64,000 nucleotides of DNA from Allocoleopsis franciscana PCC 7113 (GCF_000317515.1 NC_019738.1:3064001-3128000); one strand, 5' to 3'. Shown: positions 1 to 64,000, numbered from the stretch's first letter. Notes: generated from the letters alone by a model not told the origin. A program made the numbers and translations.

Positions 1-2
1 TA

Positions 3-785
3 ATAAATAACCCTATTGATTTCTTGCGAGAATTAAAAGGAAGGATTGATAAGTTTCTAGTAGAAAATGACAAATTACAGGATTTTTTAGTATGGGCAGA
101 TAATAAGTCATTTTCAATCATTAAGCTTTCTCCTGACATTAAATATAAACCTGCTGCGATTAGAGCGTTTTATCTTCAATTTCTGTCACCGAGATTTGTA
201 AGATTGTTTTTATCCACACAATTAATTAGCAAAATTGACGCTCAATTTGCAGAAGATTGGAATACAAATTCCTCTGACTACAATTCTGATCCCTGTAAGG
301 AGCTGGTCTTAGATGTTTATCTTATGATAGCTCTTGATTATGCTTATCAAAGACTTGAAGATGTAGGAAGAAATATCGATAATGACTATATAGCCACCTA
401 TCCTGATTATTATGTCAAGCTTTCTATGAACCTTTCCTCTGATACAAAGTTTAAAGAAAAACTAGAAGTATTATTAGTGGAGTTAGAGAGTAGGCAGGAT
501 GAAAATAGTATGCTTCGTCTTTATAAATGGTGGCAGATAAATCACAAGGCGTGGATTCAAAATTTTCTTAAATTGATTACAGAGCATCGTGATATTGGTT
601 GGAATTGGAATTTTAGTCGAAGAGAATTGGAATTATTGATGAATTATATAGACGCTAATGAACTTCTTATAGACTGTGCGAATGAAACCTCAATTGAGCT
701 TGTTCTTAGAGAAGAAATCAAAGAGGAGCTTTTATTACCAAGTATTACTTATATAGCGAATGTCCTTAGCGAAGAAAAATCATGA
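3..785 (+). CDS. C-terminal part of a probable NACHT/STAND protein (5' end outside window)
   Basis: The reading frame is open to the left edge of the window, so the gene begins outside it. The first start-like codon, TTG at 24, has no convincing ribosome binding site. The visible 260 residues are helical, without a nucleotide-binding motif. The segment around KPAAIRAFYL (about residues 42-51 from the TTG) and the C-terminal stretch with WNFSRRELELL, a 'YIDANELLIDC' block and EEIKEELLLP resemble, from memory, the C-terminal helical domain of cyanobacterial NACHT ATPases. Such proteins are STAND-class NTPases, several with antiphage roles. The stop overlaps the next start by four bases (ATGA), suggesting translational coupling with the toxin-antitoxin pair. 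The family call is recognition by pattern only; the ATPase domain itself is not in view. Confidence 0.6.
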   Translation: MNNPIDFLRELKGRIDKFLVENDKLQDFLVWADNKSFSIIKLSPDIKYKPAAIRAFYLQFLSPRFVRLFLSTQLISKIDAQFAEDWNTNSSDYNSDPCKELVLDVYLMIALDYAYQRLEDVGRNIDNDYIATYPDYYVKLSMNLSSDTKFKEKLEVLLVELESRQDENSMLRLYKWWQINHKAWIQNFLKLITEHRDIGWNWNFSRRELELLMNYIDANELLIDCANETSIELVLREEIKEELLLPSITYIANVLSEEKS

Positions 786-1066
786 CTAGCGTCAGAGAGA
801 AACTCATTGAAGAACTTGACCAAACTCCTGATTTCGTTATTCAGGAAGTCTTAGACTTTCTCTTATTCATCAAAGTTCGTCTAAAGCACAGAATCAGAGA
901 AGACCAAACCGCTGATTTGCAGCAAGCTCCCAGTCTCCCACCCTTTCTACAGTTTGTTGAAGAAATTAGTGCCCAAATTCCCAAAGAAGAATGGGAAAAG
1001 CTACCCAAAGACCTTTCTAAGAACCTAGAGCATTATTTGTATGGCTCACCAAGGGACGAGGAATGA
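782..1066 (+). CDS. putative antitoxin of a PIN-toxin pair
   Basis: This 94-residue acidic protein begins with a helix of the form VREKLIEELDQTPDFVIQEV followed by DFLLFIK. That pattern is typical of small cyanobacterial antitoxins of the DUF2281/VapB-like kind that precede PIN-domain genes. The C-terminal half is proline- and glutamate-rich and would be the toxin-wrapping segment (inference). It overlaps the upstream gene by ATGA and the downstream PIN gene by ATGA, the tight spacing normal for toxin-antitoxin operons. No clear DNA-binding fold can be assigned by eye, so the antitoxin call rests mainly on position and the N-terminal pattern. Confidence 0.6.
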   Translation: MTSVREKLIEELDQTPDFVIQEVLDFLLFIKVRLKHRIREDQTADLQQAPSLPPFLQFVEEISAQIPKEEWEKLPKDLSKNLEHYLYGSPRDEE

Positions 1067-1473
1067 AAACAGTTTTTGCCGATGCGGGTTACTGGATTGC
1101 CATTCTCAATCCTGCCGATGACCTTCATGTTAAAGCAGTCAGTGTTTCCAATGCCCTCAATTCTTTTGGGATAGTGACCAGTGAAATGATATTCACTGAA
1201 GTATTGAATTCATTTTCTAAACGAGAGAGCGTTTTCAAACAAGCTTTGGTTCAATTCGTAAAGCAATCAATTGATAATCCTAAAATCGAAGTTGTTCCTC
1301 AGACCAGCGATTTATTTCATCAATCACTGAACCTTTACGAACAAAGAGCCGACAAAGCTTGGAGCCATACTGACTGTGCTTCATTTTGCATCATGCAGCC
1401 ACGAAATATCCTTGAAGCCCTGATCCATGACAGACACTTTGAACAAGCTGGCTTCATTGCTCTACTTCGTTAA
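1063..1473 (+). CDS. PIN-domain ribonuclease toxin, VapC-like
   Basis: The 136-residue protein opens with VFADAGYWIAIL, carrying the first PIN acidic residue at D7. E46 in the TSEMIFTEVLN helix and the SHTDCASF motif near residue 104 supply the conserved Glu and Asp, and a DRHFEQAGF motif near the C-terminus supplies the fourth acidic site. PIN proteins of this layout are metal-dependent RNases acting as toxins. The start overlaps the antitoxin stop (ATGA), so the pair is translationally coupled. Length matches the family. The RNA target cannot be told from sequence. Confidence 0.8.
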   Translation: MKTVFADAGYWIAILNPADDLHVKAVSVSNALNSFGIVTSEMIFTEVLNSFSKRESVFKQALVQFVKQSIDNPKIEVVPQTSDLFHQSLNLYEQRADKAWSHTDCASFCIMQPRNILEALIHDRHFEQAGFIALLR

Positions 1474-1639
1474 AAAAGCGATCGCTCTCTAATACCAGGC
1501 TTCTTACTATAAAAGAAGTTACGTTGCATCAATATGGTGAATCACGTTGATGCCATCAAGACCTTTCAACAGGCGCTCCAGAAATAGCTGACGAGCTAGC
1601 GATCGCAGTTTTCATATTTGGTAATGTTAGCGCTTGCAC

Positions 1640-1806
1640 CTGGCGGTTGAAACCGCAGCTATACAAACGTAGACGCGAAGCGGCTTGCCGGAGGCTAACC
1701 TGCCTCCGCAGGTTATAAAACCCTTGATATTCCGTTAGTCCGTCCTCACTAAAGCTCCGGCGGCGGACTTGGTTTGTATAGCCCCAGAATTCCATTCTGA
1801 GGGCTT
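1640..1806 (+). repeat. MITE-like composite repeat in the 1474-1869 gap
   Basis: An 11-bp perfect inverted repeat (GCTATACAAAC at 1658-1668, GTTTGTATAGC at 1772-1782) encloses about 100 bp. Small hairpins lie outside it: GCGGTTGAAACCGC at 1643-1656, and CAGAATTCCATTCTG at 1785-1799. Its interior contains GAAGCGGCTTGCCGGAGGC-type text of the kind dispersed through filamentous cyanobacterial genomes. An open frame runs through on the minus strand but reads as repeat sequence. No other gene is seen in the gap. Confidence 0.6.
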
Positions 1807-1869
1807 GGCGCAAGACATCAGTCAAGCTCCTTCTGATTTAATAAATCTGAGAGGCTTTGAGAGCAGTTC

Positions 1870-3342
1870 ATGAAGATTGTTGTAATTGGCAGTGGCTTTG
1901 GTGGGCTATCGGCTGCCATCCGACTACAGGCACAGGGGCATCAAGTGACGATCGCAGAAAAACGGGATAAACCCGGTGGTCGTGCTTATGTCTATCAGCA
2001 GGATGGCTTCACCTTCGATGCTGGCCCCACCATTATTACCGCTCCCTACCTGATTCATGAACTGTTTGAATTGAGTAACCGCAAAACTGAGGATTACCTG
2101 ACGCTGGTGCCGCTTGACCCGTTCTACAACGTGCGGTTTGAAGATGGCTCGGTATTTCACTATAACGGCGATCGCAATTACCTGCTCGAACAAATTCGGC
2201 AATTCAACCCGGCTGATGTGGAAGGCTACCATCGGTTTTACCGGGCATCTGAACAGGTGTTTCAAAAGGGATTACCCCTGATGACCAAGCCGTTTAGCCA
2301 CTTCACCGATATGCTCAAAGTCGCTCCCGATATGCTGCAATTGCAATCCTTCAAATCAGTAGCAGGATTTGTAAATCAGTACATTCAGGATGAGCGATTA
2401 CGGCAGGTGTTTAGCTTCCATCCCCTCCTGATTGGCGGCAATCCCTTTCAGAGTACGTCAGTCTACGCCATGATTCATAAACTGGAGCAGGCGTTCGGCG
2501 TCTGGTTTGCAATGGGCGGCACGGGCGCATTAGTGCAAGGTTTGGTGCAATTGTTTCAAGAGTTGGGTGGAGAATTACGGCTCAATACAGAAGTTGCAGA
2601 GATTTTGATTGAGGGTAAGACGAAACGAGCAACTGGGGTTGCACTCAAGGATGGCGAATTGCTCCAGGCAGATGCTGTTGTGAGTAATGCCGATGTTGCC
2701 CTGACCTATCTCAATTTGGTTCCAGCCCAGTTTCGCCGCAAATATAGTGATCGCTACCTGCAAAATCTGCGATATTCGATGTCACTGTTCGTCGTTTACT
2801 TTGGCACGAATCGGCGCTACAACGACATGGCGCACCATGAAATTTTGATGGGGCCACGCTACCGGGAGTGGATGGTGGATTTGTTCGATCGCAAGCACCT
2901 AGCATCAGACTTTTCGCTGTATCTTCATCGCCCTACTGCAACTGACCCCACCCTTGCGCCACCGGGTTGTGACTGCTGGTATGTGCTGGCTCCAGTTCCA
3001 AACCTGGATGCTGCAACAGATTGGAAAGAGATGGCGAAGCCCTACCGAGATGCGATCATGCAGTATCTAGAGCAGCACTATTTACCAGATTTGTCAAGTC
3101 ATATTGTTACCGAACACCATATCGATCCAGTACATTTCCGGGATGAGTTAAATAGCTACAAAGGCACTGCATTTTCAGTGGAGCCTACTTTGTTCCAGTC
3201 TGCCTGGTTCCGTCCTCATAACATTAGCGAGGACATTCCAAATCTTTATTGTGTAGGAGCCGGAACCCACCCAGGAGCGGGATTACCAGGGGTTATGAGT
3301 TCAGGCAAGATTGTGGCAGAGATGATTAGCAGGGCTGGATGA
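1870..3342 (+). CDS. crtI: CrtI-type phytoene desaturase family protein
   Basis: This 490-residue flavoprotein starts with a dinucleotide-binding motif, VVIGSGFGGLSAAIRL, followed by EKRDKPGGRAY near residue 30. The middle carries HPLLIGGNPF, and the C-terminus carries CVGAGTHPGAGLPGVMSSGK. All three are hallmarks of bacterial and fungal CrtI desaturases, which introduce several double bases into phytoene with FAD and give all-trans products. Length fits the family (about 490-510). Most cyanobacteria instead use CrtP, CrtQ and CrtH, and a CrtP gene is present in this window at 49044-50468. The product could therefore act on phytoene or on another carotenoid; related CrtI-family enzymes include diapophytoene and methoxyneurosporene desaturases. 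The start is the ATG at 1870, with a weak GAGAG motif upstream. It stands alone, with no carotenoid neighbours. Confidence 0.85.
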   Translation: MKIVVIGSGFGGLSAAIRLQAQGHQVTIAEKRDKPGGRAYVYQQDGFTFDAGPTIITAPYLIHELFELSNRKTEDYLTLVPLDPFYNVRFEDGSVFHYNGDRNYLLEQIRQFNPADVEGYHRFYRASEQVFQKGLPLMTKPFSHFTDMLKVAPDMLQLQSFKSVAGFVNQYIQDERLRQVFSFHPLLIGGNPFQSTSVYAMIHKLEQAFGVWFAMGGTGALVQGLVQLFQELGGELRLNTEVAEILIEGKTKRATGVALKDGELLQADAVVSNADVALTYLNLVPAQFRRKYSDRYLQNLRYSMSLFVVYFGTNRRYNDMAHHEILMGPRYREWMVDLFDRKHLASDFSLYLHRPTATDPTLAPPGCDCWYVLAPVPNLDAATDWKEMAKPYRDAIMQYLEQHYLPDLSSHIVTEHHIDPVHFRDELNSYKGTAFSVEPTLFQSAWFRPHNISEDIPNLYCVGAGTHPGAGLPGVMSSGKIVAEMISRAG

Positions 3343-3786
3343 TCGGCTTCAAGGGTAAGGAAAATGTTTAATGTTCTCAACCTACTTCAAAACCTATCCG
3401 TTAGAAGCGCTCAAGGCACAGATGATTGCGGAGTTTTGTGAGGAGAAAGATTGAGGGTTAACAAAGCTGTCTTATTCATCCGTAATCTTTCCTCCCATTG
3501 TCTTAAGTTCGATCGCCCTTGGTGCTACGCTATGCGTAATCGCACAACCCTTAACAAACCTAGTCTACTTTTTTGAGGCTTAAGCATCTGGTAGCGTGAA
3601 TTCAACCAAAGATAGGCTGTTGTTCCCTTGTAATTAATGCCAAGGACTTAATTCTGGATAAGTCAAGATTTGTAAAGTCAGGGAGCCATGAATTTCCAGA
3701 GTATCTTTAAAAATATATTGAGAAATGAGCCAATTGTGAGTGAGGCGCTTATCCTTAAATTTTAAAGAAATATTTCGAGGGATCAC
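3343..3786. other. intergenic region, no gene supported
   Basis: No complete gene is seen. A short plus-strand frame around 3372-3454 reads as a possible decayed remnant, too short to assign. A HIP1-related stretch near 3510-3545 resembles dispersed repeat text. An open minus-strand frame at 3634-3849 overlaps the next gene and has no supporting features. Confidence 0.4.
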
Positions 3787-4098
3787 ATGGATAAATTCGG
3801 TAAGTATCGCATGATCTGCACCTTGAGCTTTGGCGATATCTATGGACAAATCATCATTTGGTTAATTGTGATTTTTCTCAGCCTTGCTTCAGCACTGGCA
3901 CTGTGGAGCGCTGAACGCCAAATATACGCCTTAGCCACTGTTGGGTTAATCTTGGTATTGTCTTTACCCTTCTTGCTCTTTGCCTTCGTGACGACTCTGC
4001 TCAACCATATTGAGTTTCTGCCGATGTCGGAAGGCCAAACCACTGAGACCGTTCGTGGTAACACACCGAACCAGAAACCGCTAGAAGCAACGAGTTAA
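3787..4098 (+). CDS. small two-helix membrane protein, unknown function
   Basis: I do not recognise the family. The 103-residue product has two strongly hydrophobic segments (about residues 21-42 and 47-72) joined by a short loop with WSAERQ. They are followed by a polar C-terminal tail of about 25 residues, rich in Thr, Asn and Glu. The ATG at 3787 follows GAGGG at a normal distance, which supports this start and the plus-strand reading over the overlapping minus-strand frame. A rho-independent terminator lies about 50 bp after the stop, so it is probably a single-gene unit. A membrane location is inferred from hydrophobicity only. Confidence 0.6.
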   Translation: MDKFGKYRMICTLSFGDIYGQIIIWLIVIFLSLASALALWSAERQIYALATVGLILVLSLPFLLFAFVTTLLNHIEFLPMSEGQTTETVRGNTPNQKPLEATS

Positions 4099-4149
4099 AG
4101 AATCGTTATTATCATTAGCTCAGTAGTAACCGATAAACAAGCAAAATTT

Positions 4150-4176
4150 CCCCGCCTTTGGGTGGGGAGTTTTTTG
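4150..4176 (+). terminator. rho-independent terminator
   Basis: A seven-pair stem of CCCCGCC with GGTGGGG (one G-T pair) around a TTTG loop is followed by AGTTTTTTGG. It sits just after the small membrane protein gene. Confidence 0.8.
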
Positions 4177-4213
4177 GTGTACAAGCTTTAATGGCTCAAC
4201 TGACATCTGTCTT

Positions 4214-4268
4214 GAAAGGCAGAAGGCTCCAAGGCAGAAGGCAGAAGGTAAAAGGCAAAAGGTAAAAG
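4214..4268 (+). repeat. short tandem heptamer repeats (AAGGCAG/AAGGTAA)
   Basis: Degenerate seven-base units of the types AAGGCAG, AAGGTAA and AAGGCAA follow one another, as in the STRR elements of filamentous cyanobacteria. The remainder of the 4099-4532 gap shows nothing else recognisable. A partial inverted repeat, CAAGAAATTAATTTCTTG, lies at 4436-4453. Confidence 0.6.
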
Positions 4269-4532
4269 TGAAGAAGAATGACTTTCATTGTTTGCTGTGA
4301 GCAACAGTTCATGGAGAGTCTTGCACCAGTTACAATAACCCGCCAAGAGTTTAAATCCCTGACTCACAGCTCGTATTTGTCTTCATACGACTGATTAGGA
4401 GTTTCAGTCCATTTCAATGGACTTGATCTATAAGCCAAGAAATTAATTTCTTGGCAGGTGTGGAGGCTTACTGACAAAGGTGCAAGATGTAAGTCAAGAA
4501 ATTTTGCTAAATAACGTTGACGAAAAATACAG

Positions 4533-6260
4533 ATGCTAGAACACGATGTCATTATTGTGGGGGGCGGATTAGCTGGGTGTCGCGCCGCTTTGGAAATTAA
4601 ACGGACTGACCCCAATTTGGATGTCGCTCTCGTTGCCAAAACTCACCCCATTCGTTCTCACTCCGTCGCTGCACAAGGAGGAATGGCTGCCACCCTAAAA
4701 AATGTGGATGTGGAAGATACCTGGGAAGCCCATGCCTTTGATACCGTTAAGGGTTCTGATTATCTAGCCGACCAAGACGCGGTGGAAATCCTCACCCGCG
4801 AGGCTGCCGATGTGGTGATTGACTTAGAACACATGGGGGTACTGTTTTCCCGCTTGCCCGATGGTCGGATTGCTCAACGGGCATTTGGTGGACATTCCAA
4901 CCGACGTACCTGCTATGCGGCGGATAAAACCGGTCACGCCATTCTCCACGAACTGGTCAACAACCTGAAACGTAACGGGGTGCGCCTCTACGATGAGTGG
5001 TACGTGATGCAGCTCATTGTGGAGCAGGGTCAGGCTAAAGGAGTGGTGATGTTCCGGATTCGGGACAGTAAGGTTCAAGTGGTACGGGCGAAGGTAGTGA
5101 TGTTTGCCACGGGCGGCTATGGGCGTGTTTATAATACCACGTCCAATGATTATGCCTCGACGGGGGACGGTCTTGCCATGTCTGCCTTTGCGGGTGTGCC
5201 GTTAGAGGATATGGAGTTTGTACAGTTTCACCCCACGGGGATGTATCCGGTGGGTGTCTTGCTGTCGGAAGCGGTACGCGGTGAAGGTGCCTATTTAATT
5301 AATGCCAATGGCGATCGCTTTATGGCAACCTACGCCCCCAGTCGCATGGAACTCGCTCCCCGTGATATTACCTCCAGGGCGATTGTTCGGGAAATTCGGG
5401 CAGGACGTGGGATTCACCCCGATGGCAGTGCAGGTGGCCCCTTTATCTATCTTGACCTGCGCCACATGGGGCGTGAGAAGATTATGAGCCGAATTCCCTT
5501 TTGTTGGGAAGAAGCTCATCGCCTGTTAGGGATTGATGCTGTCCATGAACCCATCCCCGTGCGCCCTACGGTTCACTATTCCATGGGGGGGATACCGGTG
5601 AACACAGATGGACAGGTGCGTAGCGGCCCCGATGGACTGATTGAGGGCTTCTTTGCGGCGGGAGAAGCCGCCTGTGTTTCTGTGCATGGGGCGAACCGAT
5701 TGGGGAGTAATTCGCTGTTGGAATGTATCGTTTATGGCAGGCGAACTGGGGCGGCGATCGCACGTTACATTCAAGACCGAAAATTACCCGATATTAATGA
5801 ACAATCTTACATCCGTTCCACCCAAGAACAAATTAATACCCTGATGAACCAATCGGGAACCATTCGGATTGGGGCGTTGCGCCAAAACTTCCAAGACTGC
5901 ATGACGCAACATTGTGGGGTTTTCCGTACAGAAGAGTTAATGCAAGAAGGATTAAATCAGCTCAAACAACTGCAACAGCAATACGAACAAATTTACTTGG
6001 ATGATAAAGGCACTACTTGGAATACGGAACTCATTGAAGCCTTGGAACTCCGGAGTTTAATGGTGGTGGGAGAAATTATCCTCACCTCTGCCCTGAACCG
6101 GAAAGAAAGTCGAGGTGCTCACTGCCGCGAAGATTATACCGAGCGAGATGATACCAATTTCCTTAAACATACAATGGCCTTTTATTCTCCTGCTGGCATT
6201 GATTTAAACTATCTCCCTGTGGCGATTACGAGGTTTGAACCGAAAGAGCGGAAGTATTAA
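4533..6260 (+). CDS. sdhA: succinate dehydrogenase/fumarate reductase flavoprotein subunit
   Basis: The 575-residue protein has the FAD-binding IIVGGGLAG motif at residues 7-15 and RSHSVAAQGG at 41-50. H43 of that motif is expected to hold FAD covalently. Further family motifs are FVQFHPTGMYP and HYSMGGIPV, an arginine-rich catalytic region, and the GANRLGSNSLLE block near the C-terminal third. It would oxidise succinate to fumarate (or the reverse), feeding electrons into the thylakoid or plasma-membrane quinone pool. No iron-sulfur or membrane-anchor subunit gene is adjacent, as is common in cyanobacteria where sdhA and sdhB are scattered. Length matches the family. SdhA and FrdA cannot be separated by eye; sdhA is the likelier role in an oxygenic phototroph. 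Confidence 0.93.
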   Translation: MLEHDVIIVGGGLAGCRAALEIKRTDPNLDVALVAKTHPIRSHSVAAQGGMAATLKNVDVEDTWEAHAFDTVKGSDYLADQDAVEILTREAADVVIDLEHMGVLFSRLPDGRIAQRAFGGHSNRRTCYAADKTGHAILHELVNNLKRNGVRLYDEWYVMQLIVEQGQAKGVVMFRIRDSKVQVVRAKVVMFATGGYGRVYNTTSNDYASTGDGLAMSAFAGVPLEDMEFVQFHPTGMYPVGVLLSEAVRGEGAYLINANGDRFMATYAPSRMELAPRDITSRAIVREIRAGRGIHPDGSAGGPFIYLDLRHMGREKIMSRIPFCWEEAHRLLGIDAVHEPIPVRPTVHYSMGGIPVNTDGQVRSGPDGLIEGFFAAGEAACVSVHGANRLGSNSLLECIVYGRRTGAAIARYIQDRKLPDINEQSYIRSTQEQINTLMNQSGTIRIGALRQNFQDCMTQHCGVFRTEELMQEGLNQLKQLQQQYEQIYLDDKGTTWNTELIEALELRSLMVVGEIILTSALNRKESRGAHCREDYTERDDTNFLKHTMAFYSPAGIDLNYLPVAITRFEPKERKY

Positions 6261-6446
6261 AAAGGAAGAAAGAAGTATAAGTAGGGGCGCGTTCAGATCG
6301 TGCCCTTCTTGTGTTGAGTATGCAACTGACAACGGTATTAGAGCAGATTGCATGTTTATGAATTACAGTAGGGATGATATGGAAGATTACACTCAGGTTA
6401 AAGCAAGAAGATAAACAATCTTTGATTTCTTAAAAGCAGAGTGGCG

Positions 6447-6992
6447 ATGAAAAAAGTAGCGGTCTTTGGCAATACTGGAGGCGGTAAATCAACTCTAAGC
6501 AAGAGATTATCCCAAATCACTGGTTTGCCACTTCACGTCTTGGACAAGATTCAATATCAATCAGGAGGTCGTGAGGTTCCTCATGAAGACTATAAGCGTG
6601 CCCATCAGCAAATTTTAGGGACTGACCGATGGATTATTGACGGCTTTGGTTGCATGGAAACCCTCTGGCTACGACTGAACGAGGCGGATAGTCTGGTTTT
6701 TGTCGATCTACCGCTATATGTGCATTTCTGGTGGGTAACTAAACGACTCATCACAGGAGGCTTTTCTCCGCCAGAAGGCTGGCCGCAAAAGAGTCCAATC
6801 TTGAAAAGTTCGCTTACTAGCTACCGCGTGCTTTGGTTATGTCACAAACATTTGACCCCAAAATATCGTGAATATATCGAGCAGGCTCAAAGCATCAAAA
6901 GTGTTTATCACATTCGCTCGACTCAGCAGATTTCGCAATTTTTTGAATTAATTGAAAATGAGACTAACTTTAAAGAGGGGCAACAAAATTAG
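6447..6992 (+). CDS. P-loop kinase-like protein (topology modulation/FlaR-like)
   Basis: The N-terminus is KKVAVFGNTGGGKSTLSKRL, a Walker A P-loop at about residues 8-17. LHVLDKI follows, and a WIIDGFG motif near residue 70 is the usual second signature of this adenylate-kinase-like group often named topology modulation or FlaR-like. An LVFVDLP strand follows, then a helical lid with WVTKRL. The product is a soluble nucleotide-binding protein of 181 residues. Its substrate is unknown and the historical name says little about function. The ATG at 6447 is preferred over GTG at 6441 because the P-loop strand then starts as usual at residue 2. Its 3' end overlaps the convergent glycosyltransferase gene by 23 bp. 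Confidence 0.8.
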   Translation: MKKVAVFGNTGGGKSTLSKRLSQITGLPLHVLDKIQYQSGGREVPHEDYKRAHQQILGTDRWIIDGFGCMETLWLRLNEADSLVFVDLPLYVHFWWVTKRLITGGFSPPEGWPQKSPILKSSLTSYRVLWLCHKHLTPKYREYIEQAQSIKSVYHIRSTQQISQFFELIENETNFKEGQQN

Positions 6993-8550
6993 GTTTTGGT
7001 GTCACTAAAGTAAAGCCTTCTGCCGTACCCAAAGAAACACTATCGGGTAAGGATAACGCGGCTAATGTGGCGCTATCTAATAAAAGGTAAGGTTGCTTTG
7101 ACCATACTCGTTGCAAAGTAGCGGTATCAGCGGGAATGACTTGGCGATCGCTATAAAAATTTAAACTGGGACGCCCATACCCAAACGACGTATAAACCAC
7201 TTGAGTAGGATTAGTTTTCTCTCGAATTAAAGCTGCCACTGGTTTAACGGGAAAAGCTTCGTTTAATTCCCAAACCCAGGATTTAGATGTCATTAACAGC
7301 CCCAAAATTAAATACATTCCCAGGAATAACATGAGCATAAATCTTGGATTATTCTGTTGAATGAACCAAGCCACTACTCCCATTGTCAGGGCTACAACAC
7401 CACCCATAAGGATTAAGACAGGCTGAGGGTCTGCCAAGATAAAGTAAACGCATCCTGCCAAGCCTGCAACTGCCAAAAATCCAAACATTACGATTAAAAA
7501 TCGAGGATAGCGCTGATGATTTTGCCAAAACTCAGCGAGTTGAGCGGCAACAGCAAGAGCAAAAAAGGGATACACCGGCATGATATACCAGGGAAGCTTG
7601 GTATTCATTACAGAAATTATGAGCAAATAACCAATCGTGCCGATGAGAACCAAACAGCCCCAACTGCTCCGGCGTTTTTGCCAAGCCAGATACAAACCCC
7701 CAGGCCAAAATATCATCCAAGGCCAAGTATATTTGAGTAACTCTAGGAAGTAATACCAAGGTGCGCCCCCATGATTTTCAACAGTTTGAGACAGGCGTTC
7801 TAAACCTTGAGACTGAAAATGCACTTGTAAAAAGCTGGTTCCGTAATGTTGCCATTGGGCTATATACCAGGCGAATGCTGGCGCATTTCCTAATAATAAT
7901 CCAAGCCAAAGATAGGGACTTGTTAATAGATTAAACTGCCGATCTACCAGGAGAAATGCTCCTGCGATCGCGCCAAGAGGTACCACTAATAAGCCTTTGG
8001 TTAAACCAATCAGTCCTACACCCAATCCCACCCCGACAGCCCAACGTCGATCTTGACGGGATTTGAGCAGGCAAAATAGCAGCAATAAGAAGAAAGAAAC
8101 GGCTGTACCATCGAGCATTGCCAAACGTCCGTGACGCACAACAGGCAAGAGGGTTAAGTAAACACTGGCAGCCAAAACGGCTGGTAAACGTTGACGAAAA
8201 AGTTCTTGCCCTACCCCATAAAGTAGAGGTACGCCGCACGCTGAAAAGAAAGCACCGGGTAGGCGTGTGGTGAATTCATGAACGCCCCCCATACTGTAGC
8301 TTAATGCGATCGCCCAATCCATCAAAGGCGGTTTCAGGAGGTAGGATTTTCCCTGAAGCGTGGGATAAAGCCAGTTACCAGTGCGGTAAATTTCTCTAGC
8401 AACTAAAGCACGAGTTCCCTCATCCCAATCTCGTAAAGGTACGTTTCCTAGAGAAATTCCCCAAAGCACGAGGGCGGCTATAAAAAAGAATAAGAACCAC
8501 TGGGCTTGGGTGAGCGAGTGATTCGAGATTACCGATAATTTTTTCATCAA
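6970..8550 (-). CDS. ArnT/PMT-like membrane glycosyltransferase (GT39/GT83 type)
   Basis: The 526-residue protein has about eleven to twelve hydrophobic segments. The first periplasmic loop carries LRDWDEGTRALVARE (about residues 39-53), the acidic motif of lipid-phosphate-dependent mannosyl- and aminoarabinose transferases. YLLKPPLMDW near residue 70 is also typical. A soluble C-terminal region after about residue 430 contains SFGYGRPSLNFYSDR. Such enzymes transfer a sugar from a polyprenyl-phosphate donor to a lipid or protein on the outer face of the membrane. The acceptor cannot be inferred. The gene is transcribed alone on the minus strand and converges with the P-loop gene, the 3' ends overlapping by 23 bp. 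Confidence 0.82.
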   Translation of the reverse strand: MMKKLSVISNHSLTQAQWFLFFFIAALVLWGISLGNVPLRDWDEGTRALVAREIYRTGNWLYPTLQGKSYLLKPPLMDWAIALSYSMGGVHEFTTRLPGAFFSACGVPLLYGVGQELFRQRLPAVLAASVYLTLLPVVRHGRLAMLDGTAVSFFLLLLFCLLKSRQDRRWAVGVGLGVGLIGLTKGLLVVPLGAIAGAFLLVDRQFNLLTSPYLWLGLLLGNAPAFAWYIAQWQHYGTSFLQVHFQSQGLERLSQTVENHGGAPWYYFLELLKYTWPWMIFWPGGLYLAWQKRRSSWGCLVLIGTIGYLLIISVMNTKLPWYIMPVYPFFALAVAAQLAEFWQNHQRYPRFLIVMFGFLAVAGLAGCVYFILADPQPVLILMGGVVALTMGVVAWFIQQNNPRFMLMLFLGMYLILGLLMTSKSWVWELNEAFPVKPVAALIREKTNPTQVVYTSFGYGRPSLNFYSDRQVIPADTATLQRVWSKQPYLLLDSATLAALSLPDSVSLGTAEGFTLVTPKPNFVAPL

Positions 8551-8573
8551 ATATAGATTAGCTATATGATTGA

Positions 8574-10415
8574 TTAAAAGCGCTGTTCTTGATTCGGTAT
8601 TGATGGAGAAAGCGGTAAAACCTTAGTCTTCTGAAACTGGCAACGTTGGAGATAAATTTGAGCGACGGTATCGTATGGATTCATGGTCAATACGGCTTCA
8701 AACATTTTGGCGGCTTCACTGAAAGACCGCTTATAGTAGAGCCATAAACCGCTTTCAAAAACTTTAAGCGTCGCTAATTTCCCCTGTCTTATTGTCGGTT
8801 CGTCTCCATCAAAAGCTTCAAAAACAGCAACGGCTTTTGATTTTCCCTTAACTTTAACTTGCTCAATAAAGCGAATACTATACTCGCCTGGGTGATTTAA
8901 ACGCGCAAAAGTATGATGCGTAATTAACAGTGATACGCCATATTCTTTCGTCAAACTTTCCAGGCGGGAAGCTAAGTTAACTGAATCACTAATCACCGTA
9001 CTATCCATGCGGTGTTCTCCCCCAACTGTACCGAGCATTAAAGGGCCCGTATTGATGCCAATCCCAATCCGCAGTGGCGTATAATTTGATTGAGCGCGGT
9101 GTTGGTTATATTCCGTGAGGCGATGCAACATGGAAATTCCGGCTTTGAGGGCGTCATCCGCATCGCCGCTAAACAGTGCCATAATTCCATCCCCCATATA
9201 TTTATCAATAAACCCCTGATTCTCGATGATGGCGGGTTCCATGCGAGAAAGATAGGCATTAATTAATTTAAAAATATTTTGGGGAGTCATGGTTTCAGCG
9301 AGGGTGGTGAAGTCGCGAATATCTGCAAACAGCACCGACATTTCCTGATGGACTTGGTCGCCTAATTGCACATCAGCAATACTTTGTTTGTTTAAACATT
9401 GCAGAAATTGACGGGGGACAAAGCGGGAGAATGCTTGGTTAAGTTGAAAGAGTTCTTTGGTAAACTGAAGCCGATCGACTTCGGCTTTCTTTCGTTCCGT
9501 AATATCTTCCACAAATCCCTGATAATAGAGTAATGAACTATTAAAATCGAAGACAGCACGAGCATTTTCATTAATCCAAATGATGCTCCCATCTTTGCGA
9601 TAAACCTGAGACTCAAACTCAGATACTGCTCCATACTGCTGCATTAAGGTGAGAAACTCAACTCGATGGTGCGGATCGACATAAAGTTGATGGTTGATGT
9701 CGGTAATGGTTGTCATCAACTCTTCAGGAGATTCGTAACCATATAATTGCGCCGTGGCCTGATTTGCACTCAAGAAACGTCCATCAGGAGTAATTTGAAA
9801 GATACCTTCCAGGGCATTTTCAAATATTTGACGATACTTTTGTTCGGCTTTCAACAAACGACTCTCTTTTTGGTGAAGTTGGTCAATCAGCATAGACTGC
9901 TCACGGTTAAATTTTGCCAACGTCTGATTCATTTCTTGAAGTTGGATATTCATGTGAGCCAGCGATTGATTCATTTCCTGGAGCTGGGCGTTCTGTTGTG
10001 CTAGTTTTTTATCCTGAGAATAGCTGTTAACCGCTTCTTTTACAGTTAAACAAAGGTCATCTGTCTGCCAGGGTTTGGCAATATAGCGATATAATTTTGC
10101 ATCTTTGATGGCATTTCCAATCGCTTCCAAATCTGCTTGACCGGTCAGCATGATTTTGAGAGTTTTAGGTAAGATAAGGTGGACACGCTTTAATAGCTCA
10201 TCCCCTTTCATTTTGGGCATTAGATGGTCAGAAATAATGACAGGGAATTCATAACCATCCGCTACTAATTCTGCAATTAACTCTAATGCCTCCTCTCCAC
10301 CTTCTGCAATTTCAATTAGGTAATCATCGCCGATCGCCTCTTGAAGCTCTGTTCTGAGGCTTCTGAGTACCGTTGTCTCATCATCGACACAGATAATTAC
10401 CTGTTTAGTCGTCAT
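8574..10415 (-). CDS. response regulator with PAS and class III adenylate cyclase domains
   Basis: The domain order is receiver (residues 1-125, phospho-acceptor D63 in IISDHLMP, KPW at its end), a Gln-rich coiled coil (about 130-205), PAS (about 205-330, ending QGFVEDITERKKAE), class III cyclase (about 365-535), and a short TPR-like tail. In the cyclase domain VLFADIRDFTTL supplies the first metal aspartate, FIDKYMGDGIMALF the second and the adenine-selecting lysine, and STVISDSVNLASRLE the second specificity position. The product is probably cAMP. The start is the ATG at 10415, which overlaps the stop of the upstream regulator gene (ATGA); an alternative start 51 bp upstream would bury it in that gene. 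It is last in an overlapping three-gene operon with a giant sensor kinase. Confidence 0.9.
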   Translation of the reverse strand: MTTKQVIICVDDETTVLRSLRTELQEAIGDDYLIEIAEGGEEALELIAELVADGYEFPVIISDHLMPKMKGDELLKRVHLILPKTLKIMLTGQADLEAIGNAIKDAKLYRYIAKPWQTDDLCLTVKEAVNSYSQDKKLAQQNAQLQEMNQSLAHMNIQLQEMNQTLAKFNREQSMLIDQLHQKESRLLKAEQKYRQIFENALEGIFQITPDGRFLSANQATAQLYGYESPEELMTTITDINHQLYVDPHHRVEFLTLMQQYGAVSEFESQVYRKDGSIIWINENARAVFDFNSSLLYYQGFVEDITERKKAEVDRLQFTKELFQLNQAFSRFVPRQFLQCLNKQSIADVQLGDQVHQEMSVLFADIRDFTTLAETMTPQNIFKLINAYLSRMEPAIIENQGFIDKYMGDGIMALFSGDADDALKAGISMLHRLTEYNQHRAQSNYTPLRIGIGINTGPLMLGTVGGEHRMDSTVISDSVNLASRLESLTKEYGVSLLITHHTFARLNHPGEYSIRFIEQVKVKGKSKAVAVFEAFDGDEPTIRQGKLATLKVFESGLWLYYKRSFSEAAKMFEAVLTMNPYDTVAQIYLQRCQFQKTKVLPLSPSIPNQEQRF

Positions 10416-10807
10416 AGTTGGGCTAAGCCAGATTTGATCGTTTCTACTAATTCTTCTTCTGACCAAGGTTTAAACAAGCAGCTATGGAGATTAGCCTCCT
10501 CTTGTGCCCGTTTAATGGATACTTCATCAGCTTGACCCGTTAGCATGATGGTAATAATTTTGGGAAATCTCTGATGAACACGAATGAGAAATTCATCACC
10601 ATTCATACCGGGCATTAACCAATCGGAAACAATCAAAATAATGCTGAGTTCATCTTCATTGAGTTCATTAATTACATCCAGCGCTTCATCAGCATCTTCC
10701 GCAACTTCATAGAGGTAAGAATCCCCAAAAGCTTCTTGAAGTTGTGCCCTCAGGCTCTGCAAAACCACTCTCTCATCATCAACGCACAGAATTACGGGTT
10801 TAGCCAT
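10412..10807 (-). CDS. single-domain response regulator
   Basis: This 131-residue CheY-like receiver has the acidic pair D10-D11 in CVDDER, phospho-acceptor D62 in IVSDWLMPGMNG, a TGQAD motif near residue 92, and lysine in LFKPW near 115. There is no output domain. It overlaps the giant kinase stop by 8 bp and the cyclase start by ATGA, so the three genes are almost certainly co-translated. Its sequence closely resembles the receiver of the next gene, including CVDDE, SLR.QLQEA.GD.YL and LTGQAD. The two receivers are therefore probably duplicates serving the same kinase, possibly as sink and output. Confidence 0.9.
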   Translation of the reverse strand: MAKPVILCVDDERVVLQSLRAQLQEAFGDSYLYEVAEDADEALDVINELNEDELSIILIVSDWLMPGMNGDEFLIRVHQRFPKIITIMLTGQADEVSIKRAQEEANLHSCLFKPWSEEELVETIKSGLAQL

Positions 10808-13800
10808 TCGCTGCCTCCTGGATTGGATGAATCGGTAGAAACACCTTGAAGGTCGTGCAGCCCGGTTCGCTTTCTACCATAATTTTACCGTCATGCTTTT
10901 CAATAATTTTCTTGACGATATCAAGTCCCAAACCACTACCCTCTCCTGCGGGTTTTGTTGTAAAAAAAGGTTCAAATATTTTCGCTTGAATTTCTTCGGG
11001 TATTCCTTTTCCGGTATCGCCAATACTAATTTTAGCTTGCTGCTCATCCACCATGACACTAAGGGTTAAAATGCCTTGATAATCCATGGCTTGTAAGGCA
11101 TTATGAATCAGGTTTGTCCAAACCTGATTGAGTTCATCAGGATAACATAACATCGTCGGTAAGTTGCCATAATTACGTACCACCTCAACCCCCTTCTTTA
11201 ACTGATTATGATAGAGGGTTAGGACAGTTTCAATCCCTTCAGTCAGATTGGCTGGAGTCATTTCACCCGTCTGATCATAACGAGCATAGGTTTTTAGAGC
11301 AAACACAACTTTGGAAGCCCGTTCTGTGGCTGTATTAATGGTCATTGTGCCTCGTTTTAATTCTGACAGTTTATAAGCGAGGGCTAAGATTTGCGAACTA
11401 TCAGGTTTTCTTAACAGGGGTAAAAACGGCTCAATGTCTTGAGAAATCCCCATAATAACGAGGCGATCAGCAATTACATCGGCGTTTTCAATGGCTGCCT
11501 CTTCGAGTTGTCGTCTTAAAGCTCTTTTGAATTGTCGCTCTTCTTTGGTTGAGAACGTTGATTCTTGTTGAAGTGAGCGTTGGAGTAAGGTTAAGAAATC
11601 TTGCCCTTCCTCTGGGGTGAGGGATTGAAATAGGGTAGGTAATTGTTCTAGGGTTTGACCTAAGAACTTATAAATATTTCCTGCGGAAGAGCGAATAGCT
11701 CCTAAAGGCGTATTAATTTCATGGGCAATGCCAGCCACTAATTGTCCAAGCGCCGCCATTTTTTCTGACTCGATTAATTGTTGCTGGGTGGTTTTTAATT
11801 GTTCTAAAGCAGCAGCTAATTCTTGATTTTTTGCCTCAATTTCTTGATTCATCTGTAAGGCGACATTCTTGGCTTCTCGTTCTTGAGCCAGACGCAGGCG
11901 ATCGGCTTCTGCTTGCTTGCGATCGCTAATATCTTGCATGGTGGCGATCGCGTAAATAATATTGCCTTGTTCATCAAAAACAGGAGTTGTTTCTACCTCT
12001 AAAGGAATAACCGTTTCGCCTCGACGAATCTCCAGATCATCAAGGGTTACCCGTTCACCTTTTAAGGCACGCACAATCGGCAGGCGATCGGTAGGATAGA
12101 GTTGGTCAGTTCCCGCACGATAAACTTGATAAATGTTTGTTAATTGCTCGGCGGTAGCTTCTTTAACAACACATTTGCCCAATAATTGTTGCCCTGTCTG
12201 ATTAGTGTAATAGAGTTTTCCTGTGGCATCGTGAACAGCTACGCCTACTGGCATGGCTTCTAAAAATTGAGCGAGCCTTTTTTCACTTTCTCCTAATTCT
12301 TTTTCTCGTTCGACTACTTCTGCATAGAGTTTGGCATTTTTAATTGAAATGGCGGCTTGAGAGGATAAAAGGTTTAAGACTTCCAATCGCTTGGGCGTAA
12401 AGGCTCCCGGAGTGAGATTATTTTCCAGGTAAAGAATACCAATTAATTTACCTTGATTTTTAATCGGACTACACAATACGGATTTAGGTTTTTGCTGAAT
12501 AATATAAGGGTCAGCCGCAAAATGTTGAGGGACAGTAGCATCATGAATCACCAGAATTTCTTGCGTGCGCCAGACATAATTAATTAGGGAAACGGGAATG
12601 TCCTGAGAACCAAAAACGGGAATCGATTGTAGATTACAAACTTGACCAATCACGGTTTGAGCCGCGATCGCTAATGAATCTCCTTCTAGTAAAATCAGTG
12701 TTCCTTTTTCGGCTCCTGCATTTTCCATCACCACTTGCATCAAGGTTGAGAGCAACTGTTCGATCTGAATTTCCCCAGATAGAGTTTGAGAAGCTTTCAT
12801 GACAGTTGCCAAGTCCAGAACGTCTGAACCTCCTCTACTGGTAGATGTAATGGTTCCCGTGGTTAGCTGAGTAATGGTATCGTCTACCTGACAGTTTATT
12901 TTCTGGTTAAGAAGGGAAGCCAGTAATTGAGGATAACGCTGTTCTAAATCCTCAACTTTAGCTTTTGCTCCCCAACGAGCATAGGCATAGTAAGCATTCG
13001 TCAGGTAAGTTTGAGCAATAATATTTTTGCCCCAGGCGAGGTAAAATTTAGCCGCCAATTCGTAAGCTAAAGCTTCTTCTTGGATATATTCATTTTCGTT
13101 GGCTCCTTGAATGGCCTTATCGTAACAATCCATGGCCTCAATCCATTGACCCAAAACCCGATGCCGTTCTGCTTCTACTAAATAAAATTTATGCAAATAA
13201 TTCATTGGAGCATGGTCAGCCCATTTCTGCATTTTTTCCTGATTTGTGGTTACCTTCTCCAAAAGACTCTGTTGTTCAGTTTGAGGAGAATCAGGAAACA
13301 CAGCCAATCGAGTTAAAGAATCATAAAAATAAAATAAAGGAATCAGTAAAGTCGCGGTTGCACCATCTAAATACTGCTCTGCAAGTATGGCCGTTTCAAT
13401 GGCTAAGCGGGAATTATCAAACAGACAGCATAGTCTGAGTTTATTGACGGACAGGTTACAAATTGCATAGCGATCATTCGCTTGTTGGTGAATCGGCAAC
13501 ATTGTCTCTTCATTATAGGATTCACCCATTAAACGACATGGATCTTCAGCCTTTTTTATTAAGTTGAGAACGGCCTGTCGATAGATTTTATTGTAATTGA
13601 GATAAGTTTCTTGCTTGAGTTGAGCTAATACCTCACTGTAAGCTGCCATCTCTGGTTCAAGGCTCGCTAGCTGCTTGCCAGCAAAAGATGAATGAAAGGA
13701 GTATAGATAAGCACAATTGCTAGCAAATTCTAAATCTCCAGTTTCCAGCCCATTCGAGTAAGCGGCTCGAAACGCCGGCAAGGATTCCCTAACATGCTCT

Positions 13801-16800
13801 TTCCAAATCCCTACCGTTGCATGAAAGACGGTCAATATCTTAGTCTTGAGTTCTTTAGCTTGAAGTTTATCTAAAAGCCTTAAAGCCAGTTGACCAAATT
13901 GATAGCCTGTCTCAATATCTCCTACTATTCCACAGAGAATGAGTCCGTAATTAACATAGGCAAAAGCCGATAAAGAGGTATTGCCATATTGAGCTGATAA
14001 GATGACTTGTTTAAATACAATCAAAGGCATTAATTCGGGGACGGCAATAAAGGAGGCAGAAAATATACTGGAGAGGAGACGCATGGCTGCAAACGTGGTT
14101 GGATCAGTCATTTTTGGCAAGTCAATTAAGTCAGAAATTTGTTGGGATGCCAAATTTGATGTGATTTCTTCTAGTCCGCACTGAATATCTAACTGGCTTG
14201 GCTTCTGAGGAAATTCCACCCCCAATAATTTGAGAACTTGTAGGGCGATATTGACGGCTTCCAAAATCTTGTTTTGCGCGATATTGGCTTGGATATTAAC
14301 TTCATAAGTTTTCACCTTATCCACCAGCGTCGTAGCAGAGTTTCGCACTATCTCCGCAAGTCTTTCCATCTCCTCAAAATCACCACTCAGGTATGCCGCC
14401 TCCGCTGCTTCATTATGCAAGGCTAAGGTTAGTTCATACTGACGTTGCCACCCTTGAGCCTCTAATAATTCCATGCCTACGTTTAAATACCGAATAGCCG
14501 CTGCATACGCGGTGGAAGCTTTTGCTTTATGTCCAGCAGTTAGATTTAACTGAGCAAGTTGATCACGTTCTGTGCGCTCATCAATTAACCCTACCCCTCT
14601 ATTCAACTGGTTGACAATATCAAAATACTTCTCTTCCCAATTCTCTACAGTAGGGGCGCTACCTCCGTGTTTGCCCTTACTGAACAACAATCGCCCAATT
14701 TTAAGGTGAGTTGATGGCTTGTCTTGTTCAGGAATCAAAAAATAAGCCGCTTGCTGCACTCGGTCATGCAAAAATCGATAAGAAACAAATAACTCTTGAG
14801 ACTGGGCAACTTTAATTGATTCGGTATCTTGAAAAAATTTGTAGACTTCAGTAATTGGAATAATCAGCCCTTCTTGCAATGCCCTCCACAAGTCAGCTGC
14901 CGTTTCAGTTTGAGATTTTTCATGTACAGTTGCCAGGGTTGCTAAATCAAATTGGTTGCCAATACAGGCGGCTAGTTGCAAGACCCTTTGGGTATTAATG
15001 GGCAGTTTTTGCAACTGAAGTGCCATAAATTCGACTACATCATCTGTCAAGACAAGAGTTCTTACTTGGGCAATATCGCATTGCCACCCTCCTGTACTTC
15101 CCTCAAGAACTAAGCTATTTTCTCCCCCCTTACTAAGGGAGGTTGGGGGATTAAATGTGATGAGTCCATCTTCATGCAGGGACTTTAAGAATTGATTAGT
15201 AAAAAAAGGATTTCCTTTGGTTTTGGTAAGAACCAATTCTGCCAAAGGAGCGGCTCGTTCTAAGGAACACGAAAGGGTATCAGCAATCAATCGATTGAGA
15301 GAAGGTTGGTCTAAAGGCGCTAAAGTAATTTGATTGACTGTCGCATCCGCTTCGCGAATTTCATCTAATGTCAACATCAGGGGATGTGCAGCAGAGACTT
15401 CGTTATCTCGATACGCTCCAATCAGTAACAAATAGCCAGTATCTGCCTCGCTCATTAGCAATTGCATCAGTTTCAAAGAAGCCGAGTCAGCCCACTGCAA
15501 ATCATCCAGGAAAATCACTAGAGGATGTTTTTGGGTGGCGAACACTCGAATAAACTTTCTAAATAAAAGATTGAAGCGTTTTCGAGCCGCACTCCCCTCT
15601 AATTCTGGCACTTTTGGTTGCTTGCCAATTAACAGTTCTAATTCTGGAATTACCTCAACAATGACCTGACCATTTTCACCCAAGGCATCCAAGATTTTAG
15701 CTTTCCATGTATCCACCTCAGTAGTACTTTCGGTTAGCAGTTGCCGCATCAAATTTTGCAAGGCTTGCACCCAAGCTGAAAAGGGAATATCCCGCTTGAA
15801 TTGGTCAAATTTTCCTTTGATGAAGTAGCCTCGTTGGCGCACAATAGGTTTTTGGACTTCATTCACGACAGCCGTTTTCCCAATACCCGAAAAGCCTGCC
15901 ACTAACATCAGTTCGATTTGGGATTTTTGCACCTTCAAACTTTGTTCGGTGGTAGGGTTTTGGATGTTAAATTGGGAAGACAAAGGAGAGATTAATCCGA
16001 AAATTTCGTTAGACATTTCTCCCTTGCCACTGACCCGATCAAAGGCGGCTAACAGCGTGGCAACTTCGGCTTCTCGACCGTAAAGTTTTTCGGGAATCGC
16101 AAAGCGATCGCAGATATCCTTTTCGCCTAATCGAAAAGTTTGAATACTGCAATTTTCTGAATATCTTTGCAAACAGGTTTCCAAGTCCGCTCGCAATCCA
16201 AACGCACTCTGATAGCGTTCTTCCGCCGTTTTTGCCATCAACTTCATCACGATATCATTCACCTCCTGAGGTATAGAGGAAATTAGTTCGATGGGCGGAG
16301 TTGGAATTTTGGCAATATGGCAGTGAACTAACTCAATGGGGTCGCTCGCTTGAAAAGGCAGTTGTCCGGTTAGCAGTTCGTAGAAGGTAACACCCAATGA
16401 GTAAAAATCCGTGCGGTAGTCGATTCCTCGATTCATCCTTCCGGTTTGTTCCGGAGACATATAAGCAAGGGTTCCTTCTAGAACATTGGGGTTTTGAATT
16501 TCTTGACTTTCTCTAGGCAGTAAAGAGGCAATACTAAAATCAATCAGTTTTATTTGGTTATTATCTGGATGAATTAAAATGTTATCTGGCTTTATATCTT
16601 TATGGATAATTCGATGGTGGATTAATCCTTCTAAGGTTTGGACAATCTGAATCGCAATGTTGAGAAATTCTTTGAGAGAATCAGCATTCCTTCCCATACC
16701 CTCTGTATTTCCCATCTTCTGCTTGAGGGAAACGCAGCCATAGTCTTCCATGACTAAGGCATAACCATTGCGGTAGTTTTCCAGAGCTAAGGGTTTTACA

Positions 16801-17009
16801 ATCCCAGATAAATCAAGGTTTTTAGCAATAGTGTACTGATTGCGAAACTGTACCAATTCCTTGAACGTAGGATATTCACTTAACAGCAATTTCAGCACGA
16901 CCGGTTTTTGGTCATGAGATCGCACCCCTCGATAAACCTGGGTTCTAGAGCCGGAATAGATTTTGTCAAGAATGCGATATCCGGTCAGTGTGACAAAATT
17001 GTTGCTCAT
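10800..17009 (-). CDS. giant Ser/Thr kinase-ATPase-GAF-PAS-histidine kinase
   Basis: This 2069-residue multidomain sensor begins with a eukaryotic-type Ser/Thr kinase (about 10-280): K40 in VVLKLL, D138 in HKDIKPDN, and D157 in LIDFS. An AAA-type STAND ATPase follows, with Walker A GFSGIGKT near residue 375 and a VIFLDDLQWADSAS Walker B. A long helical TPR-like region runs to about 1370, then GAF (about 1390-1560, ending SQAAISIKNAKLYAEV) and PAS (about 1575-1700, ending DISDRKQAEADR). The C-terminus is a histidine kinase with H1763 in GIAHEINTPLG, an N-box LIHNALQAMDY and GSGLGLDIVKK. Proteins of this build are frequent in filamentous cyanobacteria, and most are uncharacterised. It is first in an operon with two receiver proteins, the likely phosphate acceptors. 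No transmembrane segment is evident. The ATG at 17009 gives a normal kinase N-terminus. Confidence 0.93.
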   Translation of the reverse strand: MSNNFVTLTGYRILDKIYSGSRTQVYRGVRSHDQKPVVLKLLLSEYPTFKELVQFRNQYTIAKNLDLSGIVKPLALENYRNGYALVMEDYGCVSLKQKMGNTEGMGRNADSLKEFLNIAIQIVQTLEGLIHHRIIHKDIKPDNILIHPDNNQIKLIDFSIASLLPRESQEIQNPNVLEGTLAYMSPEQTGRMNRGIDYRTDFYSLGVTFYELLTGQLPFQASDPIELVHCHIAKIPTPPIELISSIPQEVNDIVMKLMAKTAEERYQSAFGLRADLETCLQRYSENCSIQTFRLGEKDICDRFAIPEKLYGREAEVATLLAAFDRVSGKGEMSNEIFGLISPLSSQFNIQNPTTEQSLKVQKSQIELMLVAGFSGIGKTAVVNEVQKPIVRQRGYFIKGKFDQFKRDIPFSAWVQALQNLMRQLLTESTTEVDTWKAKILDALGENGQVIVEVIPELELLIGKQPKVPELEGSAARKRFNLLFRKFIRVFATQKHPLVIFLDDLQWADSASLKLMQLLMSEADTGYLLLIGAYRDNEVSAAHPLMLTLDEIREADATVNQITLAPLDQPSLNRLIADTLSCSLERAAPLAELVLTKTKGNPFFTNQFLKSLHEDGLITFNPPTSLSKGGENSLVLEGSTGGWQCDIAQVRTLVLTDDVVEFMALQLQKLPINTQRVLQLAACIGNQFDLATLATVHEKSQTETAADLWRALQEGLIIPITEVYKFFQDTESIKVAQSQELFVSYRFLHDRVQQAAYFLIPEQDKPSTHLKIGRLLFSKGKHGGSAPTVENWEEKYFDIVNQLNRGVGLIDERTERDQLAQLNLTAGHKAKASTAYAAAIRYLNVGMELLEAQGWQRQYELTLALHNEAAEAAYLSGDFEEMERLAEIVRNSATTLVDKVKTYEVNIQANIAQNKILEAVNIALQVLKLLGVEFPQKPSQLDIQCGLEEITSNLASQQISDLIDLPKMTDPTTFAAMRLLSSIFSASFIAVPELMPLIVFKQVILSAQYGNTSLSAFAYVNYGLILCGIVGDIETGYQFGQLALRLLDKLQAKELKTKILTVFHATVGIWKEHVRESLPAFRAAYSNGLETGDLEFASNCAYLYSFHSSFAGKQLASLEPEMAAYSEVLAQLKQETYLNYNKIYRQAVLNLIKKAEDPCRLMGESYNEETMLPIHQQANDRYAICNLSVNKLRLCCLFDNSRLAIETAILAEQYLDGATATLLIPLFYFYDSLTRLAVFPDSPQTEQQSLLEKVTTNQEKMQKWADHAPMNYLHKFYLVEAERHRVLGQWIEAMDCYDKAIQGANENEYIQEEALAYELAAKFYLAWGKNIIAQTYLTNAYYAYARWGAKAKVEDLEQRYPQLLASLLNQKINCQVDDTITQLTTGTITSTSRGGSDVLDLATVMKASQTLSGEIQIEQLLSTLMQVVMENAGAEKGTLILLEGDSLAIAAQTVIGQVCNLQSIPVFGSQDIPVSLINYVWRTQEILVIHDATVPQHFAADPYIIQQKPKSVLCSPIKNQGKLIGILYLENNLTPGAFTPKRLEVLNLLSSQAAISIKNAKLYAEVVEREKELGESEKRLAQFLEAMPVGVAVHDATGKLYYTNQTGQQLLGKCVVKEATAEQLTNIYQVYRAGTDQLYPTDRLPIVRALKGERVTLDDLEIRRGETVIPLEVETTPVFDEQGNIIYAIATMQDISDRKQAEADRLRLAQEREAKNVALQMNQEIEAKNQELAAALEQLKTTQQQLIESEKMAALGQLVAGIAHEINTPLGAIRSSAGNIYKFLGQTLEQLPTLFQSLTPEEGQDFLTLLQRSLQQESTFSTKEERQFKRALRRQLEEAAIENADVIADRLVIMGISQDIEPFLPLLRKPDSSQILALAYKLSELKRGTMTINTATERASKVVFALKTYARYDQTGEMTPANLTEGIETVLTLYHNQLKKGVEVVRNYGNLPTMLCYPDELNQVWTNLIHNALQAMDYQGILTLSVMVDEQQAKISIGDTGKGIPEEIQAKIFEPFFTTKPAGEGSGLGLDIVKKIIEKHDGKIMVESEPGCTTFKVFLPIHPIQEAANG

Positions 17010-17738
17010 AAGAAATCCTTCATCGTGGGAAACTCCGTCTATGACAGACCAGAGAGGAACACGTGGGAGCGGTTAAAACCGCCTACCCGCCAACTGTTGT
17101 AGGAAAGAAACTTAATCTCAATGGATTCCACCTCAACCCTCCTAGCTCTTCTCGCCAGTTTCCGGAGAAACAAGAGATGTTGTTTCCTGGCTGGCTGAAG
17201 GTTGGCAAATTTTAAAGGACCTCCCGTTGGAGTGTTGTAAGTTAAGAATACTCCATGAGGCAGGATGGATATGAAAACTTGAGAAAATTGGGACATTGCC
17301 AGATAGACTAAGGCAATTTCTGTCAAGGTTTAATGACTCAGCTAAGAGTGGGGGTAAAGTGTGAAGTGAAATTTTCCATTGGTGAGATGCACTTGCCTAC
17401 CTTAGCCGATTTTTACCAAGTCAGTCGTGGGCGCTGACATGTAACTCTTTCTCCAGAGGAAATTGAGCTGAAATGTAATAGAATTGCATACACCATTCAG
17501 CTAAAGTCTCCAGACTTTAGATCTTCTCAAAGATAGCGTTGAAACTGTATAAAAGATTTTGTTGACTTTCCAGTGAAAGTTAGAATTGGTTTATAAACGG
17601 AAGTTCCCCCACGTGGGGGAACTTCCGGTAGCCTTAAGCCCTTGTCTGAGCTGGCGAACCGCCAAAGTGGGCAGAATTTACATGACTACAATCAGAACAT
17701 TTAAAATGGCTCTATCCATCTGAGAGCAAGGCTTTGAG
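17010..17738. other. intergenic, hairpin- and repeat-bearing, upstream of the giant kinase
   Basis: No supported gene is present. A GCGGTTAAAACCGC hairpin lies at 17069-17082 and matches the outer hairpin of the repeat near 1650. A long perfect palindrome lies at 17598-17627. An open minus-strand frame at 17039-17326 runs through the first hairpin and lacks protein-like features. Confidence 0.5.
17598..17627. repeat. 30-bp perfect palindrome
   Basis: The two 15-base halves, each of the form CGGAAGTTCCCCCAC, are exact reverse complements with no spacer, centred on ACGT. A degenerate relative, GGAAGTCCCC...GAGGAACTTCC, lies at 17751-17777 and overlaps the 3' end of the next small gene. It could be a terminator-like cruciform or an operator for a dimeric regulator. 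It has no T-tract on either side. Confidence 0.75.
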
Positions 17739-17921
17739 CTAATTGGAAGTCCCCATTGAGGAGGAACTTCCGTCTAAAGCGATGGGAGCTACCGGCTGAA
17801 CAACGGCTGCTCTTTCTGGCTCTCTATCGGCTCTCGGACTAAAAACGACAGCTCCTGTAGCAAAAGTGGCTCCGGCAATCACCCAAAAGACTAGATTTAA
17901 AAAGGTATCTGATTTTTTCAT
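17739..17921 (-). CDS. 60-residue single-span membrane protein, unknown
   Basis: The protein starts MKKSDTFLNLVFWVIAG, runs through one hydrophobic segment (about residues 7-28, with ATFATGAVV), then has a charged SPRADREPER stretch and a Pro/Ala/Ser-rich tail. The start ATG at 17921 follows an AGGTG motif on the minus strand at a normal distance. I recognise no family. It lies 80 bp downstream of another tiny membrane protein in the same orientation and is probably co-transcribed with it. A GGAAGT...ACTTCC hairpin overlaps its 3' end. Confidence 0.5.
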   Translation of the reverse strand: MKKSDTFLNLVFWVIAGATFATGAVVFSPRADREPERAAVVQPVAPIALDGSSSSMGTSN

Positions 17922-18001
17922 CTTTTTTCACCTATTTTTATATAATGAAACCCAAGTTGAATGAGCTACAAGTGTATCCACTATTGTTGTATTCTTGTTT
18001 T

Positions 18002-18154
18002 TTATTCTCTTTGTAACGTCGCTAAATTTGGATTAGGCGAGGCTCCATACAACTGACGGCCAAAGTAGCCAAGCGGTAATCCTGCTGCTAAGCCGAAGAT
18101 TAAAGCAGCCATCAAAATAGAGGTAACATTCGCTGTAGCATTTCTATTCAACAT
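18002..18154 (-). CDS. 50-residue single-span membrane protein, unknown
   Basis: This short frame starts at the ATG at 18154, preceded by GAGGA eight bases upstream on the minus strand, a good ribosome binding site. The product begins MLNRNATANVTSILMAAL, continues through a glycine-rich hydrophobic helix (about residues 11-31), and ends with a polar GRQLYGASPNPN tail. Arrangement and size match the neighbouring 60-residue protein at 17739-17921, suggesting a two-gene unit of membrane miniproteins. I do not recognise either as a known photosystem or cytochrome subunit. Confidence 0.5.
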   Translation of the reverse strand: MLNRNATANVTSILMAALIFGLAAGLPLGYFGRQLYGASPNPNLATLQRE

Positions 18155-18415
18155 GAAAAGCGTCCTCTTCAACTGTTCGTCCTATCTTAATGAAATCAAA
18201 AAAAAAAATAATTACGTCCCCCTCCATACTTATGTCATTGGTGACATTTCCGAAGAAAATAGAAAAATGTGCTGTCCCCTTTGAGGTAGTCATAGATAAA
18301 AAAGCTAGTTGGTAATAGCTAATTAGTAATAGGTATTGATACCAAATCCGACGGGTATACCCCGTTGTTAAGCGTCTAAACCCTCTGCCTATCTGAATAT
18401 CCCCACCATTTTCTG

Positions 18416-20173
18416 ATGAAAACTCTCTGGAACACCTTGCTCATCTCAATCGGTCTGTTATTACCAAACTCAACCGTCGTTGTTTTAGCGCAGTCTCTGA
18501 GCAAGACAATTGAGGAACCAGTAGCAATCGCATCCACAGGTATTGTTGTAGCCGAAAAGCTGTCTCCTGCCCAGCCTCCGCCCACCCTTGTGGTTCCTGT
18601 GCTGGAAACCACACCGGAAACTCGCCCCGCAGGAACAGCAGTGGAGAGTTCAGGCGAGAGTCCAGAAACCCCTGTCATTCCCAACACCACTCCTAACTCC
18701 ACACCTGTCGCACCAACCGCCGAGGAAACGCCAGCATCTACCCAAACGGAGAGTTCCGAAGACAAATCCAGTACTGAAGAATCTGCCGATGCCCAAGCAC
18801 CAGAACTCAGTCCGGAAGAACTCGCACGCCAGGAAAAGCTCATCCAAGCCGATCAATTGTTTATGAATGGGCAGGTGAGTGCCGCCCAGAAATTGTATCG
18901 TGCCGCTAAAGAACCTTTTCCCACAGGCGAACTAGCCGAGGAAACAGCGCAACCTGAGCCGATTTACGACGCTGCCCAGTTACCCGCTGCTGGTGCGGTG
19001 TACTGGCGCATGTCTGGAGAGGGGTTAGAACAAAAGCTGAAAACCAAGATTTTTGTGCCCCTGGAGTCTTTAGTTGAGCGGTTTCCGCAATTTATTCCTG
19101 GGCATTTGCGCTACGCCCAAGCCCTGAAAGAGTATGAGCAGTCAGAAAAAGCGTTACAAGTCTTAGAGCGAGCCAGTTCTCTGTATCCCAAAGAACCGGA
19201 GTTACTCAAAGCGACAATTACCGCTATGGGTGAACAGAAGAAGTGGCTGGAGGCATCCCTGACGGCGAGACAATTTGCCTTACTGTATCCAGATCATCCC
19301 CAAAGTAACGAGTTTTCTCAGTTGGCGGATGAAAATCTAGAGCGATATCGCAATTATATGCGTCGGGAGTTACGCGGAAATGCGATCGCCAATGCCATCA
19401 CAGGTGCACTGGGCCTTGTGTTCACGGGCAATTTGTTTGGCCCCATTTCCGCGATTGACTCGACAGTCATGTTGCTACGTGGAGAATCAGCGGTGGGAGA
19501 ATCGGTTGCTAACCAAGCTAAACGGCAACTGCCCCTAATGGAAGACGAAGAAGTTCTCAACTACGTGCGTGAGGTAGGGAATAAACTCACCTTAGTAGCA
19601 GGAAGGAAGGATTTTGAATACGAGTTTCATGTAGTGATGGATGATCGGCTCAATGCTTTTGCCTTGCCGGGAGGTAAGGTATTTGTTAACGCGGGTACTA
19701 TCTTGAAAACCCGCTCTGAGGCGGAATTAGCGGGATTATTAGCCCACGAGTTAGCTCATGCCGTGTTGTCTCATGGTTTTCAGTTGGTGACTCAAGGCAA
19801 CCTGATAGCCAACATTACGCAATATATCCCTTTAGGCGGCACGGCGGCGAATCTCATCGTCCTCGACTATAGCCGGGATATGGAACGTCAGGCGGATGCC
19901 CTCGGCACACGCATTCTAGCAGCGAGTGGCTATGCTGCTGATGGATTGCATAACCTGATGGGAACACTGGAGAAGGAAGAACGCGATCGCCCTTTGTTTG
20001 CATGGCTTTCCACTCACCCTGATACGAGGGAAAGAACTCGCAATATCGAAACGTTGATTCAGCGCAATGGCTACAATCGCTATACCTACGAGGGAGTATC
20101 GCGACACGTCGAAATTCAAAAACGAGTTGCACAACTTCTTAAAGAGTACAAAGAGCGCGAGAAGAAAAATTGA
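18416..20173 (+). CDS. secreted M48-family zinc metalloprotease with TPR region
   Basis: The protein starts with a signal peptide (MKTLWNTLLISIGLLLPNS, cleavage likely near the ALA at 25). A long Pro/Thr/Glu/Ser-rich low-complexity linker follows (about 40-145), then a TPR-like helical region (about 150-310), and a peptidase M48 domain (about 360-550). The zinc motif is HELAH at 444-448, with the third ligand expected in the DMERQADALG segment near 487. It resembles periplasmic BepA/YfgC-type proteases, but the TPRs lie before rather than after the catalytic domain. A role in envelope protein quality control is inferred from the family. Length (585) is inflated by the linker. It converges with the stress-protein gene across a terminator hairpin. 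Confidence 0.88.
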   Translation: MKTLWNTLLISIGLLLPNSTVVVLAQSLSKTIEEPVAIASTGIVVAEKLSPAQPPPTLVVPVLETTPETRPAGTAVESSGESPETPVIPNTTPNSTPVAPTAEETPASTQTESSEDKSSTEESADAQAPELSPEELARQEKLIQADQLFMNGQVSAAQKLYRAAKEPFPTGELAEETAQPEPIYDAAQLPAAGAVYWRMSGEGLEQKLKTKIFVPLESLVERFPQFIPGHLRYAQALKEYEQSEKALQVLERASSLYPKEPELLKATITAMGEQKKWLEASLTARQFALLYPDHPQSNEFSQLADENLERYRNYMRRELRGNAIANAITGALGLVFTGNLFGPISAIDSTVMLLRGESAVGESVANQAKRQLPLMEDEEVLNYVREVGNKLTLVAGRKDFEYEFHVVMDDRLNAFALPGGKVFVNAGTILKTRSEAELAGLLAHELAHAVLSHGFQLVTQGNLIANITQYIPLGGTAANLIVLDYSRDMERQADALGTRILAASGYAADGLHNLMGTLEKEERDRPLFAWLSTHPDTRERTRNIETLIQRNGYNRYTYEGVSRHVEIQKRVAQLLKEYKEREKKN

Positions 20174-20226
20174 TGTTTGATGCTATTTCCGGTTCTCCTT
20201 CTCCCACAATTTACGCCAAATACAAA

Positions 20227-20254
20227 TAAGCACGAAAGAACTTATCCGTGCTTA
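20227..20254. terminator. hairpin between convergent genes
   Basis: An eight-base-pair stem (TAAGCACG and CGTGCTTA) with a 12-base loop lies between the M48 gene and the convergent stress-protein gene. It lacks a strong T-run, so terminator function is inferred from position. Confidence 0.5.
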
Positions 20255-20317
20255 CTTGACCCATATTTCTACTGAACCGAGGCTCTAGGAAGACAATGGC
20301 TGAAATAGCTGCCTACC

Positions 20318-21043
20318 TTATCGAACTTCTTTTCGCTCCTCAACGATAAAGACCTCTGGCTCGCCATCCCGATCTATGTCGCGAGTGTCAGTCAGCACTT
20401 CTCTCGTTACCACCCGTTCGCTCCTTGGAGCCGATTCAGCTTTGACCTCTGTTCGAGCAGGCTTCGCTTTTATAAGATCGGGAGCATCATAGATTCCGAA
20501 TTCATCAACATTATGCCTACGCATGATATCTCGGGCGCGATGAAGGTCATCTTCCGTTCCATTGACCATCAATAAATGTTCGCCACCTTTGACGCGCTCA
20601 TTGTACACCTTGGCTCTTTCTTCAGGAATGCCCAGACCAACCAAGCCGCCAATGATACCGCCGGCTGCCGCACCAATTCCAGCCCCTGCCAGAGTAGAGG
20701 CAAAAGCAGGGATTCCTACTCCTGCTGCCAATAGTGGACCAACACCAGGAATAGCTAATACACCGACACCGACTAAGAAACCGCCAACACCACCCAAGAT
20801 AGTACCAGCCGTTGCGCCTGCCGCCGCTCCTTCCTTGGCTTCGTTTCCGTGTTTCTCTGTGACTTCCTTCGCGCCCTCGATATCCTCGATATGCCGCGTT
20901 ATTAAGGAGACTCTCTCCATATCAAAAGCCGACTTCTTGAGGTCACGAAGTGTTGCTTCAAGGTCTTCGTGCTGTTTGAAAACACCTACAGCACGTTTGT
21001 CGTAACCGTGTACATTAACAAACTTTTCGTTTTCGTTTCGCAT
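20318..21043 (-). CDS. general stress protein-like, glycine-zipper membrane protein
   Basis: The 241-residue product has a short N-terminal alpha/beta domain (about 8-60) with AVGVFKQHEDLEATLRDLKK and VSLITRH. This is the YflT/GSP17M-like fold often annotated 'general stress protein'. A long Gly/Ala-rich stretch follows (about 72-150) with repeated AGATAG, GGVGGFLVG and AAAGGIIGGLVG, i.e. glycine-zipper helices that could insert into a membrane. The C-terminal part repeats a small alpha/beta unit (GGEHLLMVNG, AREIMRRHNVDEFGIYD-like) and ends in a charged tail with DIDRDGEPEVFIVEE. The role is probably in stress tolerance, by family only; no mechanism is established. Confidence 0.7.
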   Translation of the reverse strand: MRNENEKFVNVHGYDKRAVGVFKQHEDLEATLRDLKKSAFDMERVSLITRHIEDIEGAKEVTEKHGNEAKEGAAAGATAGTILGGVGGFLVGVGVLAIPGVGPLLAAGVGIPAFASTLAGAGIGAAAGGIIGGLVGLGIPEERAKVYNERVKGGEHLLMVNGTEDDLHRARDIMRRHNVDEFGIYDAPDLIKAKPARTEVKAESAPRSERVVTREVLTDTRDIDRDGEPEVFIVEERKEVR

Positions 21044-21135
21044 GATTTTTTTCCTTTGATTTAGTTCAACAACTTAAGGGATGGTTAACCTTTTCTCTTT
21101 ACTGAATTTGAAAAATTTGGGTTGTCATGAAGTAG

Positions 21136-21969
21136 CTACTTGGTCTCTACGGCAGACGGATAAACGCGGTCGGCTACAATGACAGGTCGATTGGTGTATC
21201 TAGCCAAAAACTCTTTGGTTTTATTGGCATCCCAGCCTAGATTAGCTGTTTGTAACACTTGGGCATCAGGCTGACGCGCTACGCCAGTCACTACGACATA
21301 TTCACCTTCTTGAATTGGACCGCCTTGAAGATTGCGATCAACGCCAACAACCATTATTCCGATATCATCAACCCAACCATCTTCAAATACAGCGAACCCA
21401 TTGGTCGTGTTTGGTAATTTTCTGACCTTACCCTTGATGGCAATTTCCTTATTAAAGTAGCCTGCGGGAGCTTTATAGAGGTTTTCGGGAGTAGGAGCAA
21501 GCGCTAGAGATTGGGCAACAATAGCAGGTTGATTTTCGTAATCTACATAGAGATTCGGTTCTAAACCCAGATTATATTTCTTGTCGATGTCGGCAACTCT
21601 CAACTGCTCAACTTGACCTGTTGCTTGAACGGGTACATTTGCACCAGGCAATGTAAAGGTAGCGCCACTAGCATTAATCACTAAAATGGGTTTCCCATCC
21701 GGTGGCGTCATCACAAAGCCGCTCTTTCCCACTGCTTTTGTGACTGTGCTTCTCACTGTTACCATTTTTCCCAGGGAATTTGCAGCATCGCCTGACAGTT
21801 GTGAAACTTCATTAGCCGTAACGTTAGTTTTTTCCTGCTGGATCTCCTCGTTACGGGTAAGATTAGTGCAACTGGGAAGCAATAAAGTGGATAGTCCAAG
21901 AGCGATCGCTCCCAGGTAAGCCCCTGTTCTTTTGTTCTCGTAGAGGAACGAGTAAACTTGATTCGGCAT
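21136..21969 (-). CDS. exported lipoprotein with two OB-like repeats, unknown
   Basis: The ATG at 21969 is chosen (277 residues), since the longer frame starts at a TTG without a better ribosome site. A basic N-terminus (NKRTGAY) and hydrophobic segment end in a lipobox LLLPSC with C34, so the protein is probably lipid-anchored. The mature part contains two similar beta-rich units: GKMVTVRSTVTKAVGKSGFVM around residue 80, and KEIAIKGKVRKLPNTTNGFAVFED around 175. Both look like OB-fold nucleic-acid- or ligand-binding-like modules of unknown partner. No catalytic motif is seen. It lies 92 bp downstream of the stress-protein gene's start, on the same strand but read before that gene, so the two may be co-transcribed. 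Confidence 0.6.
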   Translation of the reverse strand: MPNQVYSFLYENKRTGAYLGAIALGLSTLLLPSCTNLTRNEEIQQEKTNVTANEVSQLSGDAANSLGKMVTVRSTVTKAVGKSGFVMTPPDGKPILVINASGATFTLPGANVPVQATGQVEQLRVADIDKKYNLGLEPNLYVDYENQPAIVAQSLALAPTPENLYKAPAGYFNKEIAIKGKVRKLPNTTNGFAVFEDGWVDDIGIMVVGVDRNLQGGPIQEGEYVVVTGVARQPDAQVLQTANLGWDANKTKEFLARYTNRPVIVADRVYPSAVETK

Positions 21970-21987
21970 GATTCTCTTCGTACTCAA

Positions 21988-22417
21988 CTAAAATCCTTAC
22001 AGGTTAATTTCGTCAAGAAATTAACGCTTTGCATCTATCTAGGTGATGCAAGGTAAGTTATATTGGAACCTCTGCACAACAATCATTGAGACGGCTAATC
22101 AGGCAACTTGATTTACTTTTTCTACCTATTCACTTCACAACAAAAGCTAATGCTTTTTTCCAAGTATCAACCTCAGCCATCCAAATTCTATATCGTTGCG
22201 ACTTGGAAGGTACTGTTTCGAGATTATGTTGGTTCTACTAAATTTAACTCTATCTGTGGAGTGACTTTTTTTGCTCTAAGGACGGAGTGATCTATTCCCT
22301 CTTTCGTGAGGAAGAATTCTCCGCTCTCCCTAAAGAAGTAGTAATTTTACTTTAAAATTTTTTTGGGAAGTTCTTTAGAGAAGAGAAATTCCAAATATCA
22401 ATTGGAGGAGATGAGTA
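21988..22417. other. intergenic region, nothing recognised
   Basis: AT-rich sequence between divergent genes. A 60-codon open plus-strand frame at 22108-22290 has no protein-like character or ribosome site. The last 20 bases hold the TTGGAGGAGATGAG ribosome site of the methyltransferase gene. Confidence 0.4.
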
Positions 22418-23083
22418 ATGGAACGAGTTACTGAACCGGAAGTCATGGATAGTGTACAAGAAGCAATTGAGTATGATGCCATGGATTTCTTGGAGGTTAA
22501 TACAGCTTTTGCCGAACTGGCTGTTGAACTGGGGCCACAAGAGGGGCTGATTCTTGATGCCGGGACTGGCACTGCCCGAATTCCCATTCTCATGAGCCAA
22601 AAGCGTCCCCAGTGGCAGATTATTGGGATTGATCTGGCACAATCCATGCTGGATATTGGGCAAAAGAATGTTGAGCAATCTGGTTTGCAACAACAAATTC
22701 AATTGGAATGGGTGGACGCGAAGCAGCTACCTTATCCCAATGAACACTTTGATATGGTCGTCTCCAATAGCCTGATCCATCATCTGCCAAACCCATTACC
22801 TTTTTTATTGGAACTCAAGCGAGTCCTCAAATCGAATGGAGCGATTCTTCTGCGGGATTTACTTCGACCGGATTCTCAGGAAACTTTAGAGGCGATCGTT
22901 AATCGAGTTGCGGCTGATTGCAATACTCATCAAACGCAGTTATTTCGTGATTCTCTTCACGCGGCTTTCACGCTAGATGAAGTGAATCAAATGATGGAAA
23001 CAGTGGGTCTGGAAGGTGTTAACGTTTATCAATCTTCTGATCGACATTGGACGGTTGAACTCAGATCTTGCACCACCCCCTAG
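22418..23083 (+). CDS. class I SAM-dependent methyltransferase
   Basis: The 221-residue protein shows the Rossmann methyltransferase motifs in order: ILDAGTGTARIPILM (about 45-59, glycine-rich motif I), IIGIDLAQSMLDIG (about 69-82, acidic residue for the ribose), DAKQLPYPNEHFDMVVSNSLIHH (motifs II-IV), and ILLRDLLRP after the fifth strand. The UbiE/COQ5-like pattern suggests a small-molecule substrate, but none is predictable. A strong GGAGGAG site stands ten bases before the ATG at 22418. It is a single gene with no linked pathway. Confidence 0.85.
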   Translation: MERVTEPEVMDSVQEAIEYDAMDFLEVNTAFAELAVELGPQEGLILDAGTGTARIPILMSQKRPQWQIIGIDLAQSMLDIGQKNVEQSGLQQQIQLEWVDAKQLPYPNEHFDMVVSNSLIHHLPNPLPFLLELKRVLKSNGAILLRDLLRPDSQETLEAIVNRVAADCNTHQTQLFRDSLHAAFTLDEVNQMMETVGLEGVNVYQSSDRHWTVELRSCTTP

Positions 23084-23107
23084 TGGTCTGTTTTCTTGCC
23101 TCGTAGG

Positions 23108-23203
23108 TGTCATTCTGAGCGCAACCAAGTGGAGGGAAGACTCCAGATTTTTCGTTGAGTCAGAGATGCCTTCACTCTGCGCGATCACTGTTCAGTATGA
23201 CAA
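23108..23203 (+). repeat. dispersed repeat with TGTCATTCTGA/TCAGTATGACA ends
   Basis: The ends TGTCATTCTGAGCG and TTCAGTATGACA form an imperfect terminal inverted repeat around about 70 bp. The left end and the interior GAAGACTCCAGATTTTTCG text match the common bacterial 'TGTCATTCTGAGCGAAG' interspersed element as I remember it. It is the only notable item in the 23084-23431 gap besides the ribosome site CAAGGAGAAACG. Confidence 0.5.
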
Positions 23204-23431
23204 ATTCGATACTTTGAAAACACACCCCAACCTCCCGGGTTAGAGAACTGGAAAAACATCTGACGAAATTGACCTCATAAAACTTAACAGTCTTGTTGCA
23301 TAAAAAAGAGAATATAACGTTGAGTAAATATTGAGTAGCGATCGCCTCCGATCTGCATACCTGCCCGCTACTCAGAACTAGATCTGATTAAACCAACTTG
23401 CATAAGTCAGTTTGCTCAAGGAGAAACGTCA

Positions 23432-26400
23432 ATGACGATCGCACCCATTGCCAAAGACTCTGCTGACGTTTTTGGGTACACAACGGCATTTGAGGAAGCG
23501 CTAAAAGAAATTGGGCAGATTTCACCGCAAGAATTTGCGAGACGATATACCAGCAAGGCTAAATATCTGCCTCAAATCAGCTTCGACCCAACAACTGCCG
23601 AGTTCTGGGACGATTTTCATAAGAAAGAAAAGTTTCGACTTAATGCAGAAGAACTGGCAATCTTTAAGAAAAACGGCTTCGTAGTTAGCGAACGGCTGGG
23701 AGGGCAGAATTTTGCCGATCTATTCTATCGTATCTACAGCCACGATCTGCCAGTGTTCGTTTCTGCCGATGCGCTGCTTCATGCTTGGCATCGTTCCTAC
23801 GATGCGATTCTCGAAGAACTAGAAGAGACTTACCTGTCTAGTTCGCTCTCTGAGATTCTTGAAGGTATGCAAAAGGGGATTCCTGATACTTGGAACCAGT
23901 ATGGCAGCGGGGTGCTGAGTGAGAGCGTGAAGGATGCTGACTACTTCCTTGCTGTAGCGCGTTCTCTGCTTGCAGATAAGACTCTCAAGACTTACTTAAA
24001 ACAGGATGCCCGCGTAGCCGAAACACTCGAAGCAATAAAAGGTCAGAAACTTCAAGAATTTGAGCTGTTTGGACGCGAGCGCAAGGTGGATTTTTCTCAA
24101 TTTAAAGTGTGCGGACATTATGAGAACTCCGAACTCCTGAAGCGATACTTCCGTGCCATGATGTGGTGCGGTAGAATTGACCTCCGCATTGCTGGTTCAT
24201 TGGACGAATCCTCACCGCGAGAACTCGGCGCAGCTGTAATTCTCTACGATCTCCTGAAACAATCCGGCAAATTTGAACAATGGCAGAAATTCGACCAATT
24301 GCTTCAGACCTTTGTGGGTCGAACTGATTCTATGACCTTTGCCCAACTGGGTGACATTTTAGACAAGGCTAAGATTAAATCCCCAACAGATGTCAAGAAT
24401 TGGGGAGTGCTATTGCAACTGGAAGCTGACATTTTGGCAAGTAAAATCGGCGTTCAGCACATTCGCAGTCACTCCTACGTTTCCCCATTTGGACTGGAAA
24501 AGATTAAACTGCCGAGATCGTTCACTATCCTGGGTCAAAAGTTTGTGGTAGATAGCTGGGTCACATCTAAAGTTGTATTCGACGATATAGAGTGGGATGG
24601 ACAGAAAGTACAGCGTCGTGTTCCTACCTGTCTAGATGTCGCTTTTGCTGCTTTAGGGAATGACCAGGTGGTGCCAGAACTCGTGGCACGCATGACTGAC
24701 AAAGCAGGACGACCGTTCAGAGATGGATTCAACTATCAGCACAACTTAGCAGCAGTTAAGAGTGTAATTGATGAGCAAAATCCAGCCGTCTGGGAAGAGA
24801 ACATTTATATGAGCTGGCTTGCTACCTTGCGCGAACTCTCTGCACCCACTACAGACCGCAAGTATCCTGAAGCCATGAGTACCCGTGGATGGGCAATGAA
24901 GACACTTAATACGCAATTGGCTTCGTGGACACAATTGCGTCACGACACAATCCTTTATGTCAAACAGTCCTACACCTCTAGTATCTCTTGTTACTACCCA
25001 GCGGGTTTCGTGGAACCAAAGGTCGAATTCTGGAAGCGCTTTGAGAAAATGGCGTTGCTAGCTGCTGATCTGATAGAGAAAATTCCTTTCTCAGAGCGTT
25101 TAGTTAAGGCATCTGACGGATGGGGCAATAAAATAAAGTTTCCACTCCAATACGTACAGGAAAGACAAACTACGTTCTTCAAAAACTTCGCCGAGAAGTT
25201 ATCTATCCTCAAAGGGATTGCGGTGAAGCAAGTTGCACAGGAGAAATTCACTGAAGCGGAAACCGAATTTTTGAGGAAGATTGTCGAGATAATCGGTCAC
25301 GGGTCCATGCAACCAACATACAGCGGTTGGTATTTTGGTCTTTTCTATAAGGGTCATGAGGATTCTAAAAAACAGGATGCAATTGTTGCCGATGTACACA
25401 CAAATGTGCCTGCACCAGGAGATCCAGGCTGTGTGCTTCACCAGGGTGTGGGTAATGTCGATCTGCTGATGATTGCCGTGGACAATGGTGAGAACAAGAT
25501 GGTCTATGCAGGCCCCGTTCTGAGTCACTATGAGTTTGAGATGCCAGGAGTCTCACGCCTATCAGATTCTGAATGGCTCAATAATCTTAAAATTGCTAAG
25601 GTTCCACCCCGACCGAACTGGACGAACAGCTATCTTGCACCTAAAGAAATTTTTCAGCTCACCAATCAAACAAGCCTAAACCTTGCTGGTAAGCAACTAA
25701 CGGAGCTTCCAAAAGAAATCGGCAATCTTACCGATCTGACATGGCTATACCTCAACCGTAATCAACTAGCGACGCTGCCACCGGAAATCGGTAATCTCAT
25801 TAATCTGAGAGTGCTATCCCTTGAGAATAATAGACTGACAAAGCTACCAAAAGAAATTGGCAATCTCTCCCATTTGAGAGGACTATACCTTAGTGGGAAC
25901 TATCAACTGAAGGTGCTGCCAAAAAAAATCAGTAATCTCACCAATTTAACACAGCTAAACCTCAGCTCTAATCAACTGAAGGTGCTGCCGAAAGAAATCG
26001 GCAATCTCACCAATTTAACACAGCTAAACCTCAGCTCTAATCAACTGAAGGTGCTGCCAAAAGAAATCGGCAATCTCACCAACTTGACGCTGTTAGACCT
26101 CAACGGCAATCAACTGACGGAACTGCCACCGGAAATCGGCAATCTTACCAATCTGGAAGTGCTATACCTCAGCCGCAATCAACTGACAGCCTTGCCAAAA
26201 GAAATCGGCAATCTCACTAATTTGACCGAGCTAGACCTCAGTGAAAACGAAAATGTGCTGCCAGCAGAAATTGGCAATCTTACTAATCTAAGAAGGCTAT
26301 ACCTCAATCGCAAGCAACTGACAGTGCTGGTACCGGAAATTGGGAATCTTACCAATCTGAAAACGCTATCCCTAAAAGATAATCAACTGATAGCGCTACC

Positions 26401-26812
26401 CCCTGAAATTGGCAAGCTTACTCAGCTAAAATGGTTAGATATAAACAAAAATCAACTGAGGCAACTGCCACCCGAAATTGGGAATCTTACTAATCTGACA
26501 GAGCTATACCTCTACGACAACCAACTGACAGCGCTGCCAAAGGAAATTGGCAACCTCACCAATTTGACAAAGCTCCACCTTTACAAAAATAAACTGATGG
26601 CGCTGCCCCCCGAAATGGGAAGACTAACCAACCTGATAGAGCTATACCTCGACTACAATCAACTGACAGCGCTACCACCGGAAATTGGTAATCTCACCAA
26701 TCTGACACAGCTAAGTTTCTACAATAACCAACTGATTTCACCGTCGCCTGAGATTGTCAAGCAAGGAACGCAGGCAATTTTGGCATATCTTCGAGAGCAA
26801 TTAGTAGGATAG
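23432..26812 (+). CDS. DUF3160 protein fused to a C-terminal leucine-rich-repeat domain
   Basis: Residues 1 to about 745 form a large domain matching, as recognised by eye, the DUF3160 family. It includes VFVSADALLHAWHRSYDAIL, a YVSPFGLEKIKLPRSF-type block and GAVLSHYEF-like ends (here AGPVLSHYEFEMPG). Its function is unknown. Residues about 755-1115 are sixteen leucine-rich repeats of 23 residues, consensus L..L.L..NQLT.LP.EIGNLTN, as in ROCO/Shoc2-like bacterial LRRs. One repeat carries an extra residue and one is shortened. LRRs normally mediate protein binding. No signal peptide or membrane segment is seen. AAGGAGA before the ATG supports the start. The LRR part varies little at the DNA level between units, suggesting recent expansion. 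Confidence 0.85.
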   Translation: MTIAPIAKDSADVFGYTTAFEEALKEIGQISPQEFARRYTSKAKYLPQISFDPTTAEFWDDFHKKEKFRLNAEELAIFKKNGFVVSERLGGQNFADLFYRIYSHDLPVFVSADALLHAWHRSYDAILEELEETYLSSSLSEILEGMQKGIPDTWNQYGSGVLSESVKDADYFLAVARSLLADKTLKTYLKQDARVAETLEAIKGQKLQEFELFGRERKVDFSQFKVCGHYENSELLKRYFRAMMWCGRIDLRIAGSLDESSPRELGAAVILYDLLKQSGKFEQWQKFDQLLQTFVGRTDSMTFAQLGDILDKAKIKSPTDVKNWGVLLQLEADILASKIGVQHIRSHSYVSPFGLEKIKLPRSFTILGQKFVVDSWVTSKVVFDDIEWDGQKVQRRVPTCLDVAFAALGNDQVVPELVARMTDKAGRPFRDGFNYQHNLAAVKSVIDEQNPAVWEENIYMSWLATLRELSAPTTDRKYPEAMSTRGWAMKTLNTQLASWTQLRHDTILYVKQSYTSSISCYYPAGFVEPKVEFWKRFEKMALLAADLIEKIPFSERLVKASDGWGNKIKFPLQYVQERQTTFFKNFAEKLSILKGIAVKQVAQEKFTEAETEFLRKIVEIIGHGSMQPTYSGWYFGLFYKGHEDSKKQDAIVADVHTNVPAPGDPGCVLHQGVGNVDLLMIAVDNGENKMVYAGPVLSHYEFEMPGVSRLSDSEWLNNLKIAKVPPRPNWTNSYLAPKEIFQLTNQTSLNLAGKQLTELPKEIGNLTDLTWLYLNRNQLATLPPEIGNLINLRVLSLENNRLTKLPKEIGNLSHLRGLYLSGNYQLKVLPKKISNLTNLTQLNLSSNQLKVLPKEIGNLTNLTQLNLSSNQLKVLPKEIGNLTNLTLLDLNGNQLTELPPEIGNLTNLEVLYLSRNQLTALPKEIGNLTNLTELDLSENENVLPAEIGNLTNLRRLYLNRKQLTVLVPEIGNLTNLKTLSLKDNQLIALPPEIGKLTQLKWLDINKNQLRQLPPEIGNLTNLTELYLYDNQLTALPKEIGNLTNLTKLHLYKNKLMALPPEMGRLTNLIELYLDYNQLTALPPEIGNLTNLTQLSFYNNQLISPSPEIVKQGTQAILAYLREQLVG
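25942..26079 (+). repeat. near-identical 69-bp tandem duplication within the LRR region
   Basis: Two consecutive 69-base units starting CAATTTAACACAGCTAAACC at 25942 and 26011 differ at only a few positions and encode the same repeat peptide (LTQLNLSSNQLKVLPKEI...). The wider region about 25690-26760 is periodic at 69 bp. Confidence 0.8.
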
Positions 26813-26953
26813 CTAACGGCAGTAGAACGTATTGTGAGTACAAGTAACTAGCTCAGCCGAAGTACCCCCAATTCTCATTGAGGAAAAAATTGAGAATGAA
26901 AAAATGCATCTACTGTAGAGGAGGGGAACACTTCACTGGATGAGAGATATCGC

Positions 26954-27064
26954 ATGACCGGTCAAGAAGCCGGTACTGATGTCCAATCAGGTGCCGAACC
27001 GGAAGCACCTGGAGGTGAAGTCAAGGTGATTGGTGCTCCTAATCAAGGAACTGATTCTCGTTAA
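26954..27064 (+). CDS. possible 36-residue acidic peptide
   Basis: The frame starts at the ATG at 26954, begins MTGQEAGTDVQSGAEPEAPG and ends in a Gly/Asn/Ser-rich tail. It is low in hydrophobics and would be disordered. A strong terminator hairpin begins 18 bases after its stop, suggesting that a short transcript is made. The GAGGAGGGG purine run lies about 28 bases before the ATG, too far for a normal ribosome site. The locus could equally encode a small RNA. Confidence 0.3.
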   Translation: MTGQEAGTDVQSGAEPEAPGGEVKVIGAPNQGTDSR

Positions 27065-27081
27065 ACAGATTCTTGACCCAA

Positions 27082-27110
27082 GAAAGGGCGAACAAACCGT
27101 TCGCCCTTTC
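27082..27110. terminator. bidirectional terminator hairpin
   Basis: A perfect twelve-pair stem, GAAAGGGCGAAC with GTTCGCCCTTTC, encloses a five-base loop AAACC. It lies between the small open frame on the plus strand and the convergent putA 3' end, and could serve both. Confidence 0.7.
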
Positions 27111-27145
27111 AACTATTAATTCTCAGTTGATCAAACCCTTTACCT

Positions 27146-30118
27146 TTAATCCGCTCCTTCAATAGGCGCAAAGCCTTGACGCTGAATGTTCTCCGTAATC
27201 GTGCGCGGTTCGAGGAATTGCAACAAATAGTCGGGGCCACCCGCTTTGGAACCCACGCCAGACATCTTAAAGCCGCCGAAGGGTTGTCGCGACACGATCG
27301 CCCCTGTAATGGTACGGTTGATGTAAAGGTTGCCCACTTCAAAATCCACCGAAGCTTGCTCAATATGGGACGGCGTGCGAGAGTACAATCCCCCCGTCAG
27401 TGCATAGTTGGTACCATTGGCAATATCCAGGGCTTCTTGAAAATTCTTCGCCGGAATCACAGCCACAACAGGGCCAAAAATTTCTTCTTGGGCAATCTTG
27501 GCATTGGGTGAAACATCCTTAAAAATCACCGGGCCAATAAAATAACCCGTATCGGGTGCGGACATTTCCAGAGCCACTTTAGCCTCTTGACGCCCCGTTT
27601 CAATATACTCTCGAATCCGATCGCGTGCCGTGGCATCAATCACCGGGCCAACTTGAGTACTGGGGGCTTCTGCTGGACCAATATTGAGCGATCGCGTGGC
27701 TTCCACGAACCGTTCCACAAAGGCATCATACACCGGTTCCAACACCACCACTCGCGAACAGGCAGAACACTTCTGACCGCTATAGCCAAACGCCGACTGC
27801 ACCGCACCCGCCACCGCTTGATCCAGGTCTGCACTTTCATCCACAATGAGGGCATTCTTGCCGCCCATCTCTGCAATCACCCGCTTCAAGTGCTTTTGCC
27901 CCGGTTGTACGGTAGCAGCATCCGAGAAAATCCGGCATCCCACTTCCTGGGAACCGGTAAAGGCAATCAGATGCACATCCGGATGATTCACCATGTAAGC
28001 ACCCACCTTGGAACCCTTGCCGGGGACGTATTGAAAAACGCCCTTCGGTATCCCTGCATCCACCAAAATCTCTGCCAATTTGGCGGCAATCACCGTAGAG
28101 ACTTCCGCTGGTTTGAGTAAGGTGCAATTCCCCGCCACCAATGCGGCAACCGTCATCCCCGTAGCAATGGCAAACGGGAAGTTCCAGGGAGAAATGACTA
28201 CCGCAATGCCTCTAGGTTGATAAACATAGCGATTATTCTCCCCCGGAATGTCGTAGTTATGTCCTTGATCGAGACGTTCTACCTCGTCGGCATAATAGCG
28301 GCAAAAATCAATCGCTTCCGAAACTTCCGCATCCGCTTCCCGCAGGGGTTTGCCAACTTCCAACACCACCCACGCGCAGAGTTCGTCCCGGCGTTGTTCC
28401 ATCAACTCTGCGGCTTTCCGCAACACCCCAGCCCGTTGTCGGACGGGGGTTTTCCGCCAACTTGGGAATGCTGCTTTCGCCGCTTGCAGGGCTTGTTCGG
28501 CTTGTTCTACACTAATCAGTCCAATTTTCCCAATCACTTCACTGGGGTTGGAGGGGTTGACAGAATCAACGATATCTGCTGTGGTTTGATACTCACCGTT
28601 GATCAGAGGTAAGTACGTTTTACCCAGCCGTTGACGAACGCTCTTCAAAGCTGATTGCGCCTTCTTGCGGGCATCCTCCCCGGCATAGTCGGTATCTGCC
28701 ACATTGGGAAACCCCGTTCTCCGTTCAGGGGAGTGTTGAGGAGATGCCACCACGGGTGCTGCCAACAGTTCCTCAATCGGACGTTCTTCCAAGTTTTGGC
28801 GCAAGAAGGAACTATTAGCGGTATTTTCCAACAATCGCCGGATCAAGTAAGCCATCCCTGGCAGCAAGTCCCCATAGGGCGCATACACCCGCACCCGATG
28901 CCCGCGCTTGACTAAGGCTTTTGCCAGTTGATCCCCCATGCCGTAAAGCACTTGCATCTCGAAGCGGCGGCGGGGGATGTTGAGGCTTTCGGCTATGGCG
29001 ATGGCTCGTGCTTGCGATCGCACATTATGACTCCCAATGGCAGAATAAACATACTCGTGATTTTCCAACAAAAGTTGGGTAATCTTCTCATAATTGGCAT
29101 CGGTTTCGGCTTTATCGTTATATACCGGCTGAGGCCAATCTTTTTGGGCGGCTTTAATCGTCTCCTGATCCCAATACGCCCCTTTAACTAAGCGCACGGT
29201 GATGGGATATCCCCGCTGTTTAGCCCAATCTATCAAGGCTTTGGCATCGTTCTCGCTATCCCGCAGATAAGCTTGCACTGTCATGCCGATATCGGTGCGA
29301 GTCCGGAATTCTTCTTCCATCAACAAGTCTTTGAGGATGGCAAAGGTCATGTCTTTGTAGACATACTGTTCCATGTCAAAGTGAACCGCAGCACCGAGTT
29401 CCTGAGCACGACGCAGCAGGGTGCGGATGCGATCGCACACTCGTTCTCGGCTACCCTGAGGATCGAGGGGGTCAAATTGGGAGTAAAATGCCGTTAACTT
29501 AACGGACACTTGAACTCGTGGCAACGGTTCTCCATCGGCAACATCAATTTCTGGCACCGATGACCAGTTTTGCGCTTCCTGCGTCAGTTTTTCCATCAAA
29601 TCAAGATAGCTTTGCAGGTAAGATTGCGCCTCGGCTTCTGTAATCACCGCCTCTCCCAATAGGTCAAGGGTAAATCCCATCTTATCTTTGCGTAAGCGTT
29701 CAATGGTCTTGAGGGTTTGTTTAATATTTTCCCCGGCAATATATTTATGCGCTAACGTTTCCACGGCAGTTGCCACGGTTGTTGCCGCCACTTGCCCCGG
29801 CAGCGAATCCGCTTGGGCAAAGTTGAGCATCCCTTTGAGGGCGGATGGCAGTTCAACCGATTCATCGCCTAGATATTCCTGCAAATGACGGGCAATTTCT
29901 GGCTTGCTCCGCAATGCGGGTAAAGTGTCAATGAAGCGAAATAGCTGCACCCGCAAACCAGGGTTACTCATCGCCCAATCCAGCAACTTATCATCCCAGC
30001 GGATTTGGTCGCGCACCTGGGCAAAAAAGGAGCGCTTTTCTCGTGTGGCTGCCAAAAGTTGTTTAGCAATTTCTTGGGTTTTGGCTTCGTAGGGGCGCTC
30101 GGATACTTCTAAGACCAC
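27146..30118 (-). CDS. putA: bifunctional proline dehydrogenase/glutamate-semialdehyde dehydrogenase
   Basis: The 990-residue enzyme has an N-terminal FAD-binding proline dehydrogenase barrel (about 90-470), with VRLVKGAYWDQE and AIGSHNVRS, and a tail AYLIRRLLENTANSSFLRQN that includes the substrate-binding arginine pair. A C-terminal aldehyde dehydrogenase domain follows (about 510-985), with WNFPFAIATGM, AFTGSQEVG, the general-base glutamate in EMGGKNALIV, and catalytic C784 in GQKCSACSR. It converts proline to glutamate through pyrroline-5-carboxylate, passing electrons to the quinone pool and NAD. No N-terminal ribbon-helix-helix DNA-binding domain is present, so it is enzymatic only. The gene is monocistronic. 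Confidence 0.93.
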   Translation of the reverse strand: MVLEVSERPYEAKTQEIAKQLLAATREKRSFFAQVRDQIRWDDKLLDWAMSNPGLRVQLFRFIDTLPALRSKPEIARHLQEYLGDESVELPSALKGMLNFAQADSLPGQVAATTVATAVETLAHKYIAGENIKQTLKTIERLRKDKMGFTLDLLGEAVITEAEAQSYLQSYLDLMEKLTQEAQNWSSVPEIDVADGEPLPRVQVSVKLTAFYSQFDPLDPQGSRERVCDRIRTLLRRAQELGAAVHFDMEQYVYKDMTFAILKDLLMEEEFRTRTDIGMTVQAYLRDSENDAKALIDWAKQRGYPITVRLVKGAYWDQETIKAAQKDWPQPVYNDKAETDANYEKITQLLLENHEYVYSAIGSHNVRSQARAIAIAESLNIPRRRFEMQVLYGMGDQLAKALVKRGHRVRVYAPYGDLLPGMAYLIRRLLENTANSSFLRQNLEERPIEELLAAPVVASPQHSPERRTGFPNVADTDYAGEDARKKAQSALKSVRQRLGKTYLPLINGEYQTTADIVDSVNPSNPSEVIGKIGLISVEQAEQALQAAKAAFPSWRKTPVRQRAGVLRKAAELMEQRRDELCAWVVLEVGKPLREADAEVSEAIDFCRYYADEVERLDQGHNYDIPGENNRYVYQPRGIAVVISPWNFPFAIATGMTVAALVAGNCTLLKPAEVSTVIAAKLAEILVDAGIPKGVFQYVPGKGSKVGAYMVNHPDVHLIAFTGSQEVGCRIFSDAATVQPGQKHLKRVIAEMGGKNALIVDESADLDQAVAGAVQSAFGYSGQKCSACSRVVVLEPVYDAFVERFVEATRSLNIGPAEAPSTQVGPVIDATARDRIREYIETGRQEAKVALEMSAPDTGYFIGPVIFKDVSPNAKIAQEEIFGPVVAVIPAKNFQEALDIANGTNYALTGGLYSRTPSHIEQASVDFEVGNLYINRTITGAIVSRQPFGGFKMSGVGSKAGGPDYLLQFLEPRTITENIQRQGFAPIEGAD

Positions 30119-30232
30119 AGCTAATATGACTCCCTGGATAAAACTGATGTGGAAGTTGGGGTTTCTCGTTGGTCTGTACCACTGACGCCAACAACGGAAT
30201 ACCCCTTTTTTGGTGAATTAACCCAAACTTCT

Positions 30233-30238
30233 ATTATA
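30233..30238 (-). promoter_or_regulatory. possible -10 element for putA
   Basis: The minus-strand text AAAAAGTATAATAG contains a consensus TATAAT at 30238-30233, about 115 bp before the putA ATG in an AT-rich region. No good -35 hexamer is spaced from it. An imperfect palindrome, ACTTCCGGAAGT-like, lies just upstream (about 30238-30253) and may be an operator. Confidence 0.3.
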
Positions 30239-30444
30239 CTTTTTCCGGAAGTTATAGTGTTTCTATATTAATGAACTATTAATAAAATTATTAGTGCTCT
30301 CTTTGTTGTTCTTGATACCTTTTGCATCCAAGGATTTTGAACACGCTGCTGTTAAAGAGTTTTAGTAATTAAAATCTAGCTTGTTTCAACTCAAATAGTA
30401 TCACCCAAGATACAGTTCTTCTCTACCCATTCCTTGTGGAAGGG

Positions 30445-31239
30445 TCAATCCGGAAAAATCCCTTCAGGTTCAGGATGAAAAATGTACTCATAATCAAACC
30501 CTAAAAAATTGGGGTCACGAATAATGGCAAATCCCAAATCTATCACTATATCTGTAGGGAAAGTTGCCATAACTAGCTGAACTAATTTTTTCGGGCTGAG
30601 TATGGGCTTTTTCACAAAATAATCCCGTTTAGAAAAGAATTCCCTTCGGTGTTCTGGTATAATTATTCCGTTGATTTGATGCGCTAATTGAATGGGTTTA
30701 ATATAGAGTTTAATGAATTCTTCTTGATTTCTCTGAAGCTGATATAACCTCTCATGCTGTAACCAACTCATTTGAAACATCAGCTTTAGGAGTTCAAAAC
30801 CCAAAATATAATTCAAAATATTATTTTGTTCTTCGGTACTAATTACCAAACGAAAGACTACTTTAAAATAAAGTTCAGGTTGGTTACGTAGCTCTTGAGC
30901 CGAATGAATATAAAATTGTTTAATATAACCCCGGAGTACCAATTCATCAAGTTCGCTTTCAACCTCAAATTTATCTAAATATTGTTTGACTCTATATTGG
31001 GTATTTCTATCCTGAAGTTTTCTTGAGACTAACCCATCCGCCGTATAATTATCTAAAAACTCAGCTTGTACCTCTGGAGGGGATACACAGATGAGATGAC
31101 ACAATAACAAAAGATGACGGCGTTGCTCCCAAGGCAAACTTTCAGCCCATTGTTTTGTATCTGGAGGAAGTTCTTCAAAAAGAATTTCAGAGCTAGTTTG
31201 TTCAAAGATCGATCCTCCTCTATATTTTTCTTCACTCAT
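30445..31239 (-). CDS. unknown soluble helical protein
   Basis: I do not recognise the family. The ATG at 31239 (264 residues, MSEEKYRGG...) is preferred over a TTG ten codons upstream. The product is mostly alpha-helical and charged, with LPPDTKQWAESLPWEQRRHLLLLCHL near residue 25 and LDKFEVESELDELVL near 85. A C-terminal region of short strands ends in YEYIFHPEPEGIF. No signal peptide, membrane segment or catalytic motif is visible. It sits alone between putA and the FG-GAP gene on the minus strand. The helical N-terminal pattern suggests a regulatory or protein-binding role, but that is a guess. Confidence 0.6.
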   Translation of the reverse strand: MSEEKYRGGSIFEQTSSEILFEELPPDTKQWAESLPWEQRRHLLLLCHLICVSPPEVQAEFLDNYTADGLVSRKLQDRNTQYRVKQYLDKFEVESELDELVLRGYIKQFYIHSAQELRNQPELYFKVVFRLVISTEEQNNILNYILGFELLKLMFQMSWLQHERLYQLQRNQEEFIKLYIKPIQLAHQINGIIIPEHRREFFSKRDYFVKKPILSPKKLVQLVMATFPTDIVIDLGFAIIRDPNFLGFDYEYIFHPEPEGIFPD

Positions 31240-31556
31240 AGCTTGAAGGAGCGATAAGAATGCCAACAAAAATAAGCCGAAGATAGCTTCAAATAACTTA
31301 CCACTTGTGAGGCTCGTCTAGGACTAAATATTTTAGTCGGTTTTGAGCTACCTTCTTCTCTGCCTTACGGATAAGTCTGGAAACCTTGACGACTAGGACT
31401 TGATTTTCAGTTGAGACCTCTCAAAGTCAGGCTCAAAGAGGAGGTTCTTCGGTTTTGCCTACCTGTCTTTTTTCGCTAGTAAACCCAGGCAGAAATAATT
31501 GACCCGTTTTTTTATCGATTTTTCTCCCCTCCCCCAAAGATGGTGACGAAATCGGC

Positions 31557-32924
31557 TTAGGCAGAAGGATATGGCACTCGGATGAGCTGATTCGCCTTGG
31601 GTGAGGAGATTTTGGCAATTTTCCCATCCGGCCAACGCACTTCAATTTGTTTAATAACCGGATTCTCACCCAAACCGAAATGGGCGATGGGTTCCATTTG
31701 GCAGAGATAACCACTACCCGCATCAATGACTCGGCGTTGGGTTTGTTGTTCCCCAATTAAGGTAACAATCGATCCCCGTGCGGGTGCTCCTCGCTCTGTT
31801 AAGGGGAGTACCCTAAACCATGCATGACCATTTTCGGGTGGGGAATATAAGGTGATGGGTTGGACTGTGGCTTCTCCATGAGCAATGAAAAGTGTAAGTT
31901 GACCATCCTCATCTAAATCGCCCACCGCCGCACCTGTACCGGCACCGTCTGGTTCCCAAGCTTCCCCTGTATCGATCGCTTTCCAAGTCCCCGCCCGATA
32001 AGCAAACAGGCGATTGGGTTCACCCATGTTGTTGAAAAACAACTCCTCATACCCATCATTATCGAAATCGGCGCTAATCACCGTGCGGATCGGAGAGGGA
32101 ATTGCCATGTCAGGAGGGGCAACATCTTTAAAATGCCCCGGTACTCCTTGTAAATACATCCGGTGCGGGCCTAACCAGTTGCCGTAAACCAGATCGAATC
32201 GACCATCCCCATCCGCATCTAACGCCACTAAACCGCGACCATTTTGATCAGGGTCATCAATACCTGCCATTTGGGCCATCTCTTTAAATGTGCCATCACC
32301 TTGGTTGCGAAACAAAAAATTCCGTCCATGTTCATTGACGGCGAAAATATCCATGTGATCGGAAACCAAGGGCAGGGAAATAACGGAACGTCCACCTGTG
32401 GTTAAGTCCAGTCCCACTTCTGGTGCAACATCAACCAAGTGACCCTTTTCATTGAGTTCATACAACCGCATTGGGCCGCCGTAATTGGCGACGAAGAATC
32501 CATATTGTCCAGTTCCCTTTCGGTCTACACAAACGACGGAACGACCGGCAGTGAAATTGATAGCGTTTTGATTTTCGGGTAAGGAAAATAGATCCACCCA
32601 CTTGCCATCTCGGTAGTCAAATAAGCAATCGCCAAATCCCTTTCGCCCAGCAAACGTATCTGTATTGAGGACATAGATTTCTTCCCGTCCATCGCCATCA
32701 ATGTCACCCGCGGCAACACCAATGGCTTGTCGTCCAGCATCAGCTAGAATTTCATCTGCAATATTGACCAATCCCTGCCCATTGTATTTCAGCACCAGAT
32801 TCGGGCCATTAAACCCTGCCACAAATAACTCGAAGGAGCCATCCCCATCGACATCTGTTATAGCAAGGCCGTAATTCATCTGAATCGGGTTATCCAACAG
32901 GAATTTGCTCTTGTTAGTAAACAT
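31557..32924 (-). CDS. CRTAC1-like FG-GAP/VCBS beta-propeller protein with ASPIC/UnbV tail
   Basis: The 455-residue product contains about six FG-GAP-type repeats marked by calcium-binding DxDxDG loops: TDVDGDGSFELFVAG (about 20), AGDIDGDGREEIYVL (about 73), LDADGDGRFDLVYGN, ADFDNDGYEELFFNN and GDLDEDGQLTLFIAH. The C-terminal 70 residues (RGAPARGSIVTLI, HFGLGENPVIKQIEVRWPDG) match the ASPIC/UnbV domain that closes CRTAC1 family proteins. The fold should be a calcium-stabilised beta-propeller for protein or glycan binding. Unusually for this family, no signal peptide is evident at the start, MFTNKSKFLLDNPI. Single gene. Confidence 0.85.
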   Translation of the reverse strand: MFTNKSKFLLDNPIQMNYGLAITDVDGDGSFELFVAGFNGPNLVLKYNGQGLVNIADEILADAGRQAIGVAAGDIDGDGREEIYVLNTDTFAGRKGFGDCLFDYRDGKWVDLFSLPENQNAINFTAGRSVVCVDRKGTGQYGFFVANYGGPMRLYELNEKGHLVDVAPEVGLDLTTGGRSVISLPLVSDHMDIFAVNEHGRNFLFRNQGDGTFKEMAQMAGIDDPDQNGRGLVALDADGDGRFDLVYGNWLGPHRMYLQGVPGHFKDVAPPDMAIPSPIRTVISADFDNDGYEELFFNNMGEPNRLFAYRAGTWKAIDTGEAWEPDGAGTGAAVGDLDEDGQLTLFIAHGEATVQPITLYSPPENGHAWFRVLPLTERGAPARGSIVTLIGEQQTQRRVIDAGSGYLCQMEPIAHFGLGENPVIKQIEVRWPDGKIAKISSPKANQLIRVPYPSA

Positions 32925-33385
32925 GTTGGCGGCTATTTAGGTTATTACTCCAATCTTGCACCATTCTCAGTAGGTAAAAAAACTGGCTCGGAGTTAAAAC
33001 TTCGAGTTCATAGAGGGATTCAGGAGTAAGTCTCACAGAAAAAAGGCCGAATGATGTGGGTTTATGGCAGGATAAAAAACACTGATATCAGTGGTCTTTG
33101 AATGGATTTTTTGTAAGAGTCAGTATGAATTTCGATACAATCAAACTCCCCAAATTAGGTAGGGGTTTAAAAATACTTCTCAGACGGGCATTCTAATGGT
33201 TGCCAACTTGGATTATCCCTAATAAATTAAGTTAAAATAACGTAAGTTTTTTATTCTAGTGGTCGGCGGTAATTGATAGCATTTAATGGAAATTTATCAA
33301 TTGAAAACCTCCTTATCCTAACTATTTTACTCCCTAAAGCTGGGGATAAGAAGGTCTCAATCAGGAAGTCAGGCGTTTAAGCTCT
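32925..33385. other. intergenic region with one hairpin
   Basis: No gene is supported. An eleven-pair imperfect stem, CCTCCTTATCC at 33308-33318 and GGATAAGAAGG at 33344-33354, lies just downstream of the minus-strand small membrane gene and may terminate it. The rest is AT-rich without recognisable features. Confidence 0.4.
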
Positions 33386-33583
33386 CTATTCAAAATAATG
33401 TACATTCGCGATCGGGGCGACCAAAGGCCATAACAAAGCGGCGATAAAAATATCTATTACAACAGCGGAAGCCTCTTGCAGAGATAATGGGCTATCTGGA
33501 GTGAAGCGCTCTAACCAAGTTATGAAGTAATAGGTAATCGCCATCAGGTAAGCAACGACTAAAGAAGCTAAAAACATTAACAC
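33386..33583 (-). CDS. 65-residue two-helix membrane protein, unknown
   Basis: The product begins MLMFLASLVVAYLMAITYYFITWLERF, a first transmembrane helix, followed by a polar loop (TPDSPLSLQEASAVV) and a second helix, IDIFIAALLWPLVAPIA. I know no family for it. It lies next to a decayed CHAT-domain fragment on the same strand. No strong ribosome site is seen, so it may be non-functional. Confidence 0.4.
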   Translation of the reverse strand: MLMFLASLVVAYLMAITYYFITWLERFTPDSPLSLQEASAVVIDIFIAALLWPLVAPIANVHYFE

Positions 33584-33602
33584 AATACGAGACTAGGAAA
33601 CG

Positions 33603-33786
33603 CTATACCGCATCGTTGACTAACCATAAGGTGGCAATGACGGACTTAGCTCCAGCATTGAGAAAATAGTAACTGATGCCTGCCATCTCAACACCATCGC
33701 GATCGGGGCCACCCAAAGCCGTTTCGCAAGCCGACAGGACAACTAAGTGGATATTGGCTAAATCTTGCAGGCTTCTAACATCGCTT
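33603..33786 (-). pseudogene. CHAT-domain (caspase-like) gene remnant
   Basis: The minus-strand frame reads LANIHLVVLSACETALGG, then GVEMAGISYYFLNAGAKSV, then IATLWLVNDAV and a stop. This is the core of a CHAT domain including the catalytic cysteine of SACET. No start codon or upstream catalytic-histidine segment is present. Further upstream the family-like text continues in a different frame (VTEAMLEA), indicating a frameshift. The normal sequence after LWLVND is lost. CHAT proteases in cyanobacteria usually follow TPR regions and take part in conflict or cell-death systems; only this scrap remains here. Confidence 0.75.
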
Positions 33787-33866
33787 CTGTAACCGGATGG
33801 AATTTTATTCTGGAGGGTCTATCTGTAGCCGAATGTTAGTGAAATAGTATGAGCTAACTCAACCTA

Positions 33867-36638
33867 TTAGTTAGGTGGATCGAAGCGATTGACTAAGGCA
33901 GACACTGCAACCATTGGTAACCCAATGAGTAGGCAGAGCAACCATTGATTAACGTCCAGTGGTGCCGTGGAAAACAAGTTATTCATCAAGCTCCATTGAC
34001 TGAAGCTGACCTGCAAAAGTACAGTACAGGCAATACCAATACCAATGGCTCTGGCATCACTAATTTGTTCGATTCTACCTCGAAGTTTATTAACGATTGC
34101 ACTTCCTAGTTGGCTAATACTCAAAAGGTAAAAAATTCGTCCTGCTACTAAGGCTTGAATGGCCATCGTGCGAGCTAAATCGATATTTCCTGTAGTGGCT
34201 TTTATCCATTCAAATACGCCGAAAATCAAAATCCAGTTAAAAACAGAAATGACCACAATGCGCTTGAGCAACCTCCCAGAAAGCAAGGGTTCATTTGGCT
34301 TACGTGGGGGGCGTTGCATCTCTCGCTGCGACTTCGGCTCAAAGGCTAGGGGAACGGTCATGGTGATGGAATTAACCATATTCAGCCAGAGAACTTGTAA
34401 CGATAAGATGGGCAAGGCTCTAGCTAACAGTACGCTAATCAAAATCGTCATCGATTCCCCACCGTTTACGGGGAGAATAAACGCGATCGCTTTTTGCAAA
34501 TTTCGATAAACGGTACGTCCTTCCTCAACTGCCGCTTCGATAGAGGCAAAGTTATCATTCGTCAAAATCATGTCAGAGGCTTCTTTCGCCACCTCCGTCC
34601 CCCCCTGTCCCATCGCAATGCCGATATCAGCTTGCTTGAGAGCCGGTGCATCATTAACCCCGTCTCCCGTCATAGCGACAACTTCGCCTTTGGATTGCAG
34701 GGCTTCAACCAAACGCAATTTCTGTTCCGGGGCAACACGGGCAAACACAGAACCATTTTCTACTGCGGTGGCAAGTTCCTGTTTATCCATTTGGGTGAGT
34801 TCTTGTCCTGTGAAGGCCAAAACTTCCTGATTTTTGTTAAATCCCATCCGAGATGCGATCGCTCGTGCCGTAACCGCATGATCGCCCGTAATCATCTTCA
34901 CCTGGATACCCGCATCTTGGCAGGCTTGCACAGCCCTAATCGCTTCTTCTCGCGGGGGATCGATCATGCCCTGCAACCCGATTAAAATTAGACCTGCTTC
35001 AATATCTCGATGATCTAGCGAGTTCTGAGTATCGGGTGCAGATTTCATGGCAAAAGCCAACACCCGCAACCCTTGATGAGCCATCGCATCAACTTCCCGA
35101 TGCACCACTTCTTGCTCTACAGGTATCAGTTCCCCCTGTTCATCCAACATCTGCTGACAACGAGAGATCAATGCCTCTACCGAACCTTTAACATAGATAA
35201 TCCTGTGTTCTGAATCCTGGTATGCCAGTGGCGAAGAGGCAAATTTTCCCTCTTGCTTTTTGCCTTGTTCATGCAACGTTGCCATGTACTGAAACTCAGA
35301 TTCAAAGGGAATACCATCTAGTCTAGGCATCTCCCGTTCTAAATTTGGCTGAGTCAATCCCACTTTGTTGGCAACCGCAATTAACCCTCCCTCAGTTGGA
35401 TCGCCAACGACCTGCCATTGACCGTCCTTTTCTTCCAAGTGAGAATCGTTACACAACAATCCAGCTTTCAGACATTCCAGAAGGATGGGGGAACTGTTCG
35501 GCTCAACTGGTTGTTCATTTTGTAGGATTTCTCCTTGTGGAGCATAACCCGCACCACTGGCAGTATAGTGCTGACCCCCTGCATAAATCGCTTGCACGGT
35601 CATTTGATTTTCTGTCAGCGTACCCGTTTTGTCCGAACAAATGACTGTTGCACCACCTAGAGTCTCAACGGCGGGTAATTTGCGAACAATGGCATGGCGA
35701 CGCGCCATCCGGGAAACGCCAATGGCTAGCGTTATGGTAACGACGGCGGGCAAACCTTCGGGAATTGCACTAACTGCCAAGGCAACAGCCGCCTCAAACA
35801 TCGTCACCCAGGAGTTGCCGTACCCCAAACCAACGGCAAACGTCAGCGCGGCTACCCCCAGAATGATGTAGAGCAACGTGCGACTGAATTTATCAAATTT
35901 ACGGGTTAACGGGGTTGAGAGATTCGCGTGTTGCTCCATTAATTGGGAAATCCGTCCCGTTTCGGTCGCTTCTCCAATTGCAACAACCATACCCCTTCCC
36001 TGCCCAAACGTGACAAAGCTACCCCCATAAGCCATGTTAGTTCGTTCGGCTAGGGGAGCCTTTGGATCGAGCGGTTGCGTGTCCTTTTCTACAGCAAGCG
36101 ACTCACCTGTAAGGGCTGATTCATTTACCTGCAAGTTACGCGCACTGACGAGTCGCAAATCGGCGGGTACTTTGTCCCCAGAAGTAAGAAGTACCAAATC
36201 GCCCGGTACTAATTCAGTCGAAGGAATTTTTACCTTTTGACCATCGCGCAGGAGGGTGGCATCGGTTTGGACGGAGGAGGCTAAAGCTGCGATCGCACTC
36301 TCAGCTTTTGATTCTTGAACAAACCCGATGATGGCGTTAATCAGCGTCACGCCCCAAATCACCCAGGCGTTCACCCATTCTCCCAAAAACGCTTTGATTG
36401 CACCCGCAATCAGTAAGATGTACAAGAGCGGTTGGTTAAATTGCAGGAGAAACCGCATCAAAGGACTTTTCCCCGGTTTGCCCTTGAGTTCGTTAGAACC
36501 ATAACGTTCCTGTCGCTTTGCTGCTTCAGCCGATGTTAATCCTGTTTCTAGATTGCTGTCTAAATGCCGAGGAACTTCCCGTACAGACAGATGGTGCCAT
36601 TGCTGTGACTGACTTTTTTCGTTTGCCGCTGCTGTCAT
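33867..36638 (-). CDS. P-type cation-transporting ATPase (PacL/Ca-type subfamily, altered M6 site)
   Basis: The 923-residue pump has an N-terminal cation-ATPase domain (WHHLSVREVPRHL), the TGES actuator loop (near 175), PEGLP in M4, phosphorylation site D336 in CSDKTGTLT, KGSVE in the nucleotide-binding domain, TGDGVNDAPALKQADIG near 665, and about ten transmembrane helices. This is the P2-type architecture of Ca or Na/H pumps, exporting cations at the expense of ATP. In M6 the sequence is WLNMVNSITM: N753 is kept, but the positions that are Thr-Asp in SERCA are N756-S757. The Asp that binds calcium is therefore missing, and the transported ion is uncertain. It is monocistronic, divergent from the gene at 37077. 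Confidence 0.9.
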   Translation of the reverse strand: MTAAANEKSQSQQWHHLSVREVPRHLDSNLETGLTSAEAAKRQERYGSNELKGKPGKSPLMRFLLQFNQPLLYILLIAGAIKAFLGEWVNAWVIWGVTLINAIIGFVQESKAESAIAALASSVQTDATLLRDGQKVKIPSTELVPGDLVLLTSGDKVPADLRLVSARNLQVNESALTGESLAVEKDTQPLDPKAPLAERTNMAYGGSFVTFGQGRGMVVAIGEATETGRISQLMEQHANLSTPLTRKFDKFSRTLLYIILGVAALTFAVGLGYGNSWVTMFEAAVALAVSAIPEGLPAVVTITLAIGVSRMARRHAIVRKLPAVETLGGATVICSDKTGTLTENQMTVQAIYAGGQHYTASGAGYAPQGEILQNEQPVEPNSSPILLECLKAGLLCNDSHLEEKDGQWQVVGDPTEGGLIAVANKVGLTQPNLEREMPRLDGIPFESEFQYMATLHEQGKKQEGKFASSPLAYQDSEHRIIYVKGSVEALISRCQQMLDEQGELIPVEQEVVHREVDAMAHQGLRVLAFAMKSAPDTQNSLDHRDIEAGLILIGLQGMIDPPREEAIRAVQACQDAGIQVKMITGDHAVTARAIASRMGFNKNQEVLAFTGQELTQMDKQELATAVENGSVFARVAPEQKLRLVEALQSKGEVVAMTGDGVNDAPALKQADIGIAMGQGGTEVAKEASDMILTNDNFASIEAAVEEGRTVYRNLQKAIAFILPVNGGESMTILISVLLARALPILSLQVLWLNMVNSITMTVPLAFEPKSQREMQRPPRKPNEPLLSGRLLKRIVVISVFNWILIFGVFEWIKATTGNIDLARTMAIQALVAGRIFYLLSISQLGSAIVNKLRGRIEQISDARAIGIGIACTVLLQVSFSQWSLMNNLFSTAPLDVNQWLLCLLIGLPMVAVSALVNRFDPPN

Positions 36639-37076
36639 GTTGTTCGCTCCAAGTCTTAACCCTGACAGGTGAGCTAAAAACTAAAGCTCCTTCAGGGGTT
36701 GTTTAACAGGCAGGAAAGTTTCTATATCCATCCAGTCTGGAAAACAAATGTGATGAGAAAATGACAAATACTACTTTTAAATATTGCTCAAATACCTACT
36801 GAAACAACGGGAATCATTTTTCAGATTTCTCACCTATTGCAGATGCATTTTTTTCTTACTGAAGGCGAGATACCCGACTACAAGCGAGAAGTCGAGTATC
36901 TGAATTGCTGGCATCTCACAACTCAAATAGGATTCCTATAAAACAGCACTAAATCTACAAAACTCTCAAGAATTCAGTTGAGGCAAATTTTTGATAACGC
37001 TGTCACTTTTTGATCACATTTGTTGTAGACACTGAAGACAGTAGGTTCAGGAAATGAACGAAGGAGAAGCACTATT
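36639..37076. other. divergent intergenic region with a hairpin
   Basis: It separates the P-type ATPase from a small exported protein gene. An eleven-base stem with one mismatch (GATACCCGACT at 36869-36879, AGTCGAGTATC at 36890-36900) lies in the middle. The 3' end contains AAGGAGAAGC, the ribosome site of the next gene. No open frame is supported. Confidence 0.4.
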
Positions 37077-37556
37077 GTGAAACACTCCGGTCATATAACT
37101 CATCAACGGCAGCAGCTTTTGGCCGCTTTGGTTTTAACCGTCATTCTACCTTTGGGTGCAGGTATAACCTTTTTAGTTGCCAATGCGGTCTATCCCAATT
37201 TATCTGGCACAGCGAAAGTTCTCAACAACAAGCAGCATGAAGCAATAGCGACTCAGCCGCTACGGGATGGGAGTTTACCAGATTCCGTTGTTCAGGCGGT
37301 CTTACAAGACGCTTCCAGGCGATCGAATTTGCCGAGTCAGGAGTTGAACATTGTCCGCGTACAACAGCGAGATTGGCCTGATGGTTGTTTGGGACTAGCT
37401 CTCTCTGGCATCTTCTGCTCTCAGGCGGTAGTTTCCGGTTGGCAAGTGACAGTGAATGCCGAGCAACAAAGCTTTGTTTATCGCACTGATAATTCAGGTT
37501 CTCTAGTCAAACTGGAAAGCAGCGACTTCAAGAGCAGGCGGGAAGGCAGCACCTAA
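37077..37556 (+). CDS. small exported/membrane-anchored protein, unknown
   Basis: The gene starts at GTG 37077, preceded by AAGGAGAAGCACTATT, a strong ribosome site. The 159-residue product has an N-terminal hydrophobic helix (about 14-37, LLAALVLTVILPLGAGITFLV) acting as anchor or uncleaved signal. An alpha-beta domain of about 100 residues follows, with VVQAVLQDASRRSNLPSQEL and the motif WPDGCLGLA near residue 103, and a second cysteine in IFCSQ. The W.DGCLG motif recurs in small secreted cyanobacterial proteins, as I remember it, but their function is unknown. The two cysteines could form a disulphide. It is followed closely by a tiny lipoprotein frame. Confidence 0.65.
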   Translation: MKHSGHITHQRQQLLAALVLTVILPLGAGITFLVANAVYPNLSGTAKVLNNKQHEAIATQPLRDGSLPDSVVQAVLQDASRRSNLPSQELNIVRVQQRDWPDGCLGLALSGIFCSQAVVSGWQVTVNAEQQSFVYRTDNSGSLVKLESSDFKSRREGST

Positions 37557-37624
37557 AGTTCAAATGTTTCTGCTGCTGGAAATAGACGGAAGTGTTTTTA
37601 TAGCTCCAATTAGAGAAATGTGCT

Positions 37625-37780
37625 ATGCAGTTACGACGAATGATGGGGTTGCTGATTGCAAGCGTGAGCGCCAGTAGCTTACTGTGTGCTGGGTGTAGCC
37701 GACAACGCAACTTCGATGAAGTTGAACCTACTCCTCTCTCCTCATCAACCCACACCCAATATACCAACTCAAAAACGTAA
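37625..37780 (+). CDS. 51-residue putative lipoprotein
   Basis: This frame is short but has a complete lipoprotein export signal: MQLRRMMGLLIASVSASSL, then a lipobox LCAGC with the cysteine at residue 24. Only 27 polar residues follow, rich in Ser and Thr. The ATG at 37625 follows GAGAAATG at a loose distance. It may be a genuine small lipoprotein or the 5' end of a truncated larger gene, since nothing after its stop continues the protein. Confidence 0.45.
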   Translation: MQLRRMMGLLIASVSASSLLCAGCSRQRNFDEVEPTPLSSSTHTQYTNSKT

Positions 37781-37856
37781 GGTTGATGTGTGCCTTTCGC
37801 CTGACTTCGACATGAAGGAATAGAAACCAGAGTGTGTAGGAAAATAAAGGTAAAGT

Positions 37857-38195
37857 ATGTCAGAAAACAGAATTGAAAAACCGATAATACAATTGGAATT
37901 TTTAACAAGAGGAATACGTGTAGCTACTGTTTCTATTTTGAGTTGTTTCTTAACAGTAATTTGCATCGTTCTTGTTGTGGACGTGTCTGAACGTGTTTAC
38001 GGAAGAGAACAGCTCCAAGACACGACTAAGTTTGATTTAATTGGAGTTCTTCTCGCCAGCAGTGCTTTTTTAACGACTGTAGGAGCTGGTTTATCAGCGT
38101 GGTTTGTCATCGATGCCGCTGCCAGGTACAAACAACTAATAGATACAGTAGGCGAATATAAACGACTGTCTGTTGATGATGAACAGAGAAATTGA
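37857..38195 (+). CDS. small two-span membrane protein, unknown
   Basis: The 112-residue product has a charged N-terminus, a hydrophobic helix (about 24-42, VSILSCFLTVICIVLVV), a polar loop with SERVYGREQLQDTTKFD, and a second helix (about 62-86, GVLLASSAFLTTVGAGLSAWFVI). A charged tail, YKQLIDTVGEYKRLS, follows. I recognise no family. AAAGGTAAAGT before the ATG is a plausible ribosome site. A terminator follows about 140 bases after the stop. Confidence 0.5.
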   Translation: MSENRIEKPIIQLEFLTRGIRVATVSILSCFLTVICIVLVVDVSERVYGREQLQDTTKFDLIGVLLASSAFLTTVGAGLSAWFVIDAAARYKQLIDTVGEYKRLSVDDEQRN

Positions 38196-38332
38196 GAACA
38201 CTAGGCGCTAGTGCTGCGATGGTCTTGCCGTACAACTAATCAACTAATTATCATTTTTGTGTCACATTCACTCATTAAGCTTAGAGCGAGAGGATTACAA
38301 GTTAGCCTCACTCATACACACCAAACAAGTTA

Positions 38333-38367
38333 AAACCCGCTCGTTTACTTTGGGCGGGTCTTTGTTT
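38333..38367 (+). terminator. rho-independent terminator
   Basis: ACCCGC at 38335-38340 pairs with GCGGGT at 38354-38359, followed by CTTTGTTT. It lies downstream of the small two-span membrane protein gene. Confidence 0.65.
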
Positions 38368-38407
38368 ATGTCATGCTTACTTAGTCAGTTTATCTGTCAT
38401 CAAACGT

Positions 38408-38797
38408 TCAGTTTTTCAACTGATATCGTACTAGCTTTTTGGTATCTTCACGAGACAATCCTAGTTTTTGAGCAATCCTCGCTTCCACTTGGCTGACTTC
38501 TGTAACTGGAAACTCGAATTCCAACGTTTTGAGTTCGGGATCTGCCGTTTTCACTTCAACAGAAGTGAGTCCCTTATTCTTTTCAATTTCAGCTTTGATG
38601 ACTAGCACAGTGACTGACAGTTGCACCTCTTGTTGTGCATCCGCTTGCAGCTTACTGACTGTGCTGTAGGGTCGGCTTAATACCTGGCTGGTTACAACGT
38701 TACCTCCAAGCCAGAAGATAATTCCCAATAGGGGTAAGGGTAGCCAGAATTCTAGCCACAGAGGACGCAAGGCTTGCAACCAGCGAGGTAAGGACAT
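38408..38797 (-). CDS. membrane-anchored small protein, unknown
   Basis: The 129-residue protein starts MSLPRWLQALRPLWLEFWLP and has one transmembrane helix (about 14-36, with LPLLGIIFWLGGNVV). A predicted extracytoplasmic or cytoplasmic alpha/beta domain follows: VQLSVTVLVIKAEIEKN, then TLEFEFPVTEVSQVEARIAQKLGLS. I recognise no family. The gene runs toward the plus-strand terminator and is divergent from the response regulator gene at 38917, 119 bp away. The two may share a regulatory region. Confidence 0.6.
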   Translation of the reverse strand: MSLPRWLQALRPLWLEFWLPLPLLGIIFWLGGNVVTSQVLSRPYSTVSKLQADAQQEVQLSVTVLVIKAEIEKNKGLTSVEVKTADPELKTLEFEFPVTEVSQVEARIAQKLGLSREDTKKLVRYQLKN

Positions 38798-38916
38798 AAA
38801 GCGATGAGCGATCGCAACTCTAAAATCGTACTGGGGAAAGACGTTCTCCTAAGTCTAACTCTCTATTTTAAGAGGGAAAGCGATTTTCCCACACAGACGA
38901 TTCACAAACGCCATTT

Positions 38917-39591
38917 ATGCGGATATTACTGGTGGAAGACGACCCAGCACAATTGAAACCAATCCAGATGGTTTTGTCGCAAGCTGGATATGTTGTCGAT
39001 GGCGTTGAAGATGGAGAAACCGCCCAATGGCTCCTGTCTCAGAAAGAATATGACTTGTTGATTCTGGACTGGATGTTGCCTGAAATTAGCGGATTAAGCC
39101 TCTGTCGCCAGTATCGACAATCCGGCAAAAGCGCACCTGTACTAATTTTGACTGCCAAAGACGCCATCCCGGATCGAGTGACAGGGTTGGATGCTGGAGC
39201 GGATGACTATTTGGTTAAACCCGCAGACATGGTGGAACTTCTGGCGCGGGTACGAGCGCTGGGACGGCGTTCTCCCGTATGGCAAGGAGACACTCTGCGC
39301 GTCGCCGATCTACAACTGCACCTGACTCGGCTTATGGTTGAGCGAGGACAGGCAACCGTTCAACTATCCAACCAGGAATTTCAGTTGCTAGAGTACCTCA
39401 TGCGTCACCCCCGCCAAATCTTAACCCGTGACCAGATCGAACAAGCTTTATGGGAGTGGGGCACAGAACCCGAAAGCAATGCGATAACTGCCCTAGTACG
39501 CCGCCTGCGGCAGCGTTTGCAGGTAGTGGGTGCCGCGGATTGGATTGAAACTGTTTACGGCAGGGGATATTCCATCAATCCGCCTGAGTAG
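38917..39591 (+). CDS. rppA: OmpR-family response regulator (RppA-like)
   Basis: The 224-residue regulator has a receiver domain (1-120: acidic pair D8-D9, phospho-acceptor D51 in LLILDWMLPE, K at LVKPAD near 101). A winged-helix DNA-binding domain follows (about 128-222), with LSNQEFQLLEYLMRHP and ALVRRLRQRL. It would bind DNA and regulate transcription when phosphorylated. It resembles RppA of cyanobacteria, which acts with the sensor RppB in redox or metal responses; that specific name is tentative. The expected partner kinase is at 40567-41868, separated by a cupin gene. Confidence 0.85.
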   Translation: MRILLVEDDPAQLKPIQMVLSQAGYVVDGVEDGETAQWLLSQKEYDLLILDWMLPEISGLSLCRQYRQSGKSAPVLILTAKDAIPDRVTGLDAGADDYLVKPADMVELLARVRALGRRSPVWQGDTLRVADLQLHLTRLMVERGQATVQLSNQEFQLLEYLMRHPRQILTRDQIEQALWEWGTEPESNAITALVRRLRQRLQVVGAADWIETVYGRGYSINPPE

Positions 39592-39818
39592 CCGTTGCGC
39601 TTTGGACTAAGGAGGTGTTTTTTTGAAACAGGGAAAGCAGGAGAAGAATTTTCTTGTGAATAACAGTAAAGACTTCTACCTTAACCTGAGTTCGGGATAA
39701 GGAAAGGGACAGGTAGTAAGCTGAAAATAACGTCAAATCCAGCATCTGTCCTATGTTTAGTTTAGATGCTTTATTGTGGTGTTCAGACCGTTTGCCAACT
39801 TGATAGAAGGACATCAAC

Positions 39819-40316
39819 GTGACTGATGAACAACATTCTCTGCTGAAAGCAGCAGACATTAATTCAATGGATACGTTTGAGTTTCATCATCCGCTCAATC
39901 CCAATTCAGAAATTTATTTACGGTTCCTTGGGCGTGCTGTCGGTCTTAAACGCATTGGTGTGACGATTGCTCGTGTACCTCCGGGTAAGGAATCTTTCAT
40001 CTTCCACGCTCACCAGAATGAAGAAGAATGGGTTTACATCTTGTCAGGTCGAGGTATTGCGGAAATTGGAGATATGGAATACGAAGTTGAACCAGGAGAC
40101 TTCATGGGATTTGGGCTACCCCAACAACCCCATCATCTTCGTAATCCATTTGATGAAGACCTTGTATACCTCATAGGTGGAGAAGCAGGACGCTTAGATG
40201 TTGGCGTTTTTCCTCGGCTTGGTAAACGGGTGATTAGCGATAGTGAGTCAGCTTACATAGTTGATGAGTCAGCACTTCAACTTTTTTGGAGCAGCAAGCA
40301 ATCTGCTGAGGATTGA
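39819..40316 (+). CDS. cupin-domain protein
   Basis: The gene starts at GTG 39819 after GAAGGACATCAAC. The 165-residue product carries a single cupin barrel: motif 1 FHAHQNEEEWVYILSGRG (about residues 65-82, histidines and glutamates for a metal) and motif 2 with PGDFMGFGLPQQPHHLRNP (about 95-113). These metal-binding proteins range from sugar isomerases and dioxygenases to sensors, and no substrate can be assigned. It lies between a response regulator and a sensor kinase gene and is followed by a terminator, suggesting it is expressed with the regulator. Confidence 0.85.
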   Translation: MTDEQHSLLKAADINSMDTFEFHHPLNPNSEIYLRFLGRAVGLKRIGVTIARVPPGKESFIFHAHQNEEEWVYILSGRGIAEIGDMEYEVEPGDFMGFGLPQQPHHLRNPFDEDLVYLIGGEAGRLDVGVFPRLGKRVISDSESAYIVDESALQLFWSSKQSAED

Positions 40317-40466
40317 TGCTTACTGGAGTGGTTACGACATAACATTTCAAATGCAGTTTTCTCTTCTTTTTATACGAGTACAAACGCCCTGATTCTTTAA
40401 TTACCCCACTTCATTTAGTCTAAAGTCCAGTAAATGACATTGACTGAGATATCATAGTGAACTACT

Positions 40467-40497
40467 AAACACCGACCCTTACGGGCACGGTGTTTTT
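40467..40497 (+). terminator. rho-independent terminator after cupin gene
   Basis: An eight-pair stem, AAACACCG with CGGTGTTT, encloses an inner CCC..GGG pairing and runs into a T-rich end, GTTTTTAAT. It separates the regulator-cupin unit from the sensor kinase gene. Confidence 0.8.
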
Positions 40498-40524
40498 AAT
40501 TTACCTTAGCTGCCCCTGCCATCA

Positions 40525-40555
40525 TTTTGACTTTTGACTTTTGACTTTTGACTTT
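40525..40555 (+). repeat. heptamer tandem repeat (TTTTGAC)4
   Basis: Four exact copies of TTTTGAC plus a partial copy. This is a classic short tandemly repeated repetitive element of filamentous cyanobacteria. It ends twelve bases before the sensor kinase ATG, occupying the position of its promoter and leader. Confidence 0.85.
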
Positions 40556-40566
40556 GCCTGCCCCCC

Positions 40567-41868
40567 ATGTTTAATCAGAGCCGTCGCAATCTTGCTCGTT
40601 GGTTTACCCTTTCGATGGGAAGTATCCTGGTCGTCTTTGCAGGCGTAATCTATTACCAGAAAGCTGCCGACGAGCTAGAAGAACTAGATCGATTGCTCTA
40701 CACCAAAACTCGCGTGATGGCAGCAGGCGTAGAGTCTGAAGTTCGTCAGGGTCAGTGGCAGGTGAATCTGGAAAATGTGCCACTTTTGGGGAGTAATCCA
40801 CCGTTACCGACGACTGAGATAGTGTATGCGCGTTGGTACAGTCCCAAAAGGAAATTAATGCAATTTTTTGGCACGACTCCCCCAGAGCGGCTAACAGTGG
40901 CAGATGAATTTCAAACCATCAAGACCACCAACGAGCCAATAGGGACAATGCCTTCAGAAGTTTGGCTCCGTCAAGTCACGCTACCTGTCGAGCAAGCGGG
41001 GTCAGTCATTGGTTATCTTCAGGTAGCGATGCCGATGACTCCCGTCCAAGAATCTCTAAGAGAGTTCCTGCTATCCTTGACGCTCTTGGTGCCTGTAGCT
41101 TTAGGAATGATTGGGCTTACAGGTTGGGTGTTAGGAGGATTGGCGATGCAGCCAATTCGCGACAGCTACAATCAACTCCAGCGCTTCACGTCTAATGCAT
41201 CCCATGAGTTGCGTACTCCCTTAGCGGCAGTTCTCAGTAATGCTCAGGTTGGGTTACTGGTTCCTCTCGACCCACAGCAGCAACGCAATCACTTGGAGCA
41301 GATTGTAGAGGCAGCTAAGTCTATGAGTACCTTGGTTAGCAATCTGCTGCTTCTTGCTCGTCATTCAGGACGACTAGCCCCTGAATCCTTAAAAGAGGTT
41401 GACTTAACCAGCTTGCTCAAGGAGCAAGCAGACTTTTACTCCAGTCAAGCTGCCGAAAAACAATTGAGTTTGAAGAGCGATTTACCTGAGCAACCAGTTA
41501 AATTGGAAGCAGAGCCAGACCTTTTGCGTCAGGCAGTCGAGAATTTGCTCAGCAATGCCTATAAATATACACCAGCAGGCGGTTCAGTGCAGTTGCGTCT
41601 GTTTACCCAATCCCGGCAGGCGGTGATTCAAGTATCAGACAGTGGTATTGGGATTCCTCAAGCCGATTTGCCCCATATTTTTGAACGGTTCTATCGGGTG
41701 GATACAAAGCAATCGCGGCAAGCGGGGGGTTTTGGTTTGGGGTTAGCGATCGCAAAACAGCTTGTTGAAGCTCATGGCGGTCAGATTAGCGTTACCAGCG
41801 TTGTTGGACAAGGCTCCACCTTTCAAATCGAACTGCATACCCGGAAAGTGACAGAGGAGGGTTACTAA
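40567..41868 (+). CDS. rppB: membrane sensor histidine kinase (RppB-like)
   Basis: The 433-residue kinase has two transmembrane helices (about 14-30 and 168-195) enclosing an extracytoplasmic sensor domain of about 135 residues. A short linker, then a HisKA domain with H213 in NASHELRTPLA, and a HATPase domain follow. The latter has an N-box (LLSNAYKYTPAGG), a G1 box (DSGIGIPQ) and a G2 box (GGFGLGLAIAKQ). No typical HAMP linker is evident. It probably phosphorylates the OmpR-family regulator at 38917; the RppB name is tentative. The ATG at 40567 is preceded by a C-rich string and no ribosome site, which is odd given the adjacent heptamer repeat. Confidence 0.85.
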   Translation: MFNQSRRNLARWFTLSMGSILVVFAGVIYYQKAADELEELDRLLYTKTRVMAAGVESEVRQGQWQVNLENVPLLGSNPPLPTTEIVYARWYSPKRKLMQFFGTTPPERLTVADEFQTIKTTNEPIGTMPSEVWLRQVTLPVEQAGSVIGYLQVAMPMTPVQESLREFLLSLTLLVPVALGMIGLTGWVLGGLAMQPIRDSYNQLQRFTSNASHELRTPLAAVLSNAQVGLLVPLDPQQQRNHLEQIVEAAKSMSTLVSNLLLLARHSGRLAPESLKEVDLTSLLKEQADFYSSQAAEKQLSLKSDLPEQPVKLEAEPDLLRQAVENLLSNAYKYTPAGGSVQLRLFTQSRQAVIQVSDSGIGIPQADLPHIFERFYRVDTKQSRQAGGFGLGLAIAKQLVEAHGGQISVTSVVGQGSTFQIELHTRKVTEEGY

Positions 41869-41912
41869 ACTTTACAGGACTCTCCATCTTTCGCGAACTA
41901 CAAATTGTTGCG

Positions 41913-42431
41913 CTAACCCTTGTGCCGTTTTTTCTTCGCTCGACATCGCAGTGTTTGCGCTAGTAATTCGGCTTCCCGTTCCGCTTGGAATAAATCCACC
42001 GTTCGTGATGTGATCACAAATGACCCAGAGGATTTTTGTTGAATGAGCGGGATATGTACAGCTTGGTACTGACAAATATCCGCGATCGCACTCGTTGGTT
42101 CCTGCATGGCCTGAAAGGCTTTCCAATCTTGGTTCACTTCAGACGCGATCGCTTTAAACTCAAATGCCGCCGCTTCTAACTCGGCTGCAAGCTGATTGAT
42201 CCGTTCTGCCTGATTCTTCAACTGCCTCAACCCCTGAGTTGTTCGCTGCCGTAGCCCTTCTGGAGGTGAACTAATTGGAAAAGACAACAACGATTTTTGG
42301 TAAACCTTAGCCTTTTGTGGCAACGATTCCACAGCTACGGGCTGCAATGCTTTCTTTTTAAACACAGGATGCCGATTCAGTTGAATGCACTTAGTCCGAA
42401 CAAGTTGAATTCCGGCTTTTAGTTCTTTCAT
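41913..42431 (-). CDS. unknown basic, coiled-coil-prone protein
   Basis: The 172-residue product is rich in Gln, Lys and Ala. It has a long predicted helix or coil (about 60-115, LRQRTTQGLRQLKNQAERIN then QLAAELEAAAFEFKAIASEV) and a strongly basic C-terminus (RCRAKKKRHKG). I recognise no family. No membrane segment or enzyme motif is visible. It runs convergent with the sensor kinase gene and divergent from the thioredoxin-fold gene. The basic tail suggests nucleic-acid or membrane association (inference). Confidence 0.55.
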   Translation of the reverse strand: MKELKAGIQLVRTKCIQLNRHPVFKKKALQPVAVESLPQKAKVYQKSLLSFPISSPPEGLRQRTTQGLRQLKNQAERINQLAAELEAAAFEFKAIASEVNQDWKAFQAMQEPTSAIADICQYQAVHIPLIQQKSSGSFVITSRTVDLFQAEREAELLAQTLRCRAKKKRHKG

Positions 42432-42557
42432 GGCGAGAAAGGGGGTACGTGGCTCAGGCTCTTAATCAGTACATTTGTACTATAAAATAGCCAAAATAGC
42501 AAAGAAGTTCCCAATTCCGCCTTTCCCCCTTGCTCCAGGAAGCTAGGGGGGTCAACA

Positions 42558-43148
42558 ATGAAAGAGAAACGAACTCCTAAACCGATGGCGCTTACCCCCT
42601 CAACCATGTTGCCCCTAGGCACCACAGCCCCAAATTTTCAATTGTCAGATGTTGTATCTGGCAAAACCATCTCCTTGGATACCTTTACGGGTAAGCAGGC
42701 ATTATTAGTCATGTTCATTTGCCGCCACTGCCCCTTCGTGAAGCATGTACAAGCGGAACTAGCGAAGATTGGCCAAGATTATGTGAATGCGAATGTCGGT
42801 ATTGTGGCAATTAGCGCCAATGATGCTGAAAATTACCCCGATGACGCCCCTGAGAAGCTCAAACAAATGGCAAACGAACTAGGATTCACTTTCCCGTTTT
42901 GTTACGACGAAAGCCAGGAAACCGCCAAAGCTTATACGGCTGCTTGTACTCCAGATTTCTTTCTGTTTGATGGGGATCGCCAGCTAGTCTATCGAGGTCA
43001 GCTAGATGACAGCCGTCCCAGCAACAATAAACCTGTCACAGGTCAAGATCTACGTTCTGCCCTTGATGCCGTACTGGCTTCTCAACCTGTTAACCTTGAC
43101 CAAAAGCCCAGTATTGGCTGCAACATCAAGTGGAAGCCAGGAAAATAA
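42558..43148 (+). CDS. thioredoxin-fold (AhpC/TSA-like) redox protein
   Basis: The 196-residue protein shows the peroxiredoxin/TlpA pattern: an APNFQLSDVVSGKTISL strand-helix start, then CRHCPFVKHV with the CxxC pair C55 and C58, then ACTPDFFLFD with the cis-proline loop near 140. It probably reduces disulphides or peroxides in the cytosol, as no signal peptide is seen. The start at 42558 follows an AGGGGGG purine run at proper distance. An internal ATG nine codons later would also keep the fold. Single gene. Confidence 0.88.
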   Translation: MKEKRTPKPMALTPSTMLPLGTTAPNFQLSDVVSGKTISLDTFTGKQALLVMFICRHCPFVKHVQAELAKIGQDYVNANVGIVAISANDAENYPDDAPEKLKQMANELGFTFPFCYDESQETAKAYTAACTPDFFLFDGDRQLVYRGQLDDSRPSNNKPVTGQDLRSALDAVLASQPVNLDQKPSIGCNIKWKPGK

Positions 43149-43559
43149 AGTATGAAGTCGGTTTATCCTTGGTTATATCCTTGATATTTCATCGTTTAAC
43201 TTTCAGCATTCAGTTGACATATTTTTGTCCATTTCAAAGTTTAGAGGACTTTAACTTAACATTAAGTTTGTAACGCAGTGATTCATGAAAAACTTGGTCG
43301 GAAGCATTAATTCTATCCTGATATTTTGACCAACTTTTAACAGTTACGTGGCTTCTAAATGGGTCTGAATTGTCTAATTATTGTCGCAATTGTTCCATCA
43401 CAGCTTGCGGAATTGCAGGTTTTCTGCGTTAGTTTTTTTTAGCTGTCGCCATAAAGTTTAGGACTTTCTTTAACGGCTGAAACGAGCATGTACCAGCCTA
43501 CTGCCTACTGCCTACTCCTGCGGAGAACGCTGCGCGAACTGGCTTCTGCCTTATTACCC
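43149..43559. other. intergenic region with heptamer repeats
   Basis: No gene is supported. CCTACTGCCTACTGCCTACTCC at about 43497-43518 is a seven-base tandem repeat (CTACTGC). Repeat-like GCGGAGAACGCTGCGCG text follows at 43520-43536. These bases lie in frame with the next gene but read as repeat sequence rather than protein. Confidence 0.5.
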
Positions 43560-44621
43560 ATGGGAAAGAAAAAAGGAAAACATAAAAAGGCAAAAACGAA
43601 GACAACCTTTCTCGGCATACTGGTTGCCGTTGTCTTGTGCACAATGTTGGCTTACTTGAGCGGGTGTAGTGAACAACCCACCCATACCGAACTGGAGAGA
43701 TTACGGCAAGAAGCGATCGCAGAAAATTATCAGATCGCAGCACTCCACGAGAAACAGCAAGCCAAGCCGAATTGGCAATTCACGGTTCACGGTCGAACTG
43801 CACTTGGTCAACCCATACCGTTGAGCTGGTCAAAAGTGAAAACCCTAGCGATGACGTCCGTCTGGACAACCGATCCTCACCATACCAGCGATTCCCAGGC
43901 AATTTTCCACTTTCGTGGCGTCGCCGTCTCCACACTGCTCGATGAGTTTGGGGTTGCACCCAATGTCAAAGATATTACCTTTGTTGCCTATGACGCCTAC
44001 CGCTCAACCGTGACGCTCAACGATGTACGCCAATACCCCATTATCCTTGCCCTAGAGCGCAATCATAAAAAAATTTCTCGGAGTGATGGAGGCCCCCTTT
44101 ACTTAGTCTTTCCTCAGACTAAATTCCCGCAGCTTCGGCAGAAATATTTTGATCGCTTTTGGGTCTTTTACATCACCGATATGGTTGTTGGTACTGAGCC
44201 AATCCAACTCCAAGTAGGCAAGCAAATTTTAGATGCCGCTGCCATTAGCAAACTGCCACACATTACTATTGAAGAGACTGTTGGATATCGCATTGGTTGG
44301 CCTGCCAATAAAGTCAAACTCTATGGCGTGCGTTTGAGCGACGTTCTTGACGCCGCAGAACTGAAACTTTCTCGACGGAGTGTCGTTATTGTGCGGGGCA
44401 AAGCTCCCATTGATCGCAGCCGCGCTAATCCAATCCGCCTTGAGGCGGCTGATCTCAAGCGGTGCGATATTTTACTGGCAACCCACTGGGGCGACGAGCA
44501 GATGCCTATTCCTGCAAGCATGGGGGGGCCTATGACTCTTGCCTTCTCTTCGGCCTGCCAAACCCCGTCTGATGCTCGGCGCTGGGTTACCTTCGTAGAG
44601 GAGCTTGAGGTGACACAATGA
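43560..44621 (+). CDS. lipoprotein with duplicated molybdopterin-oxidoreductase-like domain
   Basis: The ATG at 43560 is chosen because the upstream frame runs through a tandem repeat. The 353-residue product has a very basic start (GKKKGKHKKAKTK), a hydrophobic helix and a lipobox-like YLSGC at about residue 36. Two similar beta-rich units follow: FRGVAVSTLLDEFGV (about 110) with SDGGPLYLVFP, and YGVRLSDVLDAAEL (about 260) with ASMGGPMTLAF. This repeated pattern matches the sulphite-oxidase-type 'oxidoreductase molybdopterin-binding' fold, but no cofactor-ligating cysteine is obvious in either unit. It may be a non-catalytic sensor or binding protein. It lies 144 bp upstream of a membrane adenylate cyclase and is possibly co-transcribed with it. 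Confidence 0.65.
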   Translation: MGKKKGKHKKAKTKTTFLGILVAVVLCTMLAYLSGCSEQPTHTELERLRQEAIAENYQIAALHEKQQAKPNWQFTVHGRTALGQPIPLSWSKVKTLAMTSVWTTDPHHTSDSQAIFHFRGVAVSTLLDEFGVAPNVKDITFVAYDAYRSTVTLNDVRQYPIILALERNHKKISRSDGGPLYLVFPQTKFPQLRQKYFDRFWVFYITDMVVGTEPIQLQVGKQILDAAAISKLPHITIEETVGYRIGWPANKVKLYGVRLSDVLDAAELKLSRRSVVIVRGKAPIDRSRANPIRLEAADLKRCDILLATHWGDEQMPIPASMGGPMTLAFSSACQTPSDARRWVTFVEELEVTQ

Positions 44622-44765
44622 TTCGGAGTGGTTTGGTAATCGGTAATGGGTCATCGGTAATGGGTCATCAATCACTTTGGCTAGACATAATTGGCTAGCA
44701 GGAATCACGACAATCCACTCGCCAATTTCCAATTCCCAGACATTTCCCAAACAATTCAAAACTCT

Positions 44766-46223
44766 ATGAAGCTGCATGTCTTCCACTCAATTCGCAGACA
44801 GATTATGGCTGCCACCACTTTTTTAATTTTGGTGATTGTCACGGCTGTAGTGTGGAGTTGGGCTAAAAACGAGAGCGAGGTCTACCGATTTTCAGAGCGT
44901 CAGGGAGCTCAAACTCTGGCTGTCTCCCTATCCAACGCTTGGACAAACGAATTAGTAGACCAGAATTGGAGTCAAATTCGCCTCGGACTCAATCTGATGC
45001 TGAGACGAAATCCGGAGTTTATCTATATCTTAGTTTCAGACACTCGATTGTCGAACCAGATTGTTGCCGCAGCACCCGATGATTTCATGGAGCAGTATAT
45101 TCCTGACATCGTGCCCGTGGAAGATACAAAGTCGGCTTGGAAAGTTTATGATGGAACCCGCTTAGTCGAACCCTACCTTCTACGAAATGTTGAGTTTCCT
45201 AAAGGAGAAATGCGGGCGCGTCGCGGCGAACAAGTGATAGAAGTCGCCTCAGATATTCGTAACGCGACTGGGGAAAGAATTGGGACTCTCCGAATTGGCA
45301 TATCCCTGCGGCAAGTGAACCGCGCCGTGAGGGAGGCGATTAACAAAGCCCTCATGGTTGGGGCGATGGGATGGGCATTTGGTTTGGCAGGTGCCTACAT
45401 CCTGGCACGGCAGTTAAGTCACCCAGTGCAACGTTTACAAATTAGTGCGACGAAGATTGCGGCTGGGGATTTGCAGCATCGTGCCGATATCAACCGTGCT
45501 GACGAACTGGGAGCGTTGGCAGAGGCTTTTAATGACATGGCGACTGCCCTACAAAAATCCTTTAATCGACTTCAGAAAACACTTGAATCTTTTGAGCGCT
45601 TTGTACCAGAGAAATTTCTCAAGGTTATTGCCTCTGACGGGATTGAGAATATCCAGGTGGGTGTGGCTTCGACTCGCAAGATTACGATTTTGTTTGCCGA
45701 TATTCGCGGCTACACCTCAATGTCGGAACAGATGACGCCCTTAGAAACCTTTGCGCTCTTAAATGAGTACTTAGCCCTGATGGGGCAAGTGATTAACGAT
45801 GCAGGAGGTTTTATTGATAAGTATATCGGTGATGCAATAATGGCTCTTTTTGAAGATGAGACAACAGGTTCTGCCTTGAGGGCGGCAGTCGCGATGCAGC
45901 AGGTACTGGAAGCCTTTAATGAACAACGCCTCCCTCAAAAACAACCCACGATCAAAATTGGCATTGGTATTCACCGAGGCGAAGTCGTACTAGGCACTAT
46001 CGGCTTTACATCCCGGATTGAGTCTACAGTCATTGGAGATGCTGTGAATGTGGCAGCACGAGTCGAGGGTCTAACCCGGAAATATGACTGTTGTATATTA
46101 GTGACCGAGTCAGTGGTCGTGGCGCTTCAGCATCCAGAGGTATTCAATCTACGATTAGTCGATGACTCTGTTAAGGTCAAAGGCAAGAATGAGCCTGTGG
46201 CGATTTATGAGCTAGTCGTTTGA
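44766..46223 (+). CDS. membrane adenylate cyclase with HAMP domain
   Basis: The ATG at 44766 gives 485 residues; a longer frame would need TTG. The order is transmembrane helix (about 12-36), extracytoplasmic sensor region (about 37-190), second transmembrane helix (about 190-212), HAMP (about 213-270, with HPVQRLQISATKIAAGDL), then class III cyclase (about 300-480). Catalytic residues include the metal aspartates in ILFADIRGYTSM and FIDKYIGDAIMALF (the K of which selects adenine), and STVIGDAVNVAARVE. The product is probably cAMP. It follows a lipoprotein with a molybdopterin-like double domain that could act as its periplasmic partner (inference). It is the second class III cyclase in the window. 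Confidence 0.9.
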   Translation: MKLHVFHSIRRQIMAATTFLILVIVTAVVWSWAKNESEVYRFSERQGAQTLAVSLSNAWTNELVDQNWSQIRLGLNLMLRRNPEFIYILVSDTRLSNQIVAAAPDDFMEQYIPDIVPVEDTKSAWKVYDGTRLVEPYLLRNVEFPKGEMRARRGEQVIEVASDIRNATGERIGTLRIGISLRQVNRAVREAINKALMVGAMGWAFGLAGAYILARQLSHPVQRLQISATKIAAGDLQHRADINRADELGALAEAFNDMATALQKSFNRLQKTLESFERFVPEKFLKVIASDGIENIQVGVASTRKITILFADIRGYTSMSEQMTPLETFALLNEYLALMGQVINDAGGFIDKYIGDAIMALFEDETTGSALRAAVAMQQVLEAFNEQRLPQKQPTIKIGIGIHRGEVVLGTIGFTSRIESTVIGDAVNVAARVEGLTRKYDCCILVTESVVVALQHPEVFNLRLVDDSVKVKGKNEPVAIYELVV

Positions 46224-46463
46224 TAACCCACTCTCCCACTCCTCTTAACAGTGTTCATAAACTCCTGCCCAGTTGGCCTAGTGTAGTGTGTCTACCTCGA
46301 CGCGATGGAAGCCTATGCTCCACAAACGCTTCACGGTCGTTCGTTCGCATCTGTGTTACAATCCCGACAGAACATTAAATTCGGCTGCGTAGTTTGCACT
46401 CTTTGTACAGACAAGCCACTCTCCGAATCTAGTTCTCTACACCCTTGATTCTGGAGAACCTCC

Positions 46464-46778
46464 ATGTCAATTTATGTCGGCAATTTATCGTATGAGGTTA
46501 CAGCAGAAGACCTCGGCGAAATCTTTAAAGAATATGGAACTGTCGGTAGAGTTCAATTGCCTACTGACCGAGAAACCGGAAGACCCAGAGGGTTTGCTTT
46601 TGTAGAAATGGGAACAGAAGCAGAAGAAACAGCAGCGATTGAAGCTCTTGATGGCGCGGAGTGGATGGGTCGTGACCTGAAAGTGAATAAGGCTAAGCCT
46701 CGGGAAGACAGAAGATCCTCTGGTGGGGGGGGAAACTGGGGGAATTCAGGCAGATCTTCAAGACGCAACTACAATTAA
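46464..46778 (+). CDS. rbp: RRM-type RNA-binding protein (cyanobacterial Rbp)
   Basis: The 104-residue protein has one RNA-recognition motif with RNP2 IYVGNL (residues 3-8) and RNP1 RGFAFVEM (about 42-49). A short Gly/Ser/Arg-rich tail (RRSSGGGGNWGNSGRSSRRN) follows. It binds RNA, probably as chaperone or regulator. In cyanobacteria these genes are often cold-induced and followed by rpsU, as here. The 5' region from 46224 may form the cold-regulated leader; TACAAT at 46357-46362 is a candidate -10 element but has no clear -35. GGAGAACCTCC before the ATG is both ribosome site and potential hairpin. Confidence 0.93.
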   Translation: MSIYVGNLSYEVTAEDLGEIFKEYGTVGRVQLPTDRETGRPRGFAFVEMGTEAEETAAIEALDGAEWMGRDLKVNKAKPREDRRSSGGGGNWGNSGRSSRRNYN

Positions 46779-46811
46779 GCTTCAAGATTCAAAATTTAAC
46801 TCTGAGGTCTT

Positions 46812-46840
46812 AAGGGTAGGCAAAAATTCTACCCTTTTTT
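46812..46840 (+). terminator. rho-independent terminator after rbp
   Basis: AAGGGTAG pairs with CTACCCTT around a nine-base loop, followed by TTTT. It sits 34 bases after the rbp stop, so some or all transcripts end before rpsU. The 46841-47198 remainder holds repeat-like text such as CGCTAACGCTCCGTTCGCTCC but no gene. Confidence 0.85.
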
Positions 46841-47198
46841 CAGCTCAGGCTTACTGGATGGTTTATAGCAGGTGTTTTAGGAGCGCGAACTCTTCTCAAG
46901 TGAGAAAGAGAGCCGATTTCTTGCCATCTTCCTACCCTAAGTGTTCAGTGAAACAGATTTTGGATGGATCACACTTTTGGAGTGGCTTAGTTTTCGCTCA
47001 AACTTTCGTATTACGCTAACGCTCCGTTCGCTCCAAAACTCCGAATGGATGTTCTACACTTCACTAAGCTCTCGCTGGCTAGACCCAAGGGTGACGCTCT
47101 TGCGACGTTATCCCAAGTGGCTCCGCTAACGCTATGAATAAAGCCCCGTGGGGGTTGCCCTTAAGAATTTTAGATTGTTAATTACACAAGGAGAGAAG

Positions 47199-47390
47199 AT
47201 GACCCAAGTTATTCTTGGCGAAAACGAAGGGATTGAATCAGCCCTCCGTCGATTTAAGCGACAAGTTTCCAAAGCTGGAATATTTCCAGATATGAGGAAG
47301 AATCGTCACTTTGAAACACCTCTTCAAAAGCGTAAGCGTAAAGAAATTGCCAGACATAAGCAGAGTAAGAGAAATTATCGATTCAAATAA
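47199..47390 (+). CDS. rpsU: 30S ribosomal protein S21
   Basis: The 63-residue basic protein has the bS21 sequence pattern: [20 protein letters not shown], then [12 protein letters not shown], a [14 protein letters not shown] segment and a lysine-rich tail. It binds near the 3' end of 16S rRNA in the small subunit. The ATG at 47199 follows AAGGAGAGAAG, an excellent ribosome site; a longer frame starting 51 bases upstream has none. It lies downstream of rbp, as is known for cyanobacterial rbp-rpsU clusters. Confidence 0.95.
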
Positions 47391-47480
47391 AATCCGTTTT
47401 CAACGAAGCTAGATGAATCAATCTATTCATCAGAAACTCAAAACAGAGTGATTGAGGCGATATTTCTCAAAGGTTTAATT

Positions 47481-48005
47481 ATGACTCCAGAAGCAATACG
47501 TGTGATTTCTCAGCTTAGACGGGAGTTCTACTCTGGCTTCGCCGCAGCGATGAATATGTCCGTGAGTATTACAACTAGTCATCCATCTACAGGTAATCCC
47601 CCCATCGCATTTTGGCTAGATGACCGACAACAGTTCAACTATTTACGTGTTTTTGCTTATAAAGCCCCTGATGAATTACTCCCCGAACGCCCCTTTATTC
47701 TGCGAGTTTCTGTGAACAAGGGGGGCGGTATAGCCACAGCCGCCAAGTGGAGAAGAGGTTGTCGAGGTATGAATCAGGGTTGGGACTTCGAGTTAACTGT
47801 ACTACCTGAAGAAATTTTGGACTTTTTACCTTGGTTAGTGAGCTTGGTGAAGTCCCAGGAAAATGGTTCTGCTTCCTATTCACCAGAGCCGCCCCATCCG
47901 TTTTATTTCAAACCGTCCAATGTTTCCTCCAATCAGGAAATTTGGACTCAGAAAGCTTGGCAAGAGAGCAAACTTTCTCATATCCCTGTCGGTGTAGGGC
48001 TATAA
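47481..48005 (+). CDS. conserved-looking unknown protein
   Basis: I do not recognise the family. The ATG at 47481, after AAAGG, gives 174 residues; a GTG eleven codons earlier is less likely. The product starts with a helical MTPEAIRVISQLRREFYSGF. It then has a beta-rich middle with FWLDDRQQFNYLRVFAYKAP and FILRVSVNKGGG, and ELTVLPEEILDFLPWLVSLV. The C-terminus is Pro- and Ser-rich and ends in a Gln/Lys/Trp-rich segment. No export signal or enzyme motif is seen. It is convergent with crtB. Confidence 0.6.
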   Translation: MTPEAIRVISQLRREFYSGFAAAMNMSVSITTSHPSTGNPPIAFWLDDRQQFNYLRVFAYKAPDELLPERPFILRVSVNKGGGIATAAKWRRGCRGMNQGWDFELTVLPEEILDFLPWLVSLVKSQENGSASYSPEPPHPFYFKPSNVSSNQEIWTQKAWQESKLSHIPVGVGL

Positions 48006-48075
48006 AATCTGCTGCTGAGTGCCAAGTCTTTCTAGTTAAGTGTTCCTTGATTCATACAAGCCACTTGAACCCAGC

Positions 48076-49005
48076 CTAAAGGGCTTGGGCTCTGAGCCAT
48101 GCAATTGGCAAGGTCAGCAGTTTCTGAGGTTTGGGAACGTAAGCTCTTGTACTAAAGACATCGTATTGATTCTGTTCAATCACATCGAGAATGCCTTGAT
48201 AGAGCATCAATGCTGCCCAAACAGGCCAACGGGAGTCAGGACTAAGTGAGCGGATGCCTTTTTCTGACTCGGTAAAGAACTTACGTGCCCGTTGAATTTG
48301 GAAGCGCATGAGTTCGCGCCAACGGTCATCAACAACGCCATTGAGTAAGTCTTCTTCGGTGTAGTCAAACAGCGCCAGTTCTTCCAAAGGAAGATAAATC
48401 CGACCCCGTTGAGCATCTTCTCCCACATCCCGCAGAATGTTGGTGAGCTGATTGGCAATTCCTAACGCGATCGCTTCTTCTGCTGGATTACAAGCCGCTT
48501 GCTGCCAATCCCAGGGCGCTCTACCAACTGAGCTATCCACACCCAAAACTGGGCTGGTCATTAAACCCACGGTTCCTGCTACGCGGTAACAGTAAAGCTT
48601 GAGTTCCTCAAACGTCTCATAGCGACTTCGGTACAGATCCATCCGCTGACCGGCAATCATATCCCGAAACGGCTGAATATCCAGTGGGAAGCGTTGCAAC
48701 GTATCGACTAAAGCCACATCGGGGTCGTCTATTGCCTGTCCCGCGAAAACGGATTCTAGCTGTTGTTCCCAGCGATCAAGGGTTTCAGGTGTCGTTAAGC
48801 GAGCTTGGGGACCATCCACCAGTTCGTCAGTCCGACGACACCAGACGTATATCGCCCAAATCGCGCGACGTTTTTCTTCGGGCATCAGCAGTGTGCCCAG
48901 ATAAAACGTCTTGGAGTATTTTGCCGTAATTTGGCGGCAATATTCGTAAGCTTCCGACTGGGAGGCCAGCGTTCTCATGCGTGGAGAGTAAGACAGTTGG
49001 AGCAT
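48076..49005 (-). CDS. crtB: 15-cis-phytoene synthase
   Basis: The 309-residue enzyme has [17 protein letters not shown] and [14 protein letters not shown] near the N-terminus. The second Asp-rich region is [17 protein letters not shown] near residue 190, followed by RIYLPLEEL. These two Asp-rich motifs bind Mg-diphosphate. The enzyme joins two geranylgeranyl diphosphates to phytoene at the membrane surface. It follows crtP (start of crtB 38 bp after the crtP stop), so the pair makes the first two carotenoid steps from one operon. The segment DSSVGRAP near residue 155 is encoded by DNA matching a tRNA D-arm consensus (see findings). Confidence 0.95.
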
Positions 49006-49043
49006 TCGTAGCAGACGGCGAGCTAAGGGCTAAGGTTGAAGGA

Positions 49044-50483
<1,440 letters not shown>

Positions 50484-50642
50484 TTAGTTAGGTGCTGATA
50501 AGTGTTCTCTGGGTCTCATTATAGTTTGCATTCTGTAACAATTCTCCAACTTGAGCCAAGGATTCTTCCGAATTGCAGATTCTTATCTTTTCTATGATCG
50601 GCTTGGAGGATTTAGCACCCTGCCCAACTGGTAAGAAAAGTC

Positions 50643-50996
50643 ATGAGTCAAGACAACCCCGATCAACCGTCTCCTCTCTCACCAGAAGATTTGGCTCTAG
50701 CCAGAGAGCTAACCGCAGTCAGAGAGCAACGACAACGCCTCTATGAACAGCTAGACAGTTCTCTCAAAGCCCTATTTAGCCATTGTGAATGGAGAATCAC
50801 CAGTCACAAGAACGGCTTAACCGAACTGGTGGTGGTTTGCCCCAACCTAGCAATATACAAGCGGCTGTATAAGCGATCCGAAACCATTCACAATCGATTG
50901 CAAGAGGGTGTGGAGGCCAAACACACCCGATTTCAACTTTCCTGTCCCAAATCCTTCAAGGCATTTTACGAGCATGAAATTGAGTGGGGGGATTAA
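50643..50996 (+). CDS. small unknown protein divergent from crtP
   Basis: The 117-residue product has a helical N-terminal half (LSPEDLALARELTAVREQRQ, then LYEQLDSSLKALF). An alpha/beta C-terminal half with WRITSHKNGLTELVVVCPNL and YEHEIEWGD follows. I recognise no family. There are no membrane segments. The ATG at 50643 follows TAAGAAAAGTC, a weak ribosome site. The gene is divergent from the carotenoid operon and might share its control region, but no functional link can be shown. Confidence 0.65.
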   Translation: MSQDNPDQPSPLSPEDLALARELTAVREQRQRLYEQLDSSLKALFSHCEWRITSHKNGLTELVVVCPNLAIYKRLYKRSETIHNRLQEGVEAKHTRFQLSCPKSFKAFYEHEIEWGD

Positions 50997-51185
50997 CTGG
51001 AGGAGTGGGATTGAGCGATTTGCTCCTGTTTTCAGTCGATGCAATTTAAGTGCATGTGAGCTTGAAACGGTATGGAATGAAAAAACGGCGCTACCGCTAG
51101 ACTAACGTTAACGCCTCTACAAAATCAGGGTTTAGGGATGATTAACAAGAGCGATCAAGTCAATGGGTCAATCCGAGTCTGCTGG

Positions 51186-52256
51186 TTATTCGGATAGGGT
51201 CTTCAGCAAGAAGGGGGCAATTTTTTCAATAGTCAGCACCTGTTGTACAGCCTCCATCGTGATGGCCTCTTTGACCATGCCAAAGGCTCCACCGCCTTTC
51301 TCGTCTTGGGCAACGGTGATGCCTCCGGCTTGGACAATCGCCTGTAAGCCTTCTGCACCGTCACGACCAAGCCCAGTTAATAACACTCCAGCCATTGCCT
51401 TGCCATAAAACTGGGCAAGGGATTTAAAGGCGACGTTAATTGAGGGACAATGCTTGTTTTCCACGGGACAGTTGGAATAAATAAACTTACCCCGGAAATC
51501 GACTTCTAAATCACATTTTTCTGGAGCAAAATAAACGGTTCCGGGTGCAGGAGTCTCGCCGACTTCGGCAATTTTCACCTTCAAGGGACACTCCGAAGAT
51601 AGCCAATTAACCAATCCAGACAAAACACCTGTACTGACGTGTACCGTACAAATAATCGGCAAGGGGAAATTTGACGGCAATTGACCCAGAATCTTCTGGA
51701 TGGATTGTAGACCACCTGTGGAAGCACCAATGGCGATAACCTTGACGCGAGAACTGACATTTCTCATCAGCGGTTGAGTTCCGGAAAATGCCCCAGAGGT
51801 GATGGGCTTGACCGAACCACTCAGCGGCTGTTGTGACCGTCGGGCTGTCACTTTCATACTAGAAAGAACTTTGATCTTAGCGACCAGCGAGCTTTTGAGT
51901 CTCTCGTAATCAGTCGGAGAATCGGTGGTTGGTTTGGGGAAAACATCCGCCGCGCCAGCTTGCAGCAAGCGAAAGACATTATCTACATCGGTTTTTTGCA
52001 CAAAATTGCTGATGACCAAAATGGGTCGGGGGTCATCAGCCATGACCCGCTTGGTCAATTCCAGACCATCCATGTTTTCCATCATAAAGTCTGTACAAAT
52101 CACATCCGGCTTCGTCTTGGTAATCACCTCCAGCCCCTCCGCCCCATCGCGTGCGACGCCAACGACATCCACATCTGGAGAAGAATTCAGTAATCGTTGC
52201 AGAATTTCCAACGCTACAGGGGAATCTTCAATTAGAACCACTTTGTTGGTTGCCAT
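51186..52256 (-). CDS. cheB: chemotaxis protein-glutamate methylesterase
   Basis: The 356-residue protein has an N-terminal receiver (1-125: acidic pair E10-D11, phospho-acceptor D56 in VICTDFMM, K108 in FPKP) and a C-terminal methylesterase. The catalytic triad is S179 in IGASTGG, the histidine in TVHVSTG near 206, and the aspartate in GLGRDGAEG near 300. It removes methyl groups or deamidates receptors to reset adaptation. The start abuts the cheA stop exactly, so it is the last gene of the cheA-cheB pair. No methyltransferase (CheR) is present in the window. Confidence 0.95.
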   Translation of the reverse strand: MATNKVVLIEDSPVALEILQRLLNSSPDVDVVGVARDGAEGLEVITKTKPDVICTDFMMENMDGLELTKRVMADDPRPILVISNFVQKTDVDNVFRLLQAGAADVFPKPTTDSPTDYERLKSSLVAKIKVLSSMKVTARRSQQPLSGSVKPITSGAFSGTQPLMRNVSSRVKVIAIGASTGGLQSIQKILGQLPSNFPLPIICTVHVSTGVLSGLVNWLSSECPLKVKIAEVGETPAPGTVYFAPEKCDLEVDFRGKFIYSNCPVENKHCPSINVAFKSLAQFYGKAMAGVLLTGLGRDGAEGLQAIVQAGGITVAQDEKGGGAFGMVKEAITMEAVQQVLTIEKIAPFLLKTLSE

Positions 52257-54596
52257 TTAAATCAATCTCCTTAATGTATCTAACAAAATACCTTGCTCGA
52301 AGTCGCCTTTTGTGATATAGGCGTTTGCTCCAGCCTGTTTTCCCTGGTGTTTGTCTTCCTCCGAGGCTAGAGTTGTGACCAGAATCACTGGCAAATCTTG
52401 GTACTCCCTGAATTGGCGAATTCTAGTAGTGAGTCCCAGCCCATCCAGATGGGGCATTTGCACATCCGAAACCACCGCCTTAAACATTCCCGTCTTCAGT
52501 TTTTTGAAGCCATCCTCACCGTCTACAGCGGCTGTCACGTCGTAACCCGCACTTTCCAAAATTCGCTTCATCTGGGTACGAATGGGAATGGAGTCTTCCA
52601 CCAAGAGAATCTTTTGTTTGACTTGGGCTTGTTCGGTTAACTCCTTAACCGTGACAGATACAATGGCTTTCTTCGCCGACTTAAATAAATCGGGCGGATG
52701 GAGTACCATGCACACGTCTCCAGTCCCCAGTATGGTGGCACCCGAAATATTGCGAATTCTTTTGAGCAACTGACTTTGGGGCTTCAAAACAATGTCCTGT
52801 TGCTCCAAAATGGTGTCCACCAGCACCGCCAATCGTTCGGAGCCAATCCGTAAAATAATGCAGGGGATGGTTTTTGTCGCAGCCCGTAGCGCTTTGGTGG
52901 AAGCCGGCGCTTTGACGGGCAAGCCTAATAAATCGGCTAACCAAACCACAGACACAGACTCTCCTTGGAATGGGAGAGTTTGGCAACCTGACACTTCTAA
53001 CGTCGCTACCGCCTCGCTGGCATGGGCAAAGATTTCCTGGGGAGACACCAGTTGCATCGCTTCCACATAGCCCACTGGAATGGCATAGGGATGCTCACTA
53101 ACCTGGACAATTAAAGCATCGGTTGTCGCCAGAGAGCTGTTGAGCATGATCCGAAACAAACACCCTCTGCCCGGTGTAAATTCAACCTGGATGCTGCCCT
53201 TGAGACGCTCAACGTTGGCACGCACAACATCCAAACCCACACCCCGTCCGGAAATCTCTGTGACAGCCGTGCGGGTGGAGAAACCGGGGGCAAAAATTAA
53301 TGCCTGAACTTCAGCCGTGGACATGGCTGCCAGTTCTTGAGGCGAGCGAATTCCACGACTCATCGCCGCTTGTTTAATGGCTGGGACATCCAAACCGCGC
53401 CCATCGTCGATGATTTCAATACTCACGGTGCTGCCCACCTGATAACCCCGCAGGCGAATCGTGGCAATGGCAGGCTTGCCCAGACTTTGACGCTCTTGGG
53501 GCGTTTCAATGCCATGATCGATCGCATTGCGGAGCAGATGCAACAAGGGGTCTTTCATTTCTTCAAGAATCCGCTTGTCTACGCTGATGTCTCCCCCTTC
53601 GAGGACGAGATTCACGTCTTTGCCTTGCTGTTTGGCTAAATCTCGCACGGTACGAGGAAACAAATTAAAAATTGTAGAAAAGGGCAGCAGTCGTAGGGCG
53701 TGAATTCCCGACTCTAGTTCACTGGCAACGGTTTCCAGTTTGGCGTTATCTTCAAACGTGATATTGCGGAGTCGATTGAGCAAAGTGCCCAACTGTTCTA
53801 AGCGGGCTTCCACCAGGTTGTAGAAATTTTGCAGGGGTTGCAGTTCAGGGGTTTGCAAGCGTCGTTCGAGTTCGTCATAGGTGAGACGGCTGACAAACGC
53901 TTCCCGGTTCCACTCTTCCCACAAGGTCATGAGTTGGTCAATGTCACTGAGTCGGTCACTAATTTGACCTTTCGTCACCGCCAATTCACTGGCTTGAGTC
54001 AATAACTTATCCAGCTTTTGGGCGGCAACCCGGATGGTATCAATTTGGTAATCACTGACCTGTGCCAGAGTGTCTGCGGCAGGTAAGATAGGTTCTTGGG
54101 TTTGAACGCTATCATTGAACACAACCGGTCGCTCATGGGGCTGGCTTGAAGCCTCACCCTGAACTTCACCGACGGTTTCTGCCATCAGGGTTAAGGCATC
54201 CTCCGAGGCATCTTCCGAGGCAGCCCCCATCAGCAGTGCTAAGACATGGAAAACACTCACGCCTGCCGCTTGTCCAGTCACGGCTTCGGTGGCAATTTGA
54301 CGCACCGCATCCAGCCCTTGATAAAGACATTCAAACACTGGGGGGGTTAGAACTCGCTCACTCCGCTTGACTCCCCCTAGAATGTCTTCCATTTGGTGGG
54401 TGAGGGTTTCTACATCGGTAACTCCCAACATGCGGGAATCCCCTTTGAGAGAGTGCATTTCTCGGAGTAATTGTTCGAGTTGAGTTCCATCTTGGGGATT
54501 CTTTTCCAGATGAAGTAATCCAGTTTCAATTTTCTGGATATGGTCTGCACTGGCTACTTTATAAAGATTGCGTAGTTCTTCGTCGTCTATCATCAT
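52257..54596 (-). CDS. cheA: hybrid chemotaxis histidine kinase CheA with C-terminal receiver
   Basis: The 779-residue kinase has an N-terminal Hpt domain with H48 in REMHSLKGDSRML, and a linker. The dimerisation and ATPase core follow (about 250-500, with LLHLLRNAIDHG, GRGLDVPAIK and GRGVGLDVVRANVERL), then a CheW-like domain (about 510-640). A C-terminal receiver (about 655-779) has phospho-acceptor in AVVSDVQMPHLDG. This is the PilL/PixL-type hybrid seen in cyanobacterial taxis clusters, transferring phosphate to its own receiver or to partner regulators. It follows the receptor gene by 35 bp and abuts cheB. The start is MMIDDEELR at 54596 or its second Met. Confidence 0.95.
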   Translation of the reverse strand: MMIDDEELRNLYKVASADHIQKIETGLLHLEKNPQDGTQLEQLLREMHSLKGDSRMLGVTDVETLTHQMEDILGGVKRSERVLTPPVFECLYQGLDAVRQIATEAVTGQAAGVSVFHVLALLMGAASEDASEDALTLMAETVGEVQGEASSQPHERPVVFNDSVQTQEPILPAADTLAQVSDYQIDTIRVAAQKLDKLLTQASELAVTKGQISDRLSDIDQLMTLWEEWNREAFVSRLTYDELERRLQTPELQPLQNFYNLVEARLEQLGTLLNRLRNITFEDNAKLETVASELESGIHALRLLPFSTIFNLFPRTVRDLAKQQGKDVNLVLEGGDISVDKRILEEMKDPLLHLLRNAIDHGIETPQERQSLGKPAIATIRLRGYQVGSTVSIEIIDDGRGLDVPAIKQAAMSRGIRSPQELAAMSTAEVQALIFAPGFSTRTAVTEISGRGVGLDVVRANVERLKGSIQVEFTPGRGCLFRIMLNSSLATTDALIVQVSEHPYAIPVGYVEAMQLVSPQEIFAHASEAVATLEVSGCQTLPFQGESVSVVWLADLLGLPVKAPASTKALRAATKTIPCIILRIGSERLAVLVDTILEQQDIVLKPQSQLLKRIRNISGATILGTGDVCMVLHPPDLFKSAKKAIVSVTVKELTEQAQVKQKILLVEDSIPIRTQMKRILESAGYDVTAAVDGEDGFKKLKTGMFKAVVSDVQMPHLDGLGLTTRIRQFREYQDLPVILVTTLASEEDKHQGKQAGANAYITKGDFEQGILLDTLRRLI

Positions 54597-54631
54597 GACC
54601 CTACCGCCCTTGATTCCTGGATTCTTCGGGT

Positions 54632-56152
54632 TTAAACCACAGCCTCCAGATTTTCTGCCGCTTTGTTGAGGTTGTGGGTGGCGTCTTTGACTTGGATAAT
54701 GCCTGCGGCAGTTTCTTTCGCGCCTAAGTTAATGACGTTCATCGAGGCGACGACTTGCTGCACAGAAACCGCTTGCTGTTTCGCACTTTGGGCAATTTGT
54801 TGGGTGTTCAAGAACACTTGGTTAACCGAGTCAGCGATACTGGCGAACACGTCTCCTGTATCTTCCGCCAGTTCAATACCCACCGTGGCTTTCTTGGTTC
54901 CTTCATCGGTCACCATAACAGTGGAGTTAATTGCGGCTTGTACTTCGTTTACCAGGGAGTTAATTCGGTTAGCAGATTTCTTACTTTGGTCTGCTAGTTT
55001 GCGAATTTCACCCGCTACCACGGCAAAACCTTTCCCCTGTTCACCCGCACGGGCGGCTTCTACCCCAGCGTTGAGCGCTAGCATGTTGGTTTGGTTCGCC
55101 AAATCGGCTACGAGGTCGGATACGGTGGAGATTTGCGCGGTTTGTTCTGAAAGGCGGATAATTTGATTAGCGATCGCCGTTACCTGGTCTCTCAAACCCG
55201 AAATCCCTTCAATCGTGCGACCCACGGTTTGAGTGCCACCTTCGGCAAGGATTAAGGCTTGTCTGGCACCGGTCGCCGCATTTTCTGCTTGTTCGGCGGA
55301 TTGAAGCGTAAACATGCCCAATTCTTCAATGGTACCCGTGGTTTCATTCACGGATGCGGTTTGATCCAAAACGGTGCGTTCCTGCTTCTCTACCGTATCG
55401 GCAATTCCGGCGGAAGACGAGGCTACCTCTTGAGCGGCGTTGGTAATCGGTTTAATAATCAAACTGACCACATAATTCGCCACGTAATACGAAACGAAAA
55501 GTCCGGCACTGATTTCCAGGATTAATCCACCCCAACCCACAATGGATGATAATTGCTGAAGTTGATCTGTTGCTTTTTGTCTTTCTGCTACAAGTTTGTC
55601 TTGAGCATCAGCCATTTCTACAAGCTTGGCTCGGAGCTCATCCTGAACCTGCTTCCCTTTATTGGTCAATACATAGGAAACCGCTTCTTTTTCTTTGCCC
55701 GCTTTTTTCAGATTAATCGTTTCTTCCAATTCAGTGAATTTTTGTTGGATGAGGGGTTCTATTTTCTCAACCCGTGTCCGCTGGGCAGGGTCGATAATGA
55801 GCTTTTTCAATTCTGCAATATTCTCTTGCGAATTTTTTCGTCCAGAATCATAGGGTTCCAGATAGTTGAGTACACCCGTAATTAGATAACCGCGCTGACC
55901 CGTTTCAGCATCAACCAAGTCTTTTTCTACCTGCCTCAGTAGCTCTTTTACTTGATATCCTTGGTTTACGGTTTGCTGAGTGTCTGCCGAGTTAGACTTC
56001 GCAATTTGAGTCAGAATTGTTGAGATACCCGCTAGGGCGAGTACAATTCCAAAACCGATCGGTACAATTTGACTTACGGTCAAGCGGCGTTTCTTTTTGT
56101 GTTCCGCTTGTACGATTTCTTGCTTTTGGGGAATTTGGATTGCTTGCAACAT
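54632..56152 (-). CDS. methyl-accepting chemotaxis receptor with CHASE3-like domain
   Basis: The ATG at 56152 follows GGAG at good distance, giving 506 residues; a longer frame begins with TTG. The N-terminus is basic ([14 protein letters not shown]), followed by a transmembrane helix (about 26-44). An all-helical sensor (about 45-205) contains [18 protein letters not shown], typical of CHASE3. A second helix follows (about 208-230), then a long signalling coiled coil. The kinase-binding hairpin is [19 protein letters not shown], followed by [14 protein letters not shown]. No HAMP domain is obvious. It probably passes an envelope signal to CheA through the double CheW. Ligand unknown. Confidence 0.92.
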
Positions 56153-56259
56153 GTTTGTTTCTCCAAGGTAATTCAATGATGGTTTTTTCCAAGACTGGCT
56201 CTTGGTACTTCAGCAGAAAAAATGAAAAAGTAAAATTATTCTTTCCGTTTCATTTTTGG

Positions 56260-57453
56260 TTAAGCTTCTTCATTTACAACTAACTCTCCCTGTGTAAAAA
56301 GTTTGACCATGTCCAAAATCTTTAGGTTTTTTTCCTCCAATACAGCCGCTCCCCGGATGTAAGATTCACCCAAATCACACGAAATATTGGGTGGCAGTGT
56401 CATATCATCTGAGTTCAGATAGACCATTTCTAAAACTTGATCGACAGGCAACCCGGCAACAATATCGTTAACCTGAACCACAACAGCCTGAGAGTCAATC
56501 TTGATTGGGGCGAGAGGGAGATTTAATACCTTCCGAATATCGACTAAAGTAACAATTTCTCCCCGTAAATTCATATTGCCAACGATATGGCTTGGGCAGC
56601 CAGGAATGGGAGTTAAATTTGTAATATCGATGAATTCTCTCACTAGTTCTAAGTCCAGTCCAAAGTATTCATTGCCAAATCCAATGACTGCCAGAGGTAT
56701 GATGTCGTTGATAACTTGTACGTTTTCTAGGGGTGACTTGAGATGATCAGCCCGCTGTCGGAAAATATTCCTTTCTTCGGGAGTTGCATTGGGGAAGTAC
56801 AGGTCATAAAAGCTAGGGATTGCATTGTGATTTTGGATTTCTTGGATTTCTTTTGGGGGTTGAAGTAATTCATTGAATTCTTCTTTATTTACGCTTTGTT
56901 TTTGCTCATGACTTTTATCCTGATTTGGGACAATTTGAGCAGAATCTTCGAGAGCATTAGTCGGAGATGTAGCTATGATATCTAGCTGAGTTTGTGCATC
57001 CCAAATCAAGGCCAAGAGGTCATCTGATTCACTCATCAAAGTTTTGATATTGAGCAGTAATATCTGCTCGTTTTCTACCTGAGCAAACCCAGAAATAAAT
57101 ACGGGATTGATATTACTCAGTAACTCATCCTGAATTTCAGTGGTGATATTTTCCGGATTGAGTTCTAATACTTCAAGGACTTGGTGAACGACAAGACCAA
57201 AATGCAATCCTTCCCACTGCACAGTGATAACATAATCGCTAAACTTGCAACCTTTTAATGAATTTCCTTGAATTAAATCAAGATGCATCATCGGCAAAAG
57301 TTGTCCCCGTAAATTCAGCATTCCAATCAGTTCGATGGGAGCTTTGGGGATAAGTGTTATTTCCGGCAGAGGGAAGAGCTCTTGAACCAGCGGGGCTTCA
57401 ATTGCGTATTGCTGCTCATGCCAGCGAAATGTTAAGTATTGCTTATTTTCCAT
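56260..57453 (-). CDS. cheW: tandem CheW-domain coupling protein
   Basis: The 397-residue protein has two CheW domains. The first (about 1-150) carries YLTFRWHEQQYAIEAPLVQE and GMLNLRGQLLPMMHL. The second (about 250-390) carries VIGFGNEYFGLDLELVREF and GNMNLRGEIVTLVDIRKVL. A charged linker of about 90 residues lies between. CheW couples receptors to CheA; a tandem form may organise larger arrays. It is the second gene of the minus-strand taxis cluster, between the PatA-type regulator and the receptor. Confidence 0.93.
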   Translation of the reverse strand: MENKQYLTFRWHEQQYAIEAPLVQELFPLPEITLIPKAPIELIGMLNLRGQLLPMMHLDLIQGNSLKGCKFSDYVITVQWEGLHFGLVVHQVLEVLELNPENITTEIQDELLSNINPVFISGFAQVENEQILLLNIKTLMSESDDLLALIWDAQTQLDIIATSPTNALEDSAQIVPNQDKSHEQKQSVNKEEFNELLQPPKEIQEIQNHNAIPSFYDLYFPNATPEERNIFRQRADHLKSPLENVQVINDIIPLAVIGFGNEYFGLDLELVREFIDITNLTPIPGCPSHIVGNMNLRGEIVTLVDIRKVLNLPLAPIKIDSQAVVVQVNDIVAGLPVDQVLEMVYLNSDDMTLPPNISCDLGESYIRGAAVLEEKNLKILDMVKLFTQGELVVNEEA

Positions 57454-57598
57454 TAGGGTATTTTTGAAGAGTGGAAGGGCTGAAAAAATAACTTGAGCAA
57501 AATTCTTTTAGCTATTCATGAATAATGCAACATCTTGTTGCAAATCACAATAAAGACAGTCTGTAACAGTTTGCAGATAGCCTCACAAGACTTGGCAT

Positions 57599-58759
57599 TC
57601 AAGGCTGCAAACTCAGAGCTTTTGGGTCAACACATTTAGCCACAGTTTGAAGTAGCTGTTTGGGTTCAATCGGTTTAGTCAAATAATGGGTTGCACCGAC
57701 CATTTGCCCTCGCAGTTTATCGGAAAACTTATCTCTTGCTGTCAGCATAATAATGGGCAAATGTTTGAATTTAGGAATGCTGCGTACCGTGCGACAAAAT
57801 TCTAATCCATCAATTCCAGGCATCGTAACATCCAGCAGTAATAAGGCAATGGGATTAGTATTAATCACCTTCAAGGCATCCACGGCATTACTAACCAATA
57901 ACACTTGATAGTTATCGTCCAACGCCCGTTTAATCATGGTTTGCACCACCAAACTGTCATCAACACTTAAAACAATTGGGCGTTGTTTTTGGGTTGCAGA
58001 AATAACTTGAGTTTCAGGTATCTCGTTTCTCAAACTAACCCAACCTGATATAGCCCATGCCATATAAGAACGTGCCAATTGTAGAGGATCTTCCTCCAAT
58101 TGTTCGGCAATATCAATGAGCGATCGCACTCCATTCACCCACTGCCGTAAATGCTGCTGCACTTTACTATCTGTAATAGCTTGCCAACTGATGGGTATAA
58201 GCTTAGGAACAGCGTCCATCGAAGGGATAATAGGAGTTAATGTAGCCCATTCTTGTTGGCGCGTCGTGACATCATGCATCAACTTAGCCCAGTCCAAGCC
58301 GCGATTATCTTCGCCATAACTGAGGTCAAATGGCACCGTGGTTTCTAACTTTAACTGTCCAGGATGAGGCAAGGCTTGCTCTAATACTTGCACAACTTGA
58401 GTATGAACAATGGCTTCAATTTCTTCCCATTTGAACACCCGTATCCGCACAATTCGTTCTAAAAGTTCTTGAAACGATGAGGGATTTCGTAACTTTTGCA
58501 TCGTATATTTAATCGCCGTATCAGCAAAGCTATGATTCAGTTTAATCCCAATCATCCGGGCAAATTCTTGATTATTATGGGGAATTTTTAAACCACCGTA
58601 AATAATCTCTCCATTATTCACCACAAAAACACGAGTTCTTGGTTTTTGGTCAGGATTTACGATTGTTTTAATATAAACAGTTCCACTAACATACTCATCT
58701 TTTAAATTTTTTAGAAAATTTACTAATTGACCCGCTTGATACGATGATGCATTTAGCAT
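57599..58759 (-). CDS. PatA-type response regulator (DUF4388 + receiver)
   Basis: The ATG at 58759 gives 386 residues (MLNASSYQAGQLVNFLKNLK). An N-terminal PATAN/DUF4388-type domain (1-250) with SGTVYIKT, GEIIYGG and PLQLARSYMAWAISG-like text is followed by a receiver (about 262-386). Acidic VDDSLVV and phospho-acceptor D in LLLLDVTMPGIDGLE are seen. PatA-type regulators in cyanobacteria include PilG and PixG, linked to type IV pilus taxis and heterocyst patterning. As first gene of the cluster it is probably the main CheA target. A purine-rich site, AGGGAGA, precedes the ATG by 12 bases. Confidence 0.88.
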   Translation of the reverse strand: MLNASSYQAGQLVNFLKNLKDEYVSGTVYIKTIVNPDQKPRTRVFVVNNGEIIYGGLKIPHNNQEFARMIGIKLNHSFADTAIKYTMQKLRNPSSFQELLERIVRIRVFKWEEIEAIVHTQVVQVLEQALPHPGQLKLETTVPFDLSYGEDNRGLDWAKLMHDVTTRQQEWATLTPIIPSMDAVPKLIPISWQAITDSKVQQHLRQWVNGVRSLIDIAEQLEEDPLQLARSYMAWAISGWVSLRNEIPETQVISATQKQRPIVLSVDDSLVVQTMIKRALDDNYQVLLVSNAVDALKVINTNPIALLLLDVTMPGIDGLEFCRTVRSIPKFKHLPIIMLTARDKFSDKLRGQMVGATHYLTKPIEPKQLLQTVAKCVDPKALSLQP

Positions 58760-59644
58760 TATAAAAACTGTCTCCCTAAAGATTTGCCATATTTCTGTTG
58801 AGAAAAATACGGCTCTCACCATGAAAAATGTGTCTCAATTTGCCTAATTGTTGGCAGCAACAACTAGCCCTATTTCTCTAATGGCTGCAAAACTCTCTTA
58901 CAGGATTTTGCTAGCTTGCAGAAAAGGGAATAGTAGAGGCTAGAGTCAGATTGGCATCCAACGTTTGATCAGTTATCAAAATTTGTCCTAGATTTTTCTC
59001 TAGTTGGAATGAAACGTTAGAGAAGATCTAAGCAGAATCCATCACTGATGAAATTGAAGTTAAAAAAATAGATAACCCTGGTGTATACAATCCCTAGGAC
59101 GAATGAATTAAGACAACTGTGGCTGCCAGCCTACTTCTTTTTTCCTAAGGATGTCATCCCATGCGCTATACCTTATGTATGACGCGTATTACACCTGTAT
59201 AAATGCTATTTCAATTAATAGAGATAAGCAATACATTTTAGAAAGTTTCATTAATTATTTATAGTGTTTGCGTAGAAAATAGTTTCTAAATATTTTTGGG
59301 TCAGCCAGAATAAACAGTCAAGAGTAATCCTGATCACCCATGGGACTGGCTATCTATATCAAATTAAGTGACATCTGCCATAAGATTGATTATTAATCTA
59401 TGTCTTATGATAGATGCCATGTAAAAGGTAATGTAAGTTCAAACTGAATAGGCGCTCCGCTTCGCAATGAGGAAAGCTCATCACCTGAGGATTTAAAAAG
59501 GAGCTTTACAATCTTTATGGGTGATTCATACCATTTCATTAAAACCTCCTAAATCCCTATGCATAGATGTCAGCAGGATTTAGGAGGTTCTATGAGATTA
59601 TTTGTTATCTGTTCATCTGGCTTCGGCGCTTGCTACTTACCGCC
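58760..59644. other. long intergenic region upstream of the taxis cluster, with terminator-like hairpin
   Basis: No gene is supported in nearly 900 bp. It likely holds the taxis-cluster promoter. A perfect 14-pair inverted repeat (AACCTCCTAAATCC at 59543-59556, GGATTTAGGAGGTT at 59576-59589, loop 19) lies just beyond the 3' end of the DUF4870 gene. On the minus strand it is followed by TTAATG, so it may terminate that gene. A GGCGCTCCGCTTCGC repeat-like stretch lies at about 59451-59465. Confidence 0.5.
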
Positions 59645-59992
59645 TCAAATTACATGAAAGATAAACGGATAGCGGTAAGCCTGAATTGGATTGCCTAAAG
59701 CTTGGATGATTGCAAAAATGGGTGGAACCCAATGGAACAAAAAGAATATCGGCCCCAGGATGAATCCCAACAATCCCAAGGTCAGGAATGCTAATACGCC
59801 AATAATCGCTTCATAAACCCACACATTCAAGTGAAAATTAATGGCTTCTTTGGCGTTGTCCTTAACAACTGGATCTTCGGATACAAACAAGATTGCGATC
59901 GGAATCGCCACCGACACCACCACCGAACTAAAAAAGATTGAACCATGACACAGTGCTGATAAAAGCTTGCGTTTGTCCGGGTCAAATTCCAT
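59645..59992 (-). CDS. DUF4870-family membrane protein
   Basis: The ATG at 59992 after GGGAG gives 115 residues; a GTG nine bases earlier is less likely. The product starts EFDPDKRKLLSALCHG and has three hydrophobic segments (about 15-35, 55-75, 80-105). The charged DPVVKDNAKEAINFHLN stretch is characteristic of DUF4870 (Tic20-like small membrane proteins), and the protein ends in a basic YRYPF. Function unknown; proteins of this family are three- to four-span. It is divergent from prfC. Confidence 0.82.
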   Translation of the reverse strand: MEFDPDKRKLLSALCHGSIFFSSVVVSVAIPIAILFVSEDPVVKDNAKEAINFHLNVWVYEAIIGVLAFLTLGLLGFILGPIFFLFHWVPPIFAIIQALGNPIQAYRYPFIFHVI

Positions 59993-60178
59993 AACACTCA
60001 CTCCCTAATTCCATCAAAGCTGGCTGACTTCTCATCACGACTTTATCACGCACCTTGATTCAAAGAGGTGGTAAATGCCGTCCTGCCTGGGGGAGGGAAT
60101 CCTCCGAGAGTTTTAAGGACTGGCTTGGCGACGGACTTCTATAATATGTGTTGGTAGTTCCTTCATTGTGCTTTTTTG

Positions 60179-61807
60179 ATGTCCACTGAACTTCAGACTG
60201 AACTGCAAGCTGCTGTTGAACGTCGGCGCAACTTTGCAATTATTTCCCACCCCGACGCGGGTAAAACAACGCTGACCGAAAAGCTGTTGCTTTACGGAGG
60301 TGCAATTCACGAAGCCGGTGCAGTCAAGGCACGTCGATCACAGCGTAAGGCAACGTCTGACTGGATGGAAATGGAGCAACAACGGGGAATTTCGATTACC
60401 TCGACGGTGTTGCAATTCGAGTATCAGGGATGTCAAATCAATTTACTCGATACGCCCGGTCACCAAGATTTTAGTGAAGATACCTATCGCACCTTAGCAG
60501 CAGCCGATAATGCCGTGATGCTGATTGACGCCGCTAAAGGTTTAGAACCCCAAACCCGGAAACTGTTTGAAGTCTGCCGACTGCGGAGACTGCCCATCTT
60601 CACCTTTGTCAACAAACTCGACCGTCCAGGGCGTGAACCGTTGGAACTGCTGGATGAGATTGAACAGGAATTGGGATTGCAGACTTATGCCGTCAACTGG
60701 CCGATTGGCATGGGCGATCGCTTCAAGGGTGTCTTTGACCGCTGCCATCAGCAAATTCACCTGTTTGAACGCAGTGCTCACGGGTCGCGGGAGGCGAAAG
60801 ATACCGTGATCAATTTAGGTGACCCCCGGATCGAAGCGCTGCTAGAGCAAGACCTTTACTACCAACTCAAAGAAGAATTAGAACTCATTGAAGGCATTGG
60901 CCCCGAACTGGATTTAGAGCAAGTTCATCAAGGTCAGATGACGCCGGTGTTCTTTGGCAGTGCGATGACCAACTTTGGCGTGCAACTGTTTTTGGATTCC
61001 TTTTTGGATTATGCCCTTAAACCCTATGCCCGCAACTCCTCAGAAGGCACAATTCCCCTAGAATACCCAGAGTTTACCGGTTTTGTGTTCAAATTACAAG
61101 CGAACATGGACTCGAAGCACCGAGACCGAGTGGCATTTGTCCGCGTTTGCACGGGTAAGTTTGAAAAAGACATGACCGTGAATCATGCCCGCACGGGTAA
61201 GATTGTGCGCTTATCCAGACCGCAAAAACTGTTTGCCCAAGACCGAGAATCCATTGATGTGGCTTATCCGGGTGATGTGATTGGTCTCAATAATCCGGGC
61301 GTGTTTGCAATCGGGGATACCATCTACAACGGGAAGAAATTAGAGTACGAAGGGATTCCCTGCTTTTCTCCAGAACTGTTTGCCTATCTGAGAAATCCCA
61401 ACCCGTCTAAGTTCAAGCAATTCCACAAAGGGGTTACCGAGTTGCGGGAAGAAGGGGCGGTGCAAATTATGTACTCCGTGGATGAAGCCAAGCGTGACCC
61501 GATTTTGGCTGCCGTGGGACAACTGCAATTTGAAGTGGTGCAGTTCCGGATGCAAAATGAGTACGGCGTCGAGACTCGTTTGGAGGCATTACCTTATAGT
61601 GTCGCCCGTTGGGTCACTGGCGGCTGGGATGCCTTGGATAAAGTGGGGCGTTTGTTCAACACCGTGATTGTCAAAGACAACTGGGGGCGTCCGGTGCTGT
61701 TATTTAAGAATGAATGGAATTTGAACCAAGTGATGGAAGACCATCCAGAGTTAAAGCTGAGTGCGATCGCACCCGTGGTTTCCGGTCACGAACCTGTTTC
61801 CTTGTAA
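60179..61807 (+). CDS. prfC: peptide chain release factor 3
   Basis: The 542-residue translational GTPase has G1 [12 protein letters not shown] (about 23-34), effector region [10 protein letters not shown]3 [12 protein letters not shown]4 VNKLDRPG, and the RF3 C-terminal domains (ending [18 protein letters not shown]). It recycles release factors 1 and 2 after peptide release. The start is the ATG at 60179, immediately after a TTG that also opens the frame. Single gene, convergent with the M48 gene across a large inverted repeat. Confidence 0.95.
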
Positions 61808-61839
61808 TCTCTCTAAGCACAATCTTAGAGTACATCTGT

Positions 61840-61909
61840 AGGGGCGAAGCAGTTGGGCGATAACCGATAAATTAATAAAGAAGATTTTCTCACTAAATGC
61901 TTCGCCCCT
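61840..61909. terminator. long inverted repeat between convergent genes
   Basis: AGGGGCGAAGCA at 61840-61851 is the exact reverse complement of TGCTTCGCCCCT at 61898-61909, separated by 46 bases. It lies between prfC and the convergent M48 gene and could act as a bidirectional terminator. The sequence also resembles a dispersed AGGGGCG-type repeat. Confidence 0.5.
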
Positions 61910-61919
61910 TCCCCTAACT

Positions 61920-63941
61920 CTATCCGGGTAGACCAATCACCAGTAAAACTACACCCAATAGCATCGCCGCCCCGCCAAAGATAAACGACCAGAGACGGTG
62001 GAAACTATTGACAACGGTTCCACTTTCGGTAGTGAACTGAGTCAAATCCACCCAAGGCCCAACACCGCGCCGAAACCAACCTGTCACACCAACCTGCGCC
62101 CCTAATAGATTTTTCACCCGCTTCATGCCAAACCAGAAATTCCCCAAAGGGCCAAAGCGAGAGGCATAATGCAGGAAAATCAGACCCGTGCGGTCTTGGA
62201 GTTTCAAGTCAGACCCAAACTCATACCCGGCATCGCCGCGCCCCATCAACTCACCTTGTAGCTTGACCGGCTTACCCCGCAACGGACTCGCGTAGGGGTC
62301 AGACATTAACTTCAACACATCCGATTCCGGTGCTTCTTTGAAGTTGGGGAACATCACAAAGGTGCGGATTAAGGTTCCTAATCCCAATCCCAAGATTGGC
62401 AAAGCCACCAGTGCCATAGGTATCGTTCCCGTTAGCACAATCCCCACTGCCAAACCCACAAACAACCCAATCGGCATCGCCGAGAAGATGACTAAATCCA
62501 GGACAAAGCTACCATAGAGCTTTTTCTTACTCAGGCTTTTCCCCTCTCCCACCACGCGCCCCATGTCAAACTCCGTGGGTAAACCCAACTGTTCGGCATA
62601 GGTACTCAAGGCACGAACCCGCTTGCCGGTTAGGGGGTGAGTCGAATTCAACTCCATCCACCAACCCCAAGGGTTAAACAAATCCCACAAAAAGACTCGA
62701 CCGAGTTGGTAGGGTTTAGCGGCAACCCGGTAAGCAGTACCCGTACTAGCGGCGGCTTTGTGGTCATAAATTCCTAAGGCGCGAGTGCCTTCAATCAGAC
62801 GGCTGGGTTCTGAGGAGTGTTTGCCTTCTTCTAAAATCCCGTAAGCAATCTTCACCAAGGCACGAGAAAGGGCGTTAGGATTACCCGTGGTTTCTGCTGC
62901 AAAGTGGTCGGCAAAATACTCTCGTGTCCGGGACAGGTAGAGAACTAAGTAAGTCCCAATGATATAAAACGGATAGGCAACCAAGGCAGCCGTCCCCGCC
63001 GCATCTTTCAGCTTATCGTTGCCGCCCCGACCGAAGCGTCTCGCAAAGTTGTAAATCAGGTAGGTGATTTGCACTAATGTGGAGGCTAACGTCATCACCG
63101 CAAAGTCCCAATGGACGATGTGTCCTAGTTCGTGGGCGTAGACGGTGGCAATTTCATCATCATCCAGGTAGGTAAATAATCCCTGACTCACCACGAGACG
63201 GGCGCTGTTGGGTAATGCGCCATAGGTAAAGGCGGTGGGGTTCTGGTCGTCGATGATTCCCAGTCGGGGGGTTTTGAGTTTTTTCTGTTGACAAACCCGC
63301 CCAATGACTCGCGCCGCTTCCGGACTTTGACGCGCCACCTCGTCGAGGGAAACCCAACGGGTGTTGTATAGCCATCTCTGGGTTAAGTCCATCAGGAAGG
63401 GAGAGAGGAAAAAACCCGCAATGTTAAAGATGACGGTAATCCCTAAGGCGATCGCTAAGCCGGTGGTAGGGTCGTGACTATCCAGGATAAACACCAGAGC
63501 TAAGGATAAGACCAACACCATGCCGATTAGCAAGGAAACGGTGACGCCAGAAGCCAAGGCGAGATTGCCTGCCACACTCGCCATTGTTAGCTTCACACCC
63601 ACTTGAGTGGCGCGGCTGGCTTTTTGGATGGCATGGGACGGCTGTGGTATGGGTGAGGGAGAAGGTGCTGATTCGGCTGTTTGAGTACTACTGAGGGAAT
63701 TGAGAGCATTCATCGCCCAACTGCTGACTTGGGGGTTTTCATTCGTACTCAAATCTTTGGCAAGTGCGATCGCTTGTTCTGTATCGCCCAGACGATGATA
63801 GGCTTTCACCAATCCTACCTGAGCTTGAATATACCCTTTAGAGCCTCGTTGGGTGTAATACTGACAGAAATCTTGCAGGATTTGAACGGCATCTCGATAA
63901 CGTCCTTCATTTAGGGCATCTAATCCAGCTTGGAGTGACAT
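61920..63941 (-). CDS. membrane M48 (HtpX-like) metalloprotease with N-terminal TPR
   Basis: The 673-residue protein begins with two TPR-like helix pairs (about 1-85: SLQAGLDALNEGRYRDAVQI, then GLVKAYHRLGDTEQAIALA). Two hydrophobic helices follow (about 120-180), then the M48 catalytic domain with zinc motif HELGH at 270-274 and a third ligand expected in REYFADHFAAE near 335. Further transmembrane helices lie about 495-540 and at the C-terminus. The soluble domain around 560-640 (KPVKLQGELMGRG, GLIFLHY, GVTGWFRRG) is an OB-like module. HtpX-type proteases degrade misfolded membrane proteins. This is the second M48 protease in the window and is unlike the secreted one. The start at 63941 is supported by the TPR beginning directly. 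Confidence 0.9.
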   Translation of the reverse strand: MSLQAGLDALNEGRYRDAVQILQDFCQYYTQRGSKGYIQAQVGLVKAYHRLGDTEQAIALAKDLSTNENPQVSSWAMNALNSLSSTQTAESAPSPSPIPQPSHAIQKASRATQVGVKLTMASVAGNLALASGVTVSLLIGMVLVLSLALVFILDSHDPTTGLAIALGITVIFNIAGFFLSPFLMDLTQRWLYNTRWVSLDEVARQSPEAARVIGRVCQQKKLKTPRLGIIDDQNPTAFTYGALPNSARLVVSQGLFTYLDDDEIATVYAHELGHIVHWDFAVMTLASTLVQITYLIYNFARRFGRGGNDKLKDAAGTAALVAYPFYIIGTYLVLYLSRTREYFADHFAAETTGNPNALSRALVKIAYGILEEGKHSSEPSRLIEGTRALGIYDHKAAASTGTAYRVAAKPYQLGRVFLWDLFNPWGWWMELNSTHPLTGKRVRALSTYAEQLGLPTEFDMGRVVGEGKSLSKKKLYGSFVLDLVIFSAMPIGLFVGLAVGIVLTGTIPMALVALPILGLGLGTLIRTFVMFPNFKEAPESDVLKLMSDPYASPLRGKPVKLQGELMGRGDAGYEFGSDLKLQDRTGLIFLHYASRFGPLGNFWFGMKRVKNLLGAQVGVTGWFRRGVGPWVDLTQFTTESGTVVNSFHRLWSFIFGGAAMLLGVVLLVIGLPG

Positions 63942-64000
63942 AGACCTCTCCGTTCAAAAAAATGGGTATTGAGTCAATCAATACTTAGTAATACAAGCGT

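Follow-up and report, generated by a model that had tools for sequence, protein, structure and literature searches.

The histidine kinase end of a giant dual kinase in Allocoleopsis franciscana PCC 7113 and the two receivers encoded next to it appear, from their sequences, to form an old co-evolving three-part switch that is present in several bacterial phyla. The interest lies in a kinase-REC1-REC2 cassette, not in the dual kinase as such, and the core of this cassette consists of a histidine kinase with an insertion of ~84 residues in its DHp domain, then a lone receiver (REC1), and then a second receiver (REC2) fused to an output.

Organization of the locus

The window, i.e., the whole 64,000-nucleotide stretch analyzed here (NC_019738.1:3064001-3128000), carries three co-directional genes on the minus strand (17009-10800, 10807-10412 and 10415-8574), in an 8-Mb genome that is rich in nucleotide cyclases (44 cyclase-domain matches). 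Gene 1 and gene 2 overlap by 8 bp, and gene 2 and gene 3 overlap by ATGA when the ATG start of gene 3 is used. Counted from this ATG, gene 3 encodes 613 amino acids; the mechanical ORF list gives it an upstream TTG start and 630 amino acids. The coordinates and the Pfam matches agree with the earlier note on the genes, their two overlaps and the domains. That note had also proposed gene-order conservation as a check, and the three-gene arrangement was found to be identical in a genome of the same genus (L087). Since, in addition, REC1 is followed by REC2 with its output in dozens of loci, the arrangement is not due to chance.

Gene 1 (2069 amino acids) encodes an HstK-type Ser/Thr-His dual kinase with the domain order STK-AAA_16-TPR-like-GAF-PAS-histidine kinase. 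Its Pfam matches are Pkinase, AAA_16, GAF, PAS, HisKA and HATPase_c, among which the HisKA match is just below the cut-off (26.8 versus 26.9 bits). The Ser/Thr kinase (STK) domain (residues 11-267; 16209..16979) contains the motifs VVLK, HKDIKPDN, DFS and SPE, and the AAA_16 ATPase (residues 360-530; 15420..15932) contains the Walker A motif GFSGIGKT at 372 and the Walker B-like FLDD. They are followed by the GAF domain (residues 1416-1556; 12342..12764) and the PAS domain (residues 1578-1699; 11913..12278), both matched by Pfam. In the histidine kinase end, DHp helix 1 (11652..11834) carries the phospho-accepting H1763 in ALGQLVAGIAHEINTPLGAI, the helical insertion of ~84 residues (residues 1787-1870; 11400..11651) lies between DHp helices 1 and 2, helix 2 (residues 1871-1910; 11280..11399) is placed by the structure model, and HATPase_c (residues 1957-2060; 10830..11141) has the N-box NLIHNALQAM together with DTGKGIP and GSGLGL.

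Gene 2 (131 amino acids) is the lone receiver REC1, for which Pfam reports Response_reg and nothing else; it has D62, T90, K113 and an invariant SDWLMP. Gene 3 matches Response_reg, PAS and Guanylate_cyc, the last above its cut-off. It comprises REC2 (residues 7-125; 10041..10397; D63, T91 and K114), a PAS domain matched by Pfam (residues 190-312; 9480..9848) and a class III nucleotide cyclase domain (8829..9356). In this cyclase domain, both metal-binding Asp residues (D365 and D409) and the transition-state Asn and Arg (N480 and R484) are present, and the purine-specifying residues are K405 and T473, the latter assigned via alignment to CyaB. A Lys and Thr pair is the pattern of class IIIb adenylyl cyclases, and by these residue criteria the gene 3 product is a predicted class IIIb adenylyl cyclase. 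Motifs for activity are present in the STK domain, the Walker A site, the histidine kinase, both receivers and the cyclase.

Distribution and linkage of the cassette

The cassette kinases are soluble and belong to a distinct subfamily with the H-box ALGQL[VI]AG[VI]AHEINTPLGAI in common. In those adjacent to REC1, the H-box and the N-box are separated by 202-205 residues; this spacing is ~105-120 in canonical histidine kinases. A profile of the subtype retrieved 76 genes at ≥ 400 bits, and the next group scored ~250-270, a few fragments aside. The genome of PCC 7113 contains four kinase-REC1-REC2-output sets and exactly four kinases of this subtype. Among 59 relatives, 29 genomes encode the kinase and 28 encode REC1: both occur together in 28 genomes, the kinase alone in 1, REC1 alone in 0, and neither in 30. 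REC1 is directly downstream of 55 of the 76 subtype kinases in these relatives, and the kinase is directly upstream of 54 of their 62 REC1 genes. The genes are also tightly packed, with a kinase-REC1 gap of < 300 bp in 49 of 57 cases and a REC1-REC2 spacing of -4 in 21 and of -8 in 6 of 54 cases.

On a wider scale, REC1 has a patchy distribution, since only 16 of the 244 genomes in a phylum-wide draw have it. Outside Cyanobacteria, the kinase, REC1 and REC2 were found together in Thiotrichaceae (e.g., L055, L056 and L059), Leptospirales (L064) and Bacteroidota MAGs (L065 and L073); the gene order differs at the Leptospirales and Bacteroidota loci. No sign of a mobile element was seen, and a plasmid search returned distant Leptospira receivers only. 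According to a published study, signaling genes have been exchanged between Beggiatoaceae and Cyanobacteria; its available text treats receiver exchange between these groups for hybrid kinases (MacGregor 2016; PMC5108060).

The cassette also has natural variants. In seven loci, including loci in Pseudanabaena, REC2 follows the kinase with no intervening REC1, and 16 REC1s for which downstream sequence is present lack a REC2 at the expected place (for some of them, a REC2 lies elsewhere close by). Thus, neither receiver is strictly indispensable at its position, and the kinase-REC2 loci suggest that REC1 may be an accessory. No description of the cassette was found in the literature searched, in which subscription journals were thinly covered, and its novelty is not established.

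Ancestry of the two receivers

The earlier note considered the two receivers to be recent duplicates, a view that the following comparisons contradict. A search of the genome with REC1 identified four lone receivers, each adjoined by a receiver-effector. REC1 shares 62-70% identity with lone receivers elsewhere in the genome and 44-52% with the adjacent effector receivers, the value for its own neighbor REC2 being 52%. Likewise, over 45 trios, the mean identity of REC1 with its own REC2 is 48%, compared with 63% among REC1s and 65% among REC2s, and each REC1 is nearer to some other REC1 than to the REC2 of its own trio. In the receiver tree, a single group with 99/95 support, distinct from the REC2s, unites 73 REC1s of cyanobacterial, Thiotrichaceae and Leptospirales origin, and REC1 and REC2 are jointly set off from other receivers (support 100/99). 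The placement of two Bacteroidota REC1s is not firm, and the few columns and long branches limit what the deeper forks of this tree can tell. Recent duplication is ruled out by these identities, the tree and the trio comparison. The two receivers thus belong to separate old lineages, and a receiver duplication, if any occurred, would predate the cassettes.

Co-divergence of the kinase and the receivers

Both receivers are well conserved at their active sites. The acidic pair, the phosphoacceptor Asp and the Lys are kept in 63 of 63 REC1s and 54 of 54 REC2s, and the Thr position is occupied by Thr in all of them except one REC1 with Ser. The distance matrices of the kinase, REC1 and REC2 correlate with each other (r = 0.71, 0.79 and 0.83), and none of 2000 shuffles of partners within genomes reached these values. 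The partial correlations are 0.50 for kinase-REC1, 0.63 for kinase-REC2 and 0.17 for REC1-REC2, as would be expected if both receivers partner the kinase. It should be kept in mind that this co-divergence is statistical rather than biochemical evidence.

The insertion in the DHp domain

In the AlphaFold model of the kinase (mean pLDDT 80, pTM 0.54), about five helices separate the two DHp helices, and the insertion modeled alone is a compact helical domain (pLDDT 86, pTM 0.75). An HPt domain is ruled out by the lack of a conserved His: at most 5 of 53 sequences have His in any one column of the insertion. Searches with the insertion gave no PDB match at E ≤ 0.001 with Foldseek, no Z above 3.4 with VIA-align and chance-level matches only in a profile search of PDB sequences, negatives that do not establish a new fold; the Foldseek matches of the whole kinase are ordinary histidine kinases.

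The insertion occupies the place at which receivers bind to DHp domains in known complexes (HK853-RR468). In regressions on four kinase regions, its divergence is associated with that of REC1 (0.33-0.38) rather than that of REC2 (0.09), and REC2 divergence tracks the catalytic domain. For the insertion, the value for REC1 exceeds that for REC2 by 0.28 [0.16, 0.39] across 63 trios; in 19 trios not used before, the excess is 0.30 [0.03, 0.52], which is not significant alone with Kimura distances. Such a pattern could point to the insertion as a docking or control platform, by which the kinase dimer would hold REC1 while phosphorylating REC2. We nevertheless consider this idea unlikely, in view of a sister family. 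The cNMP-binding HELNNPAAA-type kinases (L179, L180 and L182) have a homologous long DHp insertion (H-box to N-box ~206-211 residues), and they differ from the cassette kinases in their H-box and their partner: they adjoin receiver-thioredoxin reductase proteins, and REC1 is not nearby. The insertion is therefore not exclusive to REC1-linked kinases. The sister family shows that the insertion predates the partnership with REC1 and did not arise for REC1, so that docking of REC1 is kept as a lead only.

Inputs and outputs of the cassette

Dual Ser/Thr-His kinases are a described class, cbSTKIII or HstK (PMC2176072). By its domains, gene 1 falls within the definition of this class and resembles Alr2258 (HstK) and Pkn40/41 of Anabaena, with an STK at the N terminus, a GAF in the middle and a histidine kinase at the C terminus of a single cytoplasmic protein. 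It differs in its histidine kinase end: the genome of PCC 7113 has about 12 STK-AAA-TPR-GAF giants, most of which end in ordinary histidine kinases, and only gene 1 has the REC1-linked long-insertion kinase at its end. The available text of the cbSTKIII survey does not mention a REC1-REC2 cassette (PMC2176072). Among 56 cassettes with an assigned adjacent kinase, only 15 have an STK half. The dual kinase, which the earlier note put first, is thus not the essence of the system; the STK half is an optional input of the known HstK type.

Another STK giant adjoins a cassette (L084), and two giants of this genome are fused directly to cyclases 57-63% identical to that of gene 3. The wiring from this input to cAMP therefore recurs, since the same type of input is fused directly to related cyclases in two other genes. 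The outputs fused to REC2 (n = 61) are a cyclase in 29 cases, a histidine kinase in ~28, GGDEF + EAL in 2 and SpoIIE in 2.

Proposed mechanism and alternative explanations

We think it probable, with some reserve, that one kinase phosphorylates both receivers, REC2 controlling cAMP synthesis and REC1 tuning it as a competitor, a sink or a feedback arm. An input to the gene 1 kinase would alter autophosphorylation at H1763. Phosphate would pass from H1763 to D63 of REC2 and alter cyclase output; it would also pass to D62 of REC1, which would compete for or drain phosphate, or feed back on the kinase, and REC1 would thereby set the gain and duration of the cAMP signal. The support for this scheme is at the sequence level, namely the domain content, the intact catalytic residues, and the fact that the three parts are genetically linked, inherited together and co-divergent. 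From these we infer phosphotransfer to both receivers, the direction of the cyclase effect and the tuning role of REC1. The signal route ending in cAMP proposed in the earlier note is plausible at this level, because the catalytic residues are intact, the genes are linked and co-diverge, and the cyclase has class IIIb residues. The sink or competitor role that it suggested for one receiver is, by analogy, compatible with one kinase and two intact receivers; a CheY-like independent output of REC1 or feedback on the kinase fits too.

That REC1 is such an independent output, with a target of its own and in parallel to the action of REC2 on the cyclase, is conceivable though on balance improbable. 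The W beside the phosphoacceptor is invariant in REC1 (63 of 63) and the same position varies in REC2, indicating a specifically constrained surface; moreover, REC1 occurs in loci without REC2 at the expected place, and the sink role is drawn purely from analogy. However, the correlation between the receivers is low and that of each receiver with the kinase is strong, which suggests that the main constraint comes from the kinase, and the genes beside the cassettes included no conserved one that could be a separate REC1 target. The receivers could also serve different kinases, one of them in trans, with linkage reflecting shared ancestry and co-expression. In one contig represented in two collections (L051/L103), the order is kinase-REC1-kinase-REC2-cyclase, so that each receiver is preceded by its own kinase gene and the two need not share one kinase; the Pseudanabaena loci described above point the same way. 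This reading is decidedly unlikely given the within-genome permutation, in which the receivers follow their own neighboring kinase better than paralogous kinases. We regard as very improbable that regulation truly lies with the STK half, the histidine kinase and receivers being vestigial or minor: the STK has intact motifs, and in sibling giants a cyclase is driven via direct fusion without a histidine kinase, but the catalytic residues of the kinase and receivers are conserved family-wide and most cassettes lack any STK.

Relation to known systems and implications

Sinorhizobium CheY1, acting with CheA and CheY2, is a phosphate-sink receiver, i.e., a lone receiver competing with another. The cassette resembles it, and also the single-domain hub MrrA (PMC5964349), in that a single kinase has a lone receiver that would compete with a second receiver or steer it. 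The present locus differs from both in its kinase class and in not belonging to chemotaxis, and the role of REC1 is predicted. In CyaC, the receivers and the histidine kinase are within the cyclase polypeptide; here these parts are distributed over three separate proteins encoded by three genes, with a lone receiver in addition. Gene 3 nevertheless resembles CyaC of Anabaena and Spirulina, whose upstream kinase is AphC, as an adenylyl cyclase for which activation through histidine-kinase phosphorylation is proposed (PMC4284465).

Taken as a cassette, the locus is a defined co-evolving signaling unit, which replaces the anecdotal "overlapping relay". Its input is swappable between a Ser/Thr kinase giant and an ordinary sensor, and its output among cAMP, a second kinase, c-di-GMP enzymes and a SpoIIE phosphatase. 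Because natural variants exist with and without REC1, the role of the lone receiver is testable by comparing cassettes. As to how one kinase handles two receivers, the DHp insertion offers a specific candidate; if the docking idea were true, the cassette would contain a built-in receiver-controlled histidine kinase that is conserved across several phyla.

The cyclase gene is followed, after 24 bp, by a co-directional gene for a PMT-type glycosyltransferase (window 6970-8550, - strand), which may belong to the same transcript. At the locus of the same-genus genome that has the identical three-gene arrangement, a 518-aa ORF is found 3' of the cyclase gene at an equal distance (24 bp). The window also encodes, on the + strand, a DUF3160 protein with a run of leucine-rich repeats at its C-terminus (23432-26812) and a second class III cyclase, which carries a HAMP domain (44691-46223).

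In one contig, present in two collections (L051 and L103), the cassette has the order kinase-REC1-kinase-REC2-cyclase, each receiver being preceded by its own kinase gene. Elsewhere in the PCC 7113 genome (L151, G000:C1:4702500-4715000), two neighbouring giant genes each join the STK-AAA-TPR-GAF input to a cyclase domain in one protein, with no histidine kinase or receiver step in between. At L179, L180 and L182, sister kinases that combine a cNMP-binding domain with a long, homologous DHp insertion are found in tandem, adjoined by a receiver-thioredoxin reductase fusion. Together, these sister kinases and the fusion possibly constitute a cyclic nucleotide/redox two-component system.
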